This document shows, in pieces, positions 1 through 64,000 of a stretch of 64,000 nucleotides of DNA; positions within the stretch are counted from its first letter, which is position 1; each line of letters opens with the position of its first letter. Origin of the DNA: Aliiglaciecola sp. M165 (GTDB lineage Bacteria > Pseudomonadota > Gammaproteobacteria > Enterobacterales > Alteromonadaceae); contig NZ_VKKH01000002.1 in the NCBI RefSeq assembly GCF_007197995.1, positions 372,001 to 436,000 on the forward strand. Direction: 5' to 3'. The translations under genes were made by a program, and so were the position numbers. Under the pieces are notes generated by a model. It was given only the letters and a program-made list of their open reading frames with translations. It was not told the DNA's origin and did no database searches.

Positions 1-1738
1 TCAGAGCGTCAACGTACTCGCCGTCGTTAGCCGTTGTGGAAATCAACTGGCCATCGCGATAAACATCAACCTGTGCAGTCGTTGCTCCAGTCCAATTAAG
101 GCGAACATTTTGTAGCCCTTTTCGTTTGAAACCGTTTGCAGAAAGAGTGAAATCACCAGAAGGTGGTGGTGGCTCAACACCGCCACATACGTTAGCCGTT
201 AAATATGCGTCTGCAGCGGCTGCTTGAACAATACCGTAGCCAAAGTAAACGTCTTTGCCTGATGCACCGCCATCAAGGGCAGTTTGCTTCAGTGCATTAC
301 GTATATCTTCACCAGTACAGTTAGGGTGATTTGACCAAACAAGTGCTGCAATACCTGAAACAGTCGGTGTCGCCATTGATGTACCGCTTAAGAAGCCGTA
401 GTCACTAGAACCGATGGAGATATCCATAGTGCTTGCCGCCAAAAGTGCACTTCGATCTTCTAACGCCGCACCAACTGCAGGAATAGACGTCGTATTCGTG
501 TCGCCTAAGGTACCGTAAAGTATGCCGGGTTCGTTATTAATGATCACAGCGCCAACACCGCCAGATTGCTCGCAGTTATTCACCTTATCAAAAAATGAAA
601 CATTGCCTCTGTCGATCACACAAATTTTGCCATTGGCTCCGGCGTCTGTGGCTTCAGCCGTACCCATAAAATAGGTTTGCTGCGCAATACTGCCTGTATT
701 CTCCATCGCAGAGGAAGCAAATACACCACCATCAGCCGTTAGATTCGACGTGGTAGCCAAACCTGCTGGGAAGGTTGATAATGTGTCAACACCACCTGCT
801 GTCGCTTCCACACAAATCGTTTCATCTGTTGTAACACGTTTTCCACGTCCAGTTGTACAGGAAGGAAATTGTGAAAAGTCAGCGATTGCGTTGTTAGCGT
901 CGTTTGCCCCAATCATCATAACCGCAGAATAGCCCGCTGGATAAGAACGAACTGAGTTGCCGTCATTACCTGCTGCTGCGACAACCAGACCACCAGCTGC
1001 TTTAAACGCTTCGAAGGCATTTTCTTCAGTGCTGTTTGCACCACCGCCGCCGAGACTCATATTGATGATATTCGCACCGGCATCAGAACAAAGCTGGGCT
1101 GCTTTGGCAAGATCCGAAGAGTATCCCCATCCGTCAGCGTTAAATACTTTGATAATATGCATATCAACACCTGGCGCCATGCCAATGACACCAAAAGAAT
1201 TGTCTGCAGCACCAATGGTCCCGGCTACGTGAGTACCATGCTCTCCGCCAGCTTCAAACCAATTACCAGTGCCAGAATCATTATCACCTGTGACTTTATC
1301 CCATAGGAAGTCTGGATTAGACGCATCAAGTCCAGAATCAATTACACACACTTTCATACCAGCATTTGGGTTGAAGGTAACTTGATCAGCTTGAGCTTGA
1401 TAAAAACCATAGGGAGTGATCTGTTGAGTCATTGGGTCACCCAAATCATCGTTGAATAACGCCAATGGACGACGTACCTGGTCCACTTCTACGAGTTTTA
1501 CGTGAGGGTTATTTAACAATCCCTTGATTTGATCTAAGTTTTTTCCATCAAACTGCAATGCGATAAATCCGTCGCCTTCAACTTTGATTTCGCCACCGGC
1601 TTGACGAGCTAAATTTTTGACAATTCCTTTACCTGGATTATCAACTTGAACGATAACTCGTTCATTAGCTTGTAGGGTTGTTGTAGACAGTGCGAGGAGT
1701 GTAAATGAAACGAGGGGTTTAAGATTGAACTTCTTCAT
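1..1738 (-). CDS. Secreted S8 (subtilisin) serine protease, 3' end cut by window
   Basis: The reading frame is open from the ATG at 1738 to the left edge, so the C-terminus is missing (about 579 residues visible). A signal peptide of about 24 residues (MKKFNLKPLV...) starts it. The subtilase triad is visible: Asp134 in CVIDSGLD, His167 in HGTHVAG and Ser454 in GTSMATP. Between His and Ser lies an insert resembling a protease-associated (PA) domain, with paired cysteines. An inhibitor-I9-like propeptide fits residues 25-115. After the catalytic domain a Pro-rich linker leads into a fibronectin/PPC-like beta domain at the edge. It probably acts as an extracellular protein-degrading enzyme. No operon partner is visible; the next gene is 258 bp away. 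Confidence 0.93.
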   Translation of the reverse strand, partial: MKKFNLKPLVSFTLLALSTTTLQANERVIVQVDNPGKGIVKNLARQAGGEIKVEGDGFIALQFDGKNLDQIKGLLNNPHVKLVEVDQVRRPLALFNDDLGDPMTQQITPYGFYQAQADQVTFNPNAGMKVCVIDSGLDASNPDFLWDKVTGDNDSGTGNWFEAGGEHGTHVAGTIGAADNSFGVIGMAPGVDMHIIKVFNADGWGYSSDLAKAAQLCSDAGANIINMSLGGGGANSTEENAFEAFKAAGGLVVAAAGNDGNSVRSYPAGYSAVMMIGANDANNAIADFSQFPSCTTGRGKRVTTDETICVEATAGGVDTLSTFPAGLATTSNLTADGGVFASSAMENTGSIAQQTYFMGTAEATDAGANGKICVIDRGNVSFFDKVNNCEQSGGVGAVIINNEPGILYGTLGDTNTTSIPAVGAALEDRSALLAASTMDISIGSSDYGFLSGTSMATPTVSGIAALVWSNHPNCTGEDIRNALKQTALDGGASGKDVYFGYGIVQAAAADAYLTANVCGGVEPPPPSGDFTLSANGFKRKGLQNVRLNWTGATTAQVDVYRDGQLISTTANDGEYVDAL

Positions 1739-1996
1739 AGGTATTACCTAACTACTTGTTGTAAAAGACTTAAATATGGAAATCCATACTCGTCTTTATT
1801 AATTATAATTATATTTTTTAATACACTGAATTTATTCAGCGAAGAGGCACACTAGTATATTTGAGATGAATTGACAAGATTACAAGATGGATGGCTTTGA
1901 TTTTTTTCTAATCACTTAGGTGGAAAACCAATCAAAACAAATAATTAGAATAGGATCTCGAATTTGGGAAAATATAATTACCCAAGCAAAATTTAC

Positions 1997-2950
1997 TCAA
2001 CGAGCAATAAACCCAGCTTTGACTCCATTTTCTAAATCAAATTGGTCACCCACTGAGCCGACGACAACATTTTGTCGACTTGCCCCAAGCAAACCACGCA
2101 ATGAATACAGTGCGTCGATCCCTGTGCAGTGTGCACCGATTATTTGTGTAAGCCCAAATGATTTCAGTTTATTTGCAGTCCAATCTAAATGCTCATCACT
2201 GGCGCTAACCAGATGAAAGCCGCCGATAGCAGTCGATATCGGACCTGGGTGTATGTGTTTGGTAATGTGTTGCATGGTATTAATGATACCTGCATGACCA
2301 CAGCCGGAAATCAGCACAAAGCCTTTTTCAGTATCGATAACTAAAGACATATCTTCTGGAATAGTGTCTTCAATTTCTCCCTGTGCGGTTTTAATTAAGC
2401 CTCGGCCACTCCAATTGCGTTCGTTATGGATACGTTCCACATTACCAGTCAGCCAGACGCCAGGAAATATCTCAGTGACCTGTTCATACTCAATAAATTC
2501 AACACCCGCATCTATCAATTTCTGCTTATCGTTTAAAGCGCGATTTTGATAATTTGCTCTAGGCAAGAATATGCCTTTTCCAACATGTACTCGCTTTAGT
2601 GCATTCGGGTTTTTCTTTATTAATTCAGTGCGTAAGGCCAGCAGTCCGCCGGTATGGTCGCCATGGTTATGACTCAGGATAACGTCTTCGACTTCTGACA
2701 AATCGATGTCGAGATCTTTGGCATTTTTTAGTACGGTATCTCGACGGTTTCCTGTATCAAAAAGGATTTTTTTTCCATCAACCTCAATAAGCGCTGAATA
2801 ACCCCATTCACCGATCCCCCGACTAGCTAGCATGGTTGACAGCGTCGTCACTTTCAAGGCGCTTACTTTATTGTATTGATGACCAGAATCCGTGGCTGAA
2901 AATGCGTTAAGACTGACCGAAAATAGCAGCAGAATTAGATACTTGGACAT
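1997..2950 (-). CDS. Secreted metallo-beta-lactamase-fold hydrolase
   Basis: About 317 residues. The signature HNHGDHTGG (HxHxDH) binds the metal centre, and later Asp/His ligands (SGCGHAG, IGAHCTG) fit the family. The overall arrangement resembles the COG1237 group, annotated as dihydropterin-phosphate synthase-like hydrolases, but with an exported N-terminus. I place the start at 2950 because the protein then begins MSKYLILLLF, a good signal peptide; an in-frame start six codons earlier would spoil it. The product is probably periplasmic. The substrate cannot be read from the sequence. It stands alone, divergent from the GST-like gene to its right. Confidence 0.82.
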   Translation of the reverse strand: MSKYLILLLFSVSLNAFSATDSGHQYNKVSALKVTTLSTMLASRGIGEWGYSALIEVDGKKILFDTGNRRDTVLKNAKDLDIDLSEVEDVILSHNHGDHTGGLLALRTELIKKNPNALKRVHVGKGIFLPRANYQNRALNDKQKLIDAGVEFIEYEQVTEIFPGVWLTGNVERIHNERNWSGRGLIKTAQGEIEDTIPEDMSLVIDTEKGFVLISGCGHAGIINTMQHITKHIHPGPISTAIGGFHLVSASDEHLDWTANKLKSFGLTQIIGAHCTGIDALYSLRGLLGASRQNVVVGSVGDQFDLENGVKAGFIAR

Positions 2951-3116
2951 GATTTGAATTCCATTCAAAGCAAAATAACAAATGAGATGAAAACCATCTT
3001 ACCCACTAAACAATAAAATACAAACCTCGGTTAGTAATACGGAAATCCTGCCAACTGTTTTTATTATCATCGCTTTTTCTGCTACTTTGAGCTAAACAAC
3101 TTCAAAGAGCATTACG

Positions 3117-3893
3117 TTGAAACGTCCACTTTTACATTCACTCAATTTTGCCAGCTCAATGCTTGGCACCCTACTTCGCACAGGAACGGGTATCAGCGTG
3201 ACACCCGCCAAAATCAAACCTGAGAAGTTGTTGAAGCTTTACGAATTCGAAGCTTGCCCTCATTGTCGCTTGGTCAGAGAGGCGCTGACTGAATTGGATT
3301 TGGATGCAGAGATTTACCCTTGCCCAAAAGGCGGCGAGCGCTATCGTCCAGACGTCGAAGAACTTGGTGGTAAAGCCCAATTTCCATTTTTAGTGGACCC
3401 CAACAACGATACAAAGATGTACGAATCTTTTGACATAATCAAATACCTTTTTGAAACTTATGGACAAAGATCTGTACCACTAAAATGGCAACTGCAACCC
3501 ATTCATACATTTAGCTCTTCACTGGTAAGCACAGCAAGAATCGGCGTCGGAAAAAACAAAAAGTCATCGACTGCGCCTGAACAATTGTTGGAACTTTATA
3601 GCTTTGAGTCGAGCCCTTTTGCCCGACTCGTGCGAGACACTCTATGTGAACTGGAGATTCCTTATATCTTGCGCAATTGCGGTAGAACCGAATTGGGCGA
3701 ATGGTTGATCCCACCGGTTAGAGATATGCTCAACATTCATCCACAAAGCAAGTTATACAATCGTATCGCGTTGCAAGAAAAAACCGGGCGAATGTCGATT
3801 CCTTACCTTATCGACTCTAACAACGACGTAGCCATGTTTGAAGCGGCTGAAATTGTTGAGTATTTAAACTACACCTATGGAGATCATACGTAA
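3117..3893 (+). CDS. Tandem GST N-terminal / glutaredoxin-like domain protein
   Basis: 258 residues made of two copies of a thioredoxin-fold GST-N domain, at about residues 36-118 and 150-255. The first copy carries a redox motif CPHC (Cys47, Cys50). In the equivalent place the second copy has SSPF, so only the first can be redox active. Both copies keep the FPFLVD/IPYLID and MYES/MFEA turns typical of glutathione-binding domains. The start is TTG at 3117 with AAAGAG about 8 bp upstream; an ATG at 3162 is an alternative. It lies 165 bp upstream of the borosin methyltransferase on the same strand; whether the two are co-transcribed is unknown. Confidence 0.75.
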   Translation: MKRPLLHSLNFASSMLGTLLRTGTGISVTPAKIKPEKLLKLYEFEACPHCRLVREALTELDLDAEIYPCPKGGERYRPDVEELGGKAQFPFLVDPNNDTKMYESFDIIKYLFETYGQRSVPLKWQLQPIHTFSSSLVSTARIGVGKNKKSSTAPEQLLELYSFESSPFARLVRDTLCELEIPYILRNCGRTELGEWLIPPVRDMLNIHPQSKLYNRIALQEKTGRMSIPYLIDSNNDVAMFEAAEIVEYLNYTYGDHT

Positions 3894-4058
3894 GCACAAC
3901 TTGATCCCCATGTGAAGCAAGGGCACACGGTTAATACAAACATAGACTAAAGGTGTAAGAAAAAACCATTAACAAAACAGTAGAACTCCTCTATAGTTTG
4001 CCGAAGGGTTTACGCCGCATAGCTTCATGCACCCTTAAGTTCAAAGGAAAAGGACGAA

Positions 4059-4877
4059 ATGAACCAACACCCAAAAGGATCACTGGTCGTAGTAGGTACT
4101 GGCATCACAGTATCAGGACAAATGACCTTGATTAGCGAGAGTGTGATCAAAAACGCCGACATCGTGTTAGCTGTTGTTACCCAATCTGCACACATTAATT
4201 TGCAAATGCTGAATCCAAACACTCATTGCCTGCGTCACCATTATGAGCAAGGTAAATCCCGTGTGATCACCTATCAAAAAATGAAACAGCGTATCATCGA
4301 TGAAGTAAAAGCTGGTAAGCGTGTTGTTGCCGCATTTTATGGTCATCCAGGAGTATTTGTTAACCCTTCTCATAAGGCTATTGTTGAGTTGAATGAGGCT
4401 GGTTATGAGGCTGAAATGCTGCCGGGGATATCGGCGGAGGATTGTTTAATAGCTGATTTAGGTTTGGACCCCTCTCACTATGGTTGTCAAAGCTACGAAG
4501 CCACACAGTTTTTATTGCGCCAATATACTATCGATCCTTACATGATGCAGATCATTTGGCAGATTGGCAGCATAGGTGATTTTACGTATAACAAAGAAAA
4601 AGCTGAACACCCTGGACTCAATGTACTTAGGGACAGGCTACTGCAATCCTACCCATGCGATCACGAAGTCATAGTTTATGAAGCATCAACGATCCCAGTA
4701 GCTAAGCCGAGAATTGAAAAGGTCCTGCTCAGAAATTTAGGCACGGTCATTCCTAAGGGCATAAGCACACTAGTAGTCCCTTCTTTAGGTCTCCCAGAAT
4801 TTGATATAGATGTCATGTCCAAGCTGGATTTAACCCCCGAAATGTTTAACAAAACATTATCTGAAACGCCAAATTAA
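4059..4877 (+). CDS. Borosin-type peptide backbone alpha-N-methyltransferase (split borosin, SonM-like)
   Basis: 272 residues of the tetrapyrrole-methylase (SAM) fold, but the details fit borosin RiPP enzymes (OphMA, SonM) rather than porphyrin or corrin methylases. Visible features are the N-terminal GSLVVVGTGI loop, the set Tyr62-x5-Arg68-x3-Tyr72 (same spacing as the catalytic Tyr66/Arg72/Tyr76 of OphMA), YGHPGVFV (94-101), PGISAEDCL..DLG (122-135), a YGCQSYEAT segment (141-149) and IIWQIGSIGD. These enzymes use SAM to methylate backbone amides of the C-terminal core of a precursor peptide. A good ribosome site (AGGAAAAGGA) precedes the ATG. The precursor gene follows 62 bp downstream. Assignment is by remembered family motifs, not by a search. 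Confidence 0.9.
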   Translation: MNQHPKGSLVVVGTGITVSGQMTLISESVIKNADIVLAVVTQSAHINLQMLNPNTHCLRHHYEQGKSRVITYQKMKQRIIDEVKAGKRVVAAFYGHPGVFVNPSHKAIVELNEAGYEAEMLPGISAEDCLIADLGLDPSHYGCQSYEATQFLLRQYTIDPYMMQIIWQIGSIGDFTYNKEKAEHPGLNVLRDRLLQSYPCDHEVIVYEASTIPVAKPRIEKVLLRNLGTVIPKGISTLVVPSLGLPEFDIDVMSKLDLTPEMFNKTLSETPN

Positions 4878-4939
4878 CTATGTGTCAACCAAGATGCTAA
4901 TAGTTGATACTTAAACCAAAAAGAAAAAAGGAACCGACA

Positions 4940-5149
4940 ATGGCTGATAAACTCGTCAAATTTTTGATAACAATGGACAAAGATGAAGATCTTAAAAAAA
5001 AATACCTTGCTGATCCAGAAGGTACTGCCAGATCATTTAGTCTAAATGAAGAAGATGTTCAGATTTGTGCGAAAAATGATCTCGAAAGCATGAAACAACG
5101 CTGTGAAGCTGAAGGTGCTGACAATGTACAAATTGACTGCTCGAAATGA
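4940..5149 (+). CDS. Split borosin precursor peptide (SonA-like)
   Basis: 69 residues. I start at the ATG at 4940 because AAAAAGGAA lies about 7 bp upstream; the longer frame from 4904 begins with an implausible basic stretch. Residues 3-53 match the helical borosin-binding domain of SonA: an LxxFL...D.DLKKKYLADPE segment, then an SLNEEDVQ...DLESMKQ segment. The last ~15 residues would be the core, ending NVQIDCSK. Val63 and Ile65 are the best methylation candidates because they fall where SonA carries its two N-methyl groups (remembered as positions 63 and 65). Automated annotation could call it a LigA-like dioxygenase subunit because the binding domain shares that fold. No protease gene is adjacent. 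Confidence 0.87.
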   Translation: MADKLVKFLITMDKDEDLKKKYLADPEGTARSFSLNEEDVQICAKNDLESMKQRCEAEGADNVQIDCSK

Positions 5150-5179
5150 CATAGTCGTCTAGTTGATAAGAGATATCTT

Positions 5180-8100
5180 ATGGTTAGCTTAAGACATTTG
5201 GGAGCGATACTATACTTGCTGATCATTCCTTATGTGTCTGCTCAAGATTCAATTGAAATTGATAATCTTTTGCAAACAGCAGAAGCAAATGTCTTTGCTA
5301 ACCCTACACTAGCTAACAAACTTCTTGATCAAGCTGAAAACTACCTGACAGGAAACAACAACCCCTCCTTGGAAGCTCATGTTCTGAATTTACAAGGACA
5401 TCTGTATATTCTTGAAGGAAATTACGAGAAAGCTTATGAGAAAGTGATACAGGCTGAAGAATTAGCCAGTAAAAGTGGTAATAAAATACAACAGGCAGAA
5501 GCAATTCGTCGACAAGGAATTATCACAAGTTTGCTCGATCTTCATGGTGAATCACTGGAGCTCCTGAGCAAAAGCCTTGAAATTCATCAATCGCTCGACA
5601 GCAAATATATCCAAAACAACTTACAAGCTATTGGAAATCTATACGCGGATTCTCCGCAATGGGCTGATGATCTCATTGAAACAGGCGAACTTTTAGTTGC
5701 GGAAGCCGTAAAGCGAGGTAATAGCCACTTTGAAGAGCAAGGTTACACTTTCATTGTTTCGGGAATGATTAAGAAAAGCCAAATTGCTGAGGCAGAAACT
5801 GTCCTTCAAACGGTTGTCAAAGACCCCAAGAATCCTCCGCCAATGATCGGATATTACCTAGCTCAAACGATGTTAAAGCTCGGTGATTATGAGGCTGCTT
5901 TAGCTACGATCGAGAAAATATTACAAGATTCGATTGAAGGAAATTACAAGTTTAGGCAACTTGCAGCGAGTTCTCTTAAGTCAGAAATTTTGTTAGCTGT
6001 AAATAACATAGAAGAAGCTAAAACGTCATTAAATTGGTCGCTAAATCTGGCTCAAGAATTGAGTTTTGGTAAATTCCAAATTGAATCATTGCAGGGACTT
6101 GCCAATATCGCATTCAAAGAGCAAAACTATAAACTTGCCTTTGACTTGCAAAAACAATACTCAGAAATCCAACAACGAGTATTTGACACCCGTCAATCAG
6201 AGCAATTAGCTTTCAATCGGGCACGCTTAGAGACCGAGCAAAAAATCCAGCAAATCACTGAATTGCAACTCAATCAAAAGTTAGCGTCACAACAAAATAG
6301 ATTTCAAATTTCTATTATCGCAACGGCTGTCGCCATTGCGACTTTGCTACTGATTCTATTTGTGCGAACAACCCAACAAAAACGCACGTTGCGCGTATTA
6401 GCAGATAACTTGAAACAAGCAACGGATGCAAAATCGGACTTCCTAGCGCGTATGAGTCATGAAATTCGCACCCCAATTAACGCTATCGTTGGGTTAACCA
6501 AATTGACCCAACGCTCTGAGCTCAACCAGGAACAAGAAACCAATTTAAGTCAGATTGAACAATCTTCACAAACGCTGCTGTCCGTCATCAATGACATTCT
6601 GGATTTTTCTAAAATAGAGGCAGGAAAACTCGACATTGAAACGGCTCCATTTGAGCTGGATAAGTTGGTTGAGCAGGCCATCGATTTGCATGCGTTGAAA
6701 GCCCGTGAGAAGCGTATTGAATTGATTCAATATGTCGCACGAGACGTACCTTTGCACATTGAAGGAGACGCATTCCGCATCCAGCAGGTGTTAAACAATT
6801 TGCTCAGTAATGCACTTAAATTCACCGAACAAGGGCTGATTTCAGTGTCGGTGAATAAAAAGTATTCTGAGCAAGGCGTATTGCTTGAGTTTTCGGTCAA
6901 AGACACTGGCATTGGCTTGTCCGAAGAACAAATAGAGACCTTGTTTGATGCGTTTACTCAAGCAGACGAATCCATTACTCGCAAATATGGCGGCACCGGA
7001 CTTGGGCTCTCTATTTGTCAGAATTTAGTCTCTCTGATGGGTGGTGAAATATGGGTCGAAAGCAAACCAAGGCAAGGTGCTACGTTTTACTTCACCGTGC
7101 TAGTTGACGCATATCAACAACTGGAAGAAAACGCCGTTGCGGATGGGTTAAATTTATCGGACCTGAAAGTGCTCGTTGTTGATGATGTTGTTTTATCGCG
7201 CCAAGCCATTGCTGAAGCCTTATTGCGTATTGGCATCAATCCTGATTTGGCAAGTGGAAGTAATGATGCACTATTAAGTATGCGCCGGGCGGCACTAGAA
7301 AATGCCCCCTACGATTTAGTTATTTTGGATTGGAAAATGGCTGATGTAAATGGCATTGAGCTAGCAGCCATCATTAATCAAGAGTTTACTCTCAATAAGC
7401 CCAAAATCATCATGCTTTCTGCCTTTGATATTCAATCCCTAAAAGAACTAGGACAACCGCTTGGCATAAAACATTATTTGCAGAAACCGATAAATAGCAG
7501 TTCGCTGTTGAACTGTTTGTTAAGTGCTACAAAACAATCCCAATCAAGCTTAATCAAATCTGAAAACGTGGCCCCTGAGACGCCAGATTTCTCAAATGTC
7601 CATATATTGTTAGTTGAAGATGATGAGATCAATCGCAAAGTTGCCAGGTTCTTTTTAGCAGACACCCACGCCAAAATTTCCGTTGCAGAAAATGGGTTGA
7701 TTGCCCTACAAATGTTGGCTGGTTCGCATCAATATGATCTGGTTCTAATGGATATGCAAATGCCCATCATGGATGGCTTAACTGCTACACAGAAAACCCG
7801 TGAAGAGCTCAAGCTTGACATACCGATAGTTGCCATGACAGCTCATGCATTACAAACCGAGATTGAAAAGAGTTTTGCTGTTGGGGTCAATGCACACCTG
7901 ATCAAACCTGTTCAAGCGGCTCATTTGTATCAAGTGATTCAAGAACAATTGGATGGCAGAAACGAAGTAAAATTGTTGTCACCCAATACACTTCAAATGC
8001 CGACAGAAAATGAGCAAAGTGCATTACTCACTGTCGACAGAGAAAAAGCCATAAAACTTTTCAATGATGACGAAAAAGTCTACGCAGTTATGGTTAAGAC

Positions 8101-8359
8101 GTTTGTTGACATGCACGACGAGGTTAAAAACCTTGCCAAAGCACTAGAGAAACAGGATCTGAACGCCATCGCTGCCACTGTGCACTCGTTTAACTCAGCG
8201 GTTGCCTACATCGGCGCCTACCATTTGATGGCGGAAGCGGCACAAATTGAAAGGGCGGCAAAAGATCCTCAAAATAACAATTTAGAAGCCGTATTAGCCC
8301 GCGCTGAACGATTCAAACAACTAATTTTGGAACTTGTGAAAAAGCTCTCTGCCGAGTAG
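5180..8359 (+). CDS. TPR hybrid sensor histidine kinase with two receivers and HPt
   Basis: 1059 residues. A signal peptide (1-21, ending VSAQD) is followed by a TPR-rich sensor to about residue 370, a transmembrane helix (375-395), and a cytoplasmic HisKA domain with phospho-accepting His427 in SHEIRTP. The HATPase has an N box (NNLLSNALKFT), DTGIGLS and GGTGLGLSI. Receiver 1 has phospho-Asp717 and receiver 2 has Asp858 in LVLMDMQMP. A C-terminal HPt domain has His1002 in VHSFNSA, a looser motif than the usual HSLKGS. The TPR sensor therefore faces the periplasm. It begins 30 bp after the borosin precursor on the same strand, so probably shares its transcript. No separate DNA-binding response regulator is nearby. 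Confidence 0.93.
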   Translation: MVSLRHLGAILYLLIIPYVSAQDSIEIDNLLQTAEANVFANPTLANKLLDQAENYLTGNNNPSLEAHVLNLQGHLYILEGNYEKAYEKVIQAEELASKSGNKIQQAEAIRRQGIITSLLDLHGESLELLSKSLEIHQSLDSKYIQNNLQAIGNLYADSPQWADDLIETGELLVAEAVKRGNSHFEEQGYTFIVSGMIKKSQIAEAETVLQTVVKDPKNPPPMIGYYLAQTMLKLGDYEAALATIEKILQDSIEGNYKFRQLAASSLKSEILLAVNNIEEAKTSLNWSLNLAQELSFGKFQIESLQGLANIAFKEQNYKLAFDLQKQYSEIQQRVFDTRQSEQLAFNRARLETEQKIQQITELQLNQKLASQQNRFQISIIATAVAIATLLLILFVRTTQQKRTLRVLADNLKQATDAKSDFLARMSHEIRTPINAIVGLTKLTQRSELNQEQETNLSQIEQSSQTLLSVINDILDFSKIEAGKLDIETAPFELDKLVEQAIDLHALKAREKRIELIQYVARDVPLHIEGDAFRIQQVLNNLLSNALKFTEQGLISVSVNKKYSEQGVLLEFSVKDTGIGLSEEQIETLFDAFTQADESITRKYGGTGLGLSICQNLVSLMGGEIWVESKPRQGATFYFTVLVDAYQQLEENAVADGLNLSDLKVLVVDDVVLSRQAIAEALLRIGINPDLASGSNDALLSMRRAALENAPYDLVILDWKMADVNGIELAAIINQEFTLNKPKIIMLSAFDIQSLKELGQPLGIKHYLQKPINSSSLLNCLLSATKQSQSSLIKSENVAPETPDFSNVHILLVEDDEINRKVARFFLADTHAKISVAENGLIALQMLAGSHQYDLVLMDMQMPIMDGLTATQKTREELKLDIPIVAMTAHALQTEIEKSFAVGVNAHLIKPVQAAHLYQVIQEQLDGRNEVKLLSPNTLQMPTENEQSALLTVDREKAIKLFNDDEKVYAVMVKTFVDMHDEVKNLAKALEKQDLNAIAATVHSFNSAVAYIGAYHLMAEAAQIERAAKDPQNNNLEAVLARAERFKQLILELVKKLSAE

Positions 8360-8395
8360 AGACATTTAGTTCAACAAAAGGCTGAACGATAAAAT

Positions 8396-9328
8396 TTACG
8401 ACATTTCTGTAAGATCAAGTCGCAAACTATTTGCAACATGCGCCTTAAAAGCCGTAGCCGCCTCGAAGATTTGCTTTCCTTTTGGTGACACCCAATACCA
8501 ACTATTGGGGATAGGAAAGTTGACAACAGGTAACTCAATTAAATTGCCCGGTGCCATGTGATTTAACGCATGACGGCTAAGAATGGCAATCCCCAAGCCT
8601 GCCATAACAGATTCTTTTATCGCCTCGTTACTTGCCACGGTAATAGGGCTTTGCATGCGATAACCATGTTGAGCAAAAAATTGTTCGATTGCATAGCGTG
8701 TGCCTGACCCCTGCTCTCGCATTAACAAACGTTCATCGTATAGTTGATCCCACGATATGTGCTTTTCATTTCCCAGTTTATGTTCTTGCTTGGCAATAAC
8801 GACAAGGGGGTTTTTAGTCAGAAATTCAGCTTCAATATCCAGTTCTCGCGGAGGATTACTAAATACGTATAGATCATCCATATTATGTTTTAAACGCTCA
8901 ATGATTTCCGCTCTGTTACCAATCTGAAATTCCGGTTCGATACCCGGATATTGTTCACAAAACTCGCCAAGCCAGCGAGGAATAAGATATTTGGCGGTTG
9001 TCACCACACTTATTCGCAAATGTCCCAACGACAGCCCTGCTCGTTGCGCCAAACGCGTTTCCAAGTTATCCATTACAGCAAATAATTTGCGGGTCGCATC
9101 AAGGACTTCTTGGCCCGTGTCAGTTAAATAGAGCTTTTTCGAAATTTGCTCAAATAAACGACAATTCAGTGCTTCTGCGAGTTTTGCTATTTGGGTAGAG
9201 ACTGTTGGCTGTGCCAGATGTAACACTTTTGCTGCATGGGTGACGCTGCCATGATCGGCAACGGCCATAAAGATTTCAAGCTGGCGAAAAGTAGTTTGGC
9301 GGGTATGGAGACGACGTGACCAACTCAT
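8396..9328 (-). CDS. LysR-family regulator, CbbR-like, of the bicarbonate transporter
   Basis: 310 residues with an N-terminal winged helix-turn-helix (about 15-75; SVTHAAKVLHLAQPTVSTQIAKL) and a periplasmic-binding-like effector domain. The sequence resembles CbbR-type LysR proteins, which respond to carbon status. It is divergent from the SbtA-type transporter gene with 103 bp between the starts, the usual arrangement for a LysR protein and its target. A GATAAT-N6-ATTATC inverted repeat lies in that gap. Function as the regulator of sbtA-sbtB is inferred from position. Confidence 0.88.
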   Translation of the reverse strand: MSWSRRLHTRQTTFRQLEIFMAVADHGSVTHAAKVLHLAQPTVSTQIAKLAEALNCRLFEQISKKLYLTDTGQEVLDATRKLFAVMDNLETRLAQRAGLSLGHLRISVVTTAKYLIPRWLGEFCEQYPGIEPEFQIGNRAEIIERLKHNMDDLYVFSNPPRELDIEAEFLTKNPLVVIAKQEHKLGNEKHISWDQLYDERLLMREQGSGTRYAIEQFFAQHGYRMQSPITVASNEAIKESVMAGLGIAILSRHALNHMAPGNLIELPVVNFPIPNSWYWVSPKGKQIFEAATAFKAHVANSLRLDLTEMS

Positions 9329-9354
9329 ATATCTATAATAATCTATGATAAATT

Positions 9355-9372
9355 GATAATAAATCGATTATC
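9355..9372. promoter_or_regulatory. Candidate LysR operator between regulator and sbtA
   Basis: Inverted repeat GATAAT-AAATCG-ATTATC in the 103-bp divergent region, with further GATAA-like half-sites on its left. Dyads with this spacing are typical of LysR operators. No binding evidence is available. Confidence 0.4.
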
Positions 9373-9431
9373 ACAAATATAAAAAATCATTACAATACTC
9401 CCTCATTGTTTACCAAATCACAGATTCGCAG

Positions 9432-10433
9432 ATGGATTTTTTATACGATTTTTTAATGCGTTTACTTACGCAGTTTCAATCCCCTACCTTAGGATTTCTA
9501 ATCGGCGGTATGCTTCTAGCCGCAATGGGCAGCAAACTGGCGATCCCGGACGCAATCTACAAATTTATCGTGTTCGTACTGCTTATGAAAATTGGTATTA
9601 AAGGCGGCATGGAAATTCGCGATGCGAATTTAGCTGAAATGCTGCTACCTGCTTTTTTCGCAATGGTGATAGGCGTTGTCATTGTGCTCATCGGGATCTT
9701 TGTTTTCTCTTTACTGCCCAGTATTAAAAAAGAAGATGGTTATGCCACTGCGGGCTTGTTCGGTGCAGTAAGTGCTTCGACTTTTGCTGCGGTGATGGTG
9801 GTCATGGAAGAAGAATCAATACCCTATGAAGCGTGGGTTCCAGCCTTGTATCCTTTCATGGACATTCCCGCCCTTGTATTGGCTATAGTATTGGCAAATA
9901 TCTATTTGAAAAAACAAAAAGAAGGCAATGAAACCAAAGTCGATGTTTGGGGTATAGTTAAGGATAGCCTGCAAGGATCTGCGTTATCTGCGCTACTGCT
10001 TGGTTTGGCATTAGGTTTATTGACAATGCCAGATCGGGTATTTGATAGTTTTTATGAGCCGCTGTTTCGTGGCTTTCTTTCAATTCTAATGCTAATTATG
10101 GGAATGGAAGCCTACTCACGAATAAATGAGTTGAGGCGTGTTGCTCATTGGTATGCGGTATACGCATTCTTTTCACCCATCGCGCACGGGTTGCTTGCCT
10201 TCGGACTCGGTTATATCGCCCATCATACTGTCGGCTTTAGTCCAGGGGGTGTGATTTTACTTTCTGTTATGGCAGCCTCAAGCTCTGATATCTCTGGGCC
10301 TCCAACATTGCGTAGCGGAATTCCTTCGGCGAATCCATCAGCCTATATTGGTGCTTCGACAAGCGTAGGAACACCTGTTGCTATAGCGATATGTATTCCA
10401 TTATTCATCGTGTTAGCGCAAGCTGTTTTTTAA
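9432..10433 (+). CDS. sbtA: SbtA-type sodium-dependent bicarbonate transporter
   Basis: 333 residues, almost entirely hydrophobic, with about ten membrane segments in two related halves separated by a short charged cytoplasmic loop (KKQKEGNETKVD). Family features include the QSPTLGFLIGGM start, GLFGAVSASTFAAV in the first half and SVMAASSSDISGPPTLR in the second half, the substrate and sodium site region of SbtA proteins. It would import bicarbonate with sodium across the inner membrane. The PII-like gene 33 bp downstream matches the SbtA-SbtB pairing known in cyanobacteria. In a heterotroph the bicarbonate would feed carboxylases. Confidence 0.87.
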   Translation: MDFLYDFLMRLLTQFQSPTLGFLIGGMLLAAMGSKLAIPDAIYKFIVFVLLMKIGIKGGMEIRDANLAEMLLPAFFAMVIGVVIVLIGIFVFSLLPSIKKEDGYATAGLFGAVSASTFAAVMVVMEEESIPYEAWVPALYPFMDIPALVLAIVLANIYLKKQKEGNETKVDVWGIVKDSLQGSALSALLLGLALGLLTMPDRVFDSFYEPLFRGFLSILMLIMGMEAYSRINELRRVAHWYAVYAFFSPIAHGLLAFGLGYIAHHTVGFSPGGVILLSVMAASSSDISGPPTLRSGIPSANPSAYIGASTSVGTPVAIAICIPLFIVLAQAVF

Positions 10434-10466
10434 AATACGTAACGATTCATATTAGGATAAAACATT

Positions 10467-10787
10467 ATGACTCTTCATGTAGCAGAAAAGGTGGTCATTA
10501 TCACCGAAAAAATTATCGCCAAGGGTGTGTGCAACATTATTGAATCATGTGGTGCTACCGGTTACACCCTATTTGCCGCGGGTGGCAAGGGCAGTAGAAA
10601 CAATCGTTCAACCGCCCAGCGCTCGTCAGTAGTAGACGATTTTGCTAATGTTCAAATCGAAATAATCGTAAACAATTACTCTATGGCGGAGGAAATCATG
10701 GAAAAGGTCAGGCAAACCTATTTTAAAAATTATTCAGGTATTACCTACCTTGAAGATATTAAAATTCTGCGGCCAGAGAAGTTCTGA
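10467..10787 (+). CDS. PII-like protein (SbtB type)
   Basis: 106 residues with the PII trimer fold pattern: an N-terminal KVVIITEKI strand, a loop in the T-loop position (GGKGSRNNRST) and a C-terminal YLEDIKIL strand. The classical uridylylated Tyr of GlnB is not evident, and the C-terminal Cys pair of cyanobacterial SbtB is absent. SbtB proteins bind adenyl nucleotides and inhibit SbtA. It follows the transporter by 33 bp with AGGATAAAA as ribosome site, so the two form an operon. Confidence 0.82.
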   Translation: MTLHVAEKVVIITEKIIAKGVCNIIESCGATGYTLFAAGGKGSRNNRSTAQRSSVVDDFANVQIEIIVNNYSMAEEIMEKVRQTYFKNYSGITYLEDIKILRPEKF

Positions 10788-10826
10788 AATTGATTTCTTC
10801 GCATAACCTGGCATTGAATAAATTCA

Positions 10827-11471
10827 TTAACTTGAGGGCATCGGGAATGCCAGCATTTCTCCGGCACCAATAGTAAAAAGCCATAACCCATAGAGACTGT
10901 GCTCAATTGAAGTTGTCATGACAGACTGCGATCGCGCATAGGTATTGGCGAACAACAATCCACCCAAAAAGGTCAGTACTAACACCAGATTGTTCCAAAA
11001 CATTAAATGCGCTAAACAGAATAAACTGGCATTTAACAATATAAACAGCTGCTGGTTAGGAACAAGATCTTTATAACGCCAAAAAAAAAACTGACGATAA
11101 ATGACTTCTTGAGGATAGACGGAGATAACCACATAAAACACACTGATTAACACCCAAAACCAGGTATGTTGTAAGGGCATAATAAATAGTTTTTCTGGGT
11201 TGGTTATATACACCCACGCCGCACTGGCAATCGCGAAAGTAACAAATCTCAACAACACCCAGTACCTATTGCTGATATTGCCCAAACCAACAGACAACGT
11301 TATCGAAAATTGTTTACCCCAATGCATGATTCGTATTAAGTACACCAATCCAACCAGAACCATTGCTAGCTTGGTCCATATTGGTAGTGGCATGCTCAGA
11401 GACACCGGTAACAATATAAACAGTGTTAGACATTCAACAAGACGGAACATAGATGAGTGATTAGTTATCAT
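10827..11471 (-). CDS. CPBP-family intramembrane metalloprotease
   Basis: 214 residues with about six membrane helices. The family motifs are visible: EVIYRQFFFW (the EExxR-like motif, here QEVIYRQ with one Glu), CLAHLMFWN (FxxxH) and EHSLYGLW. CPBP (CAAX/Abi) proteins are membrane proteases or scaffolds with varied roles, including bacteriocin self-immunity. There is no recognisable partner: it sits convergent to the PII gene and 139 bp from the GntR gene. Confidence 0.75.
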   Translation of the reverse strand: MITNHSSMFRLVECLTLFILLPVSLSMPLPIWTKLAMVLVGLVYLIRIMHWGKQFSITLSVGLGNISNRYWVLLRFVTFAIASAAWVYITNPEKLFIMPLQHTWFWVLISVFYVVISVYPQEVIYRQFFFWRYKDLVPNQQLFILLNASLFCLAHLMFWNNLVLVLTFLGGLLFANTYARSQSVMTTSIEHSLYGLWLFTIGAGEMLAFPMPSS

Positions 11472-11610
11472 TGCAAGTCACGGCAGCCAGTGTGCTTTTG
11501 CCAAGGTAAATCAAAGAATAAACTACTTGTGAGGGGGCAGTGAAGATTATTTTGTCACGGTGCGATAAAACAAAAAGTAAAAGGCGATGATAGAACACCG
11601 CCCAAGAGAA

Positions 11611-12348
11611 TTAGTTTACTAAATGGCTCAATGAATAGAGGTCTCGAGTTTGACTGGTTTTTTTACGCACTTCCTCGAGGGCTTCTGCCTCACTGATTGC
11701 AAAAAGTGCATTGATCAAGCGATTAAAGTGCTCATGCATTGCTGACCTTGCCGCCTGAGAATTTTTATCCAGAAGAGCTTGATAAATCGCTTTGTGTTCT
11801 TCTAATCGATCACTATCAGACTGGCTGCAGACACCTGCATAAGCCGCAGTGATATGGGGTAGCGAATCCCTTAACGCCCAGAATTTTCTTACTGCCAATA
11901 GGATAGCGTTATTCCTTGTCGCGTTAGAGATTATGAGATGAAATTCACGATCCGCTTTTTCCGCCTCGATACCAGACTCCATCGCATCCAGGGTTTTTTT
12001 CAAGGCTGCCAGCTCTTCTTGAGTGATTGACATCGCCGCCAAAGCAGCCGCCTCGCCTTCTACTAGTGCGCGAGCTTGGGTAAGCTCAAAAGCACTGATT
12101 TTTTCAGCGTTTTCTTCGTCGTTGTCTTTCTCTTTTTCGAGAACGTACACACCTGAGCTCGTTTTCACTTCAACAAGTTGCATGACTTCTAAAGCGATTA
12201 TGGCTTCACGTATTGTTGGGCGGCTTACATCGAATGTTTCAGCAAGTTCACGCTCTGGTGGCAATCTACTGCCTGGTGGATACAACCCAGACTCTATTAA
12301 TGCCTCAATTTTCTCTGCAATTTGCCAGAACATACGACGGCTTTTCAT
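11611..12348 (-). CDS. FadR-subfamily GntR regulator of the alginate locus
   Basis: 245 residues. The N-terminal winged helix is at 8-75 (RELAETFDVSRPTIREAIIALE) and is followed by a helical FCD ligand domain with the expected Asp/His metal ligands (REFHLIIS, MHEHFNRL). FCD regulators of uronate catabolism bind sugar acids and leave short TNGTNxACNA-type palindromes. It is at the edge of the alginate locus, and palindromes of that class (TTGGTATTACCAA and variants) precede several genes in the locus. An AAGGG ribosome site precedes the ATG. Control of the locus is inferred. Confidence 0.85.
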   Translation of the reverse strand: MKSRRMFWQIAEKIEALIESGLYPPGSRLPPERELAETFDVSRPTIREAIIALEVMQLVEVKTSSGVYVLEKEKDNDEENAEKISAFELTQARALVEGEAAALAAMSITQEELAALKKTLDAMESGIEAEKADREFHLIISNATRNNAILLAVRKFWALRDSLPHITAAYAGVCSQSDSDRLEEHKAIYQALLDKNSQAARSAMHEHFNRLINALFAISEAEALEEVRKKTSQTRDLYSLSHLVN

Positions 12349-12670
12349 GTGTGAACCCTTTAATATAAATAAATAACAATCAAAATGGCGTTGAACATAG
12401 TTACCCTACGCCTTTGATTCTTATATTGTAATCTAATTTTATGTGTTGTTAATACGTATTTTGGTTAATCATTATCACTTGGTTGGATATCGATACCATC
12501 ACAGTGTGCTAGGCCAATCTTGAACCGAAACTATCAACACAATCTTACCAAATTTTACTTCGTAAATATGTTTTCGCACTAAACCTTACCGAACTGCATA
12601 TTATCACTTTAAAATAATACCTGGCTGTCGATTGACAATCTATTTTCTTGTTCATTAACACTGAACTAAA

Positions 12671-12693
12671 AAGCAAGCCCAATCAGCTTGCTT
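12671..12693. terminator. Hairpin downstream of TonB receptor (distal)
   Basis: AAGCAAGC and GCTTGCTT form a perfect 8-bp stem with a 7-base loop, with A/T tracts on the left flank. It is a plausible terminator for minus-strand transcripts. Confidence 0.5.
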
Positions 12694-12729
12694 TGCACAT
12701 TCTTCAGACAACATTAGGCTACTTCAATA

Positions 12730-12754
12730 TAGCCACTCACAGCGTGAGTGGCTA
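12730..12754. terminator. Hairpin directly after TonB receptor stop
   Basis: A perfect 11-bp inverted repeat (TAGCCACTCAC / GTGAGTGGCTA) with a 3-base loop, 25 bp past the receptor stop codon. The T-run is poor, so it may act as an RNA 3'-end stabiliser rather than a classic terminator. Confidence 0.55.
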
Positions 12755-12778
12755 ATTGTCTGAGCAAAGCTTCAGAGA

Positions 12779-15733
12779 TCAAAATCGATAACTTGCACCG
12801 AATGTGATTCGACGGTCAGTCAAACCCTGGAAGCACAACAAAGCGCCCTCGTTAACACAATATTGGTCAACATCAGATTCAGTCAAGTTAACCGCTTCAA
12901 TACCCACGTTTAGTTGTTCATTCACATCGTAAGTGACGCTGGCATTAAGTTGCCCTCTATCGTCTTGAACCACAGGGAAGCCCCATGGGAAGCTGGTAGT
13001 ACTACCAAAATCATCGGAACGATAAGCCTCGCGCCATGTATAACGCATTCTAGCGGAAAGACCATGCTTCTCGTAGTAAAGCGTAAAGTTATACGCGTTT
13101 TCAGATAGATCGATGAGTTGTTGCACCGCCGTCACATCAATATCTGCAACACCTGTTGTCGCTGCGAATACCGCGCTAGCTCGACTAGTTGCGCTATCTA
13201 CCGCTTCACCACCGGAGAATTCTTGCTTGGTGTAGTTAGCAAGAATACCAAAACCTGATGCCCAACCTAACTCATCTTCAAAGCCAGCTAGGTCATATTG
13301 AAAGGCAATTTCGATACCTTTTTGGGTGGTTTCTCCAGTGTCATTAATTGTCGTTGAAGAGGGTACACACACACCTGGAGGAGTTCCTTCTGGCCCAAAT
13401 ACATTTACGTCAGCAATTGGGTTGAAAACCCCACCGCCCTCGCACGGCGCAGTCAGGTCACGAAATCCGGTGATTGGATCTTCAATCGGATTGACTTGTT
13501 GAGTTACGTGCAGGTCGGTACGTTTTTTATGGAAAAAACCAATGCTTACCACGCTTGCTTCAGCAAAATACCACTCGGCAGAAATATCAAATGACGTCAC
13601 TTCTTCAGGTACTAAACCGGGGTTACCGATTTGTACTGGAGGATTTGGGCTGGTGCTAAACGTCACTGACGTAGATAGTTCGTCAAAGTCAGGGCGTCGA
13701 ATATCTTTACCCCAGGCTGCCCTAACAACGACATCATCAGTTACATCTGCAACGATATTAATTCGCGGTAAAACGAAGTCATAATCACCAGTGGTTGTGA
13801 CTTGTGTTACCACATCATTGCCATCGGCATCTTCGGTAATAGAGTTGCCTAACGATGTTACTTCAGTTTCTAAATAGCGTAACCCGAAGTTACCTCTAAC
13901 ATATTCCGTTTCAAAATTTGCCTGCGCATACAACGCATCGGTTTCTTCTTCAATGTCAAAGAAAGCCGCTACTTCTGAAGTTGGCTCTTCCAGGGGCCTT
14001 GATCCTCCGTGTGTTTCGATGGCTTGAGCAAGAGTGCTGAACACTCGATCTGGATCAGAAGCAACTTGCTCTGGATCAACAAGCAGGAAGTCTTTAACAA
14101 AAAGGCTTCTACCATCTGCATCACCAAAATTATCTGGCCCTGGTGCAAGAATATCAGCAAACAACGAGCCTCTTGGACTGTCTTCCATCGTTCTTAACCC
14201 AAGATTACGTCGAACTTGATCAGTAGTGCTGGTGCTTTTGTTGTAGCGGTATCCGAAATCTACCGTTGTGATGACAGACCAATTCAAATCGTATGTAAAG
14301 TCGGTACGAAACGCATCTTCAGAGTTTTCAGTAATGTCGTTAGCCGCTTGCACGTCTCTTAGCACGACATTGTTCGGATCAAGCAGTTGGGCCGGTGTAG
14401 GCGCCATAGGCGAATCAAATGCAATACCAAAGGCTAATGAACCGCCAGTAAGATCGTACTCAAAAGGTACACTGTTATCGTTGCTGCCACCTTCATCAAG
14501 TGGAGCGTTGGGGTTAATAAAGTTCAATGTAGTGTTAACCCGCGGGTTACTCGAATCTGAGCTAGAAGAAGAGGCCTCAACAGAGACATTTAAACGATCT
14601 CCTTGCCACTCACCACCAATGCGGAATATCTCACTTTCAGTGACCCGTGAATTGGTGTCACTAGAAAAACGAAGATTTGGATCGTCGTCATCACTGGCCA
14701 AATCAATTGGAATGACTCCCCGAAGCGCAGCCTGAATACTACCAAGTTCAACACCATCTAAAGAACCAAAGTTAACCGTTTCAAACTCATCGGGAACTGA
14801 AACGCCTCTGAGACTGCTGACACCGGACGCTTGAACTCTTGAACTTTCTTCCCTGCGATCTTGATCATTGATAACTACATCAAACCAAAGCCGAGTATTG
14901 TCGTTAGGTGCCCATTCCAATGTACCGACAATATTTGTGGTTTCATATTCAAAGTTATCATAGTCTTGATTGAGAAATTGAATCGGTAGGAAATCGAAGC
15001 TCTGGGCACTAGCGGAGCCGCTATCTGAGGTGACAACATTGTCGCGGTCTACACGAGGACGAAACGCGCTGACATCTTGTTCAGAATAACTTGCGCTTAG
15101 CACAACACCGAACCTACCGTTATCGGTATTCCAATTGTCGCCCCATGTGCCCGATATTCTTGGCGTAACACCATCGGTAGAGAGGCTACTATCCTCGCCT
15201 TGAACTCTAACGGCTAACAAAGTTTCGTCCAATTGCAGTGGTCGAATTGTCCTAAGGTTTATAGTACCACCCACTGAGCCTTCAATCGTTTTCGCTTCTG
15301 GTGATTTAACCACTTCAACACCTGAAATGATTGATGCAGATACGTCTTCAAAATCAATACCACTGCGACCAGCTCCTGAGCCAACGGTTGATACACCATT
15401 TATCTCTGTGCGATTTGAGTTAGTACCACGTATTTGCACGCCGGTACCAACGCCCGCAGAACGGGTGATTTGGATACCTGTAATGTTTTCAAGCACTTCA
15501 GCCAAATTTTGATCGGGGAGTTTACCGATATCCTCAGCCTGAATAACTTCGATTAAATTGTTCGCCGATCGTTTTTCGGCAAGGGCGTTAGTTAATGCGC
15601 TACGAATTCCTGTGACTTCGATGATTTCTGTGGATTCGTCAGCGCCGCTTTGAGCATCTTGCGCTTGTGCTGCAATACTCAGCGTGGTTGCTGAAAGCAC
15701 CGCCACTGCAATTTTTGATAATTTGTGTCCCAT
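12779..15733 (-). CDS. TonB-dependent receptor (alginate oligomer uptake, inferred)
   Basis: 984 residues. A signal peptide ends near QAQA, followed by a TonB-box-like IIEVTGIR and a plug domain with LPDQNLAEVLENITGIQ and IRGTNSNRTEING. A long 22-strand barrel follows, ending in an aromatic residue (FGASYRF). This size class of receptors in Alteromonadales imports glycans. It is divergent from the CBM32-PL7 lyase gene across a 576-bp regulatory region and beside the GntR regulator, which supports alginate oligosaccharides as substrate. AGGACAAACT precedes the ATG. Confidence 0.92.
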   Translation of the reverse strand: MGHKLSKIAVAVLSATTLSIAAQAQDAQSGADESTEIIEVTGIRSALTNALAEKRSANNLIEVIQAEDIGKLPDQNLAEVLENITGIQITRSAGVGTGVQIRGTNSNRTEINGVSTVGSGAGRSGIDFEDVSASIISGVEVVKSPEAKTIEGSVGGTINLRTIRPLQLDETLLAVRVQGEDSSLSTDGVTPRISGTWGDNWNTDNGRFGVVLSASYSEQDVSAFRPRVDRDNVVTSDSGSASAQSFDFLPIQFLNQDYDNFEYETTNIVGTLEWAPNDNTRLWFDVVINDQDRREESSRVQASGVSSLRGVSVPDEFETVNFGSLDGVELGSIQAALRGVIPIDLASDDDDPNLRFSSDTNSRVTESEIFRIGGEWQGDRLNVSVEASSSSSDSSNPRVNTTLNFINPNAPLDEGGSNDNSVPFEYDLTGGSLAFGIAFDSPMAPTPAQLLDPNNVVLRDVQAANDITENSEDAFRTDFTYDLNWSVITTVDFGYRYNKSTSTTDQVRRNLGLRTMEDSPRGSLFADILAPGPDNFGDADGRSLFVKDFLLVDPEQVASDPDRVFSTLAQAIETHGGSRPLEEPTSEVAAFFDIEEETDALYAQANFETEYVRGNFGLRYLETEVTSLGNSITEDADGNDVVTQVTTTGDYDFVLPRINIVADVTDDVVVRAAWGKDIRRPDFDELSTSVTFSTSPNPPVQIGNPGLVPEEVTSFDISAEWYFAEASVVSIGFFHKKRTDLHVTQQVNPIEDPITGFRDLTAPCEGGGVFNPIADVNVFGPEGTPPGVCVPSSTTINDTGETTQKGIEIAFQYDLAGFEDELGWASGFGILANYTKQEFSGGEAVDSATSRASAVFAATTGVADIDVTAVQQLIDLSENAYNFTLYYEKHGLSARMRYTWREAYRSDDFGSTTSFPWGFPVVQDDRGQLNASVTYDVNEQLNVGIEAVNLTESDVDQYCVNEGALLCFQGLTDRRITFGASYRF

Positions 15734-16309
15734 AGTTTGTCCTGTGTGTTTTTAATGATTGTGCGTGAATGTTCCGTTACTTCGAAAACGGTCTGTGTCT
15801 AAAAACCCAATTTGGCAACTGTCACCCTTTACAAATTGCGCCAGATGCACTTACAAAGCATTAACTATATATTTACAACCAAACACCAAAAAGGTCAACC
15901 TTTTGGTAATAACATTAATCGTGATAATTTAACATTTGTTATTACCAATGGGCATTTGCAAGTACCGAAATAAAATTTAAACCAATAATTTCAAATGGTT
16001 AACGAAAGCCCGCGCCAATCTATAACCTCAGCGTGACTTCACTAATTCACCATAAACGTCTATGAGCAAAATCTTTCTTTACACGCGATTTAAGTTTAAC
16101 GAATGAAAATCGCTCGCTAACAATCTTAATATTTGGTTGACCATATACCGACATTTGGATAACCTTTGCGTAACAAATTTTGATATTGTTGGGGCAAACC
16201 CACTTATCGAACGACTGGATAGAGTAAACAATCAGTGTCCAAAGCGAGCGTATTCAACTCAACATGCTCTGTGTGGGACTGCCAGTTACAACATAGAGGG
16301 TATATAGCA
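15734..16309. other. 576-bp divergent control region of TonB receptor and PL7 lyase
   Basis: No gene is seen. The stretch is AT-rich and holds two TTGGTAAT-type palindromic sites near 15903 and 15936 plus a looser TTGGTTGACCAT at 16133. It must contain both divergent promoters. A reading frame running into the PL7 gene from 16235 lacks a sensible N-terminus and is not used. Confidence 0.55.
15903..15948. promoter_or_regulatory. Paired candidate GntR operators
   Basis: Site 1 (15903-15915, TTGGTAATAACAT) and site 2 (15936-15948, TTGTTATTACCAA) match the palindrome TTGGTAWTACCAA at 11 and 12 of 13 positions. They are 33 bp apart (about three helical turns), allowing cooperative binding. They lie about 170 bp upstream of the TonB receptor. 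Confidence 0.5.
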
Positions 16310-17815
16310 ATGGATTTTCATCTACCGAGGCGGGCTCGGTCTTCTAGAATTTTGCCTCTCGCCATAGCGAGTGCTTTGACTATTGCAGCTTGCGGAGGTG
16401 GTGGTGGAAGAGAATCTGTATTACCCACAGCTCCAGAGAGCCCTCCTACTACACCGAGCACGCCGACGACACCTACTACGCCAAGCACTCCAACTACACC
16501 AGTTCCTCCACCCGCAGAACAACCGCAAACATGTATCAATACCATCCATGGGGTAAACTCTGTCATTGATGACGGCAACTTTGAGTTAAATTTTTCTCCC
16601 TCAAACGCCATTGATGGTGACTCCCAATCGGCATCGCGATGGTCAAGCGACGGTCCATTTAAGGAATTAGTATTAGACTTAGGTAATATCAAAACGGTCG
16701 GCGCCCTGACAATTAAGTGGTACAAAGGTGCAGACCGAATCTCTAATTTTTCAGTTGAAACATCAACTGACAATTCAACATGGTTGCCAGTGCTAGTTCA
16801 AGGGGAATCAAGTGGGCGACACAGCGGTTTTGAGCTAGTGCAACTAGACGAATCCGAAGGACGTTATGTGAAAATCATTGCAGATGGAAATAGTGTCGAC
16901 GACAACAACGGGATCATTGAAGTCGAAGTGCATAGTTGCAGCGAGGCCACTGGGCAGTTCAGTAATAAATTTCCCAATGAGCTTGGGATCGAATTGGTAG
17001 ATTGGTACTTGAGTGTACCGACTGATGAAGACAACAGCGGTACTGCAGATTCAATATCTGAAACCGAACTTGCTGCTGGCTACACCAATTCTGAGTATTT
17101 TTATGCCTCGGCAGATAACGGCATTGTTATGCGCTCACCCAGCTATGGATTTAAAACATCACAGAATACTAATTACGTGCGCGTTGAGTTGCGTGAGATG
17201 TTGCGCAGGGGTGACCGCTCCATCAGCACTAAAGGTGTGAACAAGAACAATTGGGTTTTTGGCAGTGCACCTCAGAGTGCGCAAGATGATGCTGGAGGTG
17301 TAGACGGCGACCTACATGTAACCCTTGCGGTAAATCAAGTCACGACCACAGGCGAGAATTACCAGATAGGGCGAGTTATTATTGGCCAGATACACGCCAA
17401 TGACGATGAGCCAGTGCGACTCTATTATCGTAAGCTGCCAGGAAACGCACTGGGCTCAATCTATTTTGCCCATGAAAGTCGTGTCGAAGGGAGTGATGAA
17501 GCTTACGTGGAGCTAATTGGCTCACGAAGCAATAGTGCCAGCAACCCCACAGACGGTATTGCCCTAGATGAAAAGTTCAGTTATCACATCAATGTTGACG
17601 TGAACTTACTCACGGTGACGATCAGTCGAGAGGGAAAACCAGACGTTGTGGGTAATTTCGACATGTCAGACAGTCTGTATGATGATCCCAGCCAGTATCA
17701 ATACTTTAAAGTAGGGGTTTATCACGTCAATAACTCAAGTGATCCGGAAGAGTATGCGCAAGCCACTTTCTACGAGATTCGAAATGGCCACACCGGTTAC
17801 GGTGCAAGTGAATAA
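16310..17815 (+). CDS. Lipoprotein alginate lyase, CBM32-PL7
   Basis: 501 residues. The start at 16310 has AGAGGG upstream and gives a lipoprotein signal with lipobox Cys28 (LTIAAC). A Thr/Pro repeat linker (about 40-70) leads to an F5/8-type C (CBM32) domain (about 75-210) and then a PL7 beta-jelly-roll (about 225-500). Catalytic motifs are complete: Arg291 in RVELRE, Gln360 and His362 in QIH, Tyr471 in YFKVGVY. It cleaves alginate endolytically by beta-elimination, probably anchored to the outer membrane. It is divergent from the TonB receptor. The catalytic domain is clearly related to the second PL7 enzyme at 26600-27601. Confidence 0.93.
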   Translation: MDFHLPRRARSSRILPLAIASALTIAACGGGGGRESVLPTAPESPPTTPSTPTTPTTPSTPTTPVPPPAEQPQTCINTIHGVNSVIDDGNFELNFSPSNAIDGDSQSASRWSSDGPFKELVLDLGNIKTVGALTIKWYKGADRISNFSVETSTDNSTWLPVLVQGESSGRHSGFELVQLDESEGRYVKIIADGNSVDDNNGIIEVEVHSCSEATGQFSNKFPNELGIELVDWYLSVPTDEDNSGTADSISETELAAGYTNSEYFYASADNGIVMRSPSYGFKTSQNTNYVRVELREMLRRGDRSISTKGVNKNNWVFGSAPQSAQDDAGGVDGDLHVTLAVNQVTTTGENYQIGRVIIGQIHANDDEPVRLYYRKLPGNALGSIYFAHESRVEGSDEAYVELIGSRSNSASNPTDGIALDEKFSYHINVDVNLLTVTISREGKPDVVGNFDMSDSLYDDPSQYQYFKVGVYHVNNSSDPEEYAQATFYEIRNGHTGYGASE

Positions 17816-17863
17816 GAGATAACAGACTTCGTCCGAATGATTTTATTAAAAAGCCAGGATCAC

Positions 17864-17929
17864 GTCGGCAGGAAGCCTCTTTGATGTTGGCAGGAAGCAA
17901 AGTTAATTTCGTCAAGAAGCTGGGAAGAC
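17864..17929. repeat. 22-bp degenerate tandem repeat, 3 units
   Basis: The core GGCAGGAAGC recurs at an exact 22-bp step (units begin at 17864, 17886 and 17908); the third unit is diverged (GTCAAGAAGC). Non-coding. Confidence 0.6.
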
Positions 17930-17980
17930 ATTAATGAGTAAACACTCCCTTTCAAACAATTAACCATATCACTCCACTAA

Positions 17981-18090
17981 AAAACGTCACCTCCACCCTA
18001 TAGAAAGCGTCATCTCCGACCTATAGAAAGCGTCGTCTCCACCCTATAGAAAACTCCATCACCGCCCTATAGAAAGCGTCATCTCCGCGG
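17981..18090. repeat. 23-bp tandem repeat, about 5 units
   Basis: Units start at 17981, 18004, 18027, 18050 and 18073; the last is incomplete. Each contains AAAGCGTCATCTCC followed by a Pu/Py-variable base and CCTATAG. There are no spacers, so it is a minisatellite and not CRISPR. The final unit runs into an 8-bp inverted repeat with GCGGAGAT at 18098-18105. Confidence 0.8.
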
Positions 18091-18180
18091 GCTCTTGGCG
18101 GAGATCTGTTTGAAATACGTGCTCACAAATAAAAGATTCCGGCCTTCACCAGCATGAAGTCAGAAGGAAGCGGTAATCGA

Positions 18181-18366
18181 TTAATGCAACGCTACTTTAA
18201 ACCCACTTAGATCCGGGCTTTCTGGTGTTGGCGACATAGACTTGGCCTCTTTAACCATGATCGCCATAGAATCGAGAACATCTAAAAAATCTCTCAGTTG
18301 CTCCGGAGTCATTTGTGCCGACAAAGATTCGATTTTTGAAATTAGGCTTTTTGTGGGAAGTTTCAT
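18181..18366 (-). CDS. Small hypothetical protein
   Basis: 61 residues from the ATG at 18366 (MKLPTKSLIS...), mostly helical and charged with a Pro/Ser-rich tail. I do not recognise it. There is no clear ribosome site, and it lies between tandem repeats and an IS66 remnant, so it may be a relic of a mobile element or spurious. Confidence 0.35.
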   Translation of the reverse strand: MKLPTKSLISKIESLSAQMTPEQLRDFLDVLDSMAIMVKEAKSMSPTPESPDLSGFKVALH

Positions 18367-18539
18367 AAGCGTCAATTTTTTGTGTGTAATGGAATTATCC
18401 CATTAGACAATCAATTTCCTTGCCAACATGTTTTCAAAATCTATATCTACTAACAAAAAAGCTCCGACTTGCGCGGCTTTGTGACTCAAAGTGTCTTGAA
18501 TTTCAGCATAATCCTTATATTAAACCTATACCTACCAAG

Positions 18540-18731
18540 TGGACTTCATTAAATGTTGCTATAGCTCGGGCTGGAGAAAATGCTGTACCGCTTTCACAAA
18601 CCGCTATTGGTACAAACGCCAACGCGGTGCTTTACTCAGTTATCGAGACAGCAAAAGCCAATGGTCTCGTACCGTTCGATTATCTGATGTACACGCTTTT
18701 GCATCGCGGCGAACCGTTGCCAGATATGTAA
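18540..18731 (+). pseudogene. IS66-family transposase remnant (C-terminal end)
   Basis: The frame contains NAVLYSVIETAKANGL and PFDYL, the conserved C-terminal tail of IS66-type (DDE) transposases. The catalytic part is missing; only about 50 residues of recognisable tail remain upstream of the stop. No terminal inverted repeats were identified. It marks an old insertion inside the alginate locus. Confidence 0.72.
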
Positions 18732-18776
18732 CGATTGCCATACGGACACGATGTTTGTTGGTGAGATGGGGATATA

Positions 18777-18808
18777 AAAAATGCCGCTTGTTAATAAGCG
18801 GCATTTTA
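18777..18808. terminator. Strong bidirectional terminator
   Basis: ATGCCGCTT and AAGCGGCAT form a 9-bp stem around a 6-base loop, flanked by an A-run on the left and TTTT on the right. It serves the large lipoprotein gene on the minus strand, whose stop is 40 bp away. Confidence 0.85.
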
Positions 18809-18847
18809 AACACGGTGTGTAAGATATGAATCTAGGGGTAATAGATT

Positions 18848-21800
18848 TTAGTCTTCTTGAACCGTTGCCTCGGCAGAACTTGAATAAGTAGTACTCAGAT
18901 CGTCACCCACAGCATAAGTTTCGAAGTCCTCAGTCAGAACTGCCGTATCGTTTGCATCAGCAACCACGATATCATCAGCTAATAACTCTTTTGCTGACTC
19001 TTTTGCAGAGCTACCAATACGGATTTGATACGTTTCTGTGGCTGTCCCTGTATTGATCGCAACATAAGGCCCATAGAAGGTTGCTCCGCCATCAATTGAA
19101 AGAGAATAACCTGTTGCAGTCCAATCAATCACTACATCAATATTGGTATCGTCCGCATACGTTAAGCCATCAATGGTTTGTTGAGATTTTGATGCGTCAC
19201 GATACTTAACGGCGCCATTGCTAAAGACAATTTCACCCGTTAGGTTATCTGAAGAAGCGGAGCCACCGTATACGCTAATATAAGCGGTATTGTCTTCGTC
19301 AACACCCGGGGTCGCTACAAAACCAGGAATGGCTTGTATTTTAAGGGTTGCAGAAATAGACCCTTCGTCAAGTGCCGACGATGTCAAACGTAACTCAGCA
19401 TCGGCTGATGTTGTTGTATCAGCCATTCTAGCCACATTGTCTGCACTCGTTGCCTCAAGTGTAGTAACCGTTGCTTCGGCAGAACTGGAATAAGTAGTAC
19501 TTAGATCCTCACCATCAGCATAAGTTTCGAAGTCCTCAGTCAGAACTGCCATATCGTTAGCATCAGCAATCACGATATCATCAGCTAATAACTCTTTTGC
19601 TGACTCTTTTGCAGAGCTACCAATACGGATTTGATACGTTTCTGTGGCTGTCCCTGTATTGATCGCAACATAAGGCCCGTAGAAGGTTACACCGCCATCA
19701 ATTGAAAGAGAATAACCTGTTGCAGTCCAGTCAATCACAACATCGATATCAGTATCATCCGCATACGTTAAGCCATCAATGGTTTGTTGAGATTTTGATG
19801 CGTCACGATACTTAACGGCGCCATTACTAAAGACAATTTCACCTGTTAGGTTATCTGAAGAAGCAGACCCACCGTATACACTTATATAAGCGGTATTGTC
19901 TTCGTCAACACCTGGGGTTGCTACAAATCCAGGAATGGCTTGTATTTTAATTGTGGTTGATATTGAACCTTCATCAAGTGCCGACGTTGTTAAACGTAAC
20001 TCAGCATCGGCTGATGTTGTTGTATCAGCCATTCTGGCAACTTTGTCTACACTTGTTCCGGCGAGGGTCCTCACTGTTGCTTCAGCGGAGCTTGAATAAG
20101 TAGTACTTAAATCTTCACCATCAGCAAAAATTTCGAAGTCCTCAGTCAGAACTGCTGTATCGTTTGCATCAGCAACCACGATATCATCAGCTAATAACTC
20201 TTTTGCAGACTCTTTCGCAGAGCTACCAATACGGATTTGATACGTTTCTGTGGCTGTCCCTGTATTGATCGCTACATAAGGCCCGTAGAAGGTTGCACCG
20301 CCATCAATTGAAAGAGAATAACCTGTTGCAGTCCAATCAATCACGACATCAATATCAGTATCATCCGCATACGTTAAGCCATCAATGGTTTGCTGAGATT
20401 TTGATGCATCACGATACTTAACAGCGCCATTGCTAAAGACAATTTCACCCGTTAGGTTATCTGAAGAAGCAGACCCACCGTATACACTTATGTAAGCGGT
20501 ATTATCTTCGTCAACACCCGGTGTAGCAGTGAAGCCAGAAATTGCTTGTATCTTGAGAGTTGTAGAAATAGACCCTTCGTCAAGTGGATCCGTTGTCAAA
20601 CGTAACTCAGCATCGGCTGACGTTGTTGTATCAGCCATTCTGGCAACGTTATTTGCCCCCGTTTCTACTACAACAGTTCCATTAATTGTTACCACCAACT
20701 CGGCTGTTGTGCCATCAATAGACTCAATAGTAAACATATCTGTTTCACGCTCGCCCACTACAAGTGCAGCGATGGTGGCATCAGTGGTGTCAAGAGTATA
20801 GGTCCATGACCCATCCTCTATAATGTCTAATGAGCCGTAAGTACCGTTTAGCATTGAGCTAATTACAAAAGCTTCACCTTCGTCGGGGTCAAACACACTT
20901 ACCGTACCGGTGGCTGTGGTTTCGTCACTTGCAATAGTTCCTGTTAAATCAAGGAAAGTTGCCGGAGTCGGTTCAGCTTCGCCATCCCCAACATCAAAAA
21001 CAACAACCTCTGAATAAATCGCTAGGCTATAGGAACTCGTATCGCCGTCAAGGGTTTCACCCACATCATAATTTTCAAAGTCATCAGCAAAGACACGAAC
21101 TGTGCCCGCCGTATCTGAATACACTGCAATGTTATCAACATAGTAAGAACCAAAAGGGATCGTTCTGTCGTTATCACCGAAACGGAATTGGATGGTTCTA
21201 ATACCTTCTGCAAACCACTGATCTAAATCAGTGAAATCGGAATCAACAACTGCTGCAGTTGAGAACGAACCACCACCTATAACTTCACCATCAATAGTTA
21301 TGGTGATTTGCTCTGCAGCATCTAAGTCCCAGGTAATTTCAACATCGTAAAACTGCTCTTCAACAAATGGTGCGGTAACAATAGTGCCAGGGTATGCTTC
21401 GCTATCTGTATTTCGAACAAAGAAGCGAGGGGCAATGGGATTGCCTTCAGAGTCTGTTTGATTACCTTGAATACGAAGATCTACTAGAGATTCGCTAGAA
21501 CTGCCAGAAGTACCGTACAGTGTGATGTAAGCATCTTTGATATTTCCGTCACTGCCCAGTGCCTCTTCTTTAGAAAACGAAGCGCTAAGCTTACCTTGAC
21601 GTAAATTGTCTACGCTGAATCGAATTTCACCGGTATCACCGCCAATATCAGAAATCTTAACTACTTGGGTAAGCGCTGCGACACGAACTTCAATTTCGGC
21701 TGTCGTGCCGTCAATTGATGCAATTGTCACTGAATCTCTTACTGAATTACCCACTTCAAGGTTAGCAACGGTTTCATTTGCGACATCAACGGTGTACGAC

Positions 21801-23029
21801 CAATTTCCATCAGCACTAATACTAAAAGTACCATAGTCAAGTACGACATCGGTTTGAGCCACAATGGCGTCTTCTTCAAAGTTAGGATCCAAAACTGTCA
21901 CTGTGCCAGTCAAGGGATCTATTGCTGTATTTTGCACAGTCCCGCTTAGGACGCCCTCGATAATTGCTGCTACAGGATCATTGTTGTAACCAATGGCTGC
22001 GCCAATCACGTCAAGCAAAGATTCATCTACATCACCAGCAACTGCTGAAGTTGTCTGTAAATTGGTCTGTGCAGTTTCGAGTAATGCTAAATTGGCTTCT
22101 GAAAACGCGCCATCAGCCAAGTCAGTGGCAACACTTGCGATTAGAGCTGCCATGTCATTGTCTGCGTCGTCGGCATCTAGTTGTGATAAAAGTGCTAAAG
22201 CAGAGCCGTACCTGTCTGCATCCGCGGCACCTTCAGCGCCAAGTGCAACAGCACCAATCTCAGTTGGCAAAACTTTTGTAGTATCAAAACGAATCCCAAA
22301 ACGAAGGTTAATGGCGGTTGCTTGATCAGAGAAGCCATTCAGATCAGAGCCTGATGCCTGAACAGCCATCTCAGTCAGTGGAGAGACTACATATGACGGA
22401 GGAGGCAGTAACTCGCCTTCTTCGCCAACTAGATTCTCAACAACGTCAACCACACTGCGCAGCACCGGCGCATCAAGTGTTTCACCTGTCGATTCATCGG
22501 TATAAGTACCGCCAGAACATGACACTAAACCCATGCCTTCAAAGTGAACATCATTAAATGTCACGCTACCTGTGTCACCAGAAGTCGCTGTGGCTTGTGC
22601 GGGAGAGATAGCAACGCCATCGTCACCTACTGCAAAGATTTCACAGCTAGCGCCACTTACAGGTCCTTTTACTACACTGGCAGTAACGTCTAATGTGGGA
22701 AGTACAACCGTCGTCGATGCACCGACGCCTTCGGTAAAGCCCGCTTCATCAGTGTATCTAGCAGAAACGGATATTACTGAGCCTTCATCTGCTTCGGTAA
22801 TTGTGTAAGTTGTACCTGTAGCACCTGTGGACCAAGCATAACTGATGGAATCTGCTCGAATGCCATCTGCATCAGTAACCGATGCAGAGAGTGTAGATCC
22901 TGCAATAAAATCGCCACCGGATATTGTTATGCTACCGCGACTATTGCCTTCCAACTCAGCGTTATCATCAGTACCACAACCAACCAAGGCCGTCGCAACG
23001 ATGATGGGTATAAGTGACTTCTTAACCAT
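18848..23029 (-). CDS. Giant alginate-locus lipoprotein with VCBS and triplicated jelly-roll-like modules
   Basis: 1393 residues. The N-terminus is a lipoprotein signal (VATALVGC, Cys18). Next come an Ig-like domain, a helical domain (about 110-350), a VCBS-type repeat, a beta-rich module with a DDFENYDVGE edge, a second VCBS repeat, and three near-identical 202-residue modules to the C-terminus. The modules share VARMADTTTS, YISVYGGSA, SIDGG and IRIGSSAKE segments and end in a TEDFE...YSS segment. The fold looks like a lamin/concanavalin-type jelly roll. No catalytic motif is visible, so a surface glycan-binding or adhesion role is inferred from the modules and from its place next to the second TonB receptor, 255 bp downstream on the same strand. 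Confidence 0.82.
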   Translation of the reverse strand: MVKKSLIPIIVATALVGCGTDDNAELEGNSRGSITISGGDFIAGSTLSASVTDADGIRADSISYAWSTGATGTTYTITEADEGSVISVSARYTDEAGFTEGVGASTTVVLPTLDVTASVVKGPVSGASCEIFAVGDDGVAISPAQATATSGDTGSVTFNDVHFEGMGLVSCSGGTYTDESTGETLDAPVLRSVVDVVENLVGEEGELLPPPSYVVSPLTEMAVQASGSDLNGFSDQATAINLRFGIRFDTTKVLPTEIGAVALGAEGAADADRYGSALALLSQLDADDADNDMAALIASVATDLADGAFSEANLALLETAQTNLQTTSAVAGDVDESLLDVIGAAIGYNNDPVAAIIEGVLSGTVQNTAIDPLTGTVTVLDPNFEEDAIVAQTDVVLDYGTFSISADGNWSYTVDVANETVANLEVGNSVRDSVTIASIDGTTAEIEVRVAALTQVVKISDIGGDTGEIRFSVDNLRQGKLSASFSKEEALGSDGNIKDAYITLYGTSGSSSESLVDLRIQGNQTDSEGNPIAPRFFVRNTDSEAYPGTIVTAPFVEEQFYDVEITWDLDAAEQITITIDGEVIGGGSFSTAAVVDSDFTDLDQWFAEGIRTIQFRFGDNDRTIPFGSYYVDNIAVYSDTAGTVRVFADDFENYDVGETLDGDTSSYSLAIYSEVVVFDVGDGEAEPTPATFLDLTGTIASDETTATGTVSVFDPDEGEAFVISSMLNGTYGSLDIIEDGSWTYTLDTTDATIAALVVGERETDMFTIESIDGTTAELVVTINGTVVVETGANNVARMADTTTSADAELRLTTDPLDEGSISTTLKIQAISGFTATPGVDEDNTAYISVYGGSASSDNLTGEIVFSNGAVKYRDASKSQQTIDGLTYADDTDIDVVIDWTATGYSLSIDGGATFYGPYVAINTGTATETYQIRIGSSAKESAKELLADDIVVADANDTAVLTEDFEIFADGEDLSTTYSSSAEATVRTLAGTSVDKVARMADTTTSADAELRLTTSALDEGSISTTIKIQAIPGFVATPGVDEDNTAYISVYGGSASSDNLTGEIVFSNGAVKYRDASKSQQTIDGLTYADDTDIDVVIDWTATGYSLSIDGGVTFYGPYVAINTGTATETYQIRIGSSAKESAKELLADDIVIADANDMAVLTEDFETYADGEDLSTTYSSSAEATVTTLEATSADNVARMADTTTSADAELRLTSSALDEGSISATLKIQAIPGFVATPGVDEDNTAYISVYGGSASSDNLTGEIVFSNGAVKYRDASKSQQTIDGLTYADDTNIDVVIDWTATGYSLSIDGGATFYGPYVAINTGTATETYQIRIGSSAKESAKELLADDIVVADANDTAVLTEDFETYAVGDDLSTTYSSSAEATVQED
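18861..20678. repeat. Three 606-bp direct repeats inside the lipoprotein gene
   Basis: Equivalent points at 18861, 19467 and 20073 give an exact 606-bp period (202 codons). Long stretches are identical at DNA level and differences are scattered, implying recent duplication or gene conversion. Copy number may vary between strains through recombination. Confidence 0.93.
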
Positions 23030-23145
23030 GCTTTCTACTCCTGAAAGTTCCAGTTTTAATATGCTGCCAAGTTACCGGCTATGAGTGGTAAATGCGCACA
23101 TTATGTAAACCTGATTGGTATGACAAAAATGTGCTTCCAACACTT

Positions 23146-23158
23146 TTGGTATTACCAA
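23146..23158. promoter_or_regulatory. Perfect palindromic operator TTGGTATTACCAA
   Basis: TTGGTA-T-TACCAA is a perfect palindrome 117 bp upstream of the lipoprotein gene, between it and the second TonB receptor. It is the best example of the motif repeated in this locus and fits the FadR-type GntR consensus. Confidence 0.6.
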
Positions 23159-23216
23159 TATTATTTTTAATTTTTATAGCTAGATTTAGAGCGCACAAAC
23201 CGATTCAAAAAGGGTG

Positions 23217-23244
23217 AAGCCCGCTCGATAGGGTCTGCGGGCTT
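23217..23244 (-). terminator. Terminator after second TonB receptor
   Basis: AAGCCCGC and GCGGGCTT form an 8-bp stem with a 12-base loop; on the minus strand a run of five T follows six bases later. The receptor stop is 40 bp upstream. Confidence 0.7.
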
Positions 23245-23284
23245 TAGATTGATTTTGTTTGTGCCAACTAATCCCTAACTCCGA

Positions 23285-26200
23285 TCAATATTTGAAGCTA
23301 ATACCTGCGAATAAACGAGGACCGTAGTCACTCACTTGACCTAAATTACCCTGAACATAAAAGTCATCAGAGCGAGGCGCGCTAAACAAGTTAATCGCTT
23401 CAACTTTTACACGAATGTTTTTATTAATTTTGTATGAAGCACGCGCTTCCCAAACACCCACTTCATCAACAAAGCGCAGTCGTGTGCCGTTACTTGTGTA
23501 GGGTTGGAAATACTCGCTACGGTATTTGTAGATAAGCGCTGTATCAAAGTCGCCAACTTGGTAATAGACCTGGCCACTGAACACATGCTCGGAGAACCCA
23601 GGAACAGCTCCTGGTGGGATAATGCCCTCTGTTAGTTGAGTAGTAACGCCATCAAGGTCGGTAACGAAGGTATCACCGTAATTACTGTCTTCAAACTCGA
23701 AATCTGTGTCTGCATAGTTATAGCCTAGCTTAATACCTATACCGCTATCCCAACGATATGCAAGAGAGGCCTCTAAACCCACAAGATCACTTTCAGTGTC
23801 AGTGGTGACAGAGTTAGTAATAGGTAATGCAACGTCAACACCATCAACTGTAAAGTTTTCAAGTACTGTTTGTTGTTGGAAACCACCGTTAAACTGTTTG
23901 TAGTATAGGCTCACAGCAACGATTGAATCTTCGTTGGGATACCATTCAAACGCCACATCATAGTTCCATGACATCAATGGTTGCGTGTCTGGATTACCAG
24001 AACCGTTGACGCCCACTAATAGGTCAGCAATGGATTGAGGCGCAACTTCATCATCTGTTTGGAACGTGCGGCTGAAACCCAAGTCAGAGGGATCTGCGCG
24101 AGACATACCACGATAAATTCCGGCTCTTAACAGGACCTCTTCAGAGTAGTCAACAACCAGGTTAAAGCTGGGTAGTACTTCGGTGTATTCACCGCCACCA
24201 ACAATACGTTCAATTGAATCATTTGTTGCCAGTGACACTATGCCAAGTTCATCAGTGACAACATCAAAACCTTGCCTGAAGCTAACCGATGTCACTTCTG
24301 TATTGACCACGCGCAACCCGAAGTTACCGCGAACCGGCATACCCTTCATTTCTGTGTCGTAGTTGGCCATGAAATAAGCAGCGGTAGTCTCTTCGGTGAC
24401 ATCGATAGTACCGGCATTTTCATATTCCACTTCTGGGTAGCCAAACTCGCCACCTTGAGACGCGACCAATGCTTGGGAGAAGCATACGTTATCGTATGTT
24501 GCCCAAGAAGAGCCTGTACCGCTATCAACAACCGCCCCTTCGCTATTGACGTGGGTGATAATATCGCCATCGGAAACTGTCGATAAGAAATCAGATTCAG
24601 GGAAGTCAATTTGGCAACCTTGAAGCACGTCGATGGCTGAAGTTACACCTTCGTCTAATGTAAACGTATTTCTTGAACCATTGCCATTGCTTCCTCCGAA
24701 CTGCAAATACGTAAGCTCAGACACACGGACACCGCCCTGAATACTGCTAATGGTGTCACCACCTAACAAGTATTCGAAATCAAGACGGCCAGAGACAACT
24801 TCATTTTCTCTTACGTTTTCACGGTCGATGCGAGTTCGTAAGCTGTCCGTAAAGTTAGAAATATCGGTCACGTCAAAATCAGTGACGGTTAAGTGAGGAA
24901 TGTGTTCACCCAAATCCCAAGTAAAGAAGGGACGACCAGACGTTCTGCCTCGGTTAGTGATTTGTAATTCTTCTCGTTTTGTTTGAGAGAAACTGAAATC
25001 TGCGCTGATAGTTAAATCATCAGTGGCAAAATGTTTAACATTTAACCCATACCCACGATAGTTCTCTTCGCGAGAATACTGCTCGCCAGCAGATTCAAAA
25101 CGCTCCTCACCTTCCCAATGTAAAATACCACCCACACTATTGGTAATGAGATTTTGGCCAGTTATACCCGGCGTTACACGTTTTTGTAGGAAGAGTAAGT
25201 CATGACGTGCTTCTGCTTGTGTTCGATCTGATATCTGGGCGTCAAAGTTGATATCCCAATTTTCAGATGGTCGGAATTGTAGACCTACAAATAACGCATC
25301 CCTTTCATCAGATGTTTCGTTTTGACGGAAGCTCCGGCTCGAGCCAGTCCATGCGTAGGGTGTACCCGCACTTTCAGCGCGCCCTGTAGTAGGATCGATG
25401 TCAGTTTCATAACCTTGGTTACTACTTCCATTAACCTGATCTTCACAGTCGCCCGCTGAGCTGCGGAAAAAGCCCTCGTTAGTATTTGCTGGATCATTTA
25501 AACATGCCCATAACGAAGAACCTGTAGGGCTTGAACTGCGGTATTCCGCTTCTGGCTGGCTGATATCTTGACGTTGTATACCTATGGTCAAACCAAGCGC
25601 TTGACCGTTATCGAACTCAAATTGGTCGACATAACTTATCGTGCCACGATAGCCCAAGTCGCTTTGTAGCGAGTTCTCAACATTTGACTCATCAGGGTTG
25701 TAATTCAGTTTCAATTCACTTTGAAATCGTTGCTTTCCAAAATCTAACGGCTTCAGTGTTTCAAGGGTAATCACACCCGCTACACCACCCTCAATCATTG
25801 ATGCGTCTTGGGTTTTGTAAATAGCTACTTTCTTCATCAACTCCGACGGGAATTGAGAGAAGTTGACCGAGCGGTCACCACTACCATTAGTTGCTTCACG
25901 ACCATTGATGTGTGTTGCACTTAAAAAAGGACCCAAACCACGAATTGTGATTTCAGTAGCGCCACCATTTTCACGGTGAGACGCAGCGCCAGTAATTGAT
26001 TCCAGTGCTTCACCAATTGAAAGAGCGGGTAAATCACCAATATCTTCAGCGGATAAACCGTCAACCACAGAGGTAGCTTCACGTTTTATAGCAATTTGAT
26101 CTTGAATCGTTTTACGGGTGCCCACAACGTTAATCACTTCAACATCGCTATCCGCGACGTTTTCATTTTCAGCTTCTTGTGCCGATGCAGAAAATGCAAA

Positions 26201-26314
26201 TGAGCTAGCTGCTGAGACTATCACTGCAGCCCTTACCAATTTAGCGACAGGTGTAAGCCTGAATTGTTCTTCCTGATGGCTTGGGTTTGATTGTTTCCCT
26301 GATATCAACGACAT
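23285..26314 (-). CDS. TonB-dependent receptor (second, alginate locus)
   Basis: 1009 residues from the ATG at 26314, which has GGAGAA 8 bp upstream; the longer frame to 26383 adds a non-signal tail and is rejected. An unusually long N-terminus precedes the signal helix (VIVSAASSFAFSASA). A VINVVGTR TonB-box-like segment and a plug with LPALSIGEALESITG and ITIRGLGPFLS follow, then the barrel ending in a hydrophobic-aromatic strand (FAGISFKY). It is likely the main alginate oligosaccharide importer, lying between PL7 and the giant lipoprotein on the same strand. Confidence 0.92.
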   Translation of the reverse strand: MSLISGKQSNPSHQEEQFRLTPVAKLVRAAVIVSAASSFAFSASAQEAENENVADSDVEVINVVGTRKTIQDQIAIKREATSVVDGLSAEDIGDLPALSIGEALESITGAASHRENGGATEITIRGLGPFLSATHINGREATNGSGDRSVNFSQFPSELMKKVAIYKTQDASMIEGGVAGVITLETLKPLDFGKQRFQSELKLNYNPDESNVENSLQSDLGYRGTISYVDQFEFDNGQALGLTIGIQRQDISQPEAEYRSSSPTGSSLWACLNDPANTNEGFFRSSAGDCEDQVNGSSNQGYETDIDPTTGRAESAGTPYAWTGSSRSFRQNETSDERDALFVGLQFRPSENWDINFDAQISDRTQAEARHDLLFLQKRVTPGITGQNLITNSVGGILHWEGEERFESAGEQYSREENYRGYGLNVKHFATDDLTISADFSFSQTKREELQITNRGRTSGRPFFTWDLGEHIPHLTVTDFDVTDISNFTDSLRTRIDRENVRENEVVSGRLDFEYLLGGDTISSIQGGVRVSELTYLQFGGSNGNGSRNTFTLDEGVTSAIDVLQGCQIDFPESDFLSTVSDGDIITHVNSEGAVVDSGTGSSWATYDNVCFSQALVASQGGEFGYPEVEYENAGTIDVTEETTAAYFMANYDTEMKGMPVRGNFGLRVVNTEVTSVSFRQGFDVVTDELGIVSLATNDSIERIVGGGEYTEVLPSFNLVVDYSEEVLLRAGIYRGMSRADPSDLGFSRTFQTDDEVAPQSIADLLVGVNGSGNPDTQPLMSWNYDVAFEWYPNEDSIVAVSLYYKQFNGGFQQQTVLENFTVDGVDVALPITNSVTTDTESDLVGLEASLAYRWDSGIGIKLGYNYADTDFEFEDSNYGDTFVTDLDGVTTQLTEGIIPPGAVPGFSEHVFSGQVYYQVGDFDTALIYKYRSEYFQPYTSNGTRLRFVDEVGVWEARASYKINKNIRVKVEAINLFSAPRSDDFYVQGNLGQVSDYGPRLFAGISFKY

Positions 26315-26430
26315 ATCGAGTTCTCCGTTGTTTTGTGTGCAAGCATGTGATTGAGAATCGCCTGTTAGTTTTATGTTATGCATTTGTTATTTTTGAATAT
26401 ACTCAATTAAAACCAATATATCAACCAATT

Positions 26431-26466
26431 GTTAACCTTTTTGTTACCAATAATGATTACCAATAT
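26431..26466. promoter_or_regulatory. Two TTACCAA half-sites upstream of second TonB receptor
   Basis: TTTGTTACCAA and ATGATTACCAA lie 15 bp apart in the 5' region of the receptor, about 130 bp from its start. They match the right half of TTGGTATTACCAA well and the left half poorly. Candidate GntR sites. Confidence 0.4.
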
Positions 26467-26490
26467 AACAAGTTGTAACTGAAAAAAGAA

Positions 26491-26524
26491 AAATCTGCTT
26501 TAACATCCTTGCTAAAGCAGATTT
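26491..26524 (-). terminator. Rho-independent terminator after PL7 lyase
   Basis: A perfect 12-bp stem (AAATCTGCTTTA / TAAAGCAGATTT) with a 10-base loop; on the minus strand it continues TTCTTTTTTC. It separates the PL7-to-dehydrogenase series from the TonB receptor. Confidence 0.9.
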
Positions 26525-26599
26525 TGATTGGGAACAAGTGTCTATTTGGTCAGTCAATTACCTGAACTGAGGCAATACATTATTGACCCTGGAGTATGA

Positions 26600-27601
26600 T
26601 TAAAATTTATAGCCTTTGTGCGTATTATGAAGGTGATAAAAAGTGGCTTGAACGTAATCACCATCGGCACCGCCATTATTTTGGTTATATACTCCTGCCT
26701 TAAAGTACATAAATTGGTTACCAGCACTATAGCCACTTTCTTTCATATCGTAGTGCTTGGTAATATTTGGCTTACCTTCTCTGATGAGAGTCACAAACAA
26801 CACTTCGTCCTCTACGGTAATTTTGTATGAGAACATTTCGTTCAAAGCAATACCGTCTTCCGGATCGGGGAGTGTGTGAGAGCGTGAACCAAGAATGTTT
26901 ACCCAGACATCATCACCACCATTTATTTCATGCGCAAAGTAAACAGTGCCTTTGGTGTTGCCTGGTAATTTTCGGTAGTACAAACGAATAGGTTCGTCAT
27001 CCGTTGCATGAATTTGCCCGATAATGACGCGCCCAACCATTTTTTCGTCACCGGTAGTAGATACGCGGTTTACCGCTAAAGTCGCCTGCAAACTACCTTC
27101 GATGCCACCAGCTTTGCGTTTCATTGAGCCGTGTGCGCCCCCGAATACCCAGTTATTCTTCGTCATGCCTCGCGCTTTTATTCGAGTATTTCCTCTGCGC
27201 AGCATCTCACGCAGTTCAGTCCTGGCGTATTTGGTATTTTTAGAAGTTTTTGCACCAACATTTGGACATGCGAACACCATTCCTCCATCATCGGCCGTAT
27301 AAAAAAACGGCTTCAATTGAAACCCTTCATCCAATGGTTTTTCATAGATGGTATCGGCTTTTTTATCTTTATTTATGTCGGTTGGAAGCGTTAGGCTCCA
27401 GTCGAGTAGGTCGAAGTTTTCTCCAGGCTTTTTGGTCGGATCAAGTTTACTAAAATCACCGAGTAATACCCCTTGTGCTAACCCATTATGTGTTGCTGGA
27501 ACTTTAACAGTATCGCTTGAAATTGCCTCACTTGAATAAGTGAACATCAAAAGGCTGCTCAAAACAGTCGTGTTGCTAAGCACTTTGATTAATTGTTTCA
27601 T
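26600..27601 (-). CDS. Alginate lyase, PL7, single-domain secreted
   Basis: 333 residues. A signal peptide (about 1-26) is followed by one PL7 jelly roll. Catalytic motifs are RTELRE, IIGQIH and YFKAGVYNQ, giving the Arg/Gln/His/Tyr set of the family. It lacks the CBM32 and lipobox of the other PL7 enzyme at 16310 but shares long segments with it (KTSKNTKYAR / KTSQNTNYVR type), suggesting duplication. It endolytically cuts alginate, probably in the periplasm or outside. It lies 66 bp after eda on the same strand. Confidence 0.93.
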   Translation of the reverse strand: MKQLIKVLSNTTVLSSLLMFTYSSEAISSDTVKVPATHNGLAQGVLLGDFSKLDPTKKPGENFDLLDWSLTLPTDINKDKKADTIYEKPLDEGFQLKPFFYTADDGGMVFACPNVGAKTSKNTKYARTELREMLRRGNTRIKARGMTKNNWVFGGAHGSMKRKAGGIEGSLQATLAVNRVSTTGDEKMVGRVIIGQIHATDDEPIRLYYRKLPGNTKGTVYFAHEINGGDDVWVNILGSRSHTLPDPEDGIALNEMFSYKITVEDEVLFVTLIREGKPNITKHYDMKESGYSAGNQFMYFKAGVYNQNNGGADGDYVQATFYHLHNTHKGYKF

Positions 27602-27667
27602 CTGATGTCCTCTTAAATACCTGTTGTATTAGGTGAACTCAAATCATCCACCAAAAATTAACATGCT

Positions 27668-28285
27668 TTATTTGATTGCCTCAATGCAAGCATCAGTAAT
27701 GGCCTGCCAATTTTCCTGTTCGACCCAACTCTTTGCCGCCACCCAGGTTCCGCCAACGGCAAATACATTGCTCAATGACAAATAGTCGTTTTTATTCTGC
27801 TTATTCACCCCACCTGTTGGGCAAAATTTAATGGATTGAAATACTGATGACACAGCAGACAAAAATGGTGCTCCACCTGATAATGATGCCGGGAAGAGTT
27901 TTAGCTCTTCAAAGCCAAATTCTGATGCCATAAGAATTTCACCTGTATTCGACACTCCGGGAAGCACAGGTACACCACAACTCGCTAATTCGGTTAACAA
28001 TGTATTCGATACTGCGGGAGTAACTATAAAATCTGATCCGGCATCTAACGCCTGTTTGAGAATAAGTGAATTAATCACTGTACCCGCGCCAACTTTGAGT
28101 TCAGGAACTGATTTTTTAATTGCCGAAAGGGCTTCTAGAGAAGCTTCTGTGCGCAGTACTACTTCGACCAACCCTAGTCCAGCATCTGCCATTGCTTTGG
28201 CGATGTGAACACCTTGTTCCGGTGAGTTTGCTTGAATAATAGGTAGAAGAGTTTGTCCTGACATGAATTCAGAAAAGCGAGTCAT
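27668..28285 (-). CDS. eda: KDPG aldolase
   Basis: 205 residues, the normal length for class I KDPG/KHG aldolase. The Schiff-base lysine is Lys129 in ELKLFPAS, with Glu41 and Arg45 in VEVVLRTE and a phosphate-binding FCPTGGV segment. It splits 2-keto-3-deoxy-6-phosphogluconate to pyruvate and glyceraldehyde-3-phosphate, the last step of alginate monomer breakdown. It is 108 bp downstream of kdgK on the same strand. Confidence 0.96.
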   Translation of the reverse strand: MTRFSEFMSGQTLLPIIQANSPEQGVHIAKAMADAGLGLVEVVLRTEASLEALSAIKKSVPELKVGAGTVINSLILKQALDAGSDFIVTPAVSNTLLTELASCGVPVLPGVSNTGEILMASEFGFEELKLFPASLSGGAPFLSAVSSVFQSIKFCPTGGVNKQNKNDYLSLSNVFAVGGTWVAAKSWVEQENWQAITDACIEAIK

Positions 28286-28393
28286 TGTAATGTTTCTCTC
28301 AAATTGTTAATGATGAGACCAGCTATTTTTAGTCTCGTTAAATACGAAAATATTTCGGCTATATGCTTGATCTTTGGTTTAGACTACGCCTGG

Positions 28394-29329
28394 TTACTGC
28401 CGGTTAGCCGCTGACATGGCGTCAATAAAAGCTTGTTTGGGCGCGATAGCACCTGGATGCTGAATAACCGTTCCTGCTGCAATAGCGGCTAGTTGAATCG
28501 ACTCAGAAATTGGTTGACCAATCAGCCGTGAACCAAGATAAACTCCGTTAAACGCGTCACCTGCTGATGTTGTATCAACAACATTGGTAACTGGAACAAT
28601 ATCATGACTAAGCAGAGCACCTTGCGAATAGCTGATTACTGATTCTGGGCCATTTTTCACAATCAATTCTTCTAGTTGAAACGGTTGACAAAACTCCACT
28701 ACACCTTGAGCAGAGTTGATGCCATAAAGCTCTTTAAAATCTTCAACGCCAGGTAGTGCGATGTTTGCCATAGAAAAGGCTTTGTCAAACTGCTCTTTAG
28801 CCTCGCTTGCACTATTCCAAAGTCTTGCACGGTAATTAGGATCAAATACCACTCTTACTCCAGCGAGTTTGAGTTTTTCTAGTACTTGCCAAAACTTTTC
28901 TCGTGCAATGTCTTCAATTACAGCCAATGAAATGCCTGAGAAGAAAAACATATCTGCTTTTAAAAGCCGCTCTAGCGCTTTGTCATCTATGAATTCAACG
29001 ACTTTTCTAGCGGCAGAGTCACTTCGCCAGTAGGTAAAACTCCGTTCGCCTTTCTCGTCTGTTTCAATCAGGTAAATACCTGGAGCTTTGCTAGGATGTT
29101 TGAAAACAAACTGGGGGTCGATATTTTCGCATTTAAAACGATTTACCATTTTATCACTTAACCCATCTTGCCCTACAGCCGTTATAATGGCTGTAGAAAC
29201 ATCCCCGAAACAACGCTTTAGATAAACAGCAGAATTGTATACATCTCCAGCGAACGATTGATGCATGGTGTCCTCGTCATTGGCCCTGAGTTCAACCATG
29301 CATTCGCCTAAGAAACAAATGGTTTTCAT
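28394..29329 (-). CDS. kdgK: 2-keto-3-deoxygluconate kinase
   Basis: 311 residues of the PfkB ribokinase family. Visible are the N-terminal GECMVELR, the FDPNYRARLW segment (162-171) of KDG kinases and the ATP/anion-hole motif DTTSAGDAFNG with catalytic Asp258. It phosphorylates KDG to KDPG. Its ATG directly abuts the TAG stop of the MFS transporter (no bases between), so translation is probably coupled. Confidence 0.95.
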   Translation of the reverse strand: MKTICFLGECMVELRANDEDTMHQSFAGDVYNSAVYLKRCFGDVSTAIITAVGQDGLSDKMVNRFKCENIDPQFVFKHPSKAPGIYLIETDEKGERSFTYWRSDSAARKVVEFIDDKALERLLKADMFFFSGISLAVIEDIAREKFWQVLEKLKLAGVRVVFDPNYRARLWNSASEAKEQFDKAFSMANIALPGVEDFKELYGINSAQGVVEFCQPFQLEELIVKNGPESVISYSQGALLSHDIVPVTNVVDTTSAGDAFNGVYLGSRLIGQPISESIQLAAIAAGTVIQHPGAIAPKQAFIDAMSAANRQ

Positions 29330-30640
29330 CTACTTACTCAGGCTTTTTAACGGTTCAACTTTTGGGATAAGCAGCCATACTGCTGCCATAGCAATAATGG
29401 CCAGAGAAGCACCGATGACAAATGCTGGTGTGTAATTCCCGTCCGCTGTTAAAAAAGGCACTAGCGAGGTTAAGCCAACTGCACCTAGTTTGGCAGCCAT
29501 TCCGGCAAAGCCAGCCAAGGTACCCACAGACTTTTTACCAAGTAAATCGCTTGGAAGTGTTTGAACGTTGCCAATCGCCGTTTGAAAACCAAACAAAATA
29601 ACCGCCATGATAAGCACTGCTACGACCGGCTCGCCCGGATTGGCCATTGCCAGTAAAGACGGCAGCATGATTAAACACCCAAGAGTGATGATAAATTTAC
29701 GAGTTTTGTCTGTACTCCAACCCGCCTTGAGACGGTTTTGCGCCAACAGGCCGCCAAACCAGGCTCCGAACATAGCTCCGACATAGGGAACCCAGCCGTA
29801 GATACCAATGGATTTGACATCCATGCCATAAACTTCGTTTAAATAGATAGGGATCCAGAAAACAAATAACCACCAAATTGGGTCTATCGCTGCTGAAGCG
29901 ATGATCACTCCCCAGCTTTGTTTCCTTGAAAGCAATTCTGACGTGGGAGGGTTGTACTCATCTTCTTCAGATTCGACTTCTCCTTCAGGTGTATCACTAC
30001 GACGTTGGCCCGTTAGAATATATTCGCGCTCTTCTTCGGTGATCCACGGGTGCTTACCCGGAGGAGCTTTCACCAAAATCATCCATGGTATTAGCCATAG
30101 AAACCCAACTAAACCGACGACAACAAAGACCATTTTCCAACTCATGTAAACCGTTAGAAAAGCAATAAGCGGTATAGCAACAATGCCACCGATGGCTGCG
30201 CCCGAATTAAAAATACCTTGTGCCAGGGCACGCTCTTTAGTGGGAAACCATTCAGCATTACCCTTGGCAGCACCTGGCCAGTTTCCAGCCTCAGCGACAC
30301 CCAAGATCGCTCGGAAAAAACTTAAACTCAGAACGCCTTGTGCAAATGCGTGCGCAACCGTCGCCAGAGACCAAACGCCAATCGACAAAGCAAATCCAAT
30401 TCTAGTGCCAACCCAATCAAAAATCTTACCAAATATGGCTTGTCCAAACGCATAGGCAAACACAAATACAATCGATATGTTTGCGTAAATTTGCTTGCGC
30501 TCAAGTGCGGACTCATCGGGGAAAAGTTCTTCAACAATATCAGGCCAAAGAACGCTCAGCGACTGACGATCGACATAATTGATAATCGTCGCGAGCGCAA
30601 TCAATGCAATAACCCACCAACGTAAACCTTGTATTTTCAC
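29330..30640 (-). CDS. MFS uronate transporter (ACS family)
   Basis: 436 residues with about 12 membrane helices. The start QGLRWWVIALIALATIINYVDRQSLSVLWP is typical of the anion:cation symporter family (ExuT/GudP-like), as is the GNWPGAAKGNAEWFP segment. A charged central loop (about 210-235) is present. By location it imports DEH or unsaturated monouronates from the periplasm. It is 4 bp from kdgF upstream and abuts kdgK downstream. Confidence 0.92.
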   Translation of the reverse strand: MKIQGLRWWVIALIALATIINYVDRQSLSVLWPDIVEELFPDESALERKQIYANISIVFVFAYAFGQAIFGKIFDWVGTRIGFALSIGVWSLATVAHAFAQGVLSLSFFRAILGVAEAGNWPGAAKGNAEWFPTKERALAQGIFNSGAAIGGIVAIPLIAFLTVYMSWKMVFVVVGLVGFLWLIPWMILVKAPPGKHPWITEEEREYILTGQRRSDTPEGEVESEEDEYNPPTSELLSRKQSWGVIIASAAIDPIWWLFVFWIPIYLNEVYGMDVKSIGIYGWVPYVGAMFGAWFGGLLAQNRLKAGWSTDKTRKFIITLGCLIMLPSLLAMANPGEPVVAVLIMAVILFGFQTAIGNVQTLPSDLLGKKSVGTLAGFAGMAAKLGAVGLTSLVPFLTADGNYTPAFVIGASLAIIAMAAVWLLIPKVEPLKSLSK

Positions 30641-30644
30641 AATA

Positions 30645-30989
30645 TTATTCCTCTATGAAGTCTTCACGAGCTGGACTGAAGGTATCGATTAAGATCCCGC
30701 CAGTTGGGCTGACAGCACCATGCTCAACATGCGGAGGGATCAAACAACTATCCCCTGGCTTTAATACCTTAATGACGCCATCGATATTAAAGTGAAACTC
30801 ACCTGCTTCAACGTAGGTGACTTGGGAGTGACGGTGTTTATGTACATAGCCTTCTGCGCCTTTATCAAACCAGACTTTGACAGCCATCAATTCGTGGTTG
30901 TAACCCAGCATTTGACGCTTTAAACCACCACCAAGATCCTCGATTTCAGTTTCGTTGCCAAATAAAAAGTGTTCACTTTGTTTTTGCAT
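30645..30989 (-). CDS. kdgF: KdgF-type cupin, unsaturated uronate linearisation
   Basis: 114 residues, a single small cupin. The metal ligands are visible as His50, His52 (or 54), Gln56 and His90 (HKHRHSQ ... PPHVEHGA), matching KdgF. It converts the cyclic 4,5-unsaturated monouronate released by lyases into linear DEH. It is 11 bp from the PL17 gene upstream and 4 bp from the transporter downstream, in a tight operon. Confidence 0.93.
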   Translation of the reverse strand: MQKQSEHFLFGNETEIEDLGGGLKRQMLGYNHELMAVKVWFDKGAEGYVHKHRHSQVTYVEAGEFHFNIDGVIKVLKPGDSCLIPPHVEHGAVSPTGGILIDTFSPAREDFIEE

Positions 30990-31000
30990 CTTGATGACTC

Positions 31001-33220
31001 CTATTGACCATTCAACACATGGACGGCTAGTCGACCGTTCAGTGAAAAGGTTTTTTGCTGGTAGGAAAACGAGCGATTCAGGCTGTTTTCTGAAGACGAA
31101 ACATCAGTTTTATCGATTGCTACCAGATAGGTTAGTCCCGCTATTTGCAATTCCACTAATGTCAGCTTTGCTTGATGCGTTACGCGCAAATCAGTAATTT
31201 TACTACTCGCATCTAAGGTAAATTCTTTACTTGGATTGTATTCGCCGTGGGGCTCTAACACCGAAATAAATTGGTGTTGGCCTTTACCTGTAACTCGGCG
31301 TATAAAGCTCTGTTCGTTACGCAAATTGAAGTTAGGATCATTCGCCCCAATTTGGGTGAATAAAAATGACTCATCACCTGTCACTAAACTAGATTGGGTA
31401 TAAAAGCGGCCGTTTTCATTCAACCACGACACCTTAGCTAACCCACTTTCAGGTTTACCTTGGCCTTTTAGCCACAGATGCTGATAGCCATTTTTTTCAC
31501 CTAATGCACTAAGCACGCTTGTGTTTGCCGCTATCTTGAAATTAGTTTCTATAAGTTGGCCTAGGTAGTGAAGCGGTAAATCAAATTGATGTTTGTCCTC
31601 GGCCTCGACACTGAACAAATCGATTGCAATGGAGGTTTCAAGCTCTGACAGGTTCACAAGCGCCAGCGTGCGTTCTAGCTTGACGTCGGGGTAAGCAGTG
31701 TTAATCTCGCCACTACTTACCGAACCAAATGCATTAGATTCAAAAAAATTAAGCGTTGGAGCGTTTTGATTGCCAATTTCAACATCACCACCAAAGTGAC
31801 TGGTTTCATCGACTACGACAGTATTATGTGCAACCGTTTGTTTAGCGTAACTTTTATTCTCTGGAAGATATCGACCTCCAAATTTCGCTTCTACATTCAA
31901 AAAACGAGCAGCCCCATAATCTGAGACAATCTCTTGGCCTTGATCGTAAAACTGCCAAGTGAGTTTATCAAAGTGACCGTGTCCCAGGCCTTGCGCGGCA
32001 GGTTTAAACAATACTGCTTTTTCCCCACCCATCTGACTGCGCATAATCACCAATGCACCTTGCTTACCGTCACTGCCGTCACCAAAGGCTACGGATCGAA
32101 ACTGATAGGGTTTAGCCAACCCTTGATCCAGAGCTTGCGCTACTTTTAAACCATCTCCAGAAAGAATGATTTGATTTTGCTGCTGTGCGATATCCAAAAA
32201 GCCCGGATCTTCCGTCAGCCCGTACGCTACAGTTACGCCATGGACCAGTTCAATCGTGTCGATACCTTTACTTTTGATCGCATCATTTATGGGGTAAAAA
32301 AGGCCGTTGTAGCTTAGCTGGATAGTCGTATCGATGGCTTTCAGTAAAACGCCGTCTCGATGTTGAAAAATATTTCTATGCGCTTCGTTATTGTTGATTG
32401 CTTTTGCAAACGTCACGAATGGCATCAAAGCATATCTTTGATAATAGGGGCCTTCGTTGTAATAACCTTGAGGTGAGAAGAGTTCGTCCAGTTGTTTGAG
32501 AAAGCCACCTTCCCCCGATTTTTCCAAATCATATAAGGCTTTTTCAACCCATTCGGGTTCACTCATCACATAGCCTGCCATGCCAACACCGGCAGTCGCC
32601 CAAGTGCCGTGATTGTGTACTTTATTGAAAGTTGAAGGTTGTCCTTCTGACAAAAATAACGCAACAGGTCGCAACAGGTTTTGCTCAATGGTGTTGATAT
32701 GTGAAGTATCCAACGAGTCATAAATCAGGTCATAGGCTTGGATGGTATACACTAACCAAACCGCTTCATTTAGGCTCTGCCAGAATAGCTTACCGGGATT
32801 TTGCGATTTGACTTTTCGCTTGGGGTGAACATCAATGGTGGGATAGAGTTTGGCATATTCTAACAACATATCGCGCACGTAATCTGCGTACTTTGTATCT
32901 TCACTTAGTTGATAAACCATTCCCGCATCAAACATCAACTGATAGTTCTTTTTGTGGCGTTCGTGAGTGTAGCCTCCACCACCATCCTTCGGCACTGGCA
33001 CAACTATTGGTAATGCCAACTGCTCATCAACCTTAGCTTTTAGTACATAGAATGCGTCTGCGAAGCGACCTTTCTCGGCGATCCCCTGACGCATCTTTAC
33101 TACGTCTTCACTCGTGATCACCAGGTTAGGATGAGCAGCTTGCGCGCCAATTGAAAAATCAGCGATAACGCTAACCGCTATGAGGATTGCGACTAGGGTT
33201 AGATATCTCAAAGAAACCAT
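31001..33220 (-). CDS. Oligoalginate exolyase, PL17
   Basis: 739 residues. The start at 33220 (MVSLRYLTLV) follows GGGAGA by about 10 bp and gives a signal peptide ending GAQA; a GTG seven codons earlier is inside that ribosome site. The N-terminal alpha/alpha domain has the NKVHNHGTW segment (Asn203, His204) and YYNEGPYYQRY with the catalytic Tyr; the C-terminal beta domain (heparinase II/III-like) has GLGHGHFDK and AHNTVVVD. It trims oligoalginates to unsaturated monomers. It begins 7 bp after the PL6 stop. Confidence 0.94.
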   Translation of the reverse strand: MVSLRYLTLVAILIAVSVIADFSIGAQAAHPNLVITSEDVVKMRQGIAEKGRFADAFYVLKAKVDEQLALPIVVPVPKDGGGGYTHERHKKNYQLMFDAGMVYQLSEDTKYADYVRDMLLEYAKLYPTIDVHPKRKVKSQNPGKLFWQSLNEAVWLVYTIQAYDLIYDSLDTSHINTIEQNLLRPVALFLSEGQPSTFNKVHNHGTWATAGVGMAGYVMSEPEWVEKALYDLEKSGEGGFLKQLDELFSPQGYYNEGPYYQRYALMPFVTFAKAINNNEAHRNIFQHRDGVLLKAIDTTIQLSYNGLFYPINDAIKSKGIDTIELVHGVTVAYGLTEDPGFLDIAQQQNQIILSGDGLKVAQALDQGLAKPYQFRSVAFGDGSDGKQGALVIMRSQMGGEKAVLFKPAAQGLGHGHFDKLTWQFYDQGQEIVSDYGAARFLNVEAKFGGRYLPENKSYAKQTVAHNTVVVDETSHFGGDVEIGNQNAPTLNFFESNAFGSVSSGEINTAYPDVKLERTLALVNLSELETSIAIDLFSVEAEDKHQFDLPLHYLGQLIETNFKIAANTSVLSALGEKNGYQHLWLKGQGKPESGLAKVSWLNENGRFYTQSSLVTGDESFLFTQIGANDPNFNLRNEQSFIRRVTGKGQHQFISVLEPHGEYNPSKEFTLDASSKITDLRVTHQAKLTLVELQIAGLTYLVAIDKTDVSSSENSLNRSFSYQQKTFSLNGRLAVHVLNGQ

Positions 33221-33227
33221 CTTTTGT

Positions 33228-35495
33228 CTATCTCCCAGCACTATTGTCTTGCTTGTTGTCTTTGATTAGCGCCGTGTGAGGCCCTGATACGCGAAGCTCT
33301 TTAACCTCAGGATTTGGGGTGGCTTTAAATGTGTTAGAGACGACAGCCGTCTTTGGTTCACCAACCGTGTGCTCAATTTTGATAGCGGCCGAATTGCGCA
33401 TAACGTTCTGCTGAATGTTAGTTACCTGAACACCGTGTAGAAAAATACTGGCACCGCTTTTGTTGCGTTTCCCTGCGCCGACATTTTTAAGGGTATTATC
33501 GGTCATAAGCAAATGCGGCCCAAAGGTACTTTCGTCGGTTCCACCGCGATAGATTTTTGCGACAGCACCTTCTATATTTTCAAAGGTATTTCCTTCTAGC
33601 GTGACGTATTCGGCGTTATAAATCCCAAGATCTTCAATTTCACTGTTAAGTCGCAAAATATCACCACTGACATTGGAAAAATGGTTATTAAGAAGGGTTA
33701 TCTCATCTGCAAAAGCACCTTTTCCAGTCACAAAAAAGTGAAACGAATGGTTAACGTTTAAGTCAATCAAATCAGAGTTAGTGACCAGTAAACGATAGTT
33801 TTCGACCATACCCCATTTTTGCGTACGAACCACACTGTTGCCTGCAGAGTCCGGGCTGCTTTGACCTGAAATGACTAAGCCATCAAGCTTTAAACTTCCA
33901 CCATCATGTATTTCAAACAATGCTGAACGTTCATAGGTAAGAGTAGCTTGACCTTTGTTCTGCGCCCGAATAGTCACAGTTTTATCTATTTTGACCAGCT
34001 TTGGAATATCGTATTGGCCATCTGCCAACTCCAGCACATCACCGGAGTTGGCATCGGCTATTGCAGCAAGAAGTGCGTCTGCACTTGCATTAACTGCATG
34101 TGTAACGCCAGCATCAAAGGCTACCAAAGCAGGTGACTTTTCATACCAACTTACGCCGGTATCCGCTTTGGATAGCACTTTGAGGCCAGGCTTTGCACCG
34201 ACGTTTTTACTTCCACCTGTAGGGTACAGAAGTCCATTGTCGGTACGCTTAAGGGGAAGCGCTTTTTGCTCTACCCCATAACTGAGTTCAGGAAGAACTT
34301 TGGTATTGGCTACGTTGCCACTGAATTTAATGCCGCTGACATCATCAAAGGTTGTAAACGGCTGTTGGTTGTTCTCATTAATAAACAGGTTGTTTTTCAT
34401 TACACTGCTAATTGGCACGGCACTGCGCTCTGCGTCACTGCCTGCAGCTAATTGAATATGCTGAACATTAACAAAAGTGTTGTTTTCAATGACGGTATTT
34501 TCTACTTGATGATAGCGATTGATAGGCGAATTGGGCACACCGTTCATAACTGTGAATCCGCTACCAAAACGGTACCCGGTTAAGCCTTCTAAATAATTGT
34601 TACGGATAATTTGGTCTTTGTTGATAACGCGTATGCCGCCAGTGTGCTCGACGCCGTTACCAAAGAAGACATTTTCCTCGATAATGTTGCCATTGCCATG
34701 ACGCATGGTTAGTGTACCTTGCGCCTCATAAAACACGTTTCCACGAAGAGTGTTTTTACCTGATTTCACCGAAATGATTTCGACTTCACCATTTGTTTGT
34801 TCAAAGTAGTTATTTTCTACCAGTGTGAAAGAATCGGTTAACGAATAATGACTGGTGCCAATCCGCAGCGTTTCTCCCCCATTTGAGCCAAAAGTAGGGC
34901 GGTAACCAAAATAGTTATGGTCAATTATGTGGTAGTTCTGTTGGCTGTTTTCGCTATTTAAGCGAACGGCAACTGTTACACCTTTGTTGCGTTTACCCAC
35001 TAAATGATTGTGATCGAATCGATTGTGTTGACCATATAGCGCAACCCAGTAATCTGATTCCTGCTTGTCAGGATTATTGTAGTTATCAATAACCACTTCA
35101 GTGACTCTGGAATGGTAGGCAAAATCATTCTTATTACGACGAAACTCGATCACTGCACTACTTGGCGTATGACCGTTTTTAAATACCAAACCAGATGCGA
35201 TGAGATACTGTCCAGCTAACCTAAGGTTCGATTGTCCAGAGAGGATAACCTTACCTTTTGTTTGGGCTGTTAGAGTTATTGGCGCTTGTTGTGTGCCCTG
35301 ACCGACCAGCAAAATTTCAAAATCAGTCCAGGTGCCATTTTTAAGCACAACTTTGTCGCCAGCGACGAGGTTAGAGGCAATTTTTTTGTACGCTTGTTTA
35401 CTGTCTACCAAATATTCCTTGGCCACCAGCTCTGCTGTAAAGCAGGACATCAGCAGCAAACAAATATTTGTCCAACGATTAGTTGTTAAACGCAT
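33228..35495 (-). CDS. Alginate lyase, PL6, two-domain (AlyGC-like)
   Basis: 755 residues. A signal peptide (about 1-25) precedes two right-handed beta-helix domains (about 27-420 and 460-750). The first carries Lys244 and Arg265, 21 residues apart as in the catalytic pair Lys220/Arg241 of Glaciecola AlyGC, in SVKSG and TMRHGN. AlyGC is an exolyase preferring polyG. The asparagine-ladder pattern (NNYF, NNTF, NNLF) supports the beta-helix. It is the first gene of the tight PL6-PL17-kdgF-MFS-kdgK run. Confidence 0.93.
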   Translation of the reverse strand: MRLTTNRWTNICLLLMSCFTAELVAKEYLVDSKQAYKKIASNLVAGDKVVLKNGTWTDFEILLVGQGTQQAPITLTAQTKGKVILSGQSNLRLAGQYLIASGLVFKNGHTPSSAVIEFRRNKNDFAYHSRVTEVVIDNYNNPDKQESDYWVALYGQHNRFDHNHLVGKRNKGVTVAVRLNSENSQQNYHIIDHNYFGYRPTFGSNGGETLRIGTSHYSLTDSFTLVENNYFEQTNGEVEIISVKSGKNTLRGNVFYEAQGTLTMRHGNGNIIEENVFFGNGVEHTGGIRVINKDQIIRNNYLEGLTGYRFGSGFTVMNGVPNSPINRYHQVENTVIENNTFVNVQHIQLAAGSDAERSAVPISSVMKNNLFINENNQQPFTTFDDVSGIKFSGNVANTKVLPELSYGVEQKALPLKRTDNGLLYPTGGSKNVGAKPGLKVLSKADTGVSWYEKSPALVAFDAGVTHAVNASADALLAAIADANSGDVLELADGQYDIPKLVKIDKTVTIRAQNKGQATLTYERSALFEIHDGGSLKLDGLVISGQSSPDSAGNSVVRTQKWGMVENYRLLVTNSDLIDLNVNHSFHFFVTGKGAFADEITLLNNHFSNVSGDILRLNSEIEDLGIYNAEYVTLEGNTFENIEGAVAKIYRGGTDESTFGPHLLMTDNTLKNVGAGKRNKSGASIFLHGVQVTNIQQNVMRNSAAIKIEHTVGEPKTAVVSNTFKATPNPEVKELRVSGPHTALIKDNKQDNSAGR

Positions 35496-35606
35496 AATTC
35501 ACTCTCTACATTCTATTCGTCAAATGAACAAAACGTTGTGTTGTTGCCATCAGTGCTAGCAATCGAGTCTACACTGTTGCAACTTTCTTTTATTAATGAG
35601 CCAAGA

Positions 35607-35629
35607 TGTGCTTACCTAAAGTAAGCACA
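35607..35629. terminator. Hairpin after the dehydrogenase gene
   Basis: A perfect 9-bp inverted repeat (TGTGCTTAC / GTAAGCACA) with a 5-base loop, 20 bp past the dehydrogenase stop. There is no T-run, so it may be a weak terminator or a processing site before the PL6 operon. Confidence 0.5.
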
Positions 35630-35649
35630 AACTTTGGCGACTAGGTCCG

Positions 35650-36528
35650 CTATTTTGCCAGTTTCATGTAATAGTCGAATATTTCGGGAACATTACCAGC
35701 TCCCATGCCAGCATCGAATGCCGCCTGCAAATTAGCAGAAGAACCTTCAGCAATCTTCGATTGAGTGCCTAAGTCTTCAACCATCTTTAAGAAGTAGCCT
35801 AAATCTTTGTTTGCATTAGCAATGGAGAATCCCAAGTCGCTCACGTTGTCTACCGCATAATTTTTACAAAATTGCATGAATGGAGAGCTTGATGGGCCAG
35901 TCGACATGATGTCAAACAACTGCTGTCGATCTACCCCTGCTAAATCTGCAACGGCAAATGCTTGGGACATTGCACAAACAGTTGTCATACCCATGAAGTT
36001 GTTGATTAGTTTCGTTGTGTGGCCTGCTCCAAGTGCACCGAGATGAAATACATTCTCGCCTTGCTCTTCTAATACTGGCTTAACTTTATTAAAAGTGTCG
36101 ATATCACCAGCAGCCATAATATTCAGCAGCCCATCTTTGGCGTGTGCTGGAGTGCGGCCTAATGGTGCGTCGATCATCCCAACACCTTTTTTCGCAAGGT
36201 CGGCGCCAATTTTGCGCGTTGATGCAGGAATAGAGGTTCCAAAATCTACTAGTACTGAGCCTTCTTTCACCCCGGCGAGAATACCATCCTCAGCATAAAT
36301 CACCTTTTCTACGATTGCAGATGTTGTGAGACAAAGCATGACAATATCTGAAGCAGACGCGAGTTCTTTTGCCGTGCTTACTGTCTTGGCTCCTCTTGCT
36401 ACACATGCAGCAACGGCATCCTTGTTAAGGTCCATTACTACCAAATCGTAACCTTTGTTCTGTAGGTTCTCGACCATATTGCCGCCCATTAAGCCAAGGC
36501 CGATGAAACCGATAACAGGTTTAGACAT
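35650..36528 (-). CDS. Beta-hydroxyacid dehydrogenase, probable DEH reductase
   Basis: 292 residues of the 3-hydroxyisobutyrate / tartronate semialdehyde reductase family. The Rossmann motif is GFIGLGLMGGNM, the substrate motif DAPLGRTPAHA (120-130), and the catalytic lysine Lys173 in GHTTKLINNFMG. Most locus context points to NAD(P)H-dependent reduction of DEH to 2-keto-3-deoxygluconate, the step that otherwise has no enzyme here; members of this family with that activity are known from Vibrio. No SDR-type DEH reductase occurs in the window. It is separated from PL6 by 154 bp. Confidence 0.85.
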   Translation of the reverse strand: MSKPVIGFIGLGLMGGNMVENLQNKGYDLVVMDLNKDAVAACVARGAKTVSTAKELASASDIVMLCLTTSAIVEKVIYAEDGILAGVKEGSVLVDFGTSIPASTRKIGADLAKKGVGMIDAPLGRTPAHAKDGLLNIMAAGDIDTFNKVKPVLEEQGENVFHLGALGAGHTTKLINNFMGMTTVCAMSQAFAVADLAGVDRQQLFDIMSTGPSSSPFMQFCKNYAVDNVSDLGFSIANANKDLGYFLKMVEDLGTQSKIAEGSSANLQAAFDAGMGAGNVPEIFDYYMKLAK

Positions 36529-36737
36529 GAATAACTCCTAATAATTTGGCGCATACTTACTATGAGTATGAAAACGGGCTCACCATGACATTAGGTGCGC
36601 TACGTCGCTCGAATTCTGTTCAAAGAGTTATCCTAAAGAAGTAAAAATCAAACATAACTCTTCATTTTAAACTGACAGTATTTTGGCAACGCCAACCACA
36701 CCACCAACCAATCAGCTTCTAAAAACAGTATTATCAT

Positions 36738-36775
36738 ATTGCCAATTTGTCAACCAAAATATAAATATTGGCAAT
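36738..36775. promoter_or_regulatory. Inverted repeat upstream of the dehydrogenase
   Basis: ATTGCCAAT and ATTGGCAAT, perfect 9-bp arms with a 20-base spacer, about 210 bp upstream of the start, followed by ATTACC and TTGGTAAT words related to the locus palindrome. Candidate regulator site. Confidence 0.4.
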
Positions 36776-37112
36776 TACCTTGGTAATGAAAAATTTTATA
36801 GTGTTAAATGAATCTCATTGCTTCAATTTGCTTAGTGGATAATATTGATAAATTACAATACGTTACTTACTGATAGGACCTAAATTGGCTGACTAACGAC
36901 AATTGATAGGTTTCACCCTTGATATGTGATTCATAGTCAAATTTCAGCGTTAAAAGTTGATTTTTTTGGAGCTGAAAAGTGACTTGGTAAGTAAAAACAA
37001 GGTAATTGGTAACCATTTATTTATCTTTCTTAGTCTAAGCCAAAAGCGCCTAAACAACATAATAAGTCCGTGATATTGGTACACATCCGAAATGGAAGCC
37101 ACTGGCTGTTAG

Positions 37113-37298
37113 GGTGTTAAGTTAGGGTGTATCTTTGCAACCGTTTCTCCTGGAGACGGATTGGCAGGACTATCTCTAATTGCTAATGATCTATCTATCA
37201 TTGAAGGTGGTGACCCCGCCCCCACGATTTATGAAATCGAGCGGTTTTCAGGCGACCGTTGGCGTTCGAGCTTTCAACCGGTTGTTGAAGACATATAA
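37113..37298 (+). pseudogene. Unidentified gene fragment
   Basis: A 61-codon open stretch with protein-like composition (FATVSPGDGLAGLSLI..., IYEIERFSGDRW) bounded by stops and lacking any ATG/GTG/TTG start near its left end. It looks like the truncated tail of a gene. I do not recognise the family. Confidence 0.3.
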
Positions 37299-37375
37299 GA
37301 GCCACCGATGATTTTGACTGTTTTGTTAATTTTATCAGGGTTTCTGTTTCGTACCCAAAAAATGATGTGACATGT

Positions 37376-38305
37376 TCAATGGCTGGAGAGAAACGACAAA
37401 TACAAATCGCTCACTTCGATGTGACTGTCCAGCATAGGCAAATGCCCGCATTGGTTTAAAATTTGAGTCATTGAATTTGGCAAGGCTTCATGAAGAACTT
37501 CAGCACCACTAACATGAAAAATCCTGTCTTGGTTGCACCATAGGATCAATGTTTTCATCGTCAGACTGGGGGCAATTTCAATCAAGTTAGGAGTATTAGT
37601 AGAACGATTAGCGGCATGCCAAATTTGTTCGTTTATTTGTGTGTCTTGGAGTTCTTGTTGCTTCCATGTTTGCAGTATAGGTGCAGGTATTACTGGGATT
37701 TCAGGAAATAACCAATGGTTGCGCTCATCAAAATCCGATTCGCTTTTAACCAACAATGGAATGATGCCAACCTTGATTGCTTTTTGCATGTCACTATCGA
37801 TCTTTGTGGGCACCCCCAAAGGACTTCCAATAAACGCGAGAGATTTTAAAAGCTGCGGCTGTTCTTTTGCTAGTATACCAACAACCATGGCTCCCATTGA
37901 GTTAACTGCAAAGTGGGCCAAGTCAATCTTCAACGCCTTCATTACAATGTGCAGATTTTCTGCTTGGGCGGAAAGTTCATAGTCTTGGGGCTCTAACTTT
38001 TGATTATCTCCAAAGCCCGGCAAATCGATTGCTATAACACGATAATAAGGGGTTAATGTTCGAGCCAAATCTACCCAATGTTCTTTTCTGGCGAAAATGC
38101 CATGCAATAAGACTATGGTTTCACCCTGACCGCCTTCTAGATAATGTATAGGTCCTATCTTTGTTTCGACCGTTTTAGCGCTGAGTCCGGAAAACTGGTT
38201 ATTTAAGGAAATGAGTAACTGGCTCATTGTCACCGGTAAAACAAACCATGTGAATGCAAAAGCAATCAGCAAAAGTCCAACTGTGAACGTGATTATTCGT
38301 TTCAT
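37376..38305 (-). CDS. Alpha/beta hydrolase with N-terminal membrane anchor
   Basis: 309 residues from the ATG at 38305, chosen for GGGGAGA upstream. A membrane helix or uncleaved signal (about 3-22) is followed by an alpha/beta-hydrolase fold. The oxyanion segment is LLHGIFARKEHW, the nucleophile elbow VNSMGAM, the acid Asp in WCNQDRIF and the His in CGHLPML. It is probably an esterase or lipase-like hydrolase facing the periplasm. It is divergent from an AraC regulator 78 bp away, which may control it. Confidence 0.82.
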   Translation of the reverse strand: MKRIITFTVGLLLIAFAFTWFVLPVTMSQLLISLNNQFSGLSAKTVETKIGPIHYLEGGQGETIVLLHGIFARKEHWVDLARTLTPYYRVIAIDLPGFGDNQKLEPQDYELSAQAENLHIVMKALKIDLAHFAVNSMGAMVVGILAKEQPQLLKSLAFIGSPLGVPTKIDSDMQKAIKVGIIPLLVKSESDFDERNHWLFPEIPVIPAPILQTWKQQELQDTQINEQIWHAANRSTNTPNLIEIAPSLTMKTLILWCNQDRIFHVSGAEVLHEALPNSMTQILNQCGHLPMLDSHIEVSDLYLSFLSSH

Positions 38306-38382
38306 TGTTTCTCCCCGTTTTGTAGACTTTAACAATATTTTTTAATGCGACATTGTAAAAACGAGCAGTTTATCGGAGCCCC

Positions 38383-39090
38383 ATGCATCGTATACCTAGT
38401 CAATTTCGGTCCCACCTTTTTTCAATGTCACAGACAAAACTCGCGCTTCACGAGAATTTCATGGTCTGCGTGATATTTTGTGAACGAGGAAGTATTCGTG
38501 TTGCGGATAAAAACATCGAAGTTGAAGGCAGTATTATTTGCATTAAGCCAGATAGGTATCACAGCGTGGTCATTCCCCAAGGCGGAGCAGAAATTTTGTA
38601 TTTAGATGGCGTGAAATTACCCGATAATCAGGATGATTTTACGCAGCTATGCAACGATTGGACGTACATACCCGAAGCTTTTCACAACAAAGAGCACTGT
38701 AAAATTGATACTTTTCGTAATTATTTAAACGCTAAAGAAGTCGTGCCAGATAAAACGCTCTTGACCATTTTAGAAGAGCTATATACTTCACCTTTGAATC
38801 GAATGACACAAGATGAGTTGGCCATAAAACTTGGTCTAGAGCGATCCCAGGCATTGAAGTATTTCAAAGACGTCACAGGCCAGACATTCCGAAGATTCAA
38901 AAAATGGGCGGCTAGCATCAGTGTCACCTCCAACGTATTCCAAGGCCAAATTATCGGACATGCTGGAATCGATGCTGGGTTTTCTGATGCGGCACATATA
39001 TCTAAAACCGCAAAAGCACTATTTGGCATAACGCCGTCTGTAGGCATCAATAGTTTGCGCAATATATCGACATTAGTTAAATATGAATAA
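38383..39090 (+). CDS. AraC-family regulator
   Basis: 235 residues. The N-terminal half is a short cupin-like sensor (VCVIFCERGSIRV...), the C-terminal half the two-HTH DNA-binding domain (about 140-230; ELAIKLGLERSQALKYFKDVTGQTFRRFKKW, AGFSDAAHISKTAKALFGITPS). GGAG precedes the ATG. Divergent from the alpha/beta hydrolase gene, its likely target. Confidence 0.85.
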   Translation: MHRIPSQFRSHLFSMSQTKLALHENFMVCVIFCERGSIRVADKNIEVEGSIICIKPDRYHSVVIPQGGAEILYLDGVKLPDNQDDFTQLCNDWTYIPEAFHNKEHCKIDTFRNYLNAKEVVPDKTLLTILEELYTSPLNRMTQDELAIKLGLERSQALKYFKDVTGQTFRRFKKWAASISVTSNVFQGQIIGHAGIDAGFSDAAHISKTAKALFGITPSVGINSLRNISTLVKYE

Positions 39091-39297
39091 TTTAGAAAGC
39101 GAACATAATGCGACCTAGATCCTAAACTAAGGGTATTCTGGCGTTTGTTAATTCTGGCAATAAAATTTTTGGTCAGTACTCACTCGATACACGGGATTGT
39201 GCTCTGGCGTCAGGTCTATTTTTAGGTGATATCGAGATTGTAAGAAACTAGGTTCGAATTCAATTGAATAAACTGAATTGCCCCCACTCTTTTATGC

Positions 39298-41244
39298 TCA
39301 ATTTTTCCAATTGGCAAGCACAGATTCACGGATCTTGGCATAAGGTATTTGCTGGTAAACACCAAAATTTTTCTGAGACTTGGCACGAATACGTGTCAGA
39401 TACGGGCTAGTAATGCCGGTTAAAAATCGGCAGCAGCTATCAATACTTACTCGAGTAGAAAGTTTGCTGGAATATTCCTGGTTGAGCCATTGTCTGGTTA
39501 GTTTCAAAACTGCCTCATCAATCTCTGCTCCTAACAGGGGAGCTTCTAGTTTAGCAATTTCTCCCCTACACACACTGCAATGGCCGCAATTTTTTGGTGC
39601 TTGATGATCATCAAAATAGCTAGCAAGGCTTGCATGTAAACAGTGAGCCGTTTGGAAGAACGCCACCAGCGCGTGAATACGGGATATTTCTTTTTGTTCT
39701 TTTTCAAGAAAATAAGCGGTTAATGACTCAGTCAGTTCCGGACTGTCCAGTTTTTCCTTATTGACATCAAATACCTCAGTATTTTGTTTGCTTTGTAGCT
39801 CAATTAAGCCTCTGTCAGCCAGGTAGTCCAGCGCAGCGATGACACGACTTCTTTCGACTTGTTCTTCAGTGAGTAAAGCATTCATATCCAAAGTCGCCCA
39901 GACTTTTTTGACTGGGCTATGTTTAAATATTTGCTTTAAAAATCCTTGTCTGGAGGCATCAAATCCCGACAAAATCAGTTCAATAGATTGGTTGAAGCGA
40001 AATTTGAATTCGGCGAAATAGGCATATTTGGGGACGATGACGTTTAGTAATTCTAATTGCACCAACAGTGTTTTCAGGGGCAGCAAGCGGATATTGGTTT
40101 GATTTGACAACGCCGTCATTTGAGTTTCCCACTGTGCATGCTCTAGACCTAGTTGAATATCATCAACGACGGCCTTTATTGCCTCTGCATCGGGTGTATC
40201 ACCATACACAAAGTTTTCCAACGTGGTGAGTCCATCCAAATTGGCAAGAATGACACATTTAGAAGCTTGGCCATCACGTCCGGCACGGCCTACTTCCTGG
40301 CTATAGTTTTCGATGGATTTAGGTAAATCATAATGCACGACAAAACGAATATTGGATTTATCGATCCCCATACCGAAGGCGATAGTCGCCACAATAACTT
40401 GCACCTTGTCTTGCATAAATTGGTGTTGAATCGACTGCCGTTTGTCGTTGTCCATACCGGCATGGTAACTCTGCGCTGCAACACCACTTTTTCTTAGAAA
40501 ACTCGCCACATCATCTGCGGTTTTTTGCAGCGTAACGTAGACAATTCCTGACCCTGCGAATTGCCCTATCAGCTCCATTAACGTTTGTCCTTTGCTAGCT
40601 GAAGAACAAGGTAATACTGACAAATCCAGATTCGAACGATAAAAACCGGTTTGCACAATATGCTGCGGTTGGATAGAAAATCGTTTGGCCATATCCTTTT
40701 TAACCTGCGCCGTGGCGGTAGCAGTCAAAAGCAAAACTAACGGAATTTTCAGCTGACGCTGATAGCTGGGTAGTTTTAAATAGTCTGGTCTGAAATTATG
40801 GCCCCATTCTGAAATACAGTGTGCCTCATCCACCACCATCAGCGACACGGCAATCGATTGAATAAAGTGACGGAAACGCTCATTTTTGAATCGCTCCACT
40901 GACACCATTAATATTTTGCAGTGCCTGCTTTTAACTTCTCGCATCACTTGCTGAGATTGTTCGTAGGTCTGAGACGAATCAATGCACTCAGCGGCGATAC
41001 CCTTTCCTTTCAAAAAGGTCACTTGATCTTTCATTAATGCCAGCAGAGGCGAAACGACCAGAGTGAGATTGGGAAGGTGCAAAGCCGCCATTTGATAACA
41101 CAGAGATTTACCCGAACCTGTTGGGAAAATGGCTAATGAAGAATCACCGCCGAGTAATTGCTCGATAACCTGTTGCTGGCCACCGCGAAAATCATCAAAT
41201 CCAAAATGTTGCTTAAGCGAAGAGCGCAGTGTTGTGGGATCCAC
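39298..41244 (-). CDS. RecQ-family ATP-dependent DNA helicase
   Basis: 648 residues. Superfamily 2 motifs are in order: FRGGQQQVI (Q-like), Walker A TGSGKSLCYQ, DEAHCISEWGHNFRPDY, TATA, and motif VI QEVGRAGRDGQ. A RecQ-type zinc site follows (CLHASL...CGHCSVC). The C-terminal winged-helix and tail lack a clear HRDC domain, so it may be a second RecQ-like paralogue rather than RecQ itself. It unwinds DNA 3'-5' in repair. Stands alone. Confidence 0.9.
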   Translation of the reverse strand: MDPTTLRSSLKQHFGFDDFRGGQQQVIEQLLGGDSSLAIFPTGSGKSLCYQMAALHLPNLTLVVSPLLALMKDQVTFLKGKGIAAECIDSSQTYEQSQQVMREVKSRHCKILMVSVERFKNERFRHFIQSIAVSLMVVDEAHCISEWGHNFRPDYLKLPSYQRQLKIPLVLLLTATATAQVKKDMAKRFSIQPQHIVQTGFYRSNLDLSVLPCSSASKGQTLMELIGQFAGSGIVYVTLQKTADDVASFLRKSGVAAQSYHAGMDNDKRQSIQHQFMQDKVQVIVATIAFGMGIDKSNIRFVVHYDLPKSIENYSQEVGRAGRDGQASKCVILANLDGLTTLENFVYGDTPDAEAIKAVVDDIQLGLEHAQWETQMTALSNQTNIRLLPLKTLLVQLELLNVIVPKYAYFAEFKFRFNQSIELILSGFDASRQGFLKQIFKHSPVKKVWATLDMNALLTEEQVERSRVIAALDYLADRGLIELQSKQNTEVFDVNKEKLDSPELTESLTAYFLEKEQKEISRIHALVAFFQTAHCLHASLASYFDDHQAPKNCGHCSVCRGEIAKLEAPLLGAEIDEAVLKLTRQWLNQEYSSKLSTRVSIDSCCRFLTGITSPYLTRIRAKSQKNFGVYQQIPYAKIRESVLANWKN

Positions 41245-41431
41245 TAAGACTTTCCTGTTCGACTTGTATATTCAACGTGGCCTAAGCCTAATCGCCTAAC
41301 TATCTATTCACAAGGCTAGTTTTATGAAACACATGAGTTGCAACAGTTTGAAATGACTCAGAGCATCAGGAATTCGAGGTCACTATCTCATTAAACCATT
41401 CTTCGGGAGTCGTTACAGAATCAGCCAAACG

Positions 41432-41451
41432 CGGCAGCGTTTAAGCTGCCG
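41432..41451 (-). terminator. Hairpin downstream of small secreted peptide
   Basis: CGGCAGC and GCTGCCG form a 7-bp stem with a 6-base loop, 23 bp past the peptide stop. The T-run is short on the minus strand. Confidence 0.5.
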
Positions 41452-41474
41452 GAATTTTACCTTTTAAGTTGAAA

Positions 41475-41606
41475 CTACAAGGTATCGCAGAACATCGGCC
41501 ACTCAGGAATAGGGCACTTGTTGTCATCATTTTCATCTCCCGCAAAAGCCGTAGCGGAGGAAAGGGCAAGCAATAATACAACTGAGATATTACGTAGTTT
41601 TTTCAT
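41475..41606 (-). CDS. Small secreted peptide with two cysteines
   Basis: 43 residues from the ATG at 41606, which has AAGGA about 9 bp upstream. Residues 1-22 are a textbook signal peptide (MKKLRNISVVLLLALSSATA, cleavage after AFA). The mature part is about 21 residues, acidic at its start, with two cysteines spaced 9 apart (KCPIPEWPMFCDTL). I do not recognise the family. An in-frame extension to 41723 is rejected because it would bury the signal. A leader hairpin at 41632-41655 may attenuate it. Confidence 0.65.
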   Translation of the reverse strand: MKKLRNISVVLLLALSSATAFAGDENDDNKCPIPEWPMFCDTL

Positions 41607-41631
41607 TTTTATTTTCCTTAACAACATTAAA

Positions 41632-41655
41632 ACCCGGTCAATTATCTGACCGGGT
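41632..41655 (-). promoter_or_regulatory. Leader hairpin of the small peptide gene
   Basis: ACCCGGTCA and TGACCGGGT form a perfect 9-bp stem with a 6-base loop, followed on the minus strand by TTTT, only 25 bp before the start codon. It could be an attenuator or the end of an upstream transcript. Confidence 0.5.
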
Positions 41656-41964
41656 AATTTAAATTGCCTTGTATGGGTTTCAATGTCAACCCATTTCCCT
41701 TGTCGACATTTGCACCAATACATAACCCACTTTTACACAGTGAGAATTGACAAAGATCCAGAAACATTTTGGGTACCTAAAAGTGTTCGCACGAAGACAA
41801 AAAATAAAGCGCAAAATGACTAACTCTATGGCCAATTGAATTACTGTCATCTCAGCCTATCGAAGTGTCTATATTATTCACCTTCCTAAACCATTAGTTC
41901 TCGAGTAACATACCGCCAGTTTTGATTCATGCGACACGTTTAAGTCCTGCGCCAACCTTCAGTT

Positions 41965-42453
41965 ATGTTTAAATCAATCTTATTAGTTTTTATGGTCCTT
42001 TTTTCTTGTTTCGCTCATGCTTCTGCATTTGTATTAACGAGCTTACAGGTCATAACCGAAGTAGGAAGCCTTCATTACGGGGGTATTACCGCAGATGCAG
42101 GTTCAAGTTGCAGTATTGACTCATCCAGTAATTTGTCTGGGCCCTGTAATGCCAGCGATCCCAACATTTCAATCGGTCAAATTGTCATCAGCGATTTAGC
42201 TCGCAACACTGATTATGAAGTATCAATTACCGGTAGTAACAATGCGGAGCTGGAATTTATTGCTACGGCAGAAGTATCTGGCGGAAAAGCAGGCAAGACA
42301 GTCATGACAGATGGACAAGTGGTGACAGTCACGACCAAGGGAAATGGCGCTGATTTAACCATTCAAATTTATGGCCAAATCACCTTGCTAAACGATGTCG
42401 CCACAGGGCAAGACTATCAAGTTGATTACAATGTGGTAATTAATGCCCTCTAA
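41965..42453 (+). CDS. Secreted beta-rich protein (DUF4402-like)
   Basis: 162 residues. A signal peptide (1-19, FAHASA) and a compact beta-sandwich-like mature part with two cysteines (CSIDSSSNLSGPC) and a C-terminal YQVDYNVVINAL strand. The pattern resembles DUF4402-type exported proteins, but I am not certain. Function unknown. A hairpin terminator follows. Confidence 0.6.
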   Translation: MFKSILLVFMVLFSCFAHASAFVLTSLQVITEVGSLHYGGITADAGSSCSIDSSSNLSGPCNASDPNISIGQIVISDLARNTDYEVSITGSNNAELEFIATAEVSGGKAGKTVMTDGQVVTVTTKGNGADLTIQIYGQITLLNDVATGQDYQVDYNVVINAL

Positions 42454-42485
42454 CACAATCCAATTTACCAGCCTTAGATTCGATT

Positions 42486-42524
42486 AGGGAACATAGAAAA
42501 GGCATTTTCGAGTCTACGTTCCCT
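42486..42524 (+). terminator. Terminator after DUF4402-like gene
   Basis: AGGGAAC and GTTCCCT arms, extended by TAG/CTA, followed by CTTTTAATC. It ends the gene 33 bp upstream. Confidence 0.65.
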
Positions 42525-42671
42525 CTTTTAATCTGCAAACCTTTTTTGAGTTCAGAATCGAGCAGTAATTAGAACGCGGATGTTAGTTTAGTTGGGGCTA
42601 AATCTAACCCAGATTCCCTTTCATATTTTTAACATGCATCAAATTATTGTATTCTCAGACAGGTCCAAATA

Positions 42672-43571
42672 ATGGTTACCACTATTTTGATTAAATTATT
42701 TATTCAAGCCGTTCTTCTAATTTGGTTTTATTGCTCCGGCTTACCGGAAGCGGCAGCGGATGATATCCGTATCAAATATGGTTCGTCGAGTTTGGATTTG
42801 CGTGGTCGTTACATTGAGAATTTAATGGTTCGAGCTCTTCGTATCAGCCAAAAGAAATATGGGCCATTTTCTATAAATAGATTGGATGTCGAACTCCCTA
42901 GTCATCGGGTTTTACAAGCATTGGAAGAAGGGAAGCTTATTAATGTTTCTGTGGCCATGACTTCCAGCGAATGGGAAAATAAGGCAATTCCTATTCGCAT
43001 TCCAGTGAGACGAGGCATATTTAAATATAGATTACTATTGGTTCACAAAGACAATTTGAAGCAATTTCATAGCATCACTAACGTAAAACAGCTCAAAGAA
43101 ATGTCGGTGGGTTTAAAGCGCGGGTGGACTATTCGCACCATGTTAGAAACGCTAGATTTTAATATAGTCGAAGTAGATTCCTACGATATGATTTTTGAAA
43201 TGCTGCATGGTAAAGGCTTTGATTATACGATAAGAGGTATACACGAAGCCTACGAAGAAATTAGATTGCGTAGGCGTTTTTATGATGATTTAACTGTCGA
43301 ACCCAATATTTTACTGCATATGCCAGCACCTAGTTATTTTTTTGTATCCCCTAAATATCCTAGAATTGCTGAACGATTGAAATACGGTTTGGAAAAAATG
43401 GTAGAGTCTGGGGAACTGAAACAGTTATTCGAGCAGACGTTCTCTAAATATATCGATATGCTAGATTTAAAGAATAGAAGAGTAATTGAAGTGGGAAATC
43501 CCCTCTTACCTGAAAATACTCCTCTAGATCGCAATGAACTATGGTTTGATTACAATTTGGTAGACAATTAA
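42672..43571 (+). CDS. Periplasmic solute-binding-like protein (SBP family 3 type)
   Basis: 299 residues. A signal/membrane segment (about 5-28) is followed by the two-lobe binding-protein fold with segments such as VKQLKEMSVGLKRGWTI and a C-terminal GLEKMVESGELKQLFEQTF helix typical of family 3 amino-acid-binding-like proteins. There is no permease or ATPase nearby. Many orphan proteins of this kind in Alteromonadales sense rather than transport. Confidence 0.7.
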   Translation: MVTTILIKLFIQAVLLIWFYCSGLPEAAADDIRIKYGSSSLDLRGRYIENLMVRALRISQKKYGPFSINRLDVELPSHRVLQALEEGKLINVSVAMTSSEWENKAIPIRIPVRRGIFKYRLLLVHKDNLKQFHSITNVKQLKEMSVGLKRGWTIRTMLETLDFNIVEVDSYDMIFEMLHGKGFDYTIRGIHEAYEEIRLRRRFYDDLTVEPNILLHMPAPSYFFVSPKYPRIAERLKYGLEKMVESGELKQLFEQTFSKYIDMLDLKNRRVIEVGNPLLPENTPLDRNELWFDYNLVDN

Positions 43572-43747
43572 AGACCAGTTCAAAACATACCTCGCATTTC
43601 ATTCTTCCACTATTCGTGAACTCAAACACTACTCTAACGGATGTATATGAGCTTGGGCATTGAAATTTCTCGGCCAAAATATTTTTAGTTGTTGCTCATT
43701 ACTGCAATTGAATCAGGCTTGTGGCAACGTTCGAGTACTCACTAGCA

Positions 43748-43771
43748 AAAAAGGGGCTTTCGCCCCTTTTT
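43748..43771 (-). terminator. Rho-independent terminator of glmS
   Basis: GGGGC-TTTC-GCCCC stem flanked by A5 and T5, extending to a 10-bp helix. It begins one base after the glmS stop and works on both strands. Confidence 0.9.
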
Positions 43772-43772
43772 C

Positions 43773-45605
43773 TTATTCTACCGTCACTGACTTTGCCAAG
43801 TTTCTTGGCTGGTCAACATCTGTGCCTTTAATCACTGCTACGTAGTAAGACAGAAGCTGTAGTGGCAAGGTATAGATGATGGGTGCGATGGGGTCTTCAC
43901 AATGGGGTACATTGATAACCCGCATGGTTTCGTCGCTGGCGAAGTTGGCATTTTTATCGGCGAAGACATACATGATGCCGCCGCGAGCACGTACTTCTTC
44001 GACATTGGATTTGAGTTTTTCTAACAACTCGTTGTTAGGTGCTACGACGATTACGGGCATTTCATCGTCAATCAGTGCCAATGGTCCGTGTTTCAATTCA
44101 CCTGAAGCATAGGCTTCTGCGTGAATGTAGGATATTTCTTTGAGCTTTAATGCCCCTTCCATAGCAATGGGATACTGATCACCGCGGCCAAGGAACAAAC
44201 TATGATGTTTGTCAGCAAACTCTTCTGCCAAGTCTTCAATCCCAGCGGTAAGGCTGAGTGTTTCTTCAAGCTTACTAGGCAGGCTGTGCAGACCACGAAT
44301 AATCGACTGTTTGTCCTGAGCTGAAATACCGTTGTATTTACCTAATGCCAAGGTCAACATCAAAAAGCCGGTAAGCTGAGTGGTGAATGCTTTAGTCGAT
44401 GCAACGCCGATTTCGGCACCCGCTAAGGTCATAAACGCCATGTCTGATTCGCGCACCAATGACGAGCCAGGTACATTACAGATGGTTAAACTTGAGGTGT
44501 AACCTAATTCTTTGGCAAGTCTTAACGCTGCTAAGGTATCTGCTGTTTCGCCTGATTGAGAAATGGTCACCAATAAACTGTTTGGATGCACAACAGATTT
44601 GCGGTAACGGAATTCTGATGCGATTTCTATATTGCACGACACGTTTGCATACTGCTCTAACCAATATCGTGCAGTCATACCCGCATGGTAGCTAGTTCCG
44701 CAGGCAATGATTTGCACATGTTTGATATCTTTCAAAATATCTTCTGAGCCAGCACCAAAAATGCCTTCAACCAGGTCGGTTTCACCTAAACGGCTTTGCA
44801 ACGTATTGCGCACGACTGTAGGTTGCTCATGAATTTCTTTAAGCATGTAGTGGCGATAACCGCCTTTATCACCGGCATCATGTTCTATTTCAGAATCGAA
44901 CACTTCACGCTCAACTGCGTTACCCTCTGAATCGTAAATTTCGATGCTAGTACGGGTTATTTCTGCCACATCGCCTTCTTCCAAGAAGATGAATCGGCGC
45001 GTCACAGGCAATAATGCCATTTGATCAGAGGCAATGAAATTTTCTCCAATGCCTAACCCAATAACTAATGGGCTGCCCGAACGGGCAACCACAACACGAT
45101 TAGCGTCTTGCTTGTCCATGATCACAGTACCGTAAGCACCATGGAATTGTTTGACGGAATCCTGTACGGCTTTTAACAGAGGCTTCCCTTTTTTGATTTC
45201 TTCATGCACGGTGTGGGCGATGGTTTCAGTATCAGTGTCTGAACCAAAAGAATAGCCTTTAGAGAGCAGGTCTTCTCTGAGTGATTCGTAATTTTCAATA
45301 ATTCCATTATGCACAACCGCGATGCGTTCATCAGAAAAATGTGGATGGGCGTTTTGTTGATTGACGCCACCATGAGTCGCCCAACGTGTATGTGCAATAC
45401 CTGTGGTGCCTTTCACTGGATTTGCAGTGATAGCGTCTCGAAGTGCTTGCACTTTGCCTACTTGACGCTCACGGGTGAGGTTTCCGCTGCCATCTAACAA
45501 TGCGACACCAGCTGAATCGTAGCCTCGGTATTCCAGTCTCTTTAAACCTTCAATTAAGATATCTACGACATTTCGTTCGGCAATTGCGCCTACAATCCCA
45601 CACAT
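43773..45605 (-). CDS. glmS: Glucosamine-6-phosphate synthase
   Basis: 610 residues, the standard length. The glutaminase domain begins [12 protein letters not shown] with the nucleophile Cys2 (after Met removal the first residue). Two SIS domains follow (about 285-425, 455-595; [27 protein letters not shown]). The C-terminus ends [13 protein letters not shown]. It makes glucosamine-6-phosphate from fructose-6-phosphate and glutamine for peptidoglycan and LPS. It is 38 bp downstream of the DeoR regulator on the same strand. Confidence 0.98.
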
Positions 45606-45643
45606 ACTGTTCTCCTAATGTGTTTGCGGTTGTGTTTTATTCT

Positions 45644-46411
45644 TTACATAACATTGGCGCAAAGTACCGTCACGCCATGTTGTTCAATTTGTTGTTTGGC
45701 ATCGTTGTCGATGCCATCATCTGTCACCAATACGGAAATCTGCGACCAAGGCAGTTCCACATTAGGAATTTTTCGCTCTAGTTTTTCTGACTCAGCCAGC
45801 ACAATGACTTGTTTAGTCACCTCGGCCATGGTGCGGCTCAGAGAAGTTAATTCGTTAAAGGTAGTAGAGCCTCTTTGTGTATCTAAGCCTGCTGCACCTA
45901 AAAATGCCTGGTCGAAATTATAGGCCCTTAACATTTGTTCAGCCATTTGACCTTGGAAAGAATGAGATTGTTGATCCCAGGTGCCTCCTGTCATCAGTAC
46001 CTGGGGCTCATTTTCTAGTTCCAACAATGAGTTCGCCACATGCAATGAGTTGGTCATAACCACTAAACCCAATTTGGATGGCAAATGCGGGATAAGTGCA
46101 GAGGTGGTGCTGCCACTATCGACAATAATTCGATTGTGGTCGCGAATAAGCGTTGCGGCTAGACTAGCTATAGCTTTCTTTCGATTTGAAAGATTAGCAG
46201 TGGATAATTCAGATGATTCTGTGGGCAATAACACAGCCCCGCCAAATTTCCTTAGCAATAAACCATTACTTTCAAGTTCAGCCAAATCTTTTCGAATCGT
46301 AACTTCTGACGTATTAAATACTTTAGACAACTCTTCAACAGCCACCTCACCACGCTGGTTTAAGCGTTCAATGATGGCCCGTCGGCGTTGTTGAGTGTTA
46401 CGTTTTTGCAA
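45644..46411 (-). CDS. DeoR-family regulator upstream of glmS
   Basis: 255 residues with an N-terminal DeoR helix-turn-helix (AVEELSKVFNTSEVTIRKDLAELE) and a sugar-phosphate-sensing DeoRC domain (IVDSGSTTSALIPHL, FLGAAGLD). The start is TTG at 46411: an in-frame TAG lies 12 bp upstream and no ATG is near. Its place directly before glmS, with a perfect inverted repeat in its promoter, suggests autoregulated control of amino-sugar synthesis. Confidence 0.87.
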   Translation of the reverse strand: MQKRNTQQRRRAIIERLNQRGEVAVEELSKVFNTSEVTIRKDLAELESNGLLLRKFGGAVLLPTESSELSTANLSNRKKAIASLAATLIRDHNRIIVDSGSTTSALIPHLPSKLGLVVMTNSLHVANSLLELENEPQVLMTGGTWDQQSHSFQGQMAEQMLRAYNFDQAFLGAAGLDTQRGSTTFNELTSLSRTMAEVTKQVIVLAESEKLERKIPNVELPWSQISVLVTDDGIDNDAKQQIEQHGVTVLCANVM

Positions 46412-46442
46412 AGTTATTAGCCTAATCGAAAGGTTTAAATTT

Positions 46443-46480
46443 CAAAACGAAAGGAATTCTAGTTAATAATTTTCGTTTTG
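46443..46480. promoter_or_regulatory. DeoR operator upstream of deoR-glmS
   Basis: CAAAACGAAA and TTTCGTTTTG, perfect 10-bp arms with an 18-base spacer, 32 bp upstream of the start. Further TCGAAAGG (46426) and CTTTCGAT (46490) half-sites flank it. DeoR-family sites commonly contain TTCG/CGAA cores. Confidence 0.65.
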
Positions 46481-46517
46481 CAAGTATATCTTTCGATATA
46501 AAGGTATATTTTTTAAT

Positions 46518-47678
46518 TCAGTGTAATTTGTTTTCTCGCCGAAACTGACTCGGTGTTTGCTGGGTGAATTGCTTAAACGACTTATAAAATGATGACCGTG
46601 CGTTGAATCCCACTTCAAAAGCAATTTCTAAAATACTTTTTTCAGATCCCAGCAGCAGGGGTTTAGCATGTCGGATGCGCCATGAATTAATGTAGTCAAA
46701 AAAGCTTTGCCCCAAGGTTTCGTTCAGGGTTTGTGAAACGTAGTTCGACGAAATTCCTGTTAAGCTGGCTAACTTCGTTAGCGAAATACTGGGATCCAGA
46801 TAGACTTGTTGCGTCTCCATTAATTCCTCAAGTTTCTGAGCAATTCGCTGTGAGTGGCTTTTGTCTAACGCAGAGCGTTGATACTTTTTTTCTTCATTCT
46901 GATCCATTTCATCTGAGGGCGTCTCATTCAATAGTTCCTCTTCAAAGCCAGGCTCTTGGAAAATTGCAAAAATCGACAAGCTCCATACCCATATCAAAGC
47001 CATTAGGGTTGCACCACTGGTGGTAACAATTTTGACTCCAAATACATTATCAACAAAAACTGCCAACGCTGCTGTCAACCATATAGCGATTAGCAGTCCA
47101 CATACCACTAACATCCAGTTCAACTTCCGAGATTCATTATTCGCATAATGATCATTGAGTAAGCGGTGATAACGGTTAATGCGATTGATAATGCGGATAA
47201 CATAAAACAGTGATTGCGCCAGCCAACTTAGAACGAGTAAAAAAGCAAGTATCATCAAAATGCCAACGTAATAGGACATTTGCGCATCTTCAGTAGCCAA
47301 CAAGGCATGAAGTGTGTTTCTGGGTAATAAAGCTGTCAGTGTAGACACAATTAAACCGGCAATAGCTAACACAAAATGCGGCCATTTCCTGGGGTGAGAC
47401 ACACTGCCTGGAGCCGCGGTCATACCCAATACATACAGCCACAATAAGGGAGCCAACAATAACAGCGCAGGCAACATTAATAAGATACTGTACAGTTCCG
47501 CTTCAGGTAAAAAAGCCTTTGCTAGAGGTTGAATTAACAAGCAACCTAATGCTGCAAAAAACCATATCAACGGTTGGTTAGCAGGCTGAGAGGCATTTTT
47601 TACTGCCAATAAACATAAAGCCAAGGCTATTTGCCCAAAAGTGGCAGCGGTTAATACCAAAGTGAGTTTTTCTGTCAT
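46518..47678 (-). CDS. Membrane-anchored AraC-family regulator
   Basis: 386 residues. About seven hydrophobic helices (residues 5-245) are followed by an acidic linker and a C-terminal AraC two-HTH domain (about 285-385; SLTKLASLTGISSNYVSQTLNETLG, IAFEVGFNARSSFYKSFKQFTQQTPSQFR). The regulator thus sits in the inner membrane. Signal and targets are unknown. Confidence 0.87.
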   Translation of the reverse strand: MTEKLTLVLTAATFGQIALALCLLAVKNASQPANQPLIWFFAALGCLLIQPLAKAFLPEAELYSILLMLPALLLLAPLLWLYVLGMTAAPGSVSHPRKWPHFVLAIAGLIVSTLTALLPRNTLHALLATEDAQMSYYVGILMILAFLLVLSWLAQSLFYVIRIINRINRYHRLLNDHYANNESRKLNWMLVVCGLLIAIWLTAALAVFVDNVFGVKIVTTSGATLMALIWVWSLSIFAIFQEPGFEEELLNETPSDEMDQNEEKKYQRSALDKSHSQRIAQKLEELMETQQVYLDPSISLTKLASLTGISSNYVSQTLNETLGQSFFDYINSWRIRHAKPLLLGSEKSILEIAFEVGFNARSSFYKSFKQFTQQTPSQFRRENKLH

Positions 47679-47898
47679 TTAGTTGTTGTCGTTCTTTGCA
47701 AAGTAAACTGAGCACTTTGAATCTGTATGAGATGCTAAAAAGATAACATAAGCCTTTGACTTGGATATCAATATTTCGTTGTTGTCTGTCCGAATGTATC
47801 GGCTAGGACAGAATTAATCGTTTTCCCTGTAGGGAGAGACGACAAAAAAGCAAGCTTTAGTAAAACTGTGCTTGAATTCATTACAGAAGAAAGTGGGT

Positions 47899-48567
47899 AT
47901 GGCGTTTATTCTTTTTATTCATGTTGTTTTTGGCACTGCAGCGGTAATTTTGGGCTTTTTTTCACTCACCAGTAAAAAAGGAGCAAAGGCACATCGCCTA
48001 GTTGGAAAAGGCTATGTTTTGACCATGTTGATTATGGCAGCTTCCGGGTTATTGGCGGCACTAATAAAAAGCCAAATCATTAATGTGTTCGCTGCACTAT
48101 TAACATGCTACCTGGTGTTAACCGCTTGGCACGCAGCGACGAGCAAACGCATAATTTTTGACAAGTGGGTTATCACACCATGTCTAAGCATTTTATTGGT
48201 TGGATTGTGTGCCATGGCAGCGGGGCTCATGGCATTAGATTCAGTTGACAATCAATTTGCTGGATTTAGCCATGTGGCTTATTTTTTTATTGGCGGAATC
48301 GCTTTATTAGGTGGGTTGCTCGACAGCTATATTTTATTGAAAAACACATTAAGCGAAAAACAGCGCCTGGTGCGGCACATATGGCGGATGACGTTCTCGT
48401 ATTTTATTGCTGCGGGTTCGTTGTTTACCGGGCCAGGGGCCTCTGCGTTTCCTGAATCGATTAGAAACTCTGGCGTTTTAGGCATTCCAGAGCCGCTAAT
48501 TTTAATAGTCATGTTGTTTTTTATTGCCAAGACTTTTTTACAATCTAAAAAAACAAAACGCGCTTAA
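47899..48567 (+). CDS. DUF2306-like membrane protein
   Basis: 222 residues from the ATG at 47899 (AGAAGAAAG upstream); a TTG at 47872 is an alternative. It has about seven membrane helices with conserved His residues in HVVFGTAAVILG, AHRLVGKGY, TAWHAA and VRHIWRM, a pattern seen in DUF2306 membrane proteins that resemble b-type cytochrome or oxidoreductase subunits. Function unknown. It is convergent with glmU. Confidence 0.7.
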   Translation: MAFILFIHVVFGTAAVILGFFSLTSKKGAKAHRLVGKGYVLTMLIMAASGLLAALIKSQIINVFAALLTCYLVLTAWHAATSKRIIFDKWVITPCLSILLVGLCAMAAGLMALDSVDNQFAGFSHVAYFFIGGIALLGGLLDSYILLKNTLSEKQRLVRHIWRMTFSYFIAAGSLFTGPGASAFPESIRNSGVLGIPEPLILIVMLFFIAKTFLQSKKTKRA

Positions 48568-48585
48568 CGAACAAATAAGCGCGTT
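48557..48585. terminator. Bidirectional terminator between DUF2306 gene and glmU
   Basis: AACGCGCTTA and TAAGCGCGTT form a perfect 10-bp stem with a 9-base loop; the left arm overlaps the end of the DUF2306 gene including its stop codon. A short A-run precedes and TTGCTTT follows. Confidence 0.75.
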
Positions 48586-48617
48586 GCTTTGACTGCTAGG
48601 CTAGCCGCTGTGACCCA

Positions 48618-49976
48618 CTATTTTTTGGTTGGTCTTTCCCAACTATTGATATTACGTTGCTTGCCGCGAGCAATAGCCAATTCATTATCAGCCACATCTT
48701 TTGTTAATACTGAGCCCGCACCAACCGTCGCATTAGCCCCCACGGTTACAGGAGCAACGAGGGAACTATTCGAACCAATAAATGCACCGTCGCCGATTTG
48801 TGTTGTAAATTTATTCACTCCATCGTAATTACAGGTAATGGTTCCTGCGCCAATATTGGCCCCCTCGCCTACTACCGTGTCACCAAGATAAGTAAAATGA
48901 TTCGCTTTAGAGCCTTTGCCAAGGGTCGTCTTCTTCATTTCAACGAAGTTTCCGACTTTGGAGTTGTCCATCATCACAGCGCCTGGCCTGAGACGTCCGA
49001 ATGGACCTATAGTGCAATTTTGATGCACAACGGCTTGCTCTATCACCGAATTGGCTTCTACTACCGTACCACTGCCAATTTCACAATCGGTCAGCACGCA
49101 GTTAGGGCCAATTTTCACGTTATCACCCAGCACTACTTTGCCTTTGATAATCGCATTCACGTCAATTTGGCAATCCTCACCAAAGGTCAATTCGCCGCGC
49201 AGATCAAAACGGTGAGGATCGAGGATATACAGTCCATCAAGCAACAACTCAGTAGCTTTTTCGTGTTGATATGCACACTCAATCATCGCCAATTGCAGAC
49301 GATTGTTAATACCTTCTACTTCTACGGCATTTGTTGGGTGAGCGGCCTTAATGACTTTACCTTCATTGGCTGCCATCTCAATCACATCAGTAAGATAGTA
49401 CTCCCCCTGAGCGTTGTCACTTTTGAGCGCAGACAACCAACGTTTAAGATTGGCGCCGCCCATGATCATCATGCCAGTATTGATTTCTTTTATTTGACGC
49501 TGAGCATCTGACGCGTCTTTGTGCTCGACTATCGCTTTGACCTGGTCGCCTTCGCGAATAATTCGTCCCATGCCTGTGGGGTCGTCAAGGCGCACGGTCA
49601 GTAAGGCTAAATCTGCCGTTTGCTTAACGTCAAGGAGTTGTTGCAGTGTGGACGCTTTAATGAGTGGCGCATCACCCACAAGGATCAGCACATCCTCATC
49701 ATCACTGATATGATCAGCCGCTTGTTGTACAGCATGACCCGTTCCTAACTGCTCAGCTTGTAAACACCAATTAAGGGAATTGTGTGAAAGTGCGCTTTTT
49801 AGCTGCTCACCACCATGACCATAAATCAAATGGATATTATCGGCACCCAAGGTATTAACGGTGTCGATTATGTGTTGGACCATCGGTTTTTCTGCTACTG
49901 GATGCAAAACTTTAGGAAGTTTCGATTTCATTCTAGTGCCTTTGCCAGCAGCTAGTATTACCACAGATAATGCCAT
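48618..49976 (-). CDS. glmU: Bifunctional GlcN-1-P acetyltransferase / GlcNAc-1-P uridyltransferase
   Basis: 452 residues. The N-terminal pyrophosphorylase has the signature [18 protein letters not shown] and a LVGDAPLI metal motif; the C-terminal left-handed beta helix has hexapeptide repeats (about 250-440) with GNFVEMKK and NHFTYLGD (the catalytic His region). It makes UDP-GlcNAc from GlcN-1-P, downstream of GlmS and GlmM. Stands alone. Confidence 0.97.
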
Positions 49977-50311
49977 GTGTTTCCCTTGTAATGAGTTATT
50001 GGCGATTATTTTACGTAAGCTTATCGGAACGTCTAGTCAAATGTGAGGCTAAATAATCTATCCACTCTGCTTTTATCTTGGAGAATGGTGATATTTATGC
50101 GCCAATCAAAGCATTCGCGACGTTGTCTAGTCGCTCGTAGCGCTTTGTAAACAACGCTGAGAGAGGCATAATTAGCGCTGTTTTCAGGCTTAGCTTATTC
50201 ATCTCATCAGGTTTTTCAGGCGATTCGATCTAATTTTAGTCATGGCGCTTCCGGCCGCATATGGTTAAGATATCACCATAAAGTATTTATTAAGAAGAAA
50301 GTGGACGTCTT
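49977..50311. other. 335-bp divergent intergenic region
   Basis: It separates glmU and the diguanylate cyclase gene and must hold both promoters. I see no gene, repeat or clear operator in it. Confidence 0.5.
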
Positions 50312-51739
50312 GTGAACGCGTTTCGCACCTTGCACCGTAGTATATTAATTTTGTTTGCTGTAGTTGTGATCTCTATCGTCACGCTAGTTCATTTTACTGC
50401 ATCAAAAATTGTCGCCGAACAAAGTCGAGCTCAGCAACAGTCAATTTCCCCAGCAATCTCACTTATTGTGGATCAACTGCTAAAACCTCTACACGTTTCT
50501 CAAACTCTGGTTGAAGCCAAAGAACTTCAAGAACTTGTGTTGAGCGATGAAATTGACGAAGCCGCAATGTTTGCCATGCTAAAACGAATTGAGCAGGAAT
50601 TTGGTATGGGATTTTTTATCGCCAGCGAAGTCAGCCGCACACAATACAATTCCAATGGTACAAAACTCGCGCTGGAAGAAGGCAAGGTAGACTGGTACTT
50701 CCGCTACAAAAATTGGGAGCAAGATGCGATTGCTGATATTGGGCAGTGGGAAGATCCACACTTTTATATCGATCTGAAAATTTATAACGACAAACAAGAG
50801 TTCATGGGCTTTTTTGGGATCAGCAAGAGCCTAGACAGCTTTGTTGGGATATTTGACGAATACAAAAAACAGCATGGCTATGATTTTATTTTTGTTGATC
50901 AAGACAATAATATTGCCCTGTCTTCAGATCCTGAGTTGATCGTAGACAAAACCACATTTACAACCTTGGAAAGCTTAGATTGGTACCAGGGTTTGGATTT
51001 AGAAAAGCTACCCGGTGGCTCTCTAAATAATGCATTAGTGCGGGTGGATGGTAAAGATGCACTGATAGCAGAGGTGGAGGTCGACCCCTTTGGTTGGACA
51101 ATGTACCTATTAACACCTTTACAAGCCAGACAAACGGAAATTAGCCGAAGTTTTGTGGTTAGCGTTGTGACACTTTTAGTGATTATATTTGCGCTATTTT
51201 TACTCATTTATCATTTGCTTTACTACTTCAAGCAGGACATGCAAAAGAATTTTCAAACCGACCCCCTCACCCGGTTACCAAATAGAAATAAAGTTGAGCT
51301 GCGTTATGCTGAAATGCTCGACCAAAAGAAATCTGTAGGTGTGGTGTTGATTGATATCGATCACTTCAAAGCCGTCAATGATACCCACGGACATAACGCC
51401 GGAGACACTGTTTTACGTCAAATCTCCGCCATGTTGCAAGGTCAGCTCCGAGATGGTGACGTGGTGGGTCGTTGGGGTGGTGAAGAGTTTGTATTGTTGT
51501 TACCTGATACAACACCAGAGCAATCCTTTGAGGTAGCACAAAAGCTTAGAGAAAGTATGGCTAACATGACTGCGTCGACAGGCTCTATATCTTTGCAAAT
51601 CACGGCTAGTTTTGGCGTCTCACACACTGAAACTGTGCGTCCGTTAACTGAAATACTTGGCTACGCCGATGATGCCCTGTATCAAGCCAAGCGTGATGGG
51701 CGAAATATGGTGAAAATGCAACTGGCAAAAGCTGCCTAA
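50312..51739 (+). CDS. Membrane diguanylate cyclase with periplasmic sensor
   Basis: 475 residues, starting at GTG. Membrane helix (about 10-32), periplasmic Cache-like sensor (about 35-285), second helix (about 288-312) and a GGDEF domain (about 320-475). The active site is GGEEF in GRWGGEEFVLLLP, and the inhibitory I-site RDGD lies exactly five residues upstream, so product inhibition is likely intact. It makes cyclic di-GMP from GTP. Confidence 0.93.
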   Translation: MNAFRTLHRSILILFAVVVISIVTLVHFTASKIVAEQSRAQQQSISPAISLIVDQLLKPLHVSQTLVEAKELQELVLSDEIDEAAMFAMLKRIEQEFGMGFFIASEVSRTQYNSNGTKLALEEGKVDWYFRYKNWEQDAIADIGQWEDPHFYIDLKIYNDKQEFMGFFGISKSLDSFVGIFDEYKKQHGYDFIFVDQDNNIALSSDPELIVDKTTFTTLESLDWYQGLDLEKLPGGSLNNALVRVDGKDALIAEVEVDPFGWTMYLLTPLQARQTEISRSFVVSVVTLLVIIFALFLLIYHLLYYFKQDMQKNFQTDPLTRLPNRNKVELRYAEMLDQKKSVGVVLIDIDHFKAVNDTHGHNAGDTVLRQISAMLQGQLRDGDVVGRWGGEEFVLLLPDTTPEQSFEVAQKLRESMANMTASTGSISLQITASFGVSHTETVRPLTEILGYADDALYQAKRDGRNMVKMQLAKAA

Positions 51740-51768
51740 CGTTTAGCACTCGATTTCAAATCTAAACG
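51740..51768 (+). terminator. Terminator of diguanylate cyclase gene
   Basis: CGTTTAG and CTAAACG form a 7-bp stem, followed by GTTTTTC. It overlaps the stop codon of the convergent eamA gene. Confidence 0.65.
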
Positions 51769-52646
51769 GTTTTTCGCCGCAGTCGAAATTTAAGCATTCC
51801 TGTTGTTAGCCCGACACCGAATAAGATTAACCCTGCACCTGCGACCATTAATGCCGAGAGGGTTTCGTTTAGGAAAATCATTCCCCACATTACACCAAAG
51901 ACTGGGACCAAATACGCCACAGTAATTGCCCGTGGAGCACCGATATTCTCGATTAGCCGAAAATACAAAATATAAGCTAAGCCTGTGCAAAAAACGCCCA
52001 AAACAATAACCTGCAGCCACGCATCATTTGAGGGATTCACCTCTGGCCAAAACCACAAAGCCAAAGGCGCAAGGACTAAGGTGGCAAAGATTTGACTGCC
52101 CGTTGCGATGGCCAAGGTATTCACCCCAGACAAGAATTGTTTGGTGTAGCATGCCGCAATCCCATATGCGCAGGTAGACGCCAGAGCCAGAAGAATTGGC
52201 ATTGTCGATGTGGATAAATCAACACCAGTGCGCGCCGAACTGATGACTACTACCCCGCTGAATCCGAGCATTAGCCCAAAAACGGCCAATTTAGATAAGC
52301 GATCTTTCAGCCACAAAAAAGCCACAATAGCCCCAAACATCGGGGCCGTAGCGTTCAATATCGACGCCAAACCTGCGCCAAGAGAAACCGTAGCATGACT
52401 AAATAAACAAAAGGGGATGGCAGTATTGACAATACCGACAAATAAAATAGGCCGCCAATACTGTTTAATGACACCCCATTTTTTGCTGATCAGAAGTAAC
52501 GGCAGCAGGCAAAGTGCAGCAATACCAGTGCGCACAACTACCAATGCAATGGCGCCAAATTCTGGCGTCGCTGAGCGCATAAATAAAAACGAGGCGCCCC
52601 AAACACTGGCAAGCAATATCAGTTCAAACGAATCTTGCAGTCTCAT
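51762..52646 (-). CDS. EamA-family (DMT) transporter
   Basis: 294 residues with ten membrane helices in two EamA repeats (WGASFLFMRSATPEFGA and the second half starting around ALASTCAYGIAA). An inner-membrane drug/metabolite exporter of unknown substrate. Its ATG overlaps the stop of ogt (ATGA), making it the last gene of an alkA-ogt-eamA operon. Confidence 0.88.
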   Translation of the reverse strand: MRLQDSFELILLASVWGASFLFMRSATPEFGAIALVVVRTGIAALCLLPLLLISKKWGVIKQYWRPILFVGIVNTAIPFCLFSHATVSLGAGLASILNATAPMFGAIVAFLWLKDRLSKLAVFGLMLGFSGVVVISSARTGVDLSTSTMPILLALASTCAYGIAACYTKQFLSGVNTLAIATGSQIFATLVLAPLALWFWPEVNPSNDAWLQVIVLGVFCTGLAYILYFRLIENIGAPRAITVAYLVPVFGVMWGMIFLNETLSALMVAGAGLILFGVGLTTGMLKFRLRRKTV

Positions 52647-53134
52647 TGCAGTAATTCACCTTGCCAAGAAGGGCTTTCTAGCGCTAGTAGAAATGATTTA
52701 CGTTTCAGACCACCAGCATATCCGGTCAATGTGCCATTCGCACCAATTACCCGATGGCACGGAACAACAATTGAAATCGGATTTTTCCCATTAGCCGCAC
52801 CCACTGCCCTAACGGCTTTAGGATTCCCCAATTTGTTGGCGATGTCACCATAACTGCATGTTTGACCATGGGGGATTTGTGTCAACGCTTGCCAAACCTC
52901 TTTTTGAAACGCAGTGCCGCTTGCTTCTAAAGGCAAGTCGAATTCAATTCTTTCACCGGCAAAATACTGCGCAAGTTGTTCGACGGTTTTTTGCGTCAAT
53001 TCGCTGTCCGTCGTGTTGGATTTTTTCTCGTCAACAAAGTAAATAGACTTGATGCCAGTTGAGTTAGCACAAACTTCCACTAACCCAATCACTGATTCAA
53101 AATAGCCATAAAAATATTCAGTCTGTGTTGTCAT
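52643..53134 (-). CDS. ogt: Methylated-DNA--protein-cysteine methyltransferase
   Basis: 163 residues from the ATG at 53134 (GGAG about 6 bp upstream). The acceptor cysteine is Cys126 in VVPCHRVIG, with the helix-turn-helix GTAFQKEVWQALTQIPHGQTCSYGDIA region before it. It removes O6-alkyl groups from guanine in a suicide reaction. Its ATG overlaps the TGA of alkA (ATGA), so the two are translationally coupled in one alkylation-repair operon. Confidence 0.94.
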   Translation of the reverse strand: MTTQTEYFYGYFESVIGLVEVCANSTGIKSIYFVDEKKSNTTDSELTQKTVEQLAQYFAGERIEFDLPLEASGTAFQKEVWQALTQIPHGQTCSYGDIANKLGNPKAVRAVGAANGKNPISIVVPCHRVIGANGTLTGYAGGLKRKSFLLALESPSWQGELLQ

Positions 53135-54501
53135 GCCATGCTCCAAAGCTGGAAAGTGAGGTAGCTACGCCATGGAGCGGCTCGAGCCGGATCGACGTCC
53201 ATGGTTTTTAATTGATTTTTGATCACTAAGTCGGAATTGAGCCAAATATCTGGGTCGGATTGGCCACGCATCTTTGCATAAGCCACAGTCCAGGGACCGA
53301 TCCCTTTGATACTTAACCATTTAGATAATTCGGTTTCTGTTGGGTACTGAAGATGAAATTGTGCAAAGTCTCGTAAACTTTGTATACGCTTTTGTGGCAT
53401 TTTCAGAAACGCCAATTCGCTATTTGCAATGAGTTCTGGGGTGGGGAAAAACAACATATCTTGTACCCGCTCACCCAGTTCGTTGGCCAACAAGGAAACT
53501 AGATTGACCGCTGCTTTGACAGATATCTGTTGCCCCAATATTGCTCGACACCCTGCTTCAAATGCACTCCAAACACCGGGAATTCGGATCCCCGTTTGTA
53601 TTGCCCCTTGGGTAAAGCCCGCTTGACGTAAACACTGGTGGATTTGCTCAGGCTCAGTATCTAAATCCAACACGCGCCGTATATGATAGATAACGCCTTG
53701 TATCGATTGCAGGTTGTCGATTTCCAATTCGATATTAAAACACGTTTTGTTTGGGTTATGCGTGGCAAAAAAACGGCCTTTTGCGTCTCCAAAGGTGAAA
53801 CATTTGCCGTATGCGTTGTCGCTGACAACTTCCACATTTTCAATGGCCCTGACTCGCAAAAAGTCGCGTAAGTGAGGCCAGTTGTAAGGTGCTCTATACG
53901 CTAATTGCAATTGTAGAGTCCCCTTAGTGGTCGATACCCCTTTATTGTTAGCGGCTGCTCGTTTTCGGATTTGCGAAGGCGTAAGGTTTAGATTGGCTTT
54001 TAAATGTTCTTGTAGCCGTCTTGCGCTAGCAAAACCACTTGCCTGAGCCACCTGTTCGATATTTAACTGGCTTTGATGAAGCAGGTTTTTTGCGAACAGA
54101 AGTTGATCATAAAGACGAAACTTTTTCGGTGCGATACCAATTTTACGGGTAAACAAATCTCGTAAATAACGATCGGTAATCCCGAGTTTTTCACATATTT
54201 GGGTGACCGTCAGCTCCGGGAAAGTCTTGAGCAGTTTCACTGCCCGCTCAACGGTTGTATCGACTCCTTTCCATGCAAAAGAACCAGGTGCGCTGTCGGG
54301 CCGACAGCGCAAACAAGGACGATACCCCGCCTGCATTGCCAAAGGCGCCAGCTCGTAGTATTCAACATTTTCTTCTTTAGGAGAGGGAGCAGGACAAATT
54401 GGCCGACAAAAAATACCGGTACTTTTTACGGCGACAAAGAATTGCCCATCAAATCTAGCATCTCGGGCTTGCCTGGCCTTTTGATAAATTTCATTGTTCA
54501 C
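53131..54501 (-). CDS. Ada-AlkA fusion: alkylation-sensing regulator / 3-methyladenine glycosylase
   Basis: 456 residues. The N-terminal Ada metal-binding domain has four cysteines (FCRPIC, CLRCRPD), of which the first accepts methyl from DNA phosphotriesters. An AraC-type HTH (about 85-185) follows, then AlkA N-domain and HhH-GPD glycosylase (about 195-456) with LSIKGIGPWTVAYAKMRG and a catalytic Asp in LNSDLVIKN. It thus couples sensing, transcription and base excision in one chain. The first gene of the operon with ogt. Confidence 0.93.
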   Translation of the reverse strand: MNNEIYQKARQARDARFDGQFFVAVKSTGIFCRPICPAPSPKEENVEYYELAPLAMQAGYRPCLRCRPDSAPGSFAWKGVDTTVERAVKLLKTFPELTVTQICEKLGITDRYLRDLFTRKIGIAPKKFRLYDQLLFAKNLLHQSQLNIEQVAQASGFASARRLQEHLKANLNLTPSQIRKRAAANNKGVSTTKGTLQLQLAYRAPYNWPHLRDFLRVRAIENVEVVSDNAYGKCFTFGDAKGRFFATHNPNKTCFNIELEIDNLQSIQGVIYHIRRVLDLDTEPEQIHQCLRQAGFTQGAIQTGIRIPGVWSAFEAGCRAILGQQISVKAAVNLVSLLANELGERVQDMLFFPTPELIANSELAFLKMPQKRIQSLRDFAQFHLQYPTETELSKWLSIKGIGPWTVAYAKMRGQSDPDIWLNSDLVIKNQLKTMDVDPARAAPWRSYLTFQLWSMA

Positions 54502-54702
54502 TGCGCTTTCCTCTTCATTGGAATATCTATTCTACGTCGATTCAAAGAAAAAAACGCGCTGAAAACGGAAGTGTATAGTCACTGTAAATTGAGATCAAAA
54601 CGCCAACTTATATTCACTTTTACAATATTAACGAGTTGTTTTTTAACCGAGATACAACAAAAGTGGCAATCCTTGCTTCAGTTGTTTACTATTTTGCACC
54701 TT

Positions 54703-55863
54703 ATGAATATGCGCACTACCTTCTGGCTTCTGGCCCTCACTTTTATTTCTCGTTCCACTTTAGCTGTCGAACAAGATGCATGGTTATATGACTTTGCCGC
54801 GCAAACACAGGCGCAAGCGCAAAACCACAACATCCCCGGTTATGCATTTGTATTAGTCCGTAAAGGCCAACCAGCCAAGTTAGTGACCTATGGCAAAACA
54901 GAACGCAAAGGTCAAAAAATCGATCGCAACACGGTGTTCCGACTCGCGTCTGTATCAAAAACCTTTGCCGGCGTACTTATGGCCAAAATGGTTGAACAAT
55001 CTTTGTTGGATTGGAAAACCCCCTTATTGGAAATTGTTCCCGAGTATGGATTTAATCGTCTGGAGCCCAATCCAATTACCTTAGGCCATCTGATGAGCCA
55101 ATCCAGTGGCTTTATACCCAATGCATATGACAATCTAATAGAAGCAGATTACTCCCTTAAGAGGGTATTAGGGCAATTGGCCAAACTCGAACCACTGTGC
55201 GAACCTGGCAAATGTTACACCTACCAAAATGCACTTTTCGGCGTGTTAGAAGACTATTTCGTTAATCAAAAAAGCAGTTACTCTGATGTATTAGCAAAAC
55301 AAATTATCCAACCCTTAAAAATGCCACATGCCAGCACAGGCAGGGCTTCTTTAGAACAATCAAAGAGTTGGGCAAAACCGCATATTGCCATTACCCGTAA
55401 AAAGTGGCGTAAGACCTCCGTGCAGGAAGAGTATTATCGCTACGGACCCGCTGCAGGCGTCAATGCTAGCATTGAGGACATGACCATATGGATCCGTGCA
55501 ATGTTGGGCGAATACCCGCAAGTCGTGCCCTCGAGCGTAATTGAAACCGTCACTTCGCCACAGATCAAGACAAAGCGAGAATTACGACGTCGTGACTGGC
55601 GCAAGTTTTTAAAGGATGCGCATTATGGTATGGGTTGGCGTATTTATGATTTTAAAGGCAACAAACTGAATTACCATGGAGGTTGGGTGCAAGGATATCG
55701 CGCAGATGTGGCATTCGCGCCAGATCAAAATGTAGGTTTTGCGATGCTCATGAACGCTGAATCCAACTTGATTAACAGTTTTACTGCGAAGTTTTGGGAA
55801 GCCTTTTTCAAACACCATAACGCCACACAATCCGCACAAATCGCCAAGCAAGTCGGTAAGTAA
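54703..55863 (+). CDS. Secreted serine beta-lactamase-fold hydrolase (class C type)
   Basis: 386 residues from the ATG at 54703, which gives a signal peptide (LALTFISRSTLA); a longer open frame to 54199 overlaps alkA and is rejected. Active-site motifs are SVSK (Ser-x-x-Lys, in LASVSKTFAG), Tyr-Gln-Asn (CYTYQNALF) and HGG (NYHGGWVQG). Such proteins include esterases, D-peptidases and beta-lactamases, so the substrate is open. Divergent from the ada-alkA gene. Confidence 0.88.
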   Translation: MNMRTTFWLLALTFISRSTLAVEQDAWLYDFAAQTQAQAQNHNIPGYAFVLVRKGQPAKLVTYGKTERKGQKIDRNTVFRLASVSKTFAGVLMAKMVEQSLLDWKTPLLEIVPEYGFNRLEPNPITLGHLMSQSSGFIPNAYDNLIEADYSLKRVLGQLAKLEPLCEPGKCYTYQNALFGVLEDYFVNQKSSYSDVLAKQIIQPLKMPHASTGRASLEQSKSWAKPHIAITRKKWRKTSVQEEYYRYGPAAGVNASIEDMTIWIRAMLGEYPQVVPSSVIETVTSPQIKTKRELRRRDWRKFLKDAHYGMGWRIYDFKGNKLNYHGGWVQGYRADVAFAPDQNVGFAMLMNAESNLINSFTAKFWEAFFKHHNATQSAQIAKQVGK

Positions 55864-56238
55864 ATAGTCTTCTCACTTACCACCAAACAATACTGACGGG
55901 TAATTCGCCGCATGTCTAAGCAAGACAGGCAATATGAAAATTAATTTTCTAATAATCGAAGTTACCGCTATCCTCGTTTATATTGTGTTGAGGTTCCTAA
56001 TTAACACAATGTTGTTCTTTTTAGTTAAAAAACAAAAGATAGTGCGAGGAGAAGGCACCCAGTGTTGCATCAAAAGGCCAAGGCGTTGTTGCTGAGACTT
56101 ATTTTCTGCGTTGTAGGGCTTTTGATTTGGCAAAATAGCCATGCCGACGACACGAACACTTAATCCCTTAAAACATACAGTAGTCGGTGTTGCCGATTGT
56201 CAGCATCTACACCAACCTTTTGTCTTCGCTACACTGAC
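55864..56238. other. 375-bp intergenic region, possible relic
   Basis: It lies between the beta-lactamase-fold gene and speA (convergent). Its only notable content is a short GTG-started frame with a signal peptide at 56062-56163, followed by about 30 codons in another frame that read like protein (PLKHTVVGVADC...), consistent with a frameshifted remnant of an exported protein. Confidence 0.4.
56062..56163 (+). CDS. Possible tiny exported peptide or truncated exported protein
   Basis: 33 residues from a GTG with GAGGAGAAGG about 6 bp upstream, an excellent ribosome site. The sequence is a signal peptide (LLRLIFCVVGLLIWQNSHA) plus a DDTNT tail. Either a real micro-peptide or, more likely, the start of a frameshifted periplasmic protein. 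Confidence 0.35.
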   Translation: MLHQKAKALLLRLIFCVVGLLIWQNSHADDTNT

Positions 56239-58164
56239 TTACTTATTGGTTTTTAAATAGGTGTAGCCTTTGAGACAATCTTCATAAAAATCTGTCCACT
56301 TTACCCCTTCCCTTGGGCGCATTTCCCCCTGAGCAATTTTGGCATCTATAGACTTTTTCACTTCTTTAGCCATTGAATTTGGGTGATATTGCATAATACT
56401 CAGCACATCATCAACAGACGAACCCGTAACTACCTCTTCAATATAGAAATCTAATGGATCATCGTCGTGACTATAAATATGTACTTCATTTAGCCTACCA
56501 AATAAATTGTGCATATCTCCCATCACATCCTGGTAAGCGCCGGTCAAAAACATTCCTAGATGGTAGTCCTCACCCGCTTTGAGGTTGTGCATCGGTAAGA
56601 CGTCAGAGATTCCTTTTTCAAGTACAAACTGATCAATTTTCCCATCACTATCGCAGGTAATATCCACCAAAGAGCAATTGACATTAGGACGTTCATTCAT
56701 TCGAGTTAATGGCAGAATGGGAAGAACCTGGTCAATCGCCCAGGTATCGGCAGCAGACTGAAATACAGAAAAATTACACAAGTATTGTGAGGATAAATCG
56801 AACTCAAGTTCTTGCATATCCTCTGGTATAAACTCGGCGCTTCTCAATCGCAGTTGGAGTTGTTCCATAATTTGCCAATAAAGCGTTTCAATTTTTGCGA
56901 GCTCCTCGAGGCCAATTACGCGCAGCTTGAACGCAGACATGGCCTGCTCTTTGTAATCAGTGGCGTCATTAAAAATTTCCTGGAGGTTGTCTTGTTTCTC
57001 CACACTTAATGAGACGTATCGCATATTGGAAACTAATATATGTTCACCTTCAACTGCAGTGGTTTCCATTTTTGAGCTGTCTGCACGAATCTCGCCAACA
57101 ATTTCTGCTACTACGCAACTATGATGTGCAGTGATCGCTCTACCGCTTTCACTGATTAAAGTAGGGTGTGGAACTTTTTCCAAATCACACACTTCTTTCA
57201 TGCCAAATACCACATCAGCAACGTATTCTTGAATACTGTAATTCATTGATGAATCGTTGGTTGATTTAGAGCCGTCGTAATCGACCCCCAAACCGCCGCC
57301 AACATCGACATATTCCAACGGGAATCCTAAGTGATGCAATTCAGAGTAAATCATTGCTCCTTCACTGATAGCTTCTTTTACCGCACGGATATCGGTCAGT
57401 TGGCTGCCAATATGAAAATGTAACAACTTGAAGCAATGACCCATACCCTCGGTTTCAAGGTAGCGTGCAGCGTTAATGATTTCAGTGATCGTTAAGCCAA
57501 ATTTTGCCCGGTCGCCTCCCGAACCTTCCCATTTACCTCGGCCTTTTACGGTCATTTTGGAGCGTAAACCGATAATAGGCTCAATATCTAATTCCTTAGC
57601 TATTTTGACTAACATAAGCAGTTCGGAAAATTTTTCGATAACAACAATGACTTTACGACCTAGCTTTCGAGCTAGCAGCGACAATCGTACAAATTCTTCA
57701 TCTTTGTAGCCATTCAAAATAGTCAGCGCTTCGGGATTGATGTTGTAAGCCATAACTGTTAGCAACTCGGCTTTTGAGCCCGCTTCAAGACCATAATTAT
57801 ACTTCTGACCGGCATCGACGATTTCCTCAACCACTTCGCGCATCTGGTTGACTTTAACCGGATAAACCCCCCGATATAGACCTTGATAATCAGCCTCTTC
57901 GATTGTTTTTATAAATGTCTCATTTAACAAGGCGACTTGCGAACGTAAAATATCATGGAAACGCAAAACCACGGGGAACTGTATGCCCTCGGCTTTGATT
58001 TCATTAATCACTTCTTTAAAATCGATACGCATTTCTGCATTGTTCGCATCGGGTGTGACATGCATATTTCCGTTGGCACCTATTTCGAAATAACCTCCGC
58101 TCCAACGTTTAACGCCATACAAATTTTCAGCGTCACTTATTGTCCAGTTGTCACTTTTACCCAT
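56239..58164 (-). CDS. speA: Biosynthetic arginine decarboxylase
   Basis: 641 residues, typical SpeA size. Fold type III PLP enzyme: the PLP lysine is in YPVKVNQ, the substrate-binding SGRAITAHH and DVGGGLGVDY segments are intact, and Cys in a C-terminal SLVDITCDSDG segment supplies the second site. It makes agmatine for putrescine synthesis. GGAG precedes the ATG. A terminator-like hairpin sits in its leader 24 bp upstream. Confidence 0.97.
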   Translation of the reverse strand: MGKSDNWTISDAENLYGVKRWSGGYFEIGANGNMHVTPDANNAEMRIDFKEVINEIKAEGIQFPVVLRFHDILRSQVALLNETFIKTIEEADYQGLYRGVYPVKVNQMREVVEEIVDAGQKYNYGLEAGSKAELLTVMAYNINPEALTILNGYKDEEFVRLSLLARKLGRKVIVVIEKFSELLMLVKIAKELDIEPIIGLRSKMTVKGRGKWEGSGGDRAKFGLTITEIINAARYLETEGMGHCFKLLHFHIGSQLTDIRAVKEAISEGAMIYSELHHLGFPLEYVDVGGGLGVDYDGSKSTNDSSMNYSIQEYVADVVFGMKEVCDLEKVPHPTLISESGRAITAHHSCVVAEIVGEIRADSSKMETTAVEGEHILVSNMRYVSLSVEKQDNLQEIFNDATDYKEQAMSAFKLRVIGLEELAKIETLYWQIMEQLQLRLRSAEFIPEDMQELEFDLSSQYLCNFSVFQSAADTWAIDQVLPILPLTRMNERPNVNCSLVDITCDSDGKIDQFVLEKGISDVLPMHNLKAGEDYHLGMFLTGAYQDVMGDMHNLFGRLNEVHIYSHDDDPLDFYIEEVVTGSSVDDVLSIMQYHPNSMAKEVKKSIDAKIAQGEMRPREGVKWTDFYEDCLKGYTYLKTNK

Positions 58165-58187
58165 TACTTCACTCCAATGAGAAAAAA

Positions 58188-58214
58188 CAAGGCAACCCCG
58201 AAAGAGTTGCCTTG
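58188..58214 (-). terminator. Terminator-like hairpin in the speA leader
   Basis: CAAGGCAAC and GTTGCCTTG form a 9-bp stem with a 9-base loop; on the minus strand TTTTTT follows directly. It either ends the upstream HTH operon or attenuates speA. Confidence 0.8.
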
Positions 58215-58326
58215 ATAATTGTATCGATTCTTTTAGCTTTTGCTTTTCAGTCTGTTCTTAAGAACTCAGGTTATTATAATTTGCAAATCACTAAAAAGCG
58301 TAGTTTTTTTTATCTATGAATCACGG

Positions 58327-58545
58327 TTATTCTGCGTCACCGACATAAATAAATACGTCTTCCAAATGCGTGTTGAAAGCCACCGCTATTCTAAAAGCCA
58401 CCTCTAACGAGGGGGAGTACTTTCCTTTTTCAATCGCCATGATAGTTTGCCGGGTAACTCCCACCTTATCAGCGAGTGCTTGTTGGGTCATTTCATTGGC
58501 AAAGAATCTTTTTTCTCGGACTTTGTTTATAAAAGGTAAAGACAC
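58327..58545 (-). CDS. Small XRE-family HTH regulator
   Basis: 72 residues, GTG start at 58545. It is a single helix-turn-helix ([32 protein letters not shown]) of the YozG-like group, usually paired with a small membrane protein. It is 2 bp from the membrane protein upstream, so the two are co-transcribed. Confidence 0.88.
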
Positions 58546-58547
58546 CG

Positions 58548-59018
58548 TTAGTAGCCTCTGCGATAGTAATAAATTTGTCCTGCGAAGCGTGCGACTTCAG
58601 ACAAGATGAACGAAAACATCAATATATGTGCAGTCAATAAGGGGATCTGTAAACTGCTCGAATGTTCGTTCCACTGCGGATTATATTCCAAGGTAATAAT
58701 TCGGCCCAAAGTAAAAAGGACACCAATCACTAGTATCGAATAGCCAAAGTTGTTGCCACGATACTCAAACAGCTTGTCTCGCTCATCGGCTCCCATTTCA
58801 GCTGCTTTATGATTAGTGGCTGCTAACATTCCATGAAAGATTATCTCCACGATTACACTAAGCACTATTGCACGAATTAATAAGCCTTTTGCCACCTCTT
58901 TGGCTTGCTCTACAGGTAAGTCAGAAAGCTGAAAAACGCTGTAAAAGTAATAACCGAATATCAATACAGTGCTGAATAGTGAAATCCAAGCACTTTTCTC
59001 TTTAAATGACATATCCAT
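58548..59018 (-). CDS. Small membrane protein paired with HTH regulator
   Basis: 156 residues with four membrane helices (about 10-30, 45-68, 92-112, 122-145) and a conserved cytoplasmic [12 protein letters not shown] segment, as in DUF2178-like proteins found beside YozG-type regulators. GGAGG precedes the ATG. It may modulate the HTH protein. The function is unknown. Confidence 0.75.
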
Positions 59019-59088
59019 AACATTTCCTCCAGACTAAAGCATGCAGAAAATGTAAGCCATAAACAACTCCATGTCAAACATTTTTAAC

Positions 59089-59112
59089 ATTGTGATTGTT
59101 AATATTCACAAT
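59089..59112. promoter_or_regulatory. Inverted repeat upstream of the membrane protein/HTH pair
   Basis: ATTGTGA and TCACAAT, perfect 7-bp arms around a 10-base AT-rich spacer, 71 bp upstream of the membrane protein start. Candidate operator, perhaps for the small HTH protein. Confidence 0.4.
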
Positions 59113-59131
59113 TAGTTCGTTTTGCCATTCC

Positions 59132-59569
59132 TCACACACCAATATCCTCATTCCAGAGTTCAGGGCTCTTAGCGATGAAATTTTGCATCATCTGTATGCA
59201 GCTTTTATCTTGCAGCACGCTGAGTTCTACGCCCTTGGATCGCAATACCTTCTCTTCACCCATGAACGTTTGATTCTCTCCAATAACAATCTTTGGAATT
59301 TCATAAAGTAAAATAGCGCCTGAGCACATGGAACATGGAGATAATGTGGTATACAAGGTGCACTGCCGATAAACCTGTGCGCTTTGACGACCGGCGTTTT
59401 CAAATGCATCCATTTCGCCATGCAAAATCGGACTGCCAGATTGCACTCGGCGGTTGTGTCCCCGGCCAATGATTTTGTTTTGATAAACGATAACACTCCC
59501 TATGGGTATGCCTCCTTCATCCAACCCTTTTTGCGCTTCGTCAATTGCAGCTTGCATGAATTTGTCCAT
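59132..59569 (-). CDS. Cytosine deaminase, eukaryotic Fcy1 type
   Basis: 145 residues. Zinc motif His50-Gly-Glu52 and PCSMC (Cys79, Cys82). The residues lining the yeast Fcy1 pocket have counterparts at constant offset: Asn39, Phe102, Trp139 and Asp142 in the C-terminal LWNEDIG. Overall resemblance to yeast cytosine deaminase is strong through the whole length (EGGIPIGSVI, TLYTTLSPC, IGENQTF). It should convert cytosine to uracil; bacteria usually use the unrelated amidohydrolase CodA. AGGGA precedes the ATG. Confidence 0.85.
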   Translation of the reverse strand: MDKFMQAAIDEAQKGLDEGGIPIGSVIVYQNKIIGRGHNRRVQSGSPILHGEMDAFENAGRQSAQVYRQCTLYTTLSPCSMCSGAILLYEIPKIVIGENQTFMGEEKVLRSKGVELSVLQDKSCIQMMQNFIAKSPELWNEDIGV

Positions 59570-59607
59570 CGGATCCCTTATTTTTTCACAGTTAGGTGTT
59601 ATGCCAT

Positions 59608-60837
59608 TTAATTAGTGGAGTCAAAGTTAGCTAAGCGGATCTCTTCCAGTTTTGCCAAGGTTTTTTCAATATCTTGATTAACCATGAAGGCATCTATCAC
59701 CGGCATAGCTTGGTCAGCAAAGGCTTTGGTGGCATCTCTATCAAAATAGTGAGAAACACCCGAAGCATTCGATAAGACTTCGTACGCTTCTTTGACTAAC
59801 GAAGACGTCTCACCTTGTGCAGCTGAATGTGGTGACAGCACTCCTAAAGTCGCATTAAGTTCTTTTTGAATATTTGGCTGGCTGGCAAAGGCCAAAAAGC
59901 GTTGGGCTAAGTCAGGATCATTGGCATTTTTTGGGATCAGCAAAACATCAATAGGAGCTTCCTCAAAAGAGGGTTGATCTGTCTGTACAAGAGGGAATGG
60001 GAAAAAGCCAATATTTTCAACGACACTATCAGGAATATTTTGAATGACATAGTTCCCTAACATCGACATACCAACAAGGTCGCGATATAAATAAGGTAAG
60101 CCCTCTTCCCAACTTAAATATTGATGCTCTTCGATAAAACACCCCATTTTCATTGGTTGCAACCAAGTCTCAAAAACCTTTTTTATCCGTTCATCAAGAA
60201 AAGATACTTTTCCTGCTGTAAGATCTTTATGAAATGCCAACCCATTTAAACGCAAATTTAAATAATCGAACCATGCTGTCGCCGGCCAGTTACTCTTTGT
60301 GCCTATAAAAATTGGCGGTACTCCTGCTTCTTTTAAAACCTGACACATGGAAAGCAGTTCGTCCCAGGATTGTGGTTCGTGTAAATTCAGTTGCTTAAAA
60401 AGTGGTTTGGAATAATAAAAACCTATTTGGTAGTAGGATATTGGAACGCCGTATACGTCTCCATTGTAAATTAGAGATTTTGAGACGCTATGATCAAAAG
60501 CCAGATCGAGTTGATTATCTTTCCAAAGTTGAGTGATAGGTAAAATCAACCCATCCTCAGCATATTCAAAAAGACGCTGCCCAGAATGCCAGTACAAAAC
60601 GTCAAAATGTTTATCGATTTGCAAATAGTTTGGAAACGCCTGTTTATAAACTTCACTGGTCAATGCTTTAAATCGAATGGTAACTTCAGGATTAGCTTCT
60701 TCAAATTGACGTGCCAGTGTATAAAATGCTTCTCGTTGCGCACTGTTTGAAATAGAGACACCAAAGGTGAGTTCTTTGGCACTTACCTGAGACAACAGCG
60801 AAATAATCAGGCAAATGACGCATAAAAGTTTATTCAT
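59608..60837 (-). CDS. Orphan ABC-type sugar-binding protein
   Basis: 409 residues. A signal peptide (about 1-20) and a family 1 extracellular binding-protein fold with YYQIGFYYSKPLFKQL, AFASQPNIQKEL and WPATAWFDYLNLR segments, like maltose/sugar-binding proteins. No permease or ATPase gene is nearby, so it may serve a distant transporter or a sensor. Divergent from the PHP phosphatase gene. Confidence 0.83.
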   Translation of the reverse strand: MNKLLCVICLIISLLSQVSAKELTFGVSISNSAQREAFYTLARQFEEANPEVTIRFKALTSEVYKQAFPNYLQIDKHFDVLYWHSGQRLFEYAEDGLILPITQLWKDNQLDLAFDHSVSKSLIYNGDVYGVPISYYQIGFYYSKPLFKQLNLHEPQSWDELLSMCQVLKEAGVPPIFIGTKSNWPATAWFDYLNLRLNGLAFHKDLTAGKVSFLDERIKKVFETWLQPMKMGCFIEEHQYLSWEEGLPYLYRDLVGMSMLGNYVIQNIPDSVVENIGFFPFPLVQTDQPSFEEAPIDVLLIPKNANDPDLAQRFLAFASQPNIQKELNATLGVLSPHSAAQGETSSLVKEAYEVLSNASGVSHYFDRDATKAFADQAMPVIDAFMVNQDIEKTLAKLEEIRLANFDSTN

Positions 60838-60960
60838 ACTAGAGCGGGATTCCTATGTTACAAACTGCAACATAGATCATGTAAGTTGGTATTTCAAACC
60901 ATGATATTCTAGGATTTAAAAATATTCCCTTTTTCACCTTATTAAAGGTTGTTTCATTGA

Positions 60961-61716
60961 ATGAAAATACTTGTTGATACTCATTCCCACACCATTGCCA
61001 GTGCACATGCTTACAGCACGGTTCATGACTACTTCGTACAAGCAAAAGACAAAGGAATGCAAATGTTCTCTTTGACTGATCATGGCCCTCAAATGCCAGA
61101 CTCCCCGCATCCCTGGCATTTTGGAAATCGAAATGTTATCCCTCGAATAGTCGATAATGTTGCTTGTTTAAGAGGCATTGAGGCCAACATTATGCCGCCC
61201 GACGGTGACCTTGATGTGCCAGATGGCATGAAGCCTTATCTGGATTTTATAATAGCAAGTTTTCATGAACCTGTGTTTTCTCCTGGCGATATGAGTACAA
61301 ACACGTCTGCAATGATCCACGCGATAAAATCGGGCGGCTGTCAGATAATTGGGCATCCTGGCAACCCGAATTATCCCATTGATGTCGAAGAAGTCATACG
61401 AGCGGCAAAAGACAATAATGTATTGTTAGAGATTAACAACAGCTCGTTCATTCATTCGCGACTTGGCAGCGAACCTAATTGCATCAGGATACTCGAGTTA
61501 GTCGATAGACTGGACTGGAAAGTGGTGTTTTCAAGTGATGCGCACATTGCTTATCACTTAGGGGATTACACCCAAAGTATTAAGCACGCGCAAACGCTCA
61601 ATTTTCCCATTTCGAGAGTTGTTAATCGCGATGCCGCTACGTTTTTAGCATTTTTGTCTGAGCACAATAAACCTGTCGCAGAAGAATTGGCAGCGTGGAG
61701 CCAGCAATTAAATTGA
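60961..61716 (+). CDS. ycdX: PHP-domain phosphatase (YcdX type)
   Basis: 251 residues with the PHP metal motifs: DTHSHTIASAHAYS, FSLTDHGPQMP, a GIEANIM segment, SFHEP, GHPGNP and SSDAHIAYHLG. The YcdX family has a trinuclear zinc site and phosphatase activity, with a role linked to swarming in E. coli. The start at 60961 is the ATG immediately after a TTG run; the ribosome site is weak. Confidence 0.9.
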   Translation: MKILVDTHSHTIASAHAYSTVHDYFVQAKDKGMQMFSLTDHGPQMPDSPHPWHFGNRNVIPRIVDNVACLRGIEANIMPPDGDLDVPDGMKPYLDFIIASFHEPVFSPGDMSTNTSAMIHAIKSGGCQIIGHPGNPNYPIDVEEVIRAAKDNNVLLEINNSSFIHSRLGSEPNCIRILELVDRLDWKVVFSSDAHIAYHLGDYTQSIKHAQTLNFPISRVVNRDAATFLAFLSEHNKPVAEELAAWSQQLN

Positions 61717-61741
61717 AATCACCTGTAAAAGTCATTGACCT

Positions 61742-62743
61742 TTAGAGGTTTGTCGCAAAATCCTCTTGAGTCCAGCGCATTGCTACGTCACAGCGTTGAT
61801 AGCTCCTACCAAAGGAATCCATGATCTCTTTGTCGTGTACAAAGCCATTTTTCTCATAGAGATGAATCGCTGCCTCACATTTTGCATTAGTTAATAAAAA
61901 CAGGCAGTTAAGAGGCAATGATTGCGCTTGCTCAATGACATGTTGCAAAAGTATTTCGCCGACCTTGAGCCCTCGTGCTGTTTTTAGCACGCCCATTTTT
62001 GTCAATTCGTATGCGCCATTGCCTTTGTTTAACAAAGCGCAAGTTCCCACAATGCCAAGGGAAGGATGTTCCGCAAACCAGATTTTTCCGCCTTTTTCGA
62101 TAATATTTTTTTGGGGGTATCTCAACACGCGTTTGTCTACCTCTTCCAAAACAAACATTTCTTCAATCCATTGGCTGTTGATCACATCAAAATAGCTCGC
62201 CAGCGTTGGCTTGAACTCAATAATGTTAATCTGCTCTTCACTGAGTTGAGTGTTGGCAAGTTGTTTAAAATGATGTTGCGAGCGCTGTAGCAGCGACTTT
62301 TCAGCCAGTGACGCTTCGAATAACAGTAAGGCCTGATAAAATTGATTATTACTCTGTTCAGACAATTCAATTGCAGCGAGATTAACCGCCGACCAAATAG
62401 GTTTCATGACTTGCACCTGCACTCTACCTTTGGCTGACAACTGAATCACTTTTTTGCGAGAATCTGATTTATCCGCTGCCACATTGATGAGTTCTTTGGC
62501 TGACAACTGGCGGCAGAATTGACTCAGTGCAGGTTGTGACAACCCCAGATATTCAGAGGCCTCGACCACGCTAACAGTATGTTTTTTGTCTAACAAAGCG
62601 AGCAATGTAAACCACTTTGGTTGAATCGCCATTCCAAAATGTTCATAGACTTTTGCAGCGTCTGCCAACATTTTTTCACTCACCCTTTTTAAGCGGCTTC
62701 CCAACGCAAGCTCACCCAACTCATCTAAAAAATCTTCGTGCAT
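61742..62743 (-). CDS. MarR-GNAT fusion regulator/acetyltransferase
   Basis: 333 residues. The N-terminal MarR winged helix (about 40-140; VSVVEASEYLGLSQPALSQFCRQL) is fused to a C-terminal GNAT acetyltransferase domain (about 175-330; GVLKTARGLKVGEILLQHVI, the acetyl-CoA loop). AGGAGG precedes the ATG. Twin palindromes lie directly upstream, so autoregulation is likely. Substrate unknown. Confidence 0.88.
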   Translation of the reverse strand: MHEDFLDELGELALGSRLKRVSEKMLADAAKVYEHFGMAIQPKWFTLLALLDKKHTVSVVEASEYLGLSQPALSQFCRQLSAKELINVAADKSDSRKKVIQLSAKGRVQVQVMKPIWSAVNLAAIELSEQSNNQFYQALLLFEASLAEKSLLQRSQHHFKQLANTQLSEEQINIIEFKPTLASYFDVINSQWIEEMFVLEEVDKRVLRYPQKNIIEKGGKIWFAEHPSLGIVGTCALLNKGNGAYELTKMGVLKTARGLKVGEILLQHVIEQAQSLPLNCLFLLTNAKCEAAIHLYEKNGFVHDKEIMDSFGRSYQRCDVAMRWTQEDFATNL

Positions 62744-62752
62744 AAAGCCTCC

Positions 62753-62784
62753 TTACATAAATATTTATATAAGCGCTTATGTAA
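62753..62784. promoter_or_regulatory. Twin palindromic MarR operator
   Basis: Two perfect 12-bp palindromes side by side, ATAAATATTTAT (62757-62768) and ATAAGCGCTTAT (62769-62780), bracketed by TTACATAA and TTATGTAA as an 8-bp inverted repeat. They begin 10 bp upstream of the MarR-GNAT start. Confidence 0.6.
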
Positions 62785-62871
62785 AATTTCAAGAAAAATT
62801 TTTGTTTTTTTAAATGGTGGCGTGTTTATCTGTGCTTTAAGAAGGAGGGACGATTACTGCGCCATTTAGTC

Positions 62872-63252
62872 TTAGGGCAAAGCATATTCAAAGTGATAAA
62901 AGTGTTGGCCTTCTTTTATCTCAATACTCATATTGCCCGAGATCCCGACTAATTCGCCCGAACCCGAGTCAGGAATGATGGAAATATCAAGAGACTGTGC
63001 CCGTTTGTCCATTTGTCCAGAATGTTGCAAGACAAAACTGCCTTTTTTGCCGTTCACTTCTCCATCGAAAATTTCGATTGCAACATAGCCCGCCGAGCCG
63101 TTTACTTGGGTCACATGGCTCAACATCTGACCCTTGGCATGCCCCTTTAAATCACCGAAGTAAGTTTTATCTAGCGTCATTCTTCTCACATCAAAGGATT
63201 CATCCTTTTGTGGTTGCATGCTCACTTCGAATTTTCCGGTCAATGTAGTCAT
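62872..63252 (-). CDS. DUF3224 domain protein
   Basis: 126 residues from the ATG at 63252 (GGAG 8 bp upstream; the frame extends to 63324 but without a site). The beta-rich sequence with KTYFGDLKGHAKGQML, FVLQHSG and a GTGELxGISG-like C-terminal segment (here SGELVGISG) is typical of DUF3224, small barrel proteins of unknown function. Confidence 0.85.
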   Translation of the reverse strand: MTTLTGKFEVSMQPQKDESFDVRRMTLDKTYFGDLKGHAKGQMLSHVTQVNGSAGYVAIEIFDGEVNGKKGSFVLQHSGQMDKRAQSLDISIIPDSGSGELVGISGNMSIEIKEGQHFYHFEYALP

Positions 63253-63387
63253 CTTAGGCACTCCTTCAGGTAGATCCGCTGACGCTCTATATAAAGAGTA
63301 GAACATAAGTGAGTAAGCCGACACCTTGCCAACTGAACAATGAATTTCTTAGCAACTCAGAATGCTCAGTTTAACGATTGGCTACAT

Positions 63388-64000
63388 TTATTGTTTAGCT
63401 ATTACAAAGCGCAAAACAGATTTGTCGGTTTTCCCGCGAACCGAATCATCCCACATGGGTAATGAACGGTTATCTTCTGAATTGCTATGGAAATCTGCTT
63501 CTGCTTCGAGTTCAAATCCCCATTTTTGCATTTTTTGTTTGATAAGGTCTGGGTCAATTCGATGTAAAGATTGCGCGACGTTTATGTTAGCACCGGTTTC
63601 AGCGTTGTGGTCAATGATCCCTAATTTGCCACCGGGCTTGAGTGAGCGTTTTATTTTTTGCATAAACATAGGCGCGCCAATTTTATTCCAACCATTGGCA
63701 ACGTCTACATAATAAAGATCATGAAATGTCAGAACCATAAGGATCCTGTCGTAACAACCCTCGCACAAACTCAGATCGTTAGCTTCTTGGTTGATCAAAT
63801 TGACATTTTTTAATCGATTGTCTTTATATCGTGCTAACAATTTGTCCTTACCGATATAGTCGACGTAAGCCTGATTATTGTGTGCGTCAATTGAGCCTGT
63901 AGGCCCTACGATAAATGACGTGACTTCAGTGAAATAACCCGCACCAGAAAACACATCCAACACTTTCATTCCTGGTTTAACTTGAAAAAACGACATTACC
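63388..64000 (-). CDS. SAM-dependent methyltransferase, 5' end cut by window
   Basis: At least 204 residues visible. The frame stays open to the right edge, and the visible start region (VMSFFQVKPGMKVLDVFSG) matches the interior of COG4798-type methyltransferases, which have about 40-60 residues before it, so the true start lies outside. The SAM motif is VLDVFSGAGYF. An LKPGGKLGIIDHN segment follows. Substrate unknown. Confidence 0.82.
   Translation of the reverse strand, partial: VMSFFQVKPGMKVLDVFSGAGYFTEVTSFIVGPTGSIDAHNNQAYVDYIGKDKLLARYKDNRLKNVNLINQEANDLSLCEGCYDRILMVLTFHDLYYVDVANGWNKIGAPMFMQKIKRSLKPGGKLGIIDHNAETGANINVAQSLHRIDPDLIKQKMQKWGFELEAEADFHSNSEDNRSLPMWDDSVRGKTDKSVLRFVIAKQ

Follow-up and report, generated by a model that had tools for sequence, protein, structure and literature searches.

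Three neighbouring genes in a 64,000-nucleotide stretch of the Aliiglaciecola sp. M165 genome (the window; contig NZ_VKKH01000002.1, positions 372,001 to 436,000) raise two questions: whether the first two encode a peptide-modifying enzyme and its substrate, and why a large sensor kinase is encoded directly behind them. The earlier note, which ended at position 5149, had read the first two as a split borosin locus, a backbone N-methyltransferase with a separate precursor. Both open reading frames, 4059–4877 and 4940–5149 on the + strand, are where it placed them, and the pairing of enzyme with precursor stands, but the conserved TPR sensor gene at 5180–8359 had been left out. The three genes are as follows.

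4059–4877, + strand: methyltransferase gene, 272 aa
4940–5149, + strand: precursor gene, 69 aa
5180–8359, + strand: TPR hybrid histidine kinase gene, 1059 aa, with Pfam HisKA, HATPase, two receiver domains and Hpt

With 62 bp between methyltransferase and precursor, 30 bp between precursor and kinase, and all three genes on the + strand, the genes most likely form a single operon. The sole terminator-like site found between 3850 and 5300 falls inside the methyltransferase gene, in a scan where such sites occur at chance level, and promoter and terminator scans around the window genes gave signals no better than chance. Rfam returned no match in positions 1–12000. Neither a transporter nor a protease adjoins the three genes in the list of open reading frames and their Pfam matches. 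The protein encoded directly upstream of the methyltransferase (3117–3893, + strand) has two glutaredoxin/GST N-terminal-like domains in Pfam; such a gene does not adjoin the methyltransferase in the loci L033, L034 or L035. Farther downstream, positions 12779–36528 encode two TonB-type receptors, lyase-like and heparinase-like proteins, a sugar kinase and a transporter, presumably a polysaccharide-use-like cluster.

The enzyme is best understood through its match to known borosin methyltransferases. A phmmer search against the PDB gave SonM at 2.3e-60 and OphMA at 1.6e-53, and the E value of the SonM match excludes chance. In an alignment of 147 borosin-type methyltransferases, Tyr62, Arg68 and Tyr72 of the window enzyme fall on SonM Tyr58, Arg67 and Tyr71, bearing out the catalytic set proposed in the earlier note, and the motifs YGHPGVFV and PGISAED that it had picked out are both in the methyltransferase sequence. 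Tyr94, Glu147, Trp167 and Gln168 fall on SonM Tyr93, Glu146, Trp166 and Gln167 in the same alignment, so that each of the seven positions checked from the SonM active site or lock has the SonM residue, every column being kept in 145–147 of the 147 rows. For OphMA, R72 and Y76 are named as mutants in PDB titles, and we take Y66 to be the third residue of its catalytic set. The available part of the SonM paper reports lower activity for the mutants Y58F, R67K, Y71F and Y93F and describes the contacts of E146, W166 and Q167 (PMC8429565). Judged from its sequence, the window enzyme very probably methylates the backbone of its small partner peptide.

The only Pfam label of the enzyme, TP_methylase (7e-20), together with a LigA match of the precursor that lies below threshold (2.6e-4), would also allow a pair made up of a corrin or porphyrin methylase and a LigA-type dioxygenase subunit, a reading to which we give practically no credence. 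The best corrin-type match in the PDB, siroheme synthase, reaches 1.2e-3 against 2.3e-60 for SonM, and the enzyme scores far under the cut-offs of the NCBIfam corrin models. A tree was built from 49 borosin-type representatives and, from the window's own genome, three housekeeping TP-methylases, which were found with PF00590 and which we assign from their sequences to CysG, SUMT-like and RsmI. The three housekeeping enzymes form a separate branch (SH-aLRT 95), which speaks against the corrin/porphyrin methylase (CysG/SUMT/RsmI-type) assignment and settles in favour of borosins the phylogenetic check that the earlier note had proposed; the window enzyme clusters with those of L033 and L034 (SH-aLRT 99). 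A LigA dioxygenase subunit was rejected as well: the match scores 21.5 bits against a cut-off of 25.3, and the neighbours of the gene are the methyltransferase and the kinase, not LigB. SonA itself was labelled 'LigA domain-containing protein' by the PDB depositors, so automated labels may mislead rather than stay blank. The earlier note had expected the labels tetrapyrrole methylase and hypothetical protein.

By sequence alone the precursor is only weakly like SonA, residues 6–53 aligning with SonA 5–52 at E 0.1. An AlphaFold2 model built from 13 aligned precursors (mean pLDDT 78.5) predicts five leader helices, at residues 4–14, 16–24, 26–32, 37–44 and 48–58, and divides the peptide as follows.

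4940–5113, + strand: leader, predicted five-helix borosin-binding domain, residues 1–58 (AlphaFold2)
5114–5146, + strand: free tail, residues 59–69 (11 residues), likely core, predicted disordered from residue 59
5126–5128 and 5132–5134, + strand: Val63 and Ile65, candidate methylated residues

The best 27 PDB matches of this model are all SonA chains, with DesB and OphMA chains coming next. The SonA matches have high probabilities of 0.75–0.99 but E values of 0.39–2.3, values of that size being usual for a domain this small. The predicted fold supports the precursor as a SonA-like borosin-binding domain; the alignment of the leader with SonA claimed in the earlier note therefore holds as a match of predicted folds, and as a sequence match it is weak. 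Its view that the C terminus is short enough to be a core agrees with the 11-residue tail, which lacks predicted structure from residue 59.

The label of type IV split borosin fits by the definition in the available part of the SonM paper (PMC8429565). The window has a borosin-family enzyme with the SonM active-site set, an adjacent separate precursor and a predicted five-helix leader, and the pair is a new member of this type. That the locus encodes borosin biosynthesis is near certain by homology.

Which residues carry the methyl groups is less firmly indicated. SonA is methylated at Leu63 and Ile65 (PMC8429565, available part). The window tail reads Val63-Gln64-Ile65 and that of L034 reads Ile63-Gln64-Trp65, and by analogy our guess is that Val63 and Ile65, or perhaps residues next to them, are methylated; the sites are unsure because the leader alignment to SonA is offset by one residue. 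Each of the seven closest complete loci (L033, L034, L035, L067, L068, L069 and L085) has a precursor of 67–72 aa encoded between its enzyme and its kinase, and tails in the group of the window are 8–14 residues long. Elsewhere, a short open reading frame behind the L083 methyltransferase at 6965–7762 (− strand) and one in L037 at 8799–9071 (− strand) carry repeated tail units of the SHKALIITPK type, which look like several putative cores per precursor.

The third gene encodes a protein with a signal-like start, as seen in the sequence by eye, whose first part is divided as follows.

5246–6307, + strand: predicted periplasmic TPR ectodomain, residues 23–376 (Pfam TPR_12 3.9e-11, AlphaFold2)
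6308–6364, + strand: hydrophobic stretch, residues 377–395, seen in the sequence by eye

Residues 377–395 are likely a membrane helix between ectodomain and kinase. The ectodomain model is a helical repeat with a mean pLDDT of 88. Its best PDB match is to eukaryotic LGN/Pins at 1e-8, with Rap and NprR lower at 7e-6 to 2e-4, and the likeness to Rap and NprR is weak because TPR folds are generic. Against its own genome, the window ectodomain finds itself and three matches at E 0.12–0.21, the best of which is the sensor of a second borosin locus, and its profile matches the ectodomains of other borosin loci.

The position of this sensor gene, directly behind enzyme and peptide, suggests that the peptides serve as signals. 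By homology to SonM/SonA, the methyltransferase would grip the precursor through its helical leader and, with SAM, methylate backbone amides of the tail. The methylated tail would be cut off by a protease encoded elsewhere and would reach the periplasm or the medium, where N-methylation may aid by conferring protease resistance and membrane permeability. The tail peptide, whether the cell's own or from neighbours, may then bind the periplasmic TPR domain of the kinase and change the phosphorelay. In related bacteria this type of TPR domain is coupled with a diguanylate cyclase or a simpler kinase, or it has no output domain. We lean, with modest confidence, towards the methylated tail being the ligand of the TPR ectodomain and the operon being a peptide-signalling module with a dedicated receptor, the signalling part of which we infer.

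The same locus could instead make a methylated precursor that is never cut and that acts inside the cell as a modified small protein, perhaps bound to its enzyme. The lack of a protease or exporter beside the window genes would suit that, as would the very short tails of 8–14 residues in the group of the window; yet the sensing domain of the linked protein is predicted to lie on the periplasmic side, and the precursors have no signal peptide that would carry the whole protein there, and we consider an uncut product quite improbable.

The link between enzyme and sensor recurs across genomes. The order methyltransferase–precursor–TPR hybrid kinase is kept in the loci of the nearest enzyme relatives (56, 53 and 50% identity), where the outer genes differ, and in 7/7 of the closest complete loci. 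A methyltransferase match below 1e-40 was found in 25 of 60 relatives (31/60 at 1e-3), and 95 of the 394 genomes drawn from the taxonomic order have one at 1e-20. Flanks were taken at 129/144 places from the 394-genome draw and at 15 further places from the 60 relatives, and the order-level stretches yielded 141 methyltransferase genes. A same-strand TPR-ectodomain neighbour accompanies 126 of these 141, against 10 of 699 background genes (those three or more genes distant), so that the gene of the putative TPR receptor is genetically tied to the peptide gene; the figure of 126 is helped by construction because neighbours of this kind supplied the sequences for the ectodomain profiles. GGDEF or kinase neighbours alone, counted without ectodomain profiles, give 112/141 against 16/725. 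Genomes of one genus are not independent in any of these counts, and p-values are therefore not to be taken at face value.

Most of the 15 misses have a visible arrangement of their own. Three lie near contig ends (L070, L108 and L126). In four, another methyltransferase gene separates them from the sensor or sits alongside both (L173, L212, L037 and L077), and three are ordered methyltransferase–GNAT–precursor–GGDEF (L102, L107 and L183). Sensor and precursor are on the opposite strand in L099, and near the L083 gene lies another methyltransferase that has a sensor of its own; L125, L167 and L178 have no sensor at the methyltransferase. The methyltransferase-like domain of L178 (600–2516, + strand) sits within a 638-aa protein, a fused form in a different setting. 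When the 147 enzymes are clustered, an output-domain sensor occurs in 3/7 clusters at 40% identity and 21/27 at 50%, the link being weaker among the most divergent. Outside the order, a class-level draw gave a TPR neighbour for one of seven methyltransferases (L205). A scan of genome contigs with a single protein found one distant relative among 33 candidate stretches. In L218, L220 and L222, two or three TPR proteins of 353–365 aa, with signal-like starts and no output domain, stand in a row behind precursor and methyltransferase.

What varies among the 126 TPR neighbours is the output: 90 have GGDEF, 21 a kinase and 15 no output domain. Profile comparison matches window-type with GGDEF-type ectodomains at 99.9% over 389 columns, GGDEF-type with output-less ones at 99.9%, and short-kinase with output-less ones at 100%. 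Repeat proteins can match through the repeat alone; these alignments span most of the ectodomain length. Because kinase, GGDEF and output-less ectodomains match by profile, the ectodomain is the constant part of the sensor. Pfam TPR_12 was found in 11/14 GGDEF-type and 8/8 output-less members scanned, and a simple hydropathy rule finds a signal-like start in 92 of 97 ectodomains and a membrane stretch before the output domain in 89 of 97. On the enzyme tree, the GGDEF, kinase and no-output labels need seven changes; with the housekeeping enzymes as a fourth group, eight changes are observed against a shuffled mean of 24.9.

These outputs bear on the possibility that the borosin is an ordinary secreted product, for example antagonistic or metal-binding, and that the sensor reads some other cue and controls production or a matching behaviour. 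The output of a kinase could control its operon, fungal borosins such as omphalotin are bioactive (PMC8429565, available part), and in L207 and L208, from the class-level draw outside the order, an MFS-transporter-like gene stands behind the enzyme in place of the sensor; sensors without an enzyme exist too, as do some enzymes without a sensor. GGDEF proteins (90/126) and proteins with no output (15/126) are, however, not obvious operon regulators, and a sensing domain that stays constant while the output changes points to a shared ligand. We hold a secreted product of this kind to be unlikely, though still a serious contender. The signalling reading can be widened to the split borosins of the order as a whole: they may be ribosomal peptide signals with a methylated backbone rather than antibiotics, with a dedicated family of periplasmic TPR receptors and with N-methylation replacing an export and processing system through the membrane permeability and stability that it confers. 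Evolution may have connected the receptors with c-di-GMP synthesis or phosphorelays, or left them without an output. We offer this joint generalization tentatively and would not be surprised to see it fail; against the signal reading stand three orphan sensors and the linkage of one in seven outside the order.

The orphans emerged when the ectodomain profiles were run against the 60 relatives. The window-type profile gave five matches below 1e-100 before a drop to 3e-31, and all but one of these are encoded behind a borosin methyltransferase. The remaining match, in G023:C14, has no adjacent methyltransferase or precursor, and none was found in that genome at the cut-off used. The GGDEF-type profile gave 28 matches below 1e-40, all in methyltransferase-bearing genomes, and 26 of them are within about 4 kb of the methyltransferase by coordinates; for the sensors in G006:C14 and G022:C112 there is no methyltransferase within about 4 kb. 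The G022:C112 orphan is flanked by what we take to be yhbY-like and FKBP-like genes, and at the corresponding site the window's genome has its second borosin locus, so the orphan looks like a sensor kept after enzyme and precursor were lost. Other signalling systems have orphan receptors too, and the three sensors here show that a sensor of this kind can exist alone. Many genomes, whether or not they have the enzyme, give weaker ectodomain matches (1e-13 to 1e-31), as TPR sensors in general would lead one to expect.

Tail and sensor also co-vary. Across 59 GGDEF loci, the partial correlation between tail and sensor, given the enzyme, is 0.58 for the ectodomain and 0.57 for the output domain, against 0.26 for the leader; a stricter set (n = 18) gives 0.45 and 0.48 for ectodomain and output domain, and 19 kinase loci give 0.20 and 0.16. 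Such co-variation in sequence shows tail and sensor travelling together, not contact.

L036 (G000:C23:78000-94000), the other borosin locus in the genome of the window, spans 5028–9878, and its enzyme is 41% identical to that of the window. Its genes run pepsin-like aspartyl protease (Pfam Asp 1.2e-13), GNAT acetyltransferase, methyltransferase, precursor and TPR/GGDEF sensor, and its precursor has an acidic C-terminal follower. A pepsin-like protease occurs within three genes of 27/141 methyltransferases and a GNAT within two genes of 51/141. We know of no role assigned to bacterial pepsins (shewasins), and that the pepsin-like protease removes borosin leaders is a guess.

Because most of these enzymes in one order have a sensor gene next to them, the function of these borosins becomes directly testable. 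If the signalling reading is true, there is a physiological purpose for methylating the backbone of ribosomal peptides, and a form of peptide signalling is added for Gram-negative bacteria; if false, the locus remains a clean new enzyme–substrate pair with a very short tail. Literature searches gave one marine RiPP review for borosins together with histidine kinases and no match that joins an N-methylated RiPP peptide to a diguanylate cyclase, and 'borosin' is absent among the matches listed for GGDEF, tetratricopeptide and diguanylate literature. The available main text of PMC8429565 does not contain 'GGDEF', 'cyclase', 'operon', 'TPR' or 'histidine kinase'. A borosin operon with a TPR hybrid kinase is thus a variant for which we found no earlier description, in a search that later borosin papers fall outside.

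Among known systems, Rap and NprR with their pheromones come closest to the proposed logic, a TPR domain being encoded beside a small peptide gene, and their likeness to the window TPR domain is one of fold only (E 7e-6 to 2e-4). Rap and NprR work inside the cytoplasm, with peptides that are not known to carry N-methyl groups. In RcbA/RcbB of Vibrio vulnificus, a TPR domain controls a GGDEF enzyme together with a second TPR protein; these proteins are predicted to be cytoplasmic, and the word methyltransferase is absent from the available main text (PMC12282931). The fungal enzymes OphMA and dbOphMA share the methyltransferase domain (E 1.6e-53) and a leader-like clasp fold with the window pair, but there enzyme and substrate are one chain, whereas here they are two separate adjacent genes 62 bp apart, a split that the earlier note had rightly likened to SonM/SonA. 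SonM/SonA of Shewanella oneidensis MR-1 is alike in its separate genes, active-site residues and predicted leader fold (PMC8429565, available part); the window enzyme is only about 40% like SonM-type enzymes, and its tail differs. The enzymes of L105 and L096 are 98.8 and 98.5% identical to SonM and have a GGDEF-form TPR sensor behind the precursor, so that SonM/SonA very probably follows the same pattern, with a GGDEF protein as sensor where the window has a hybrid kinase.
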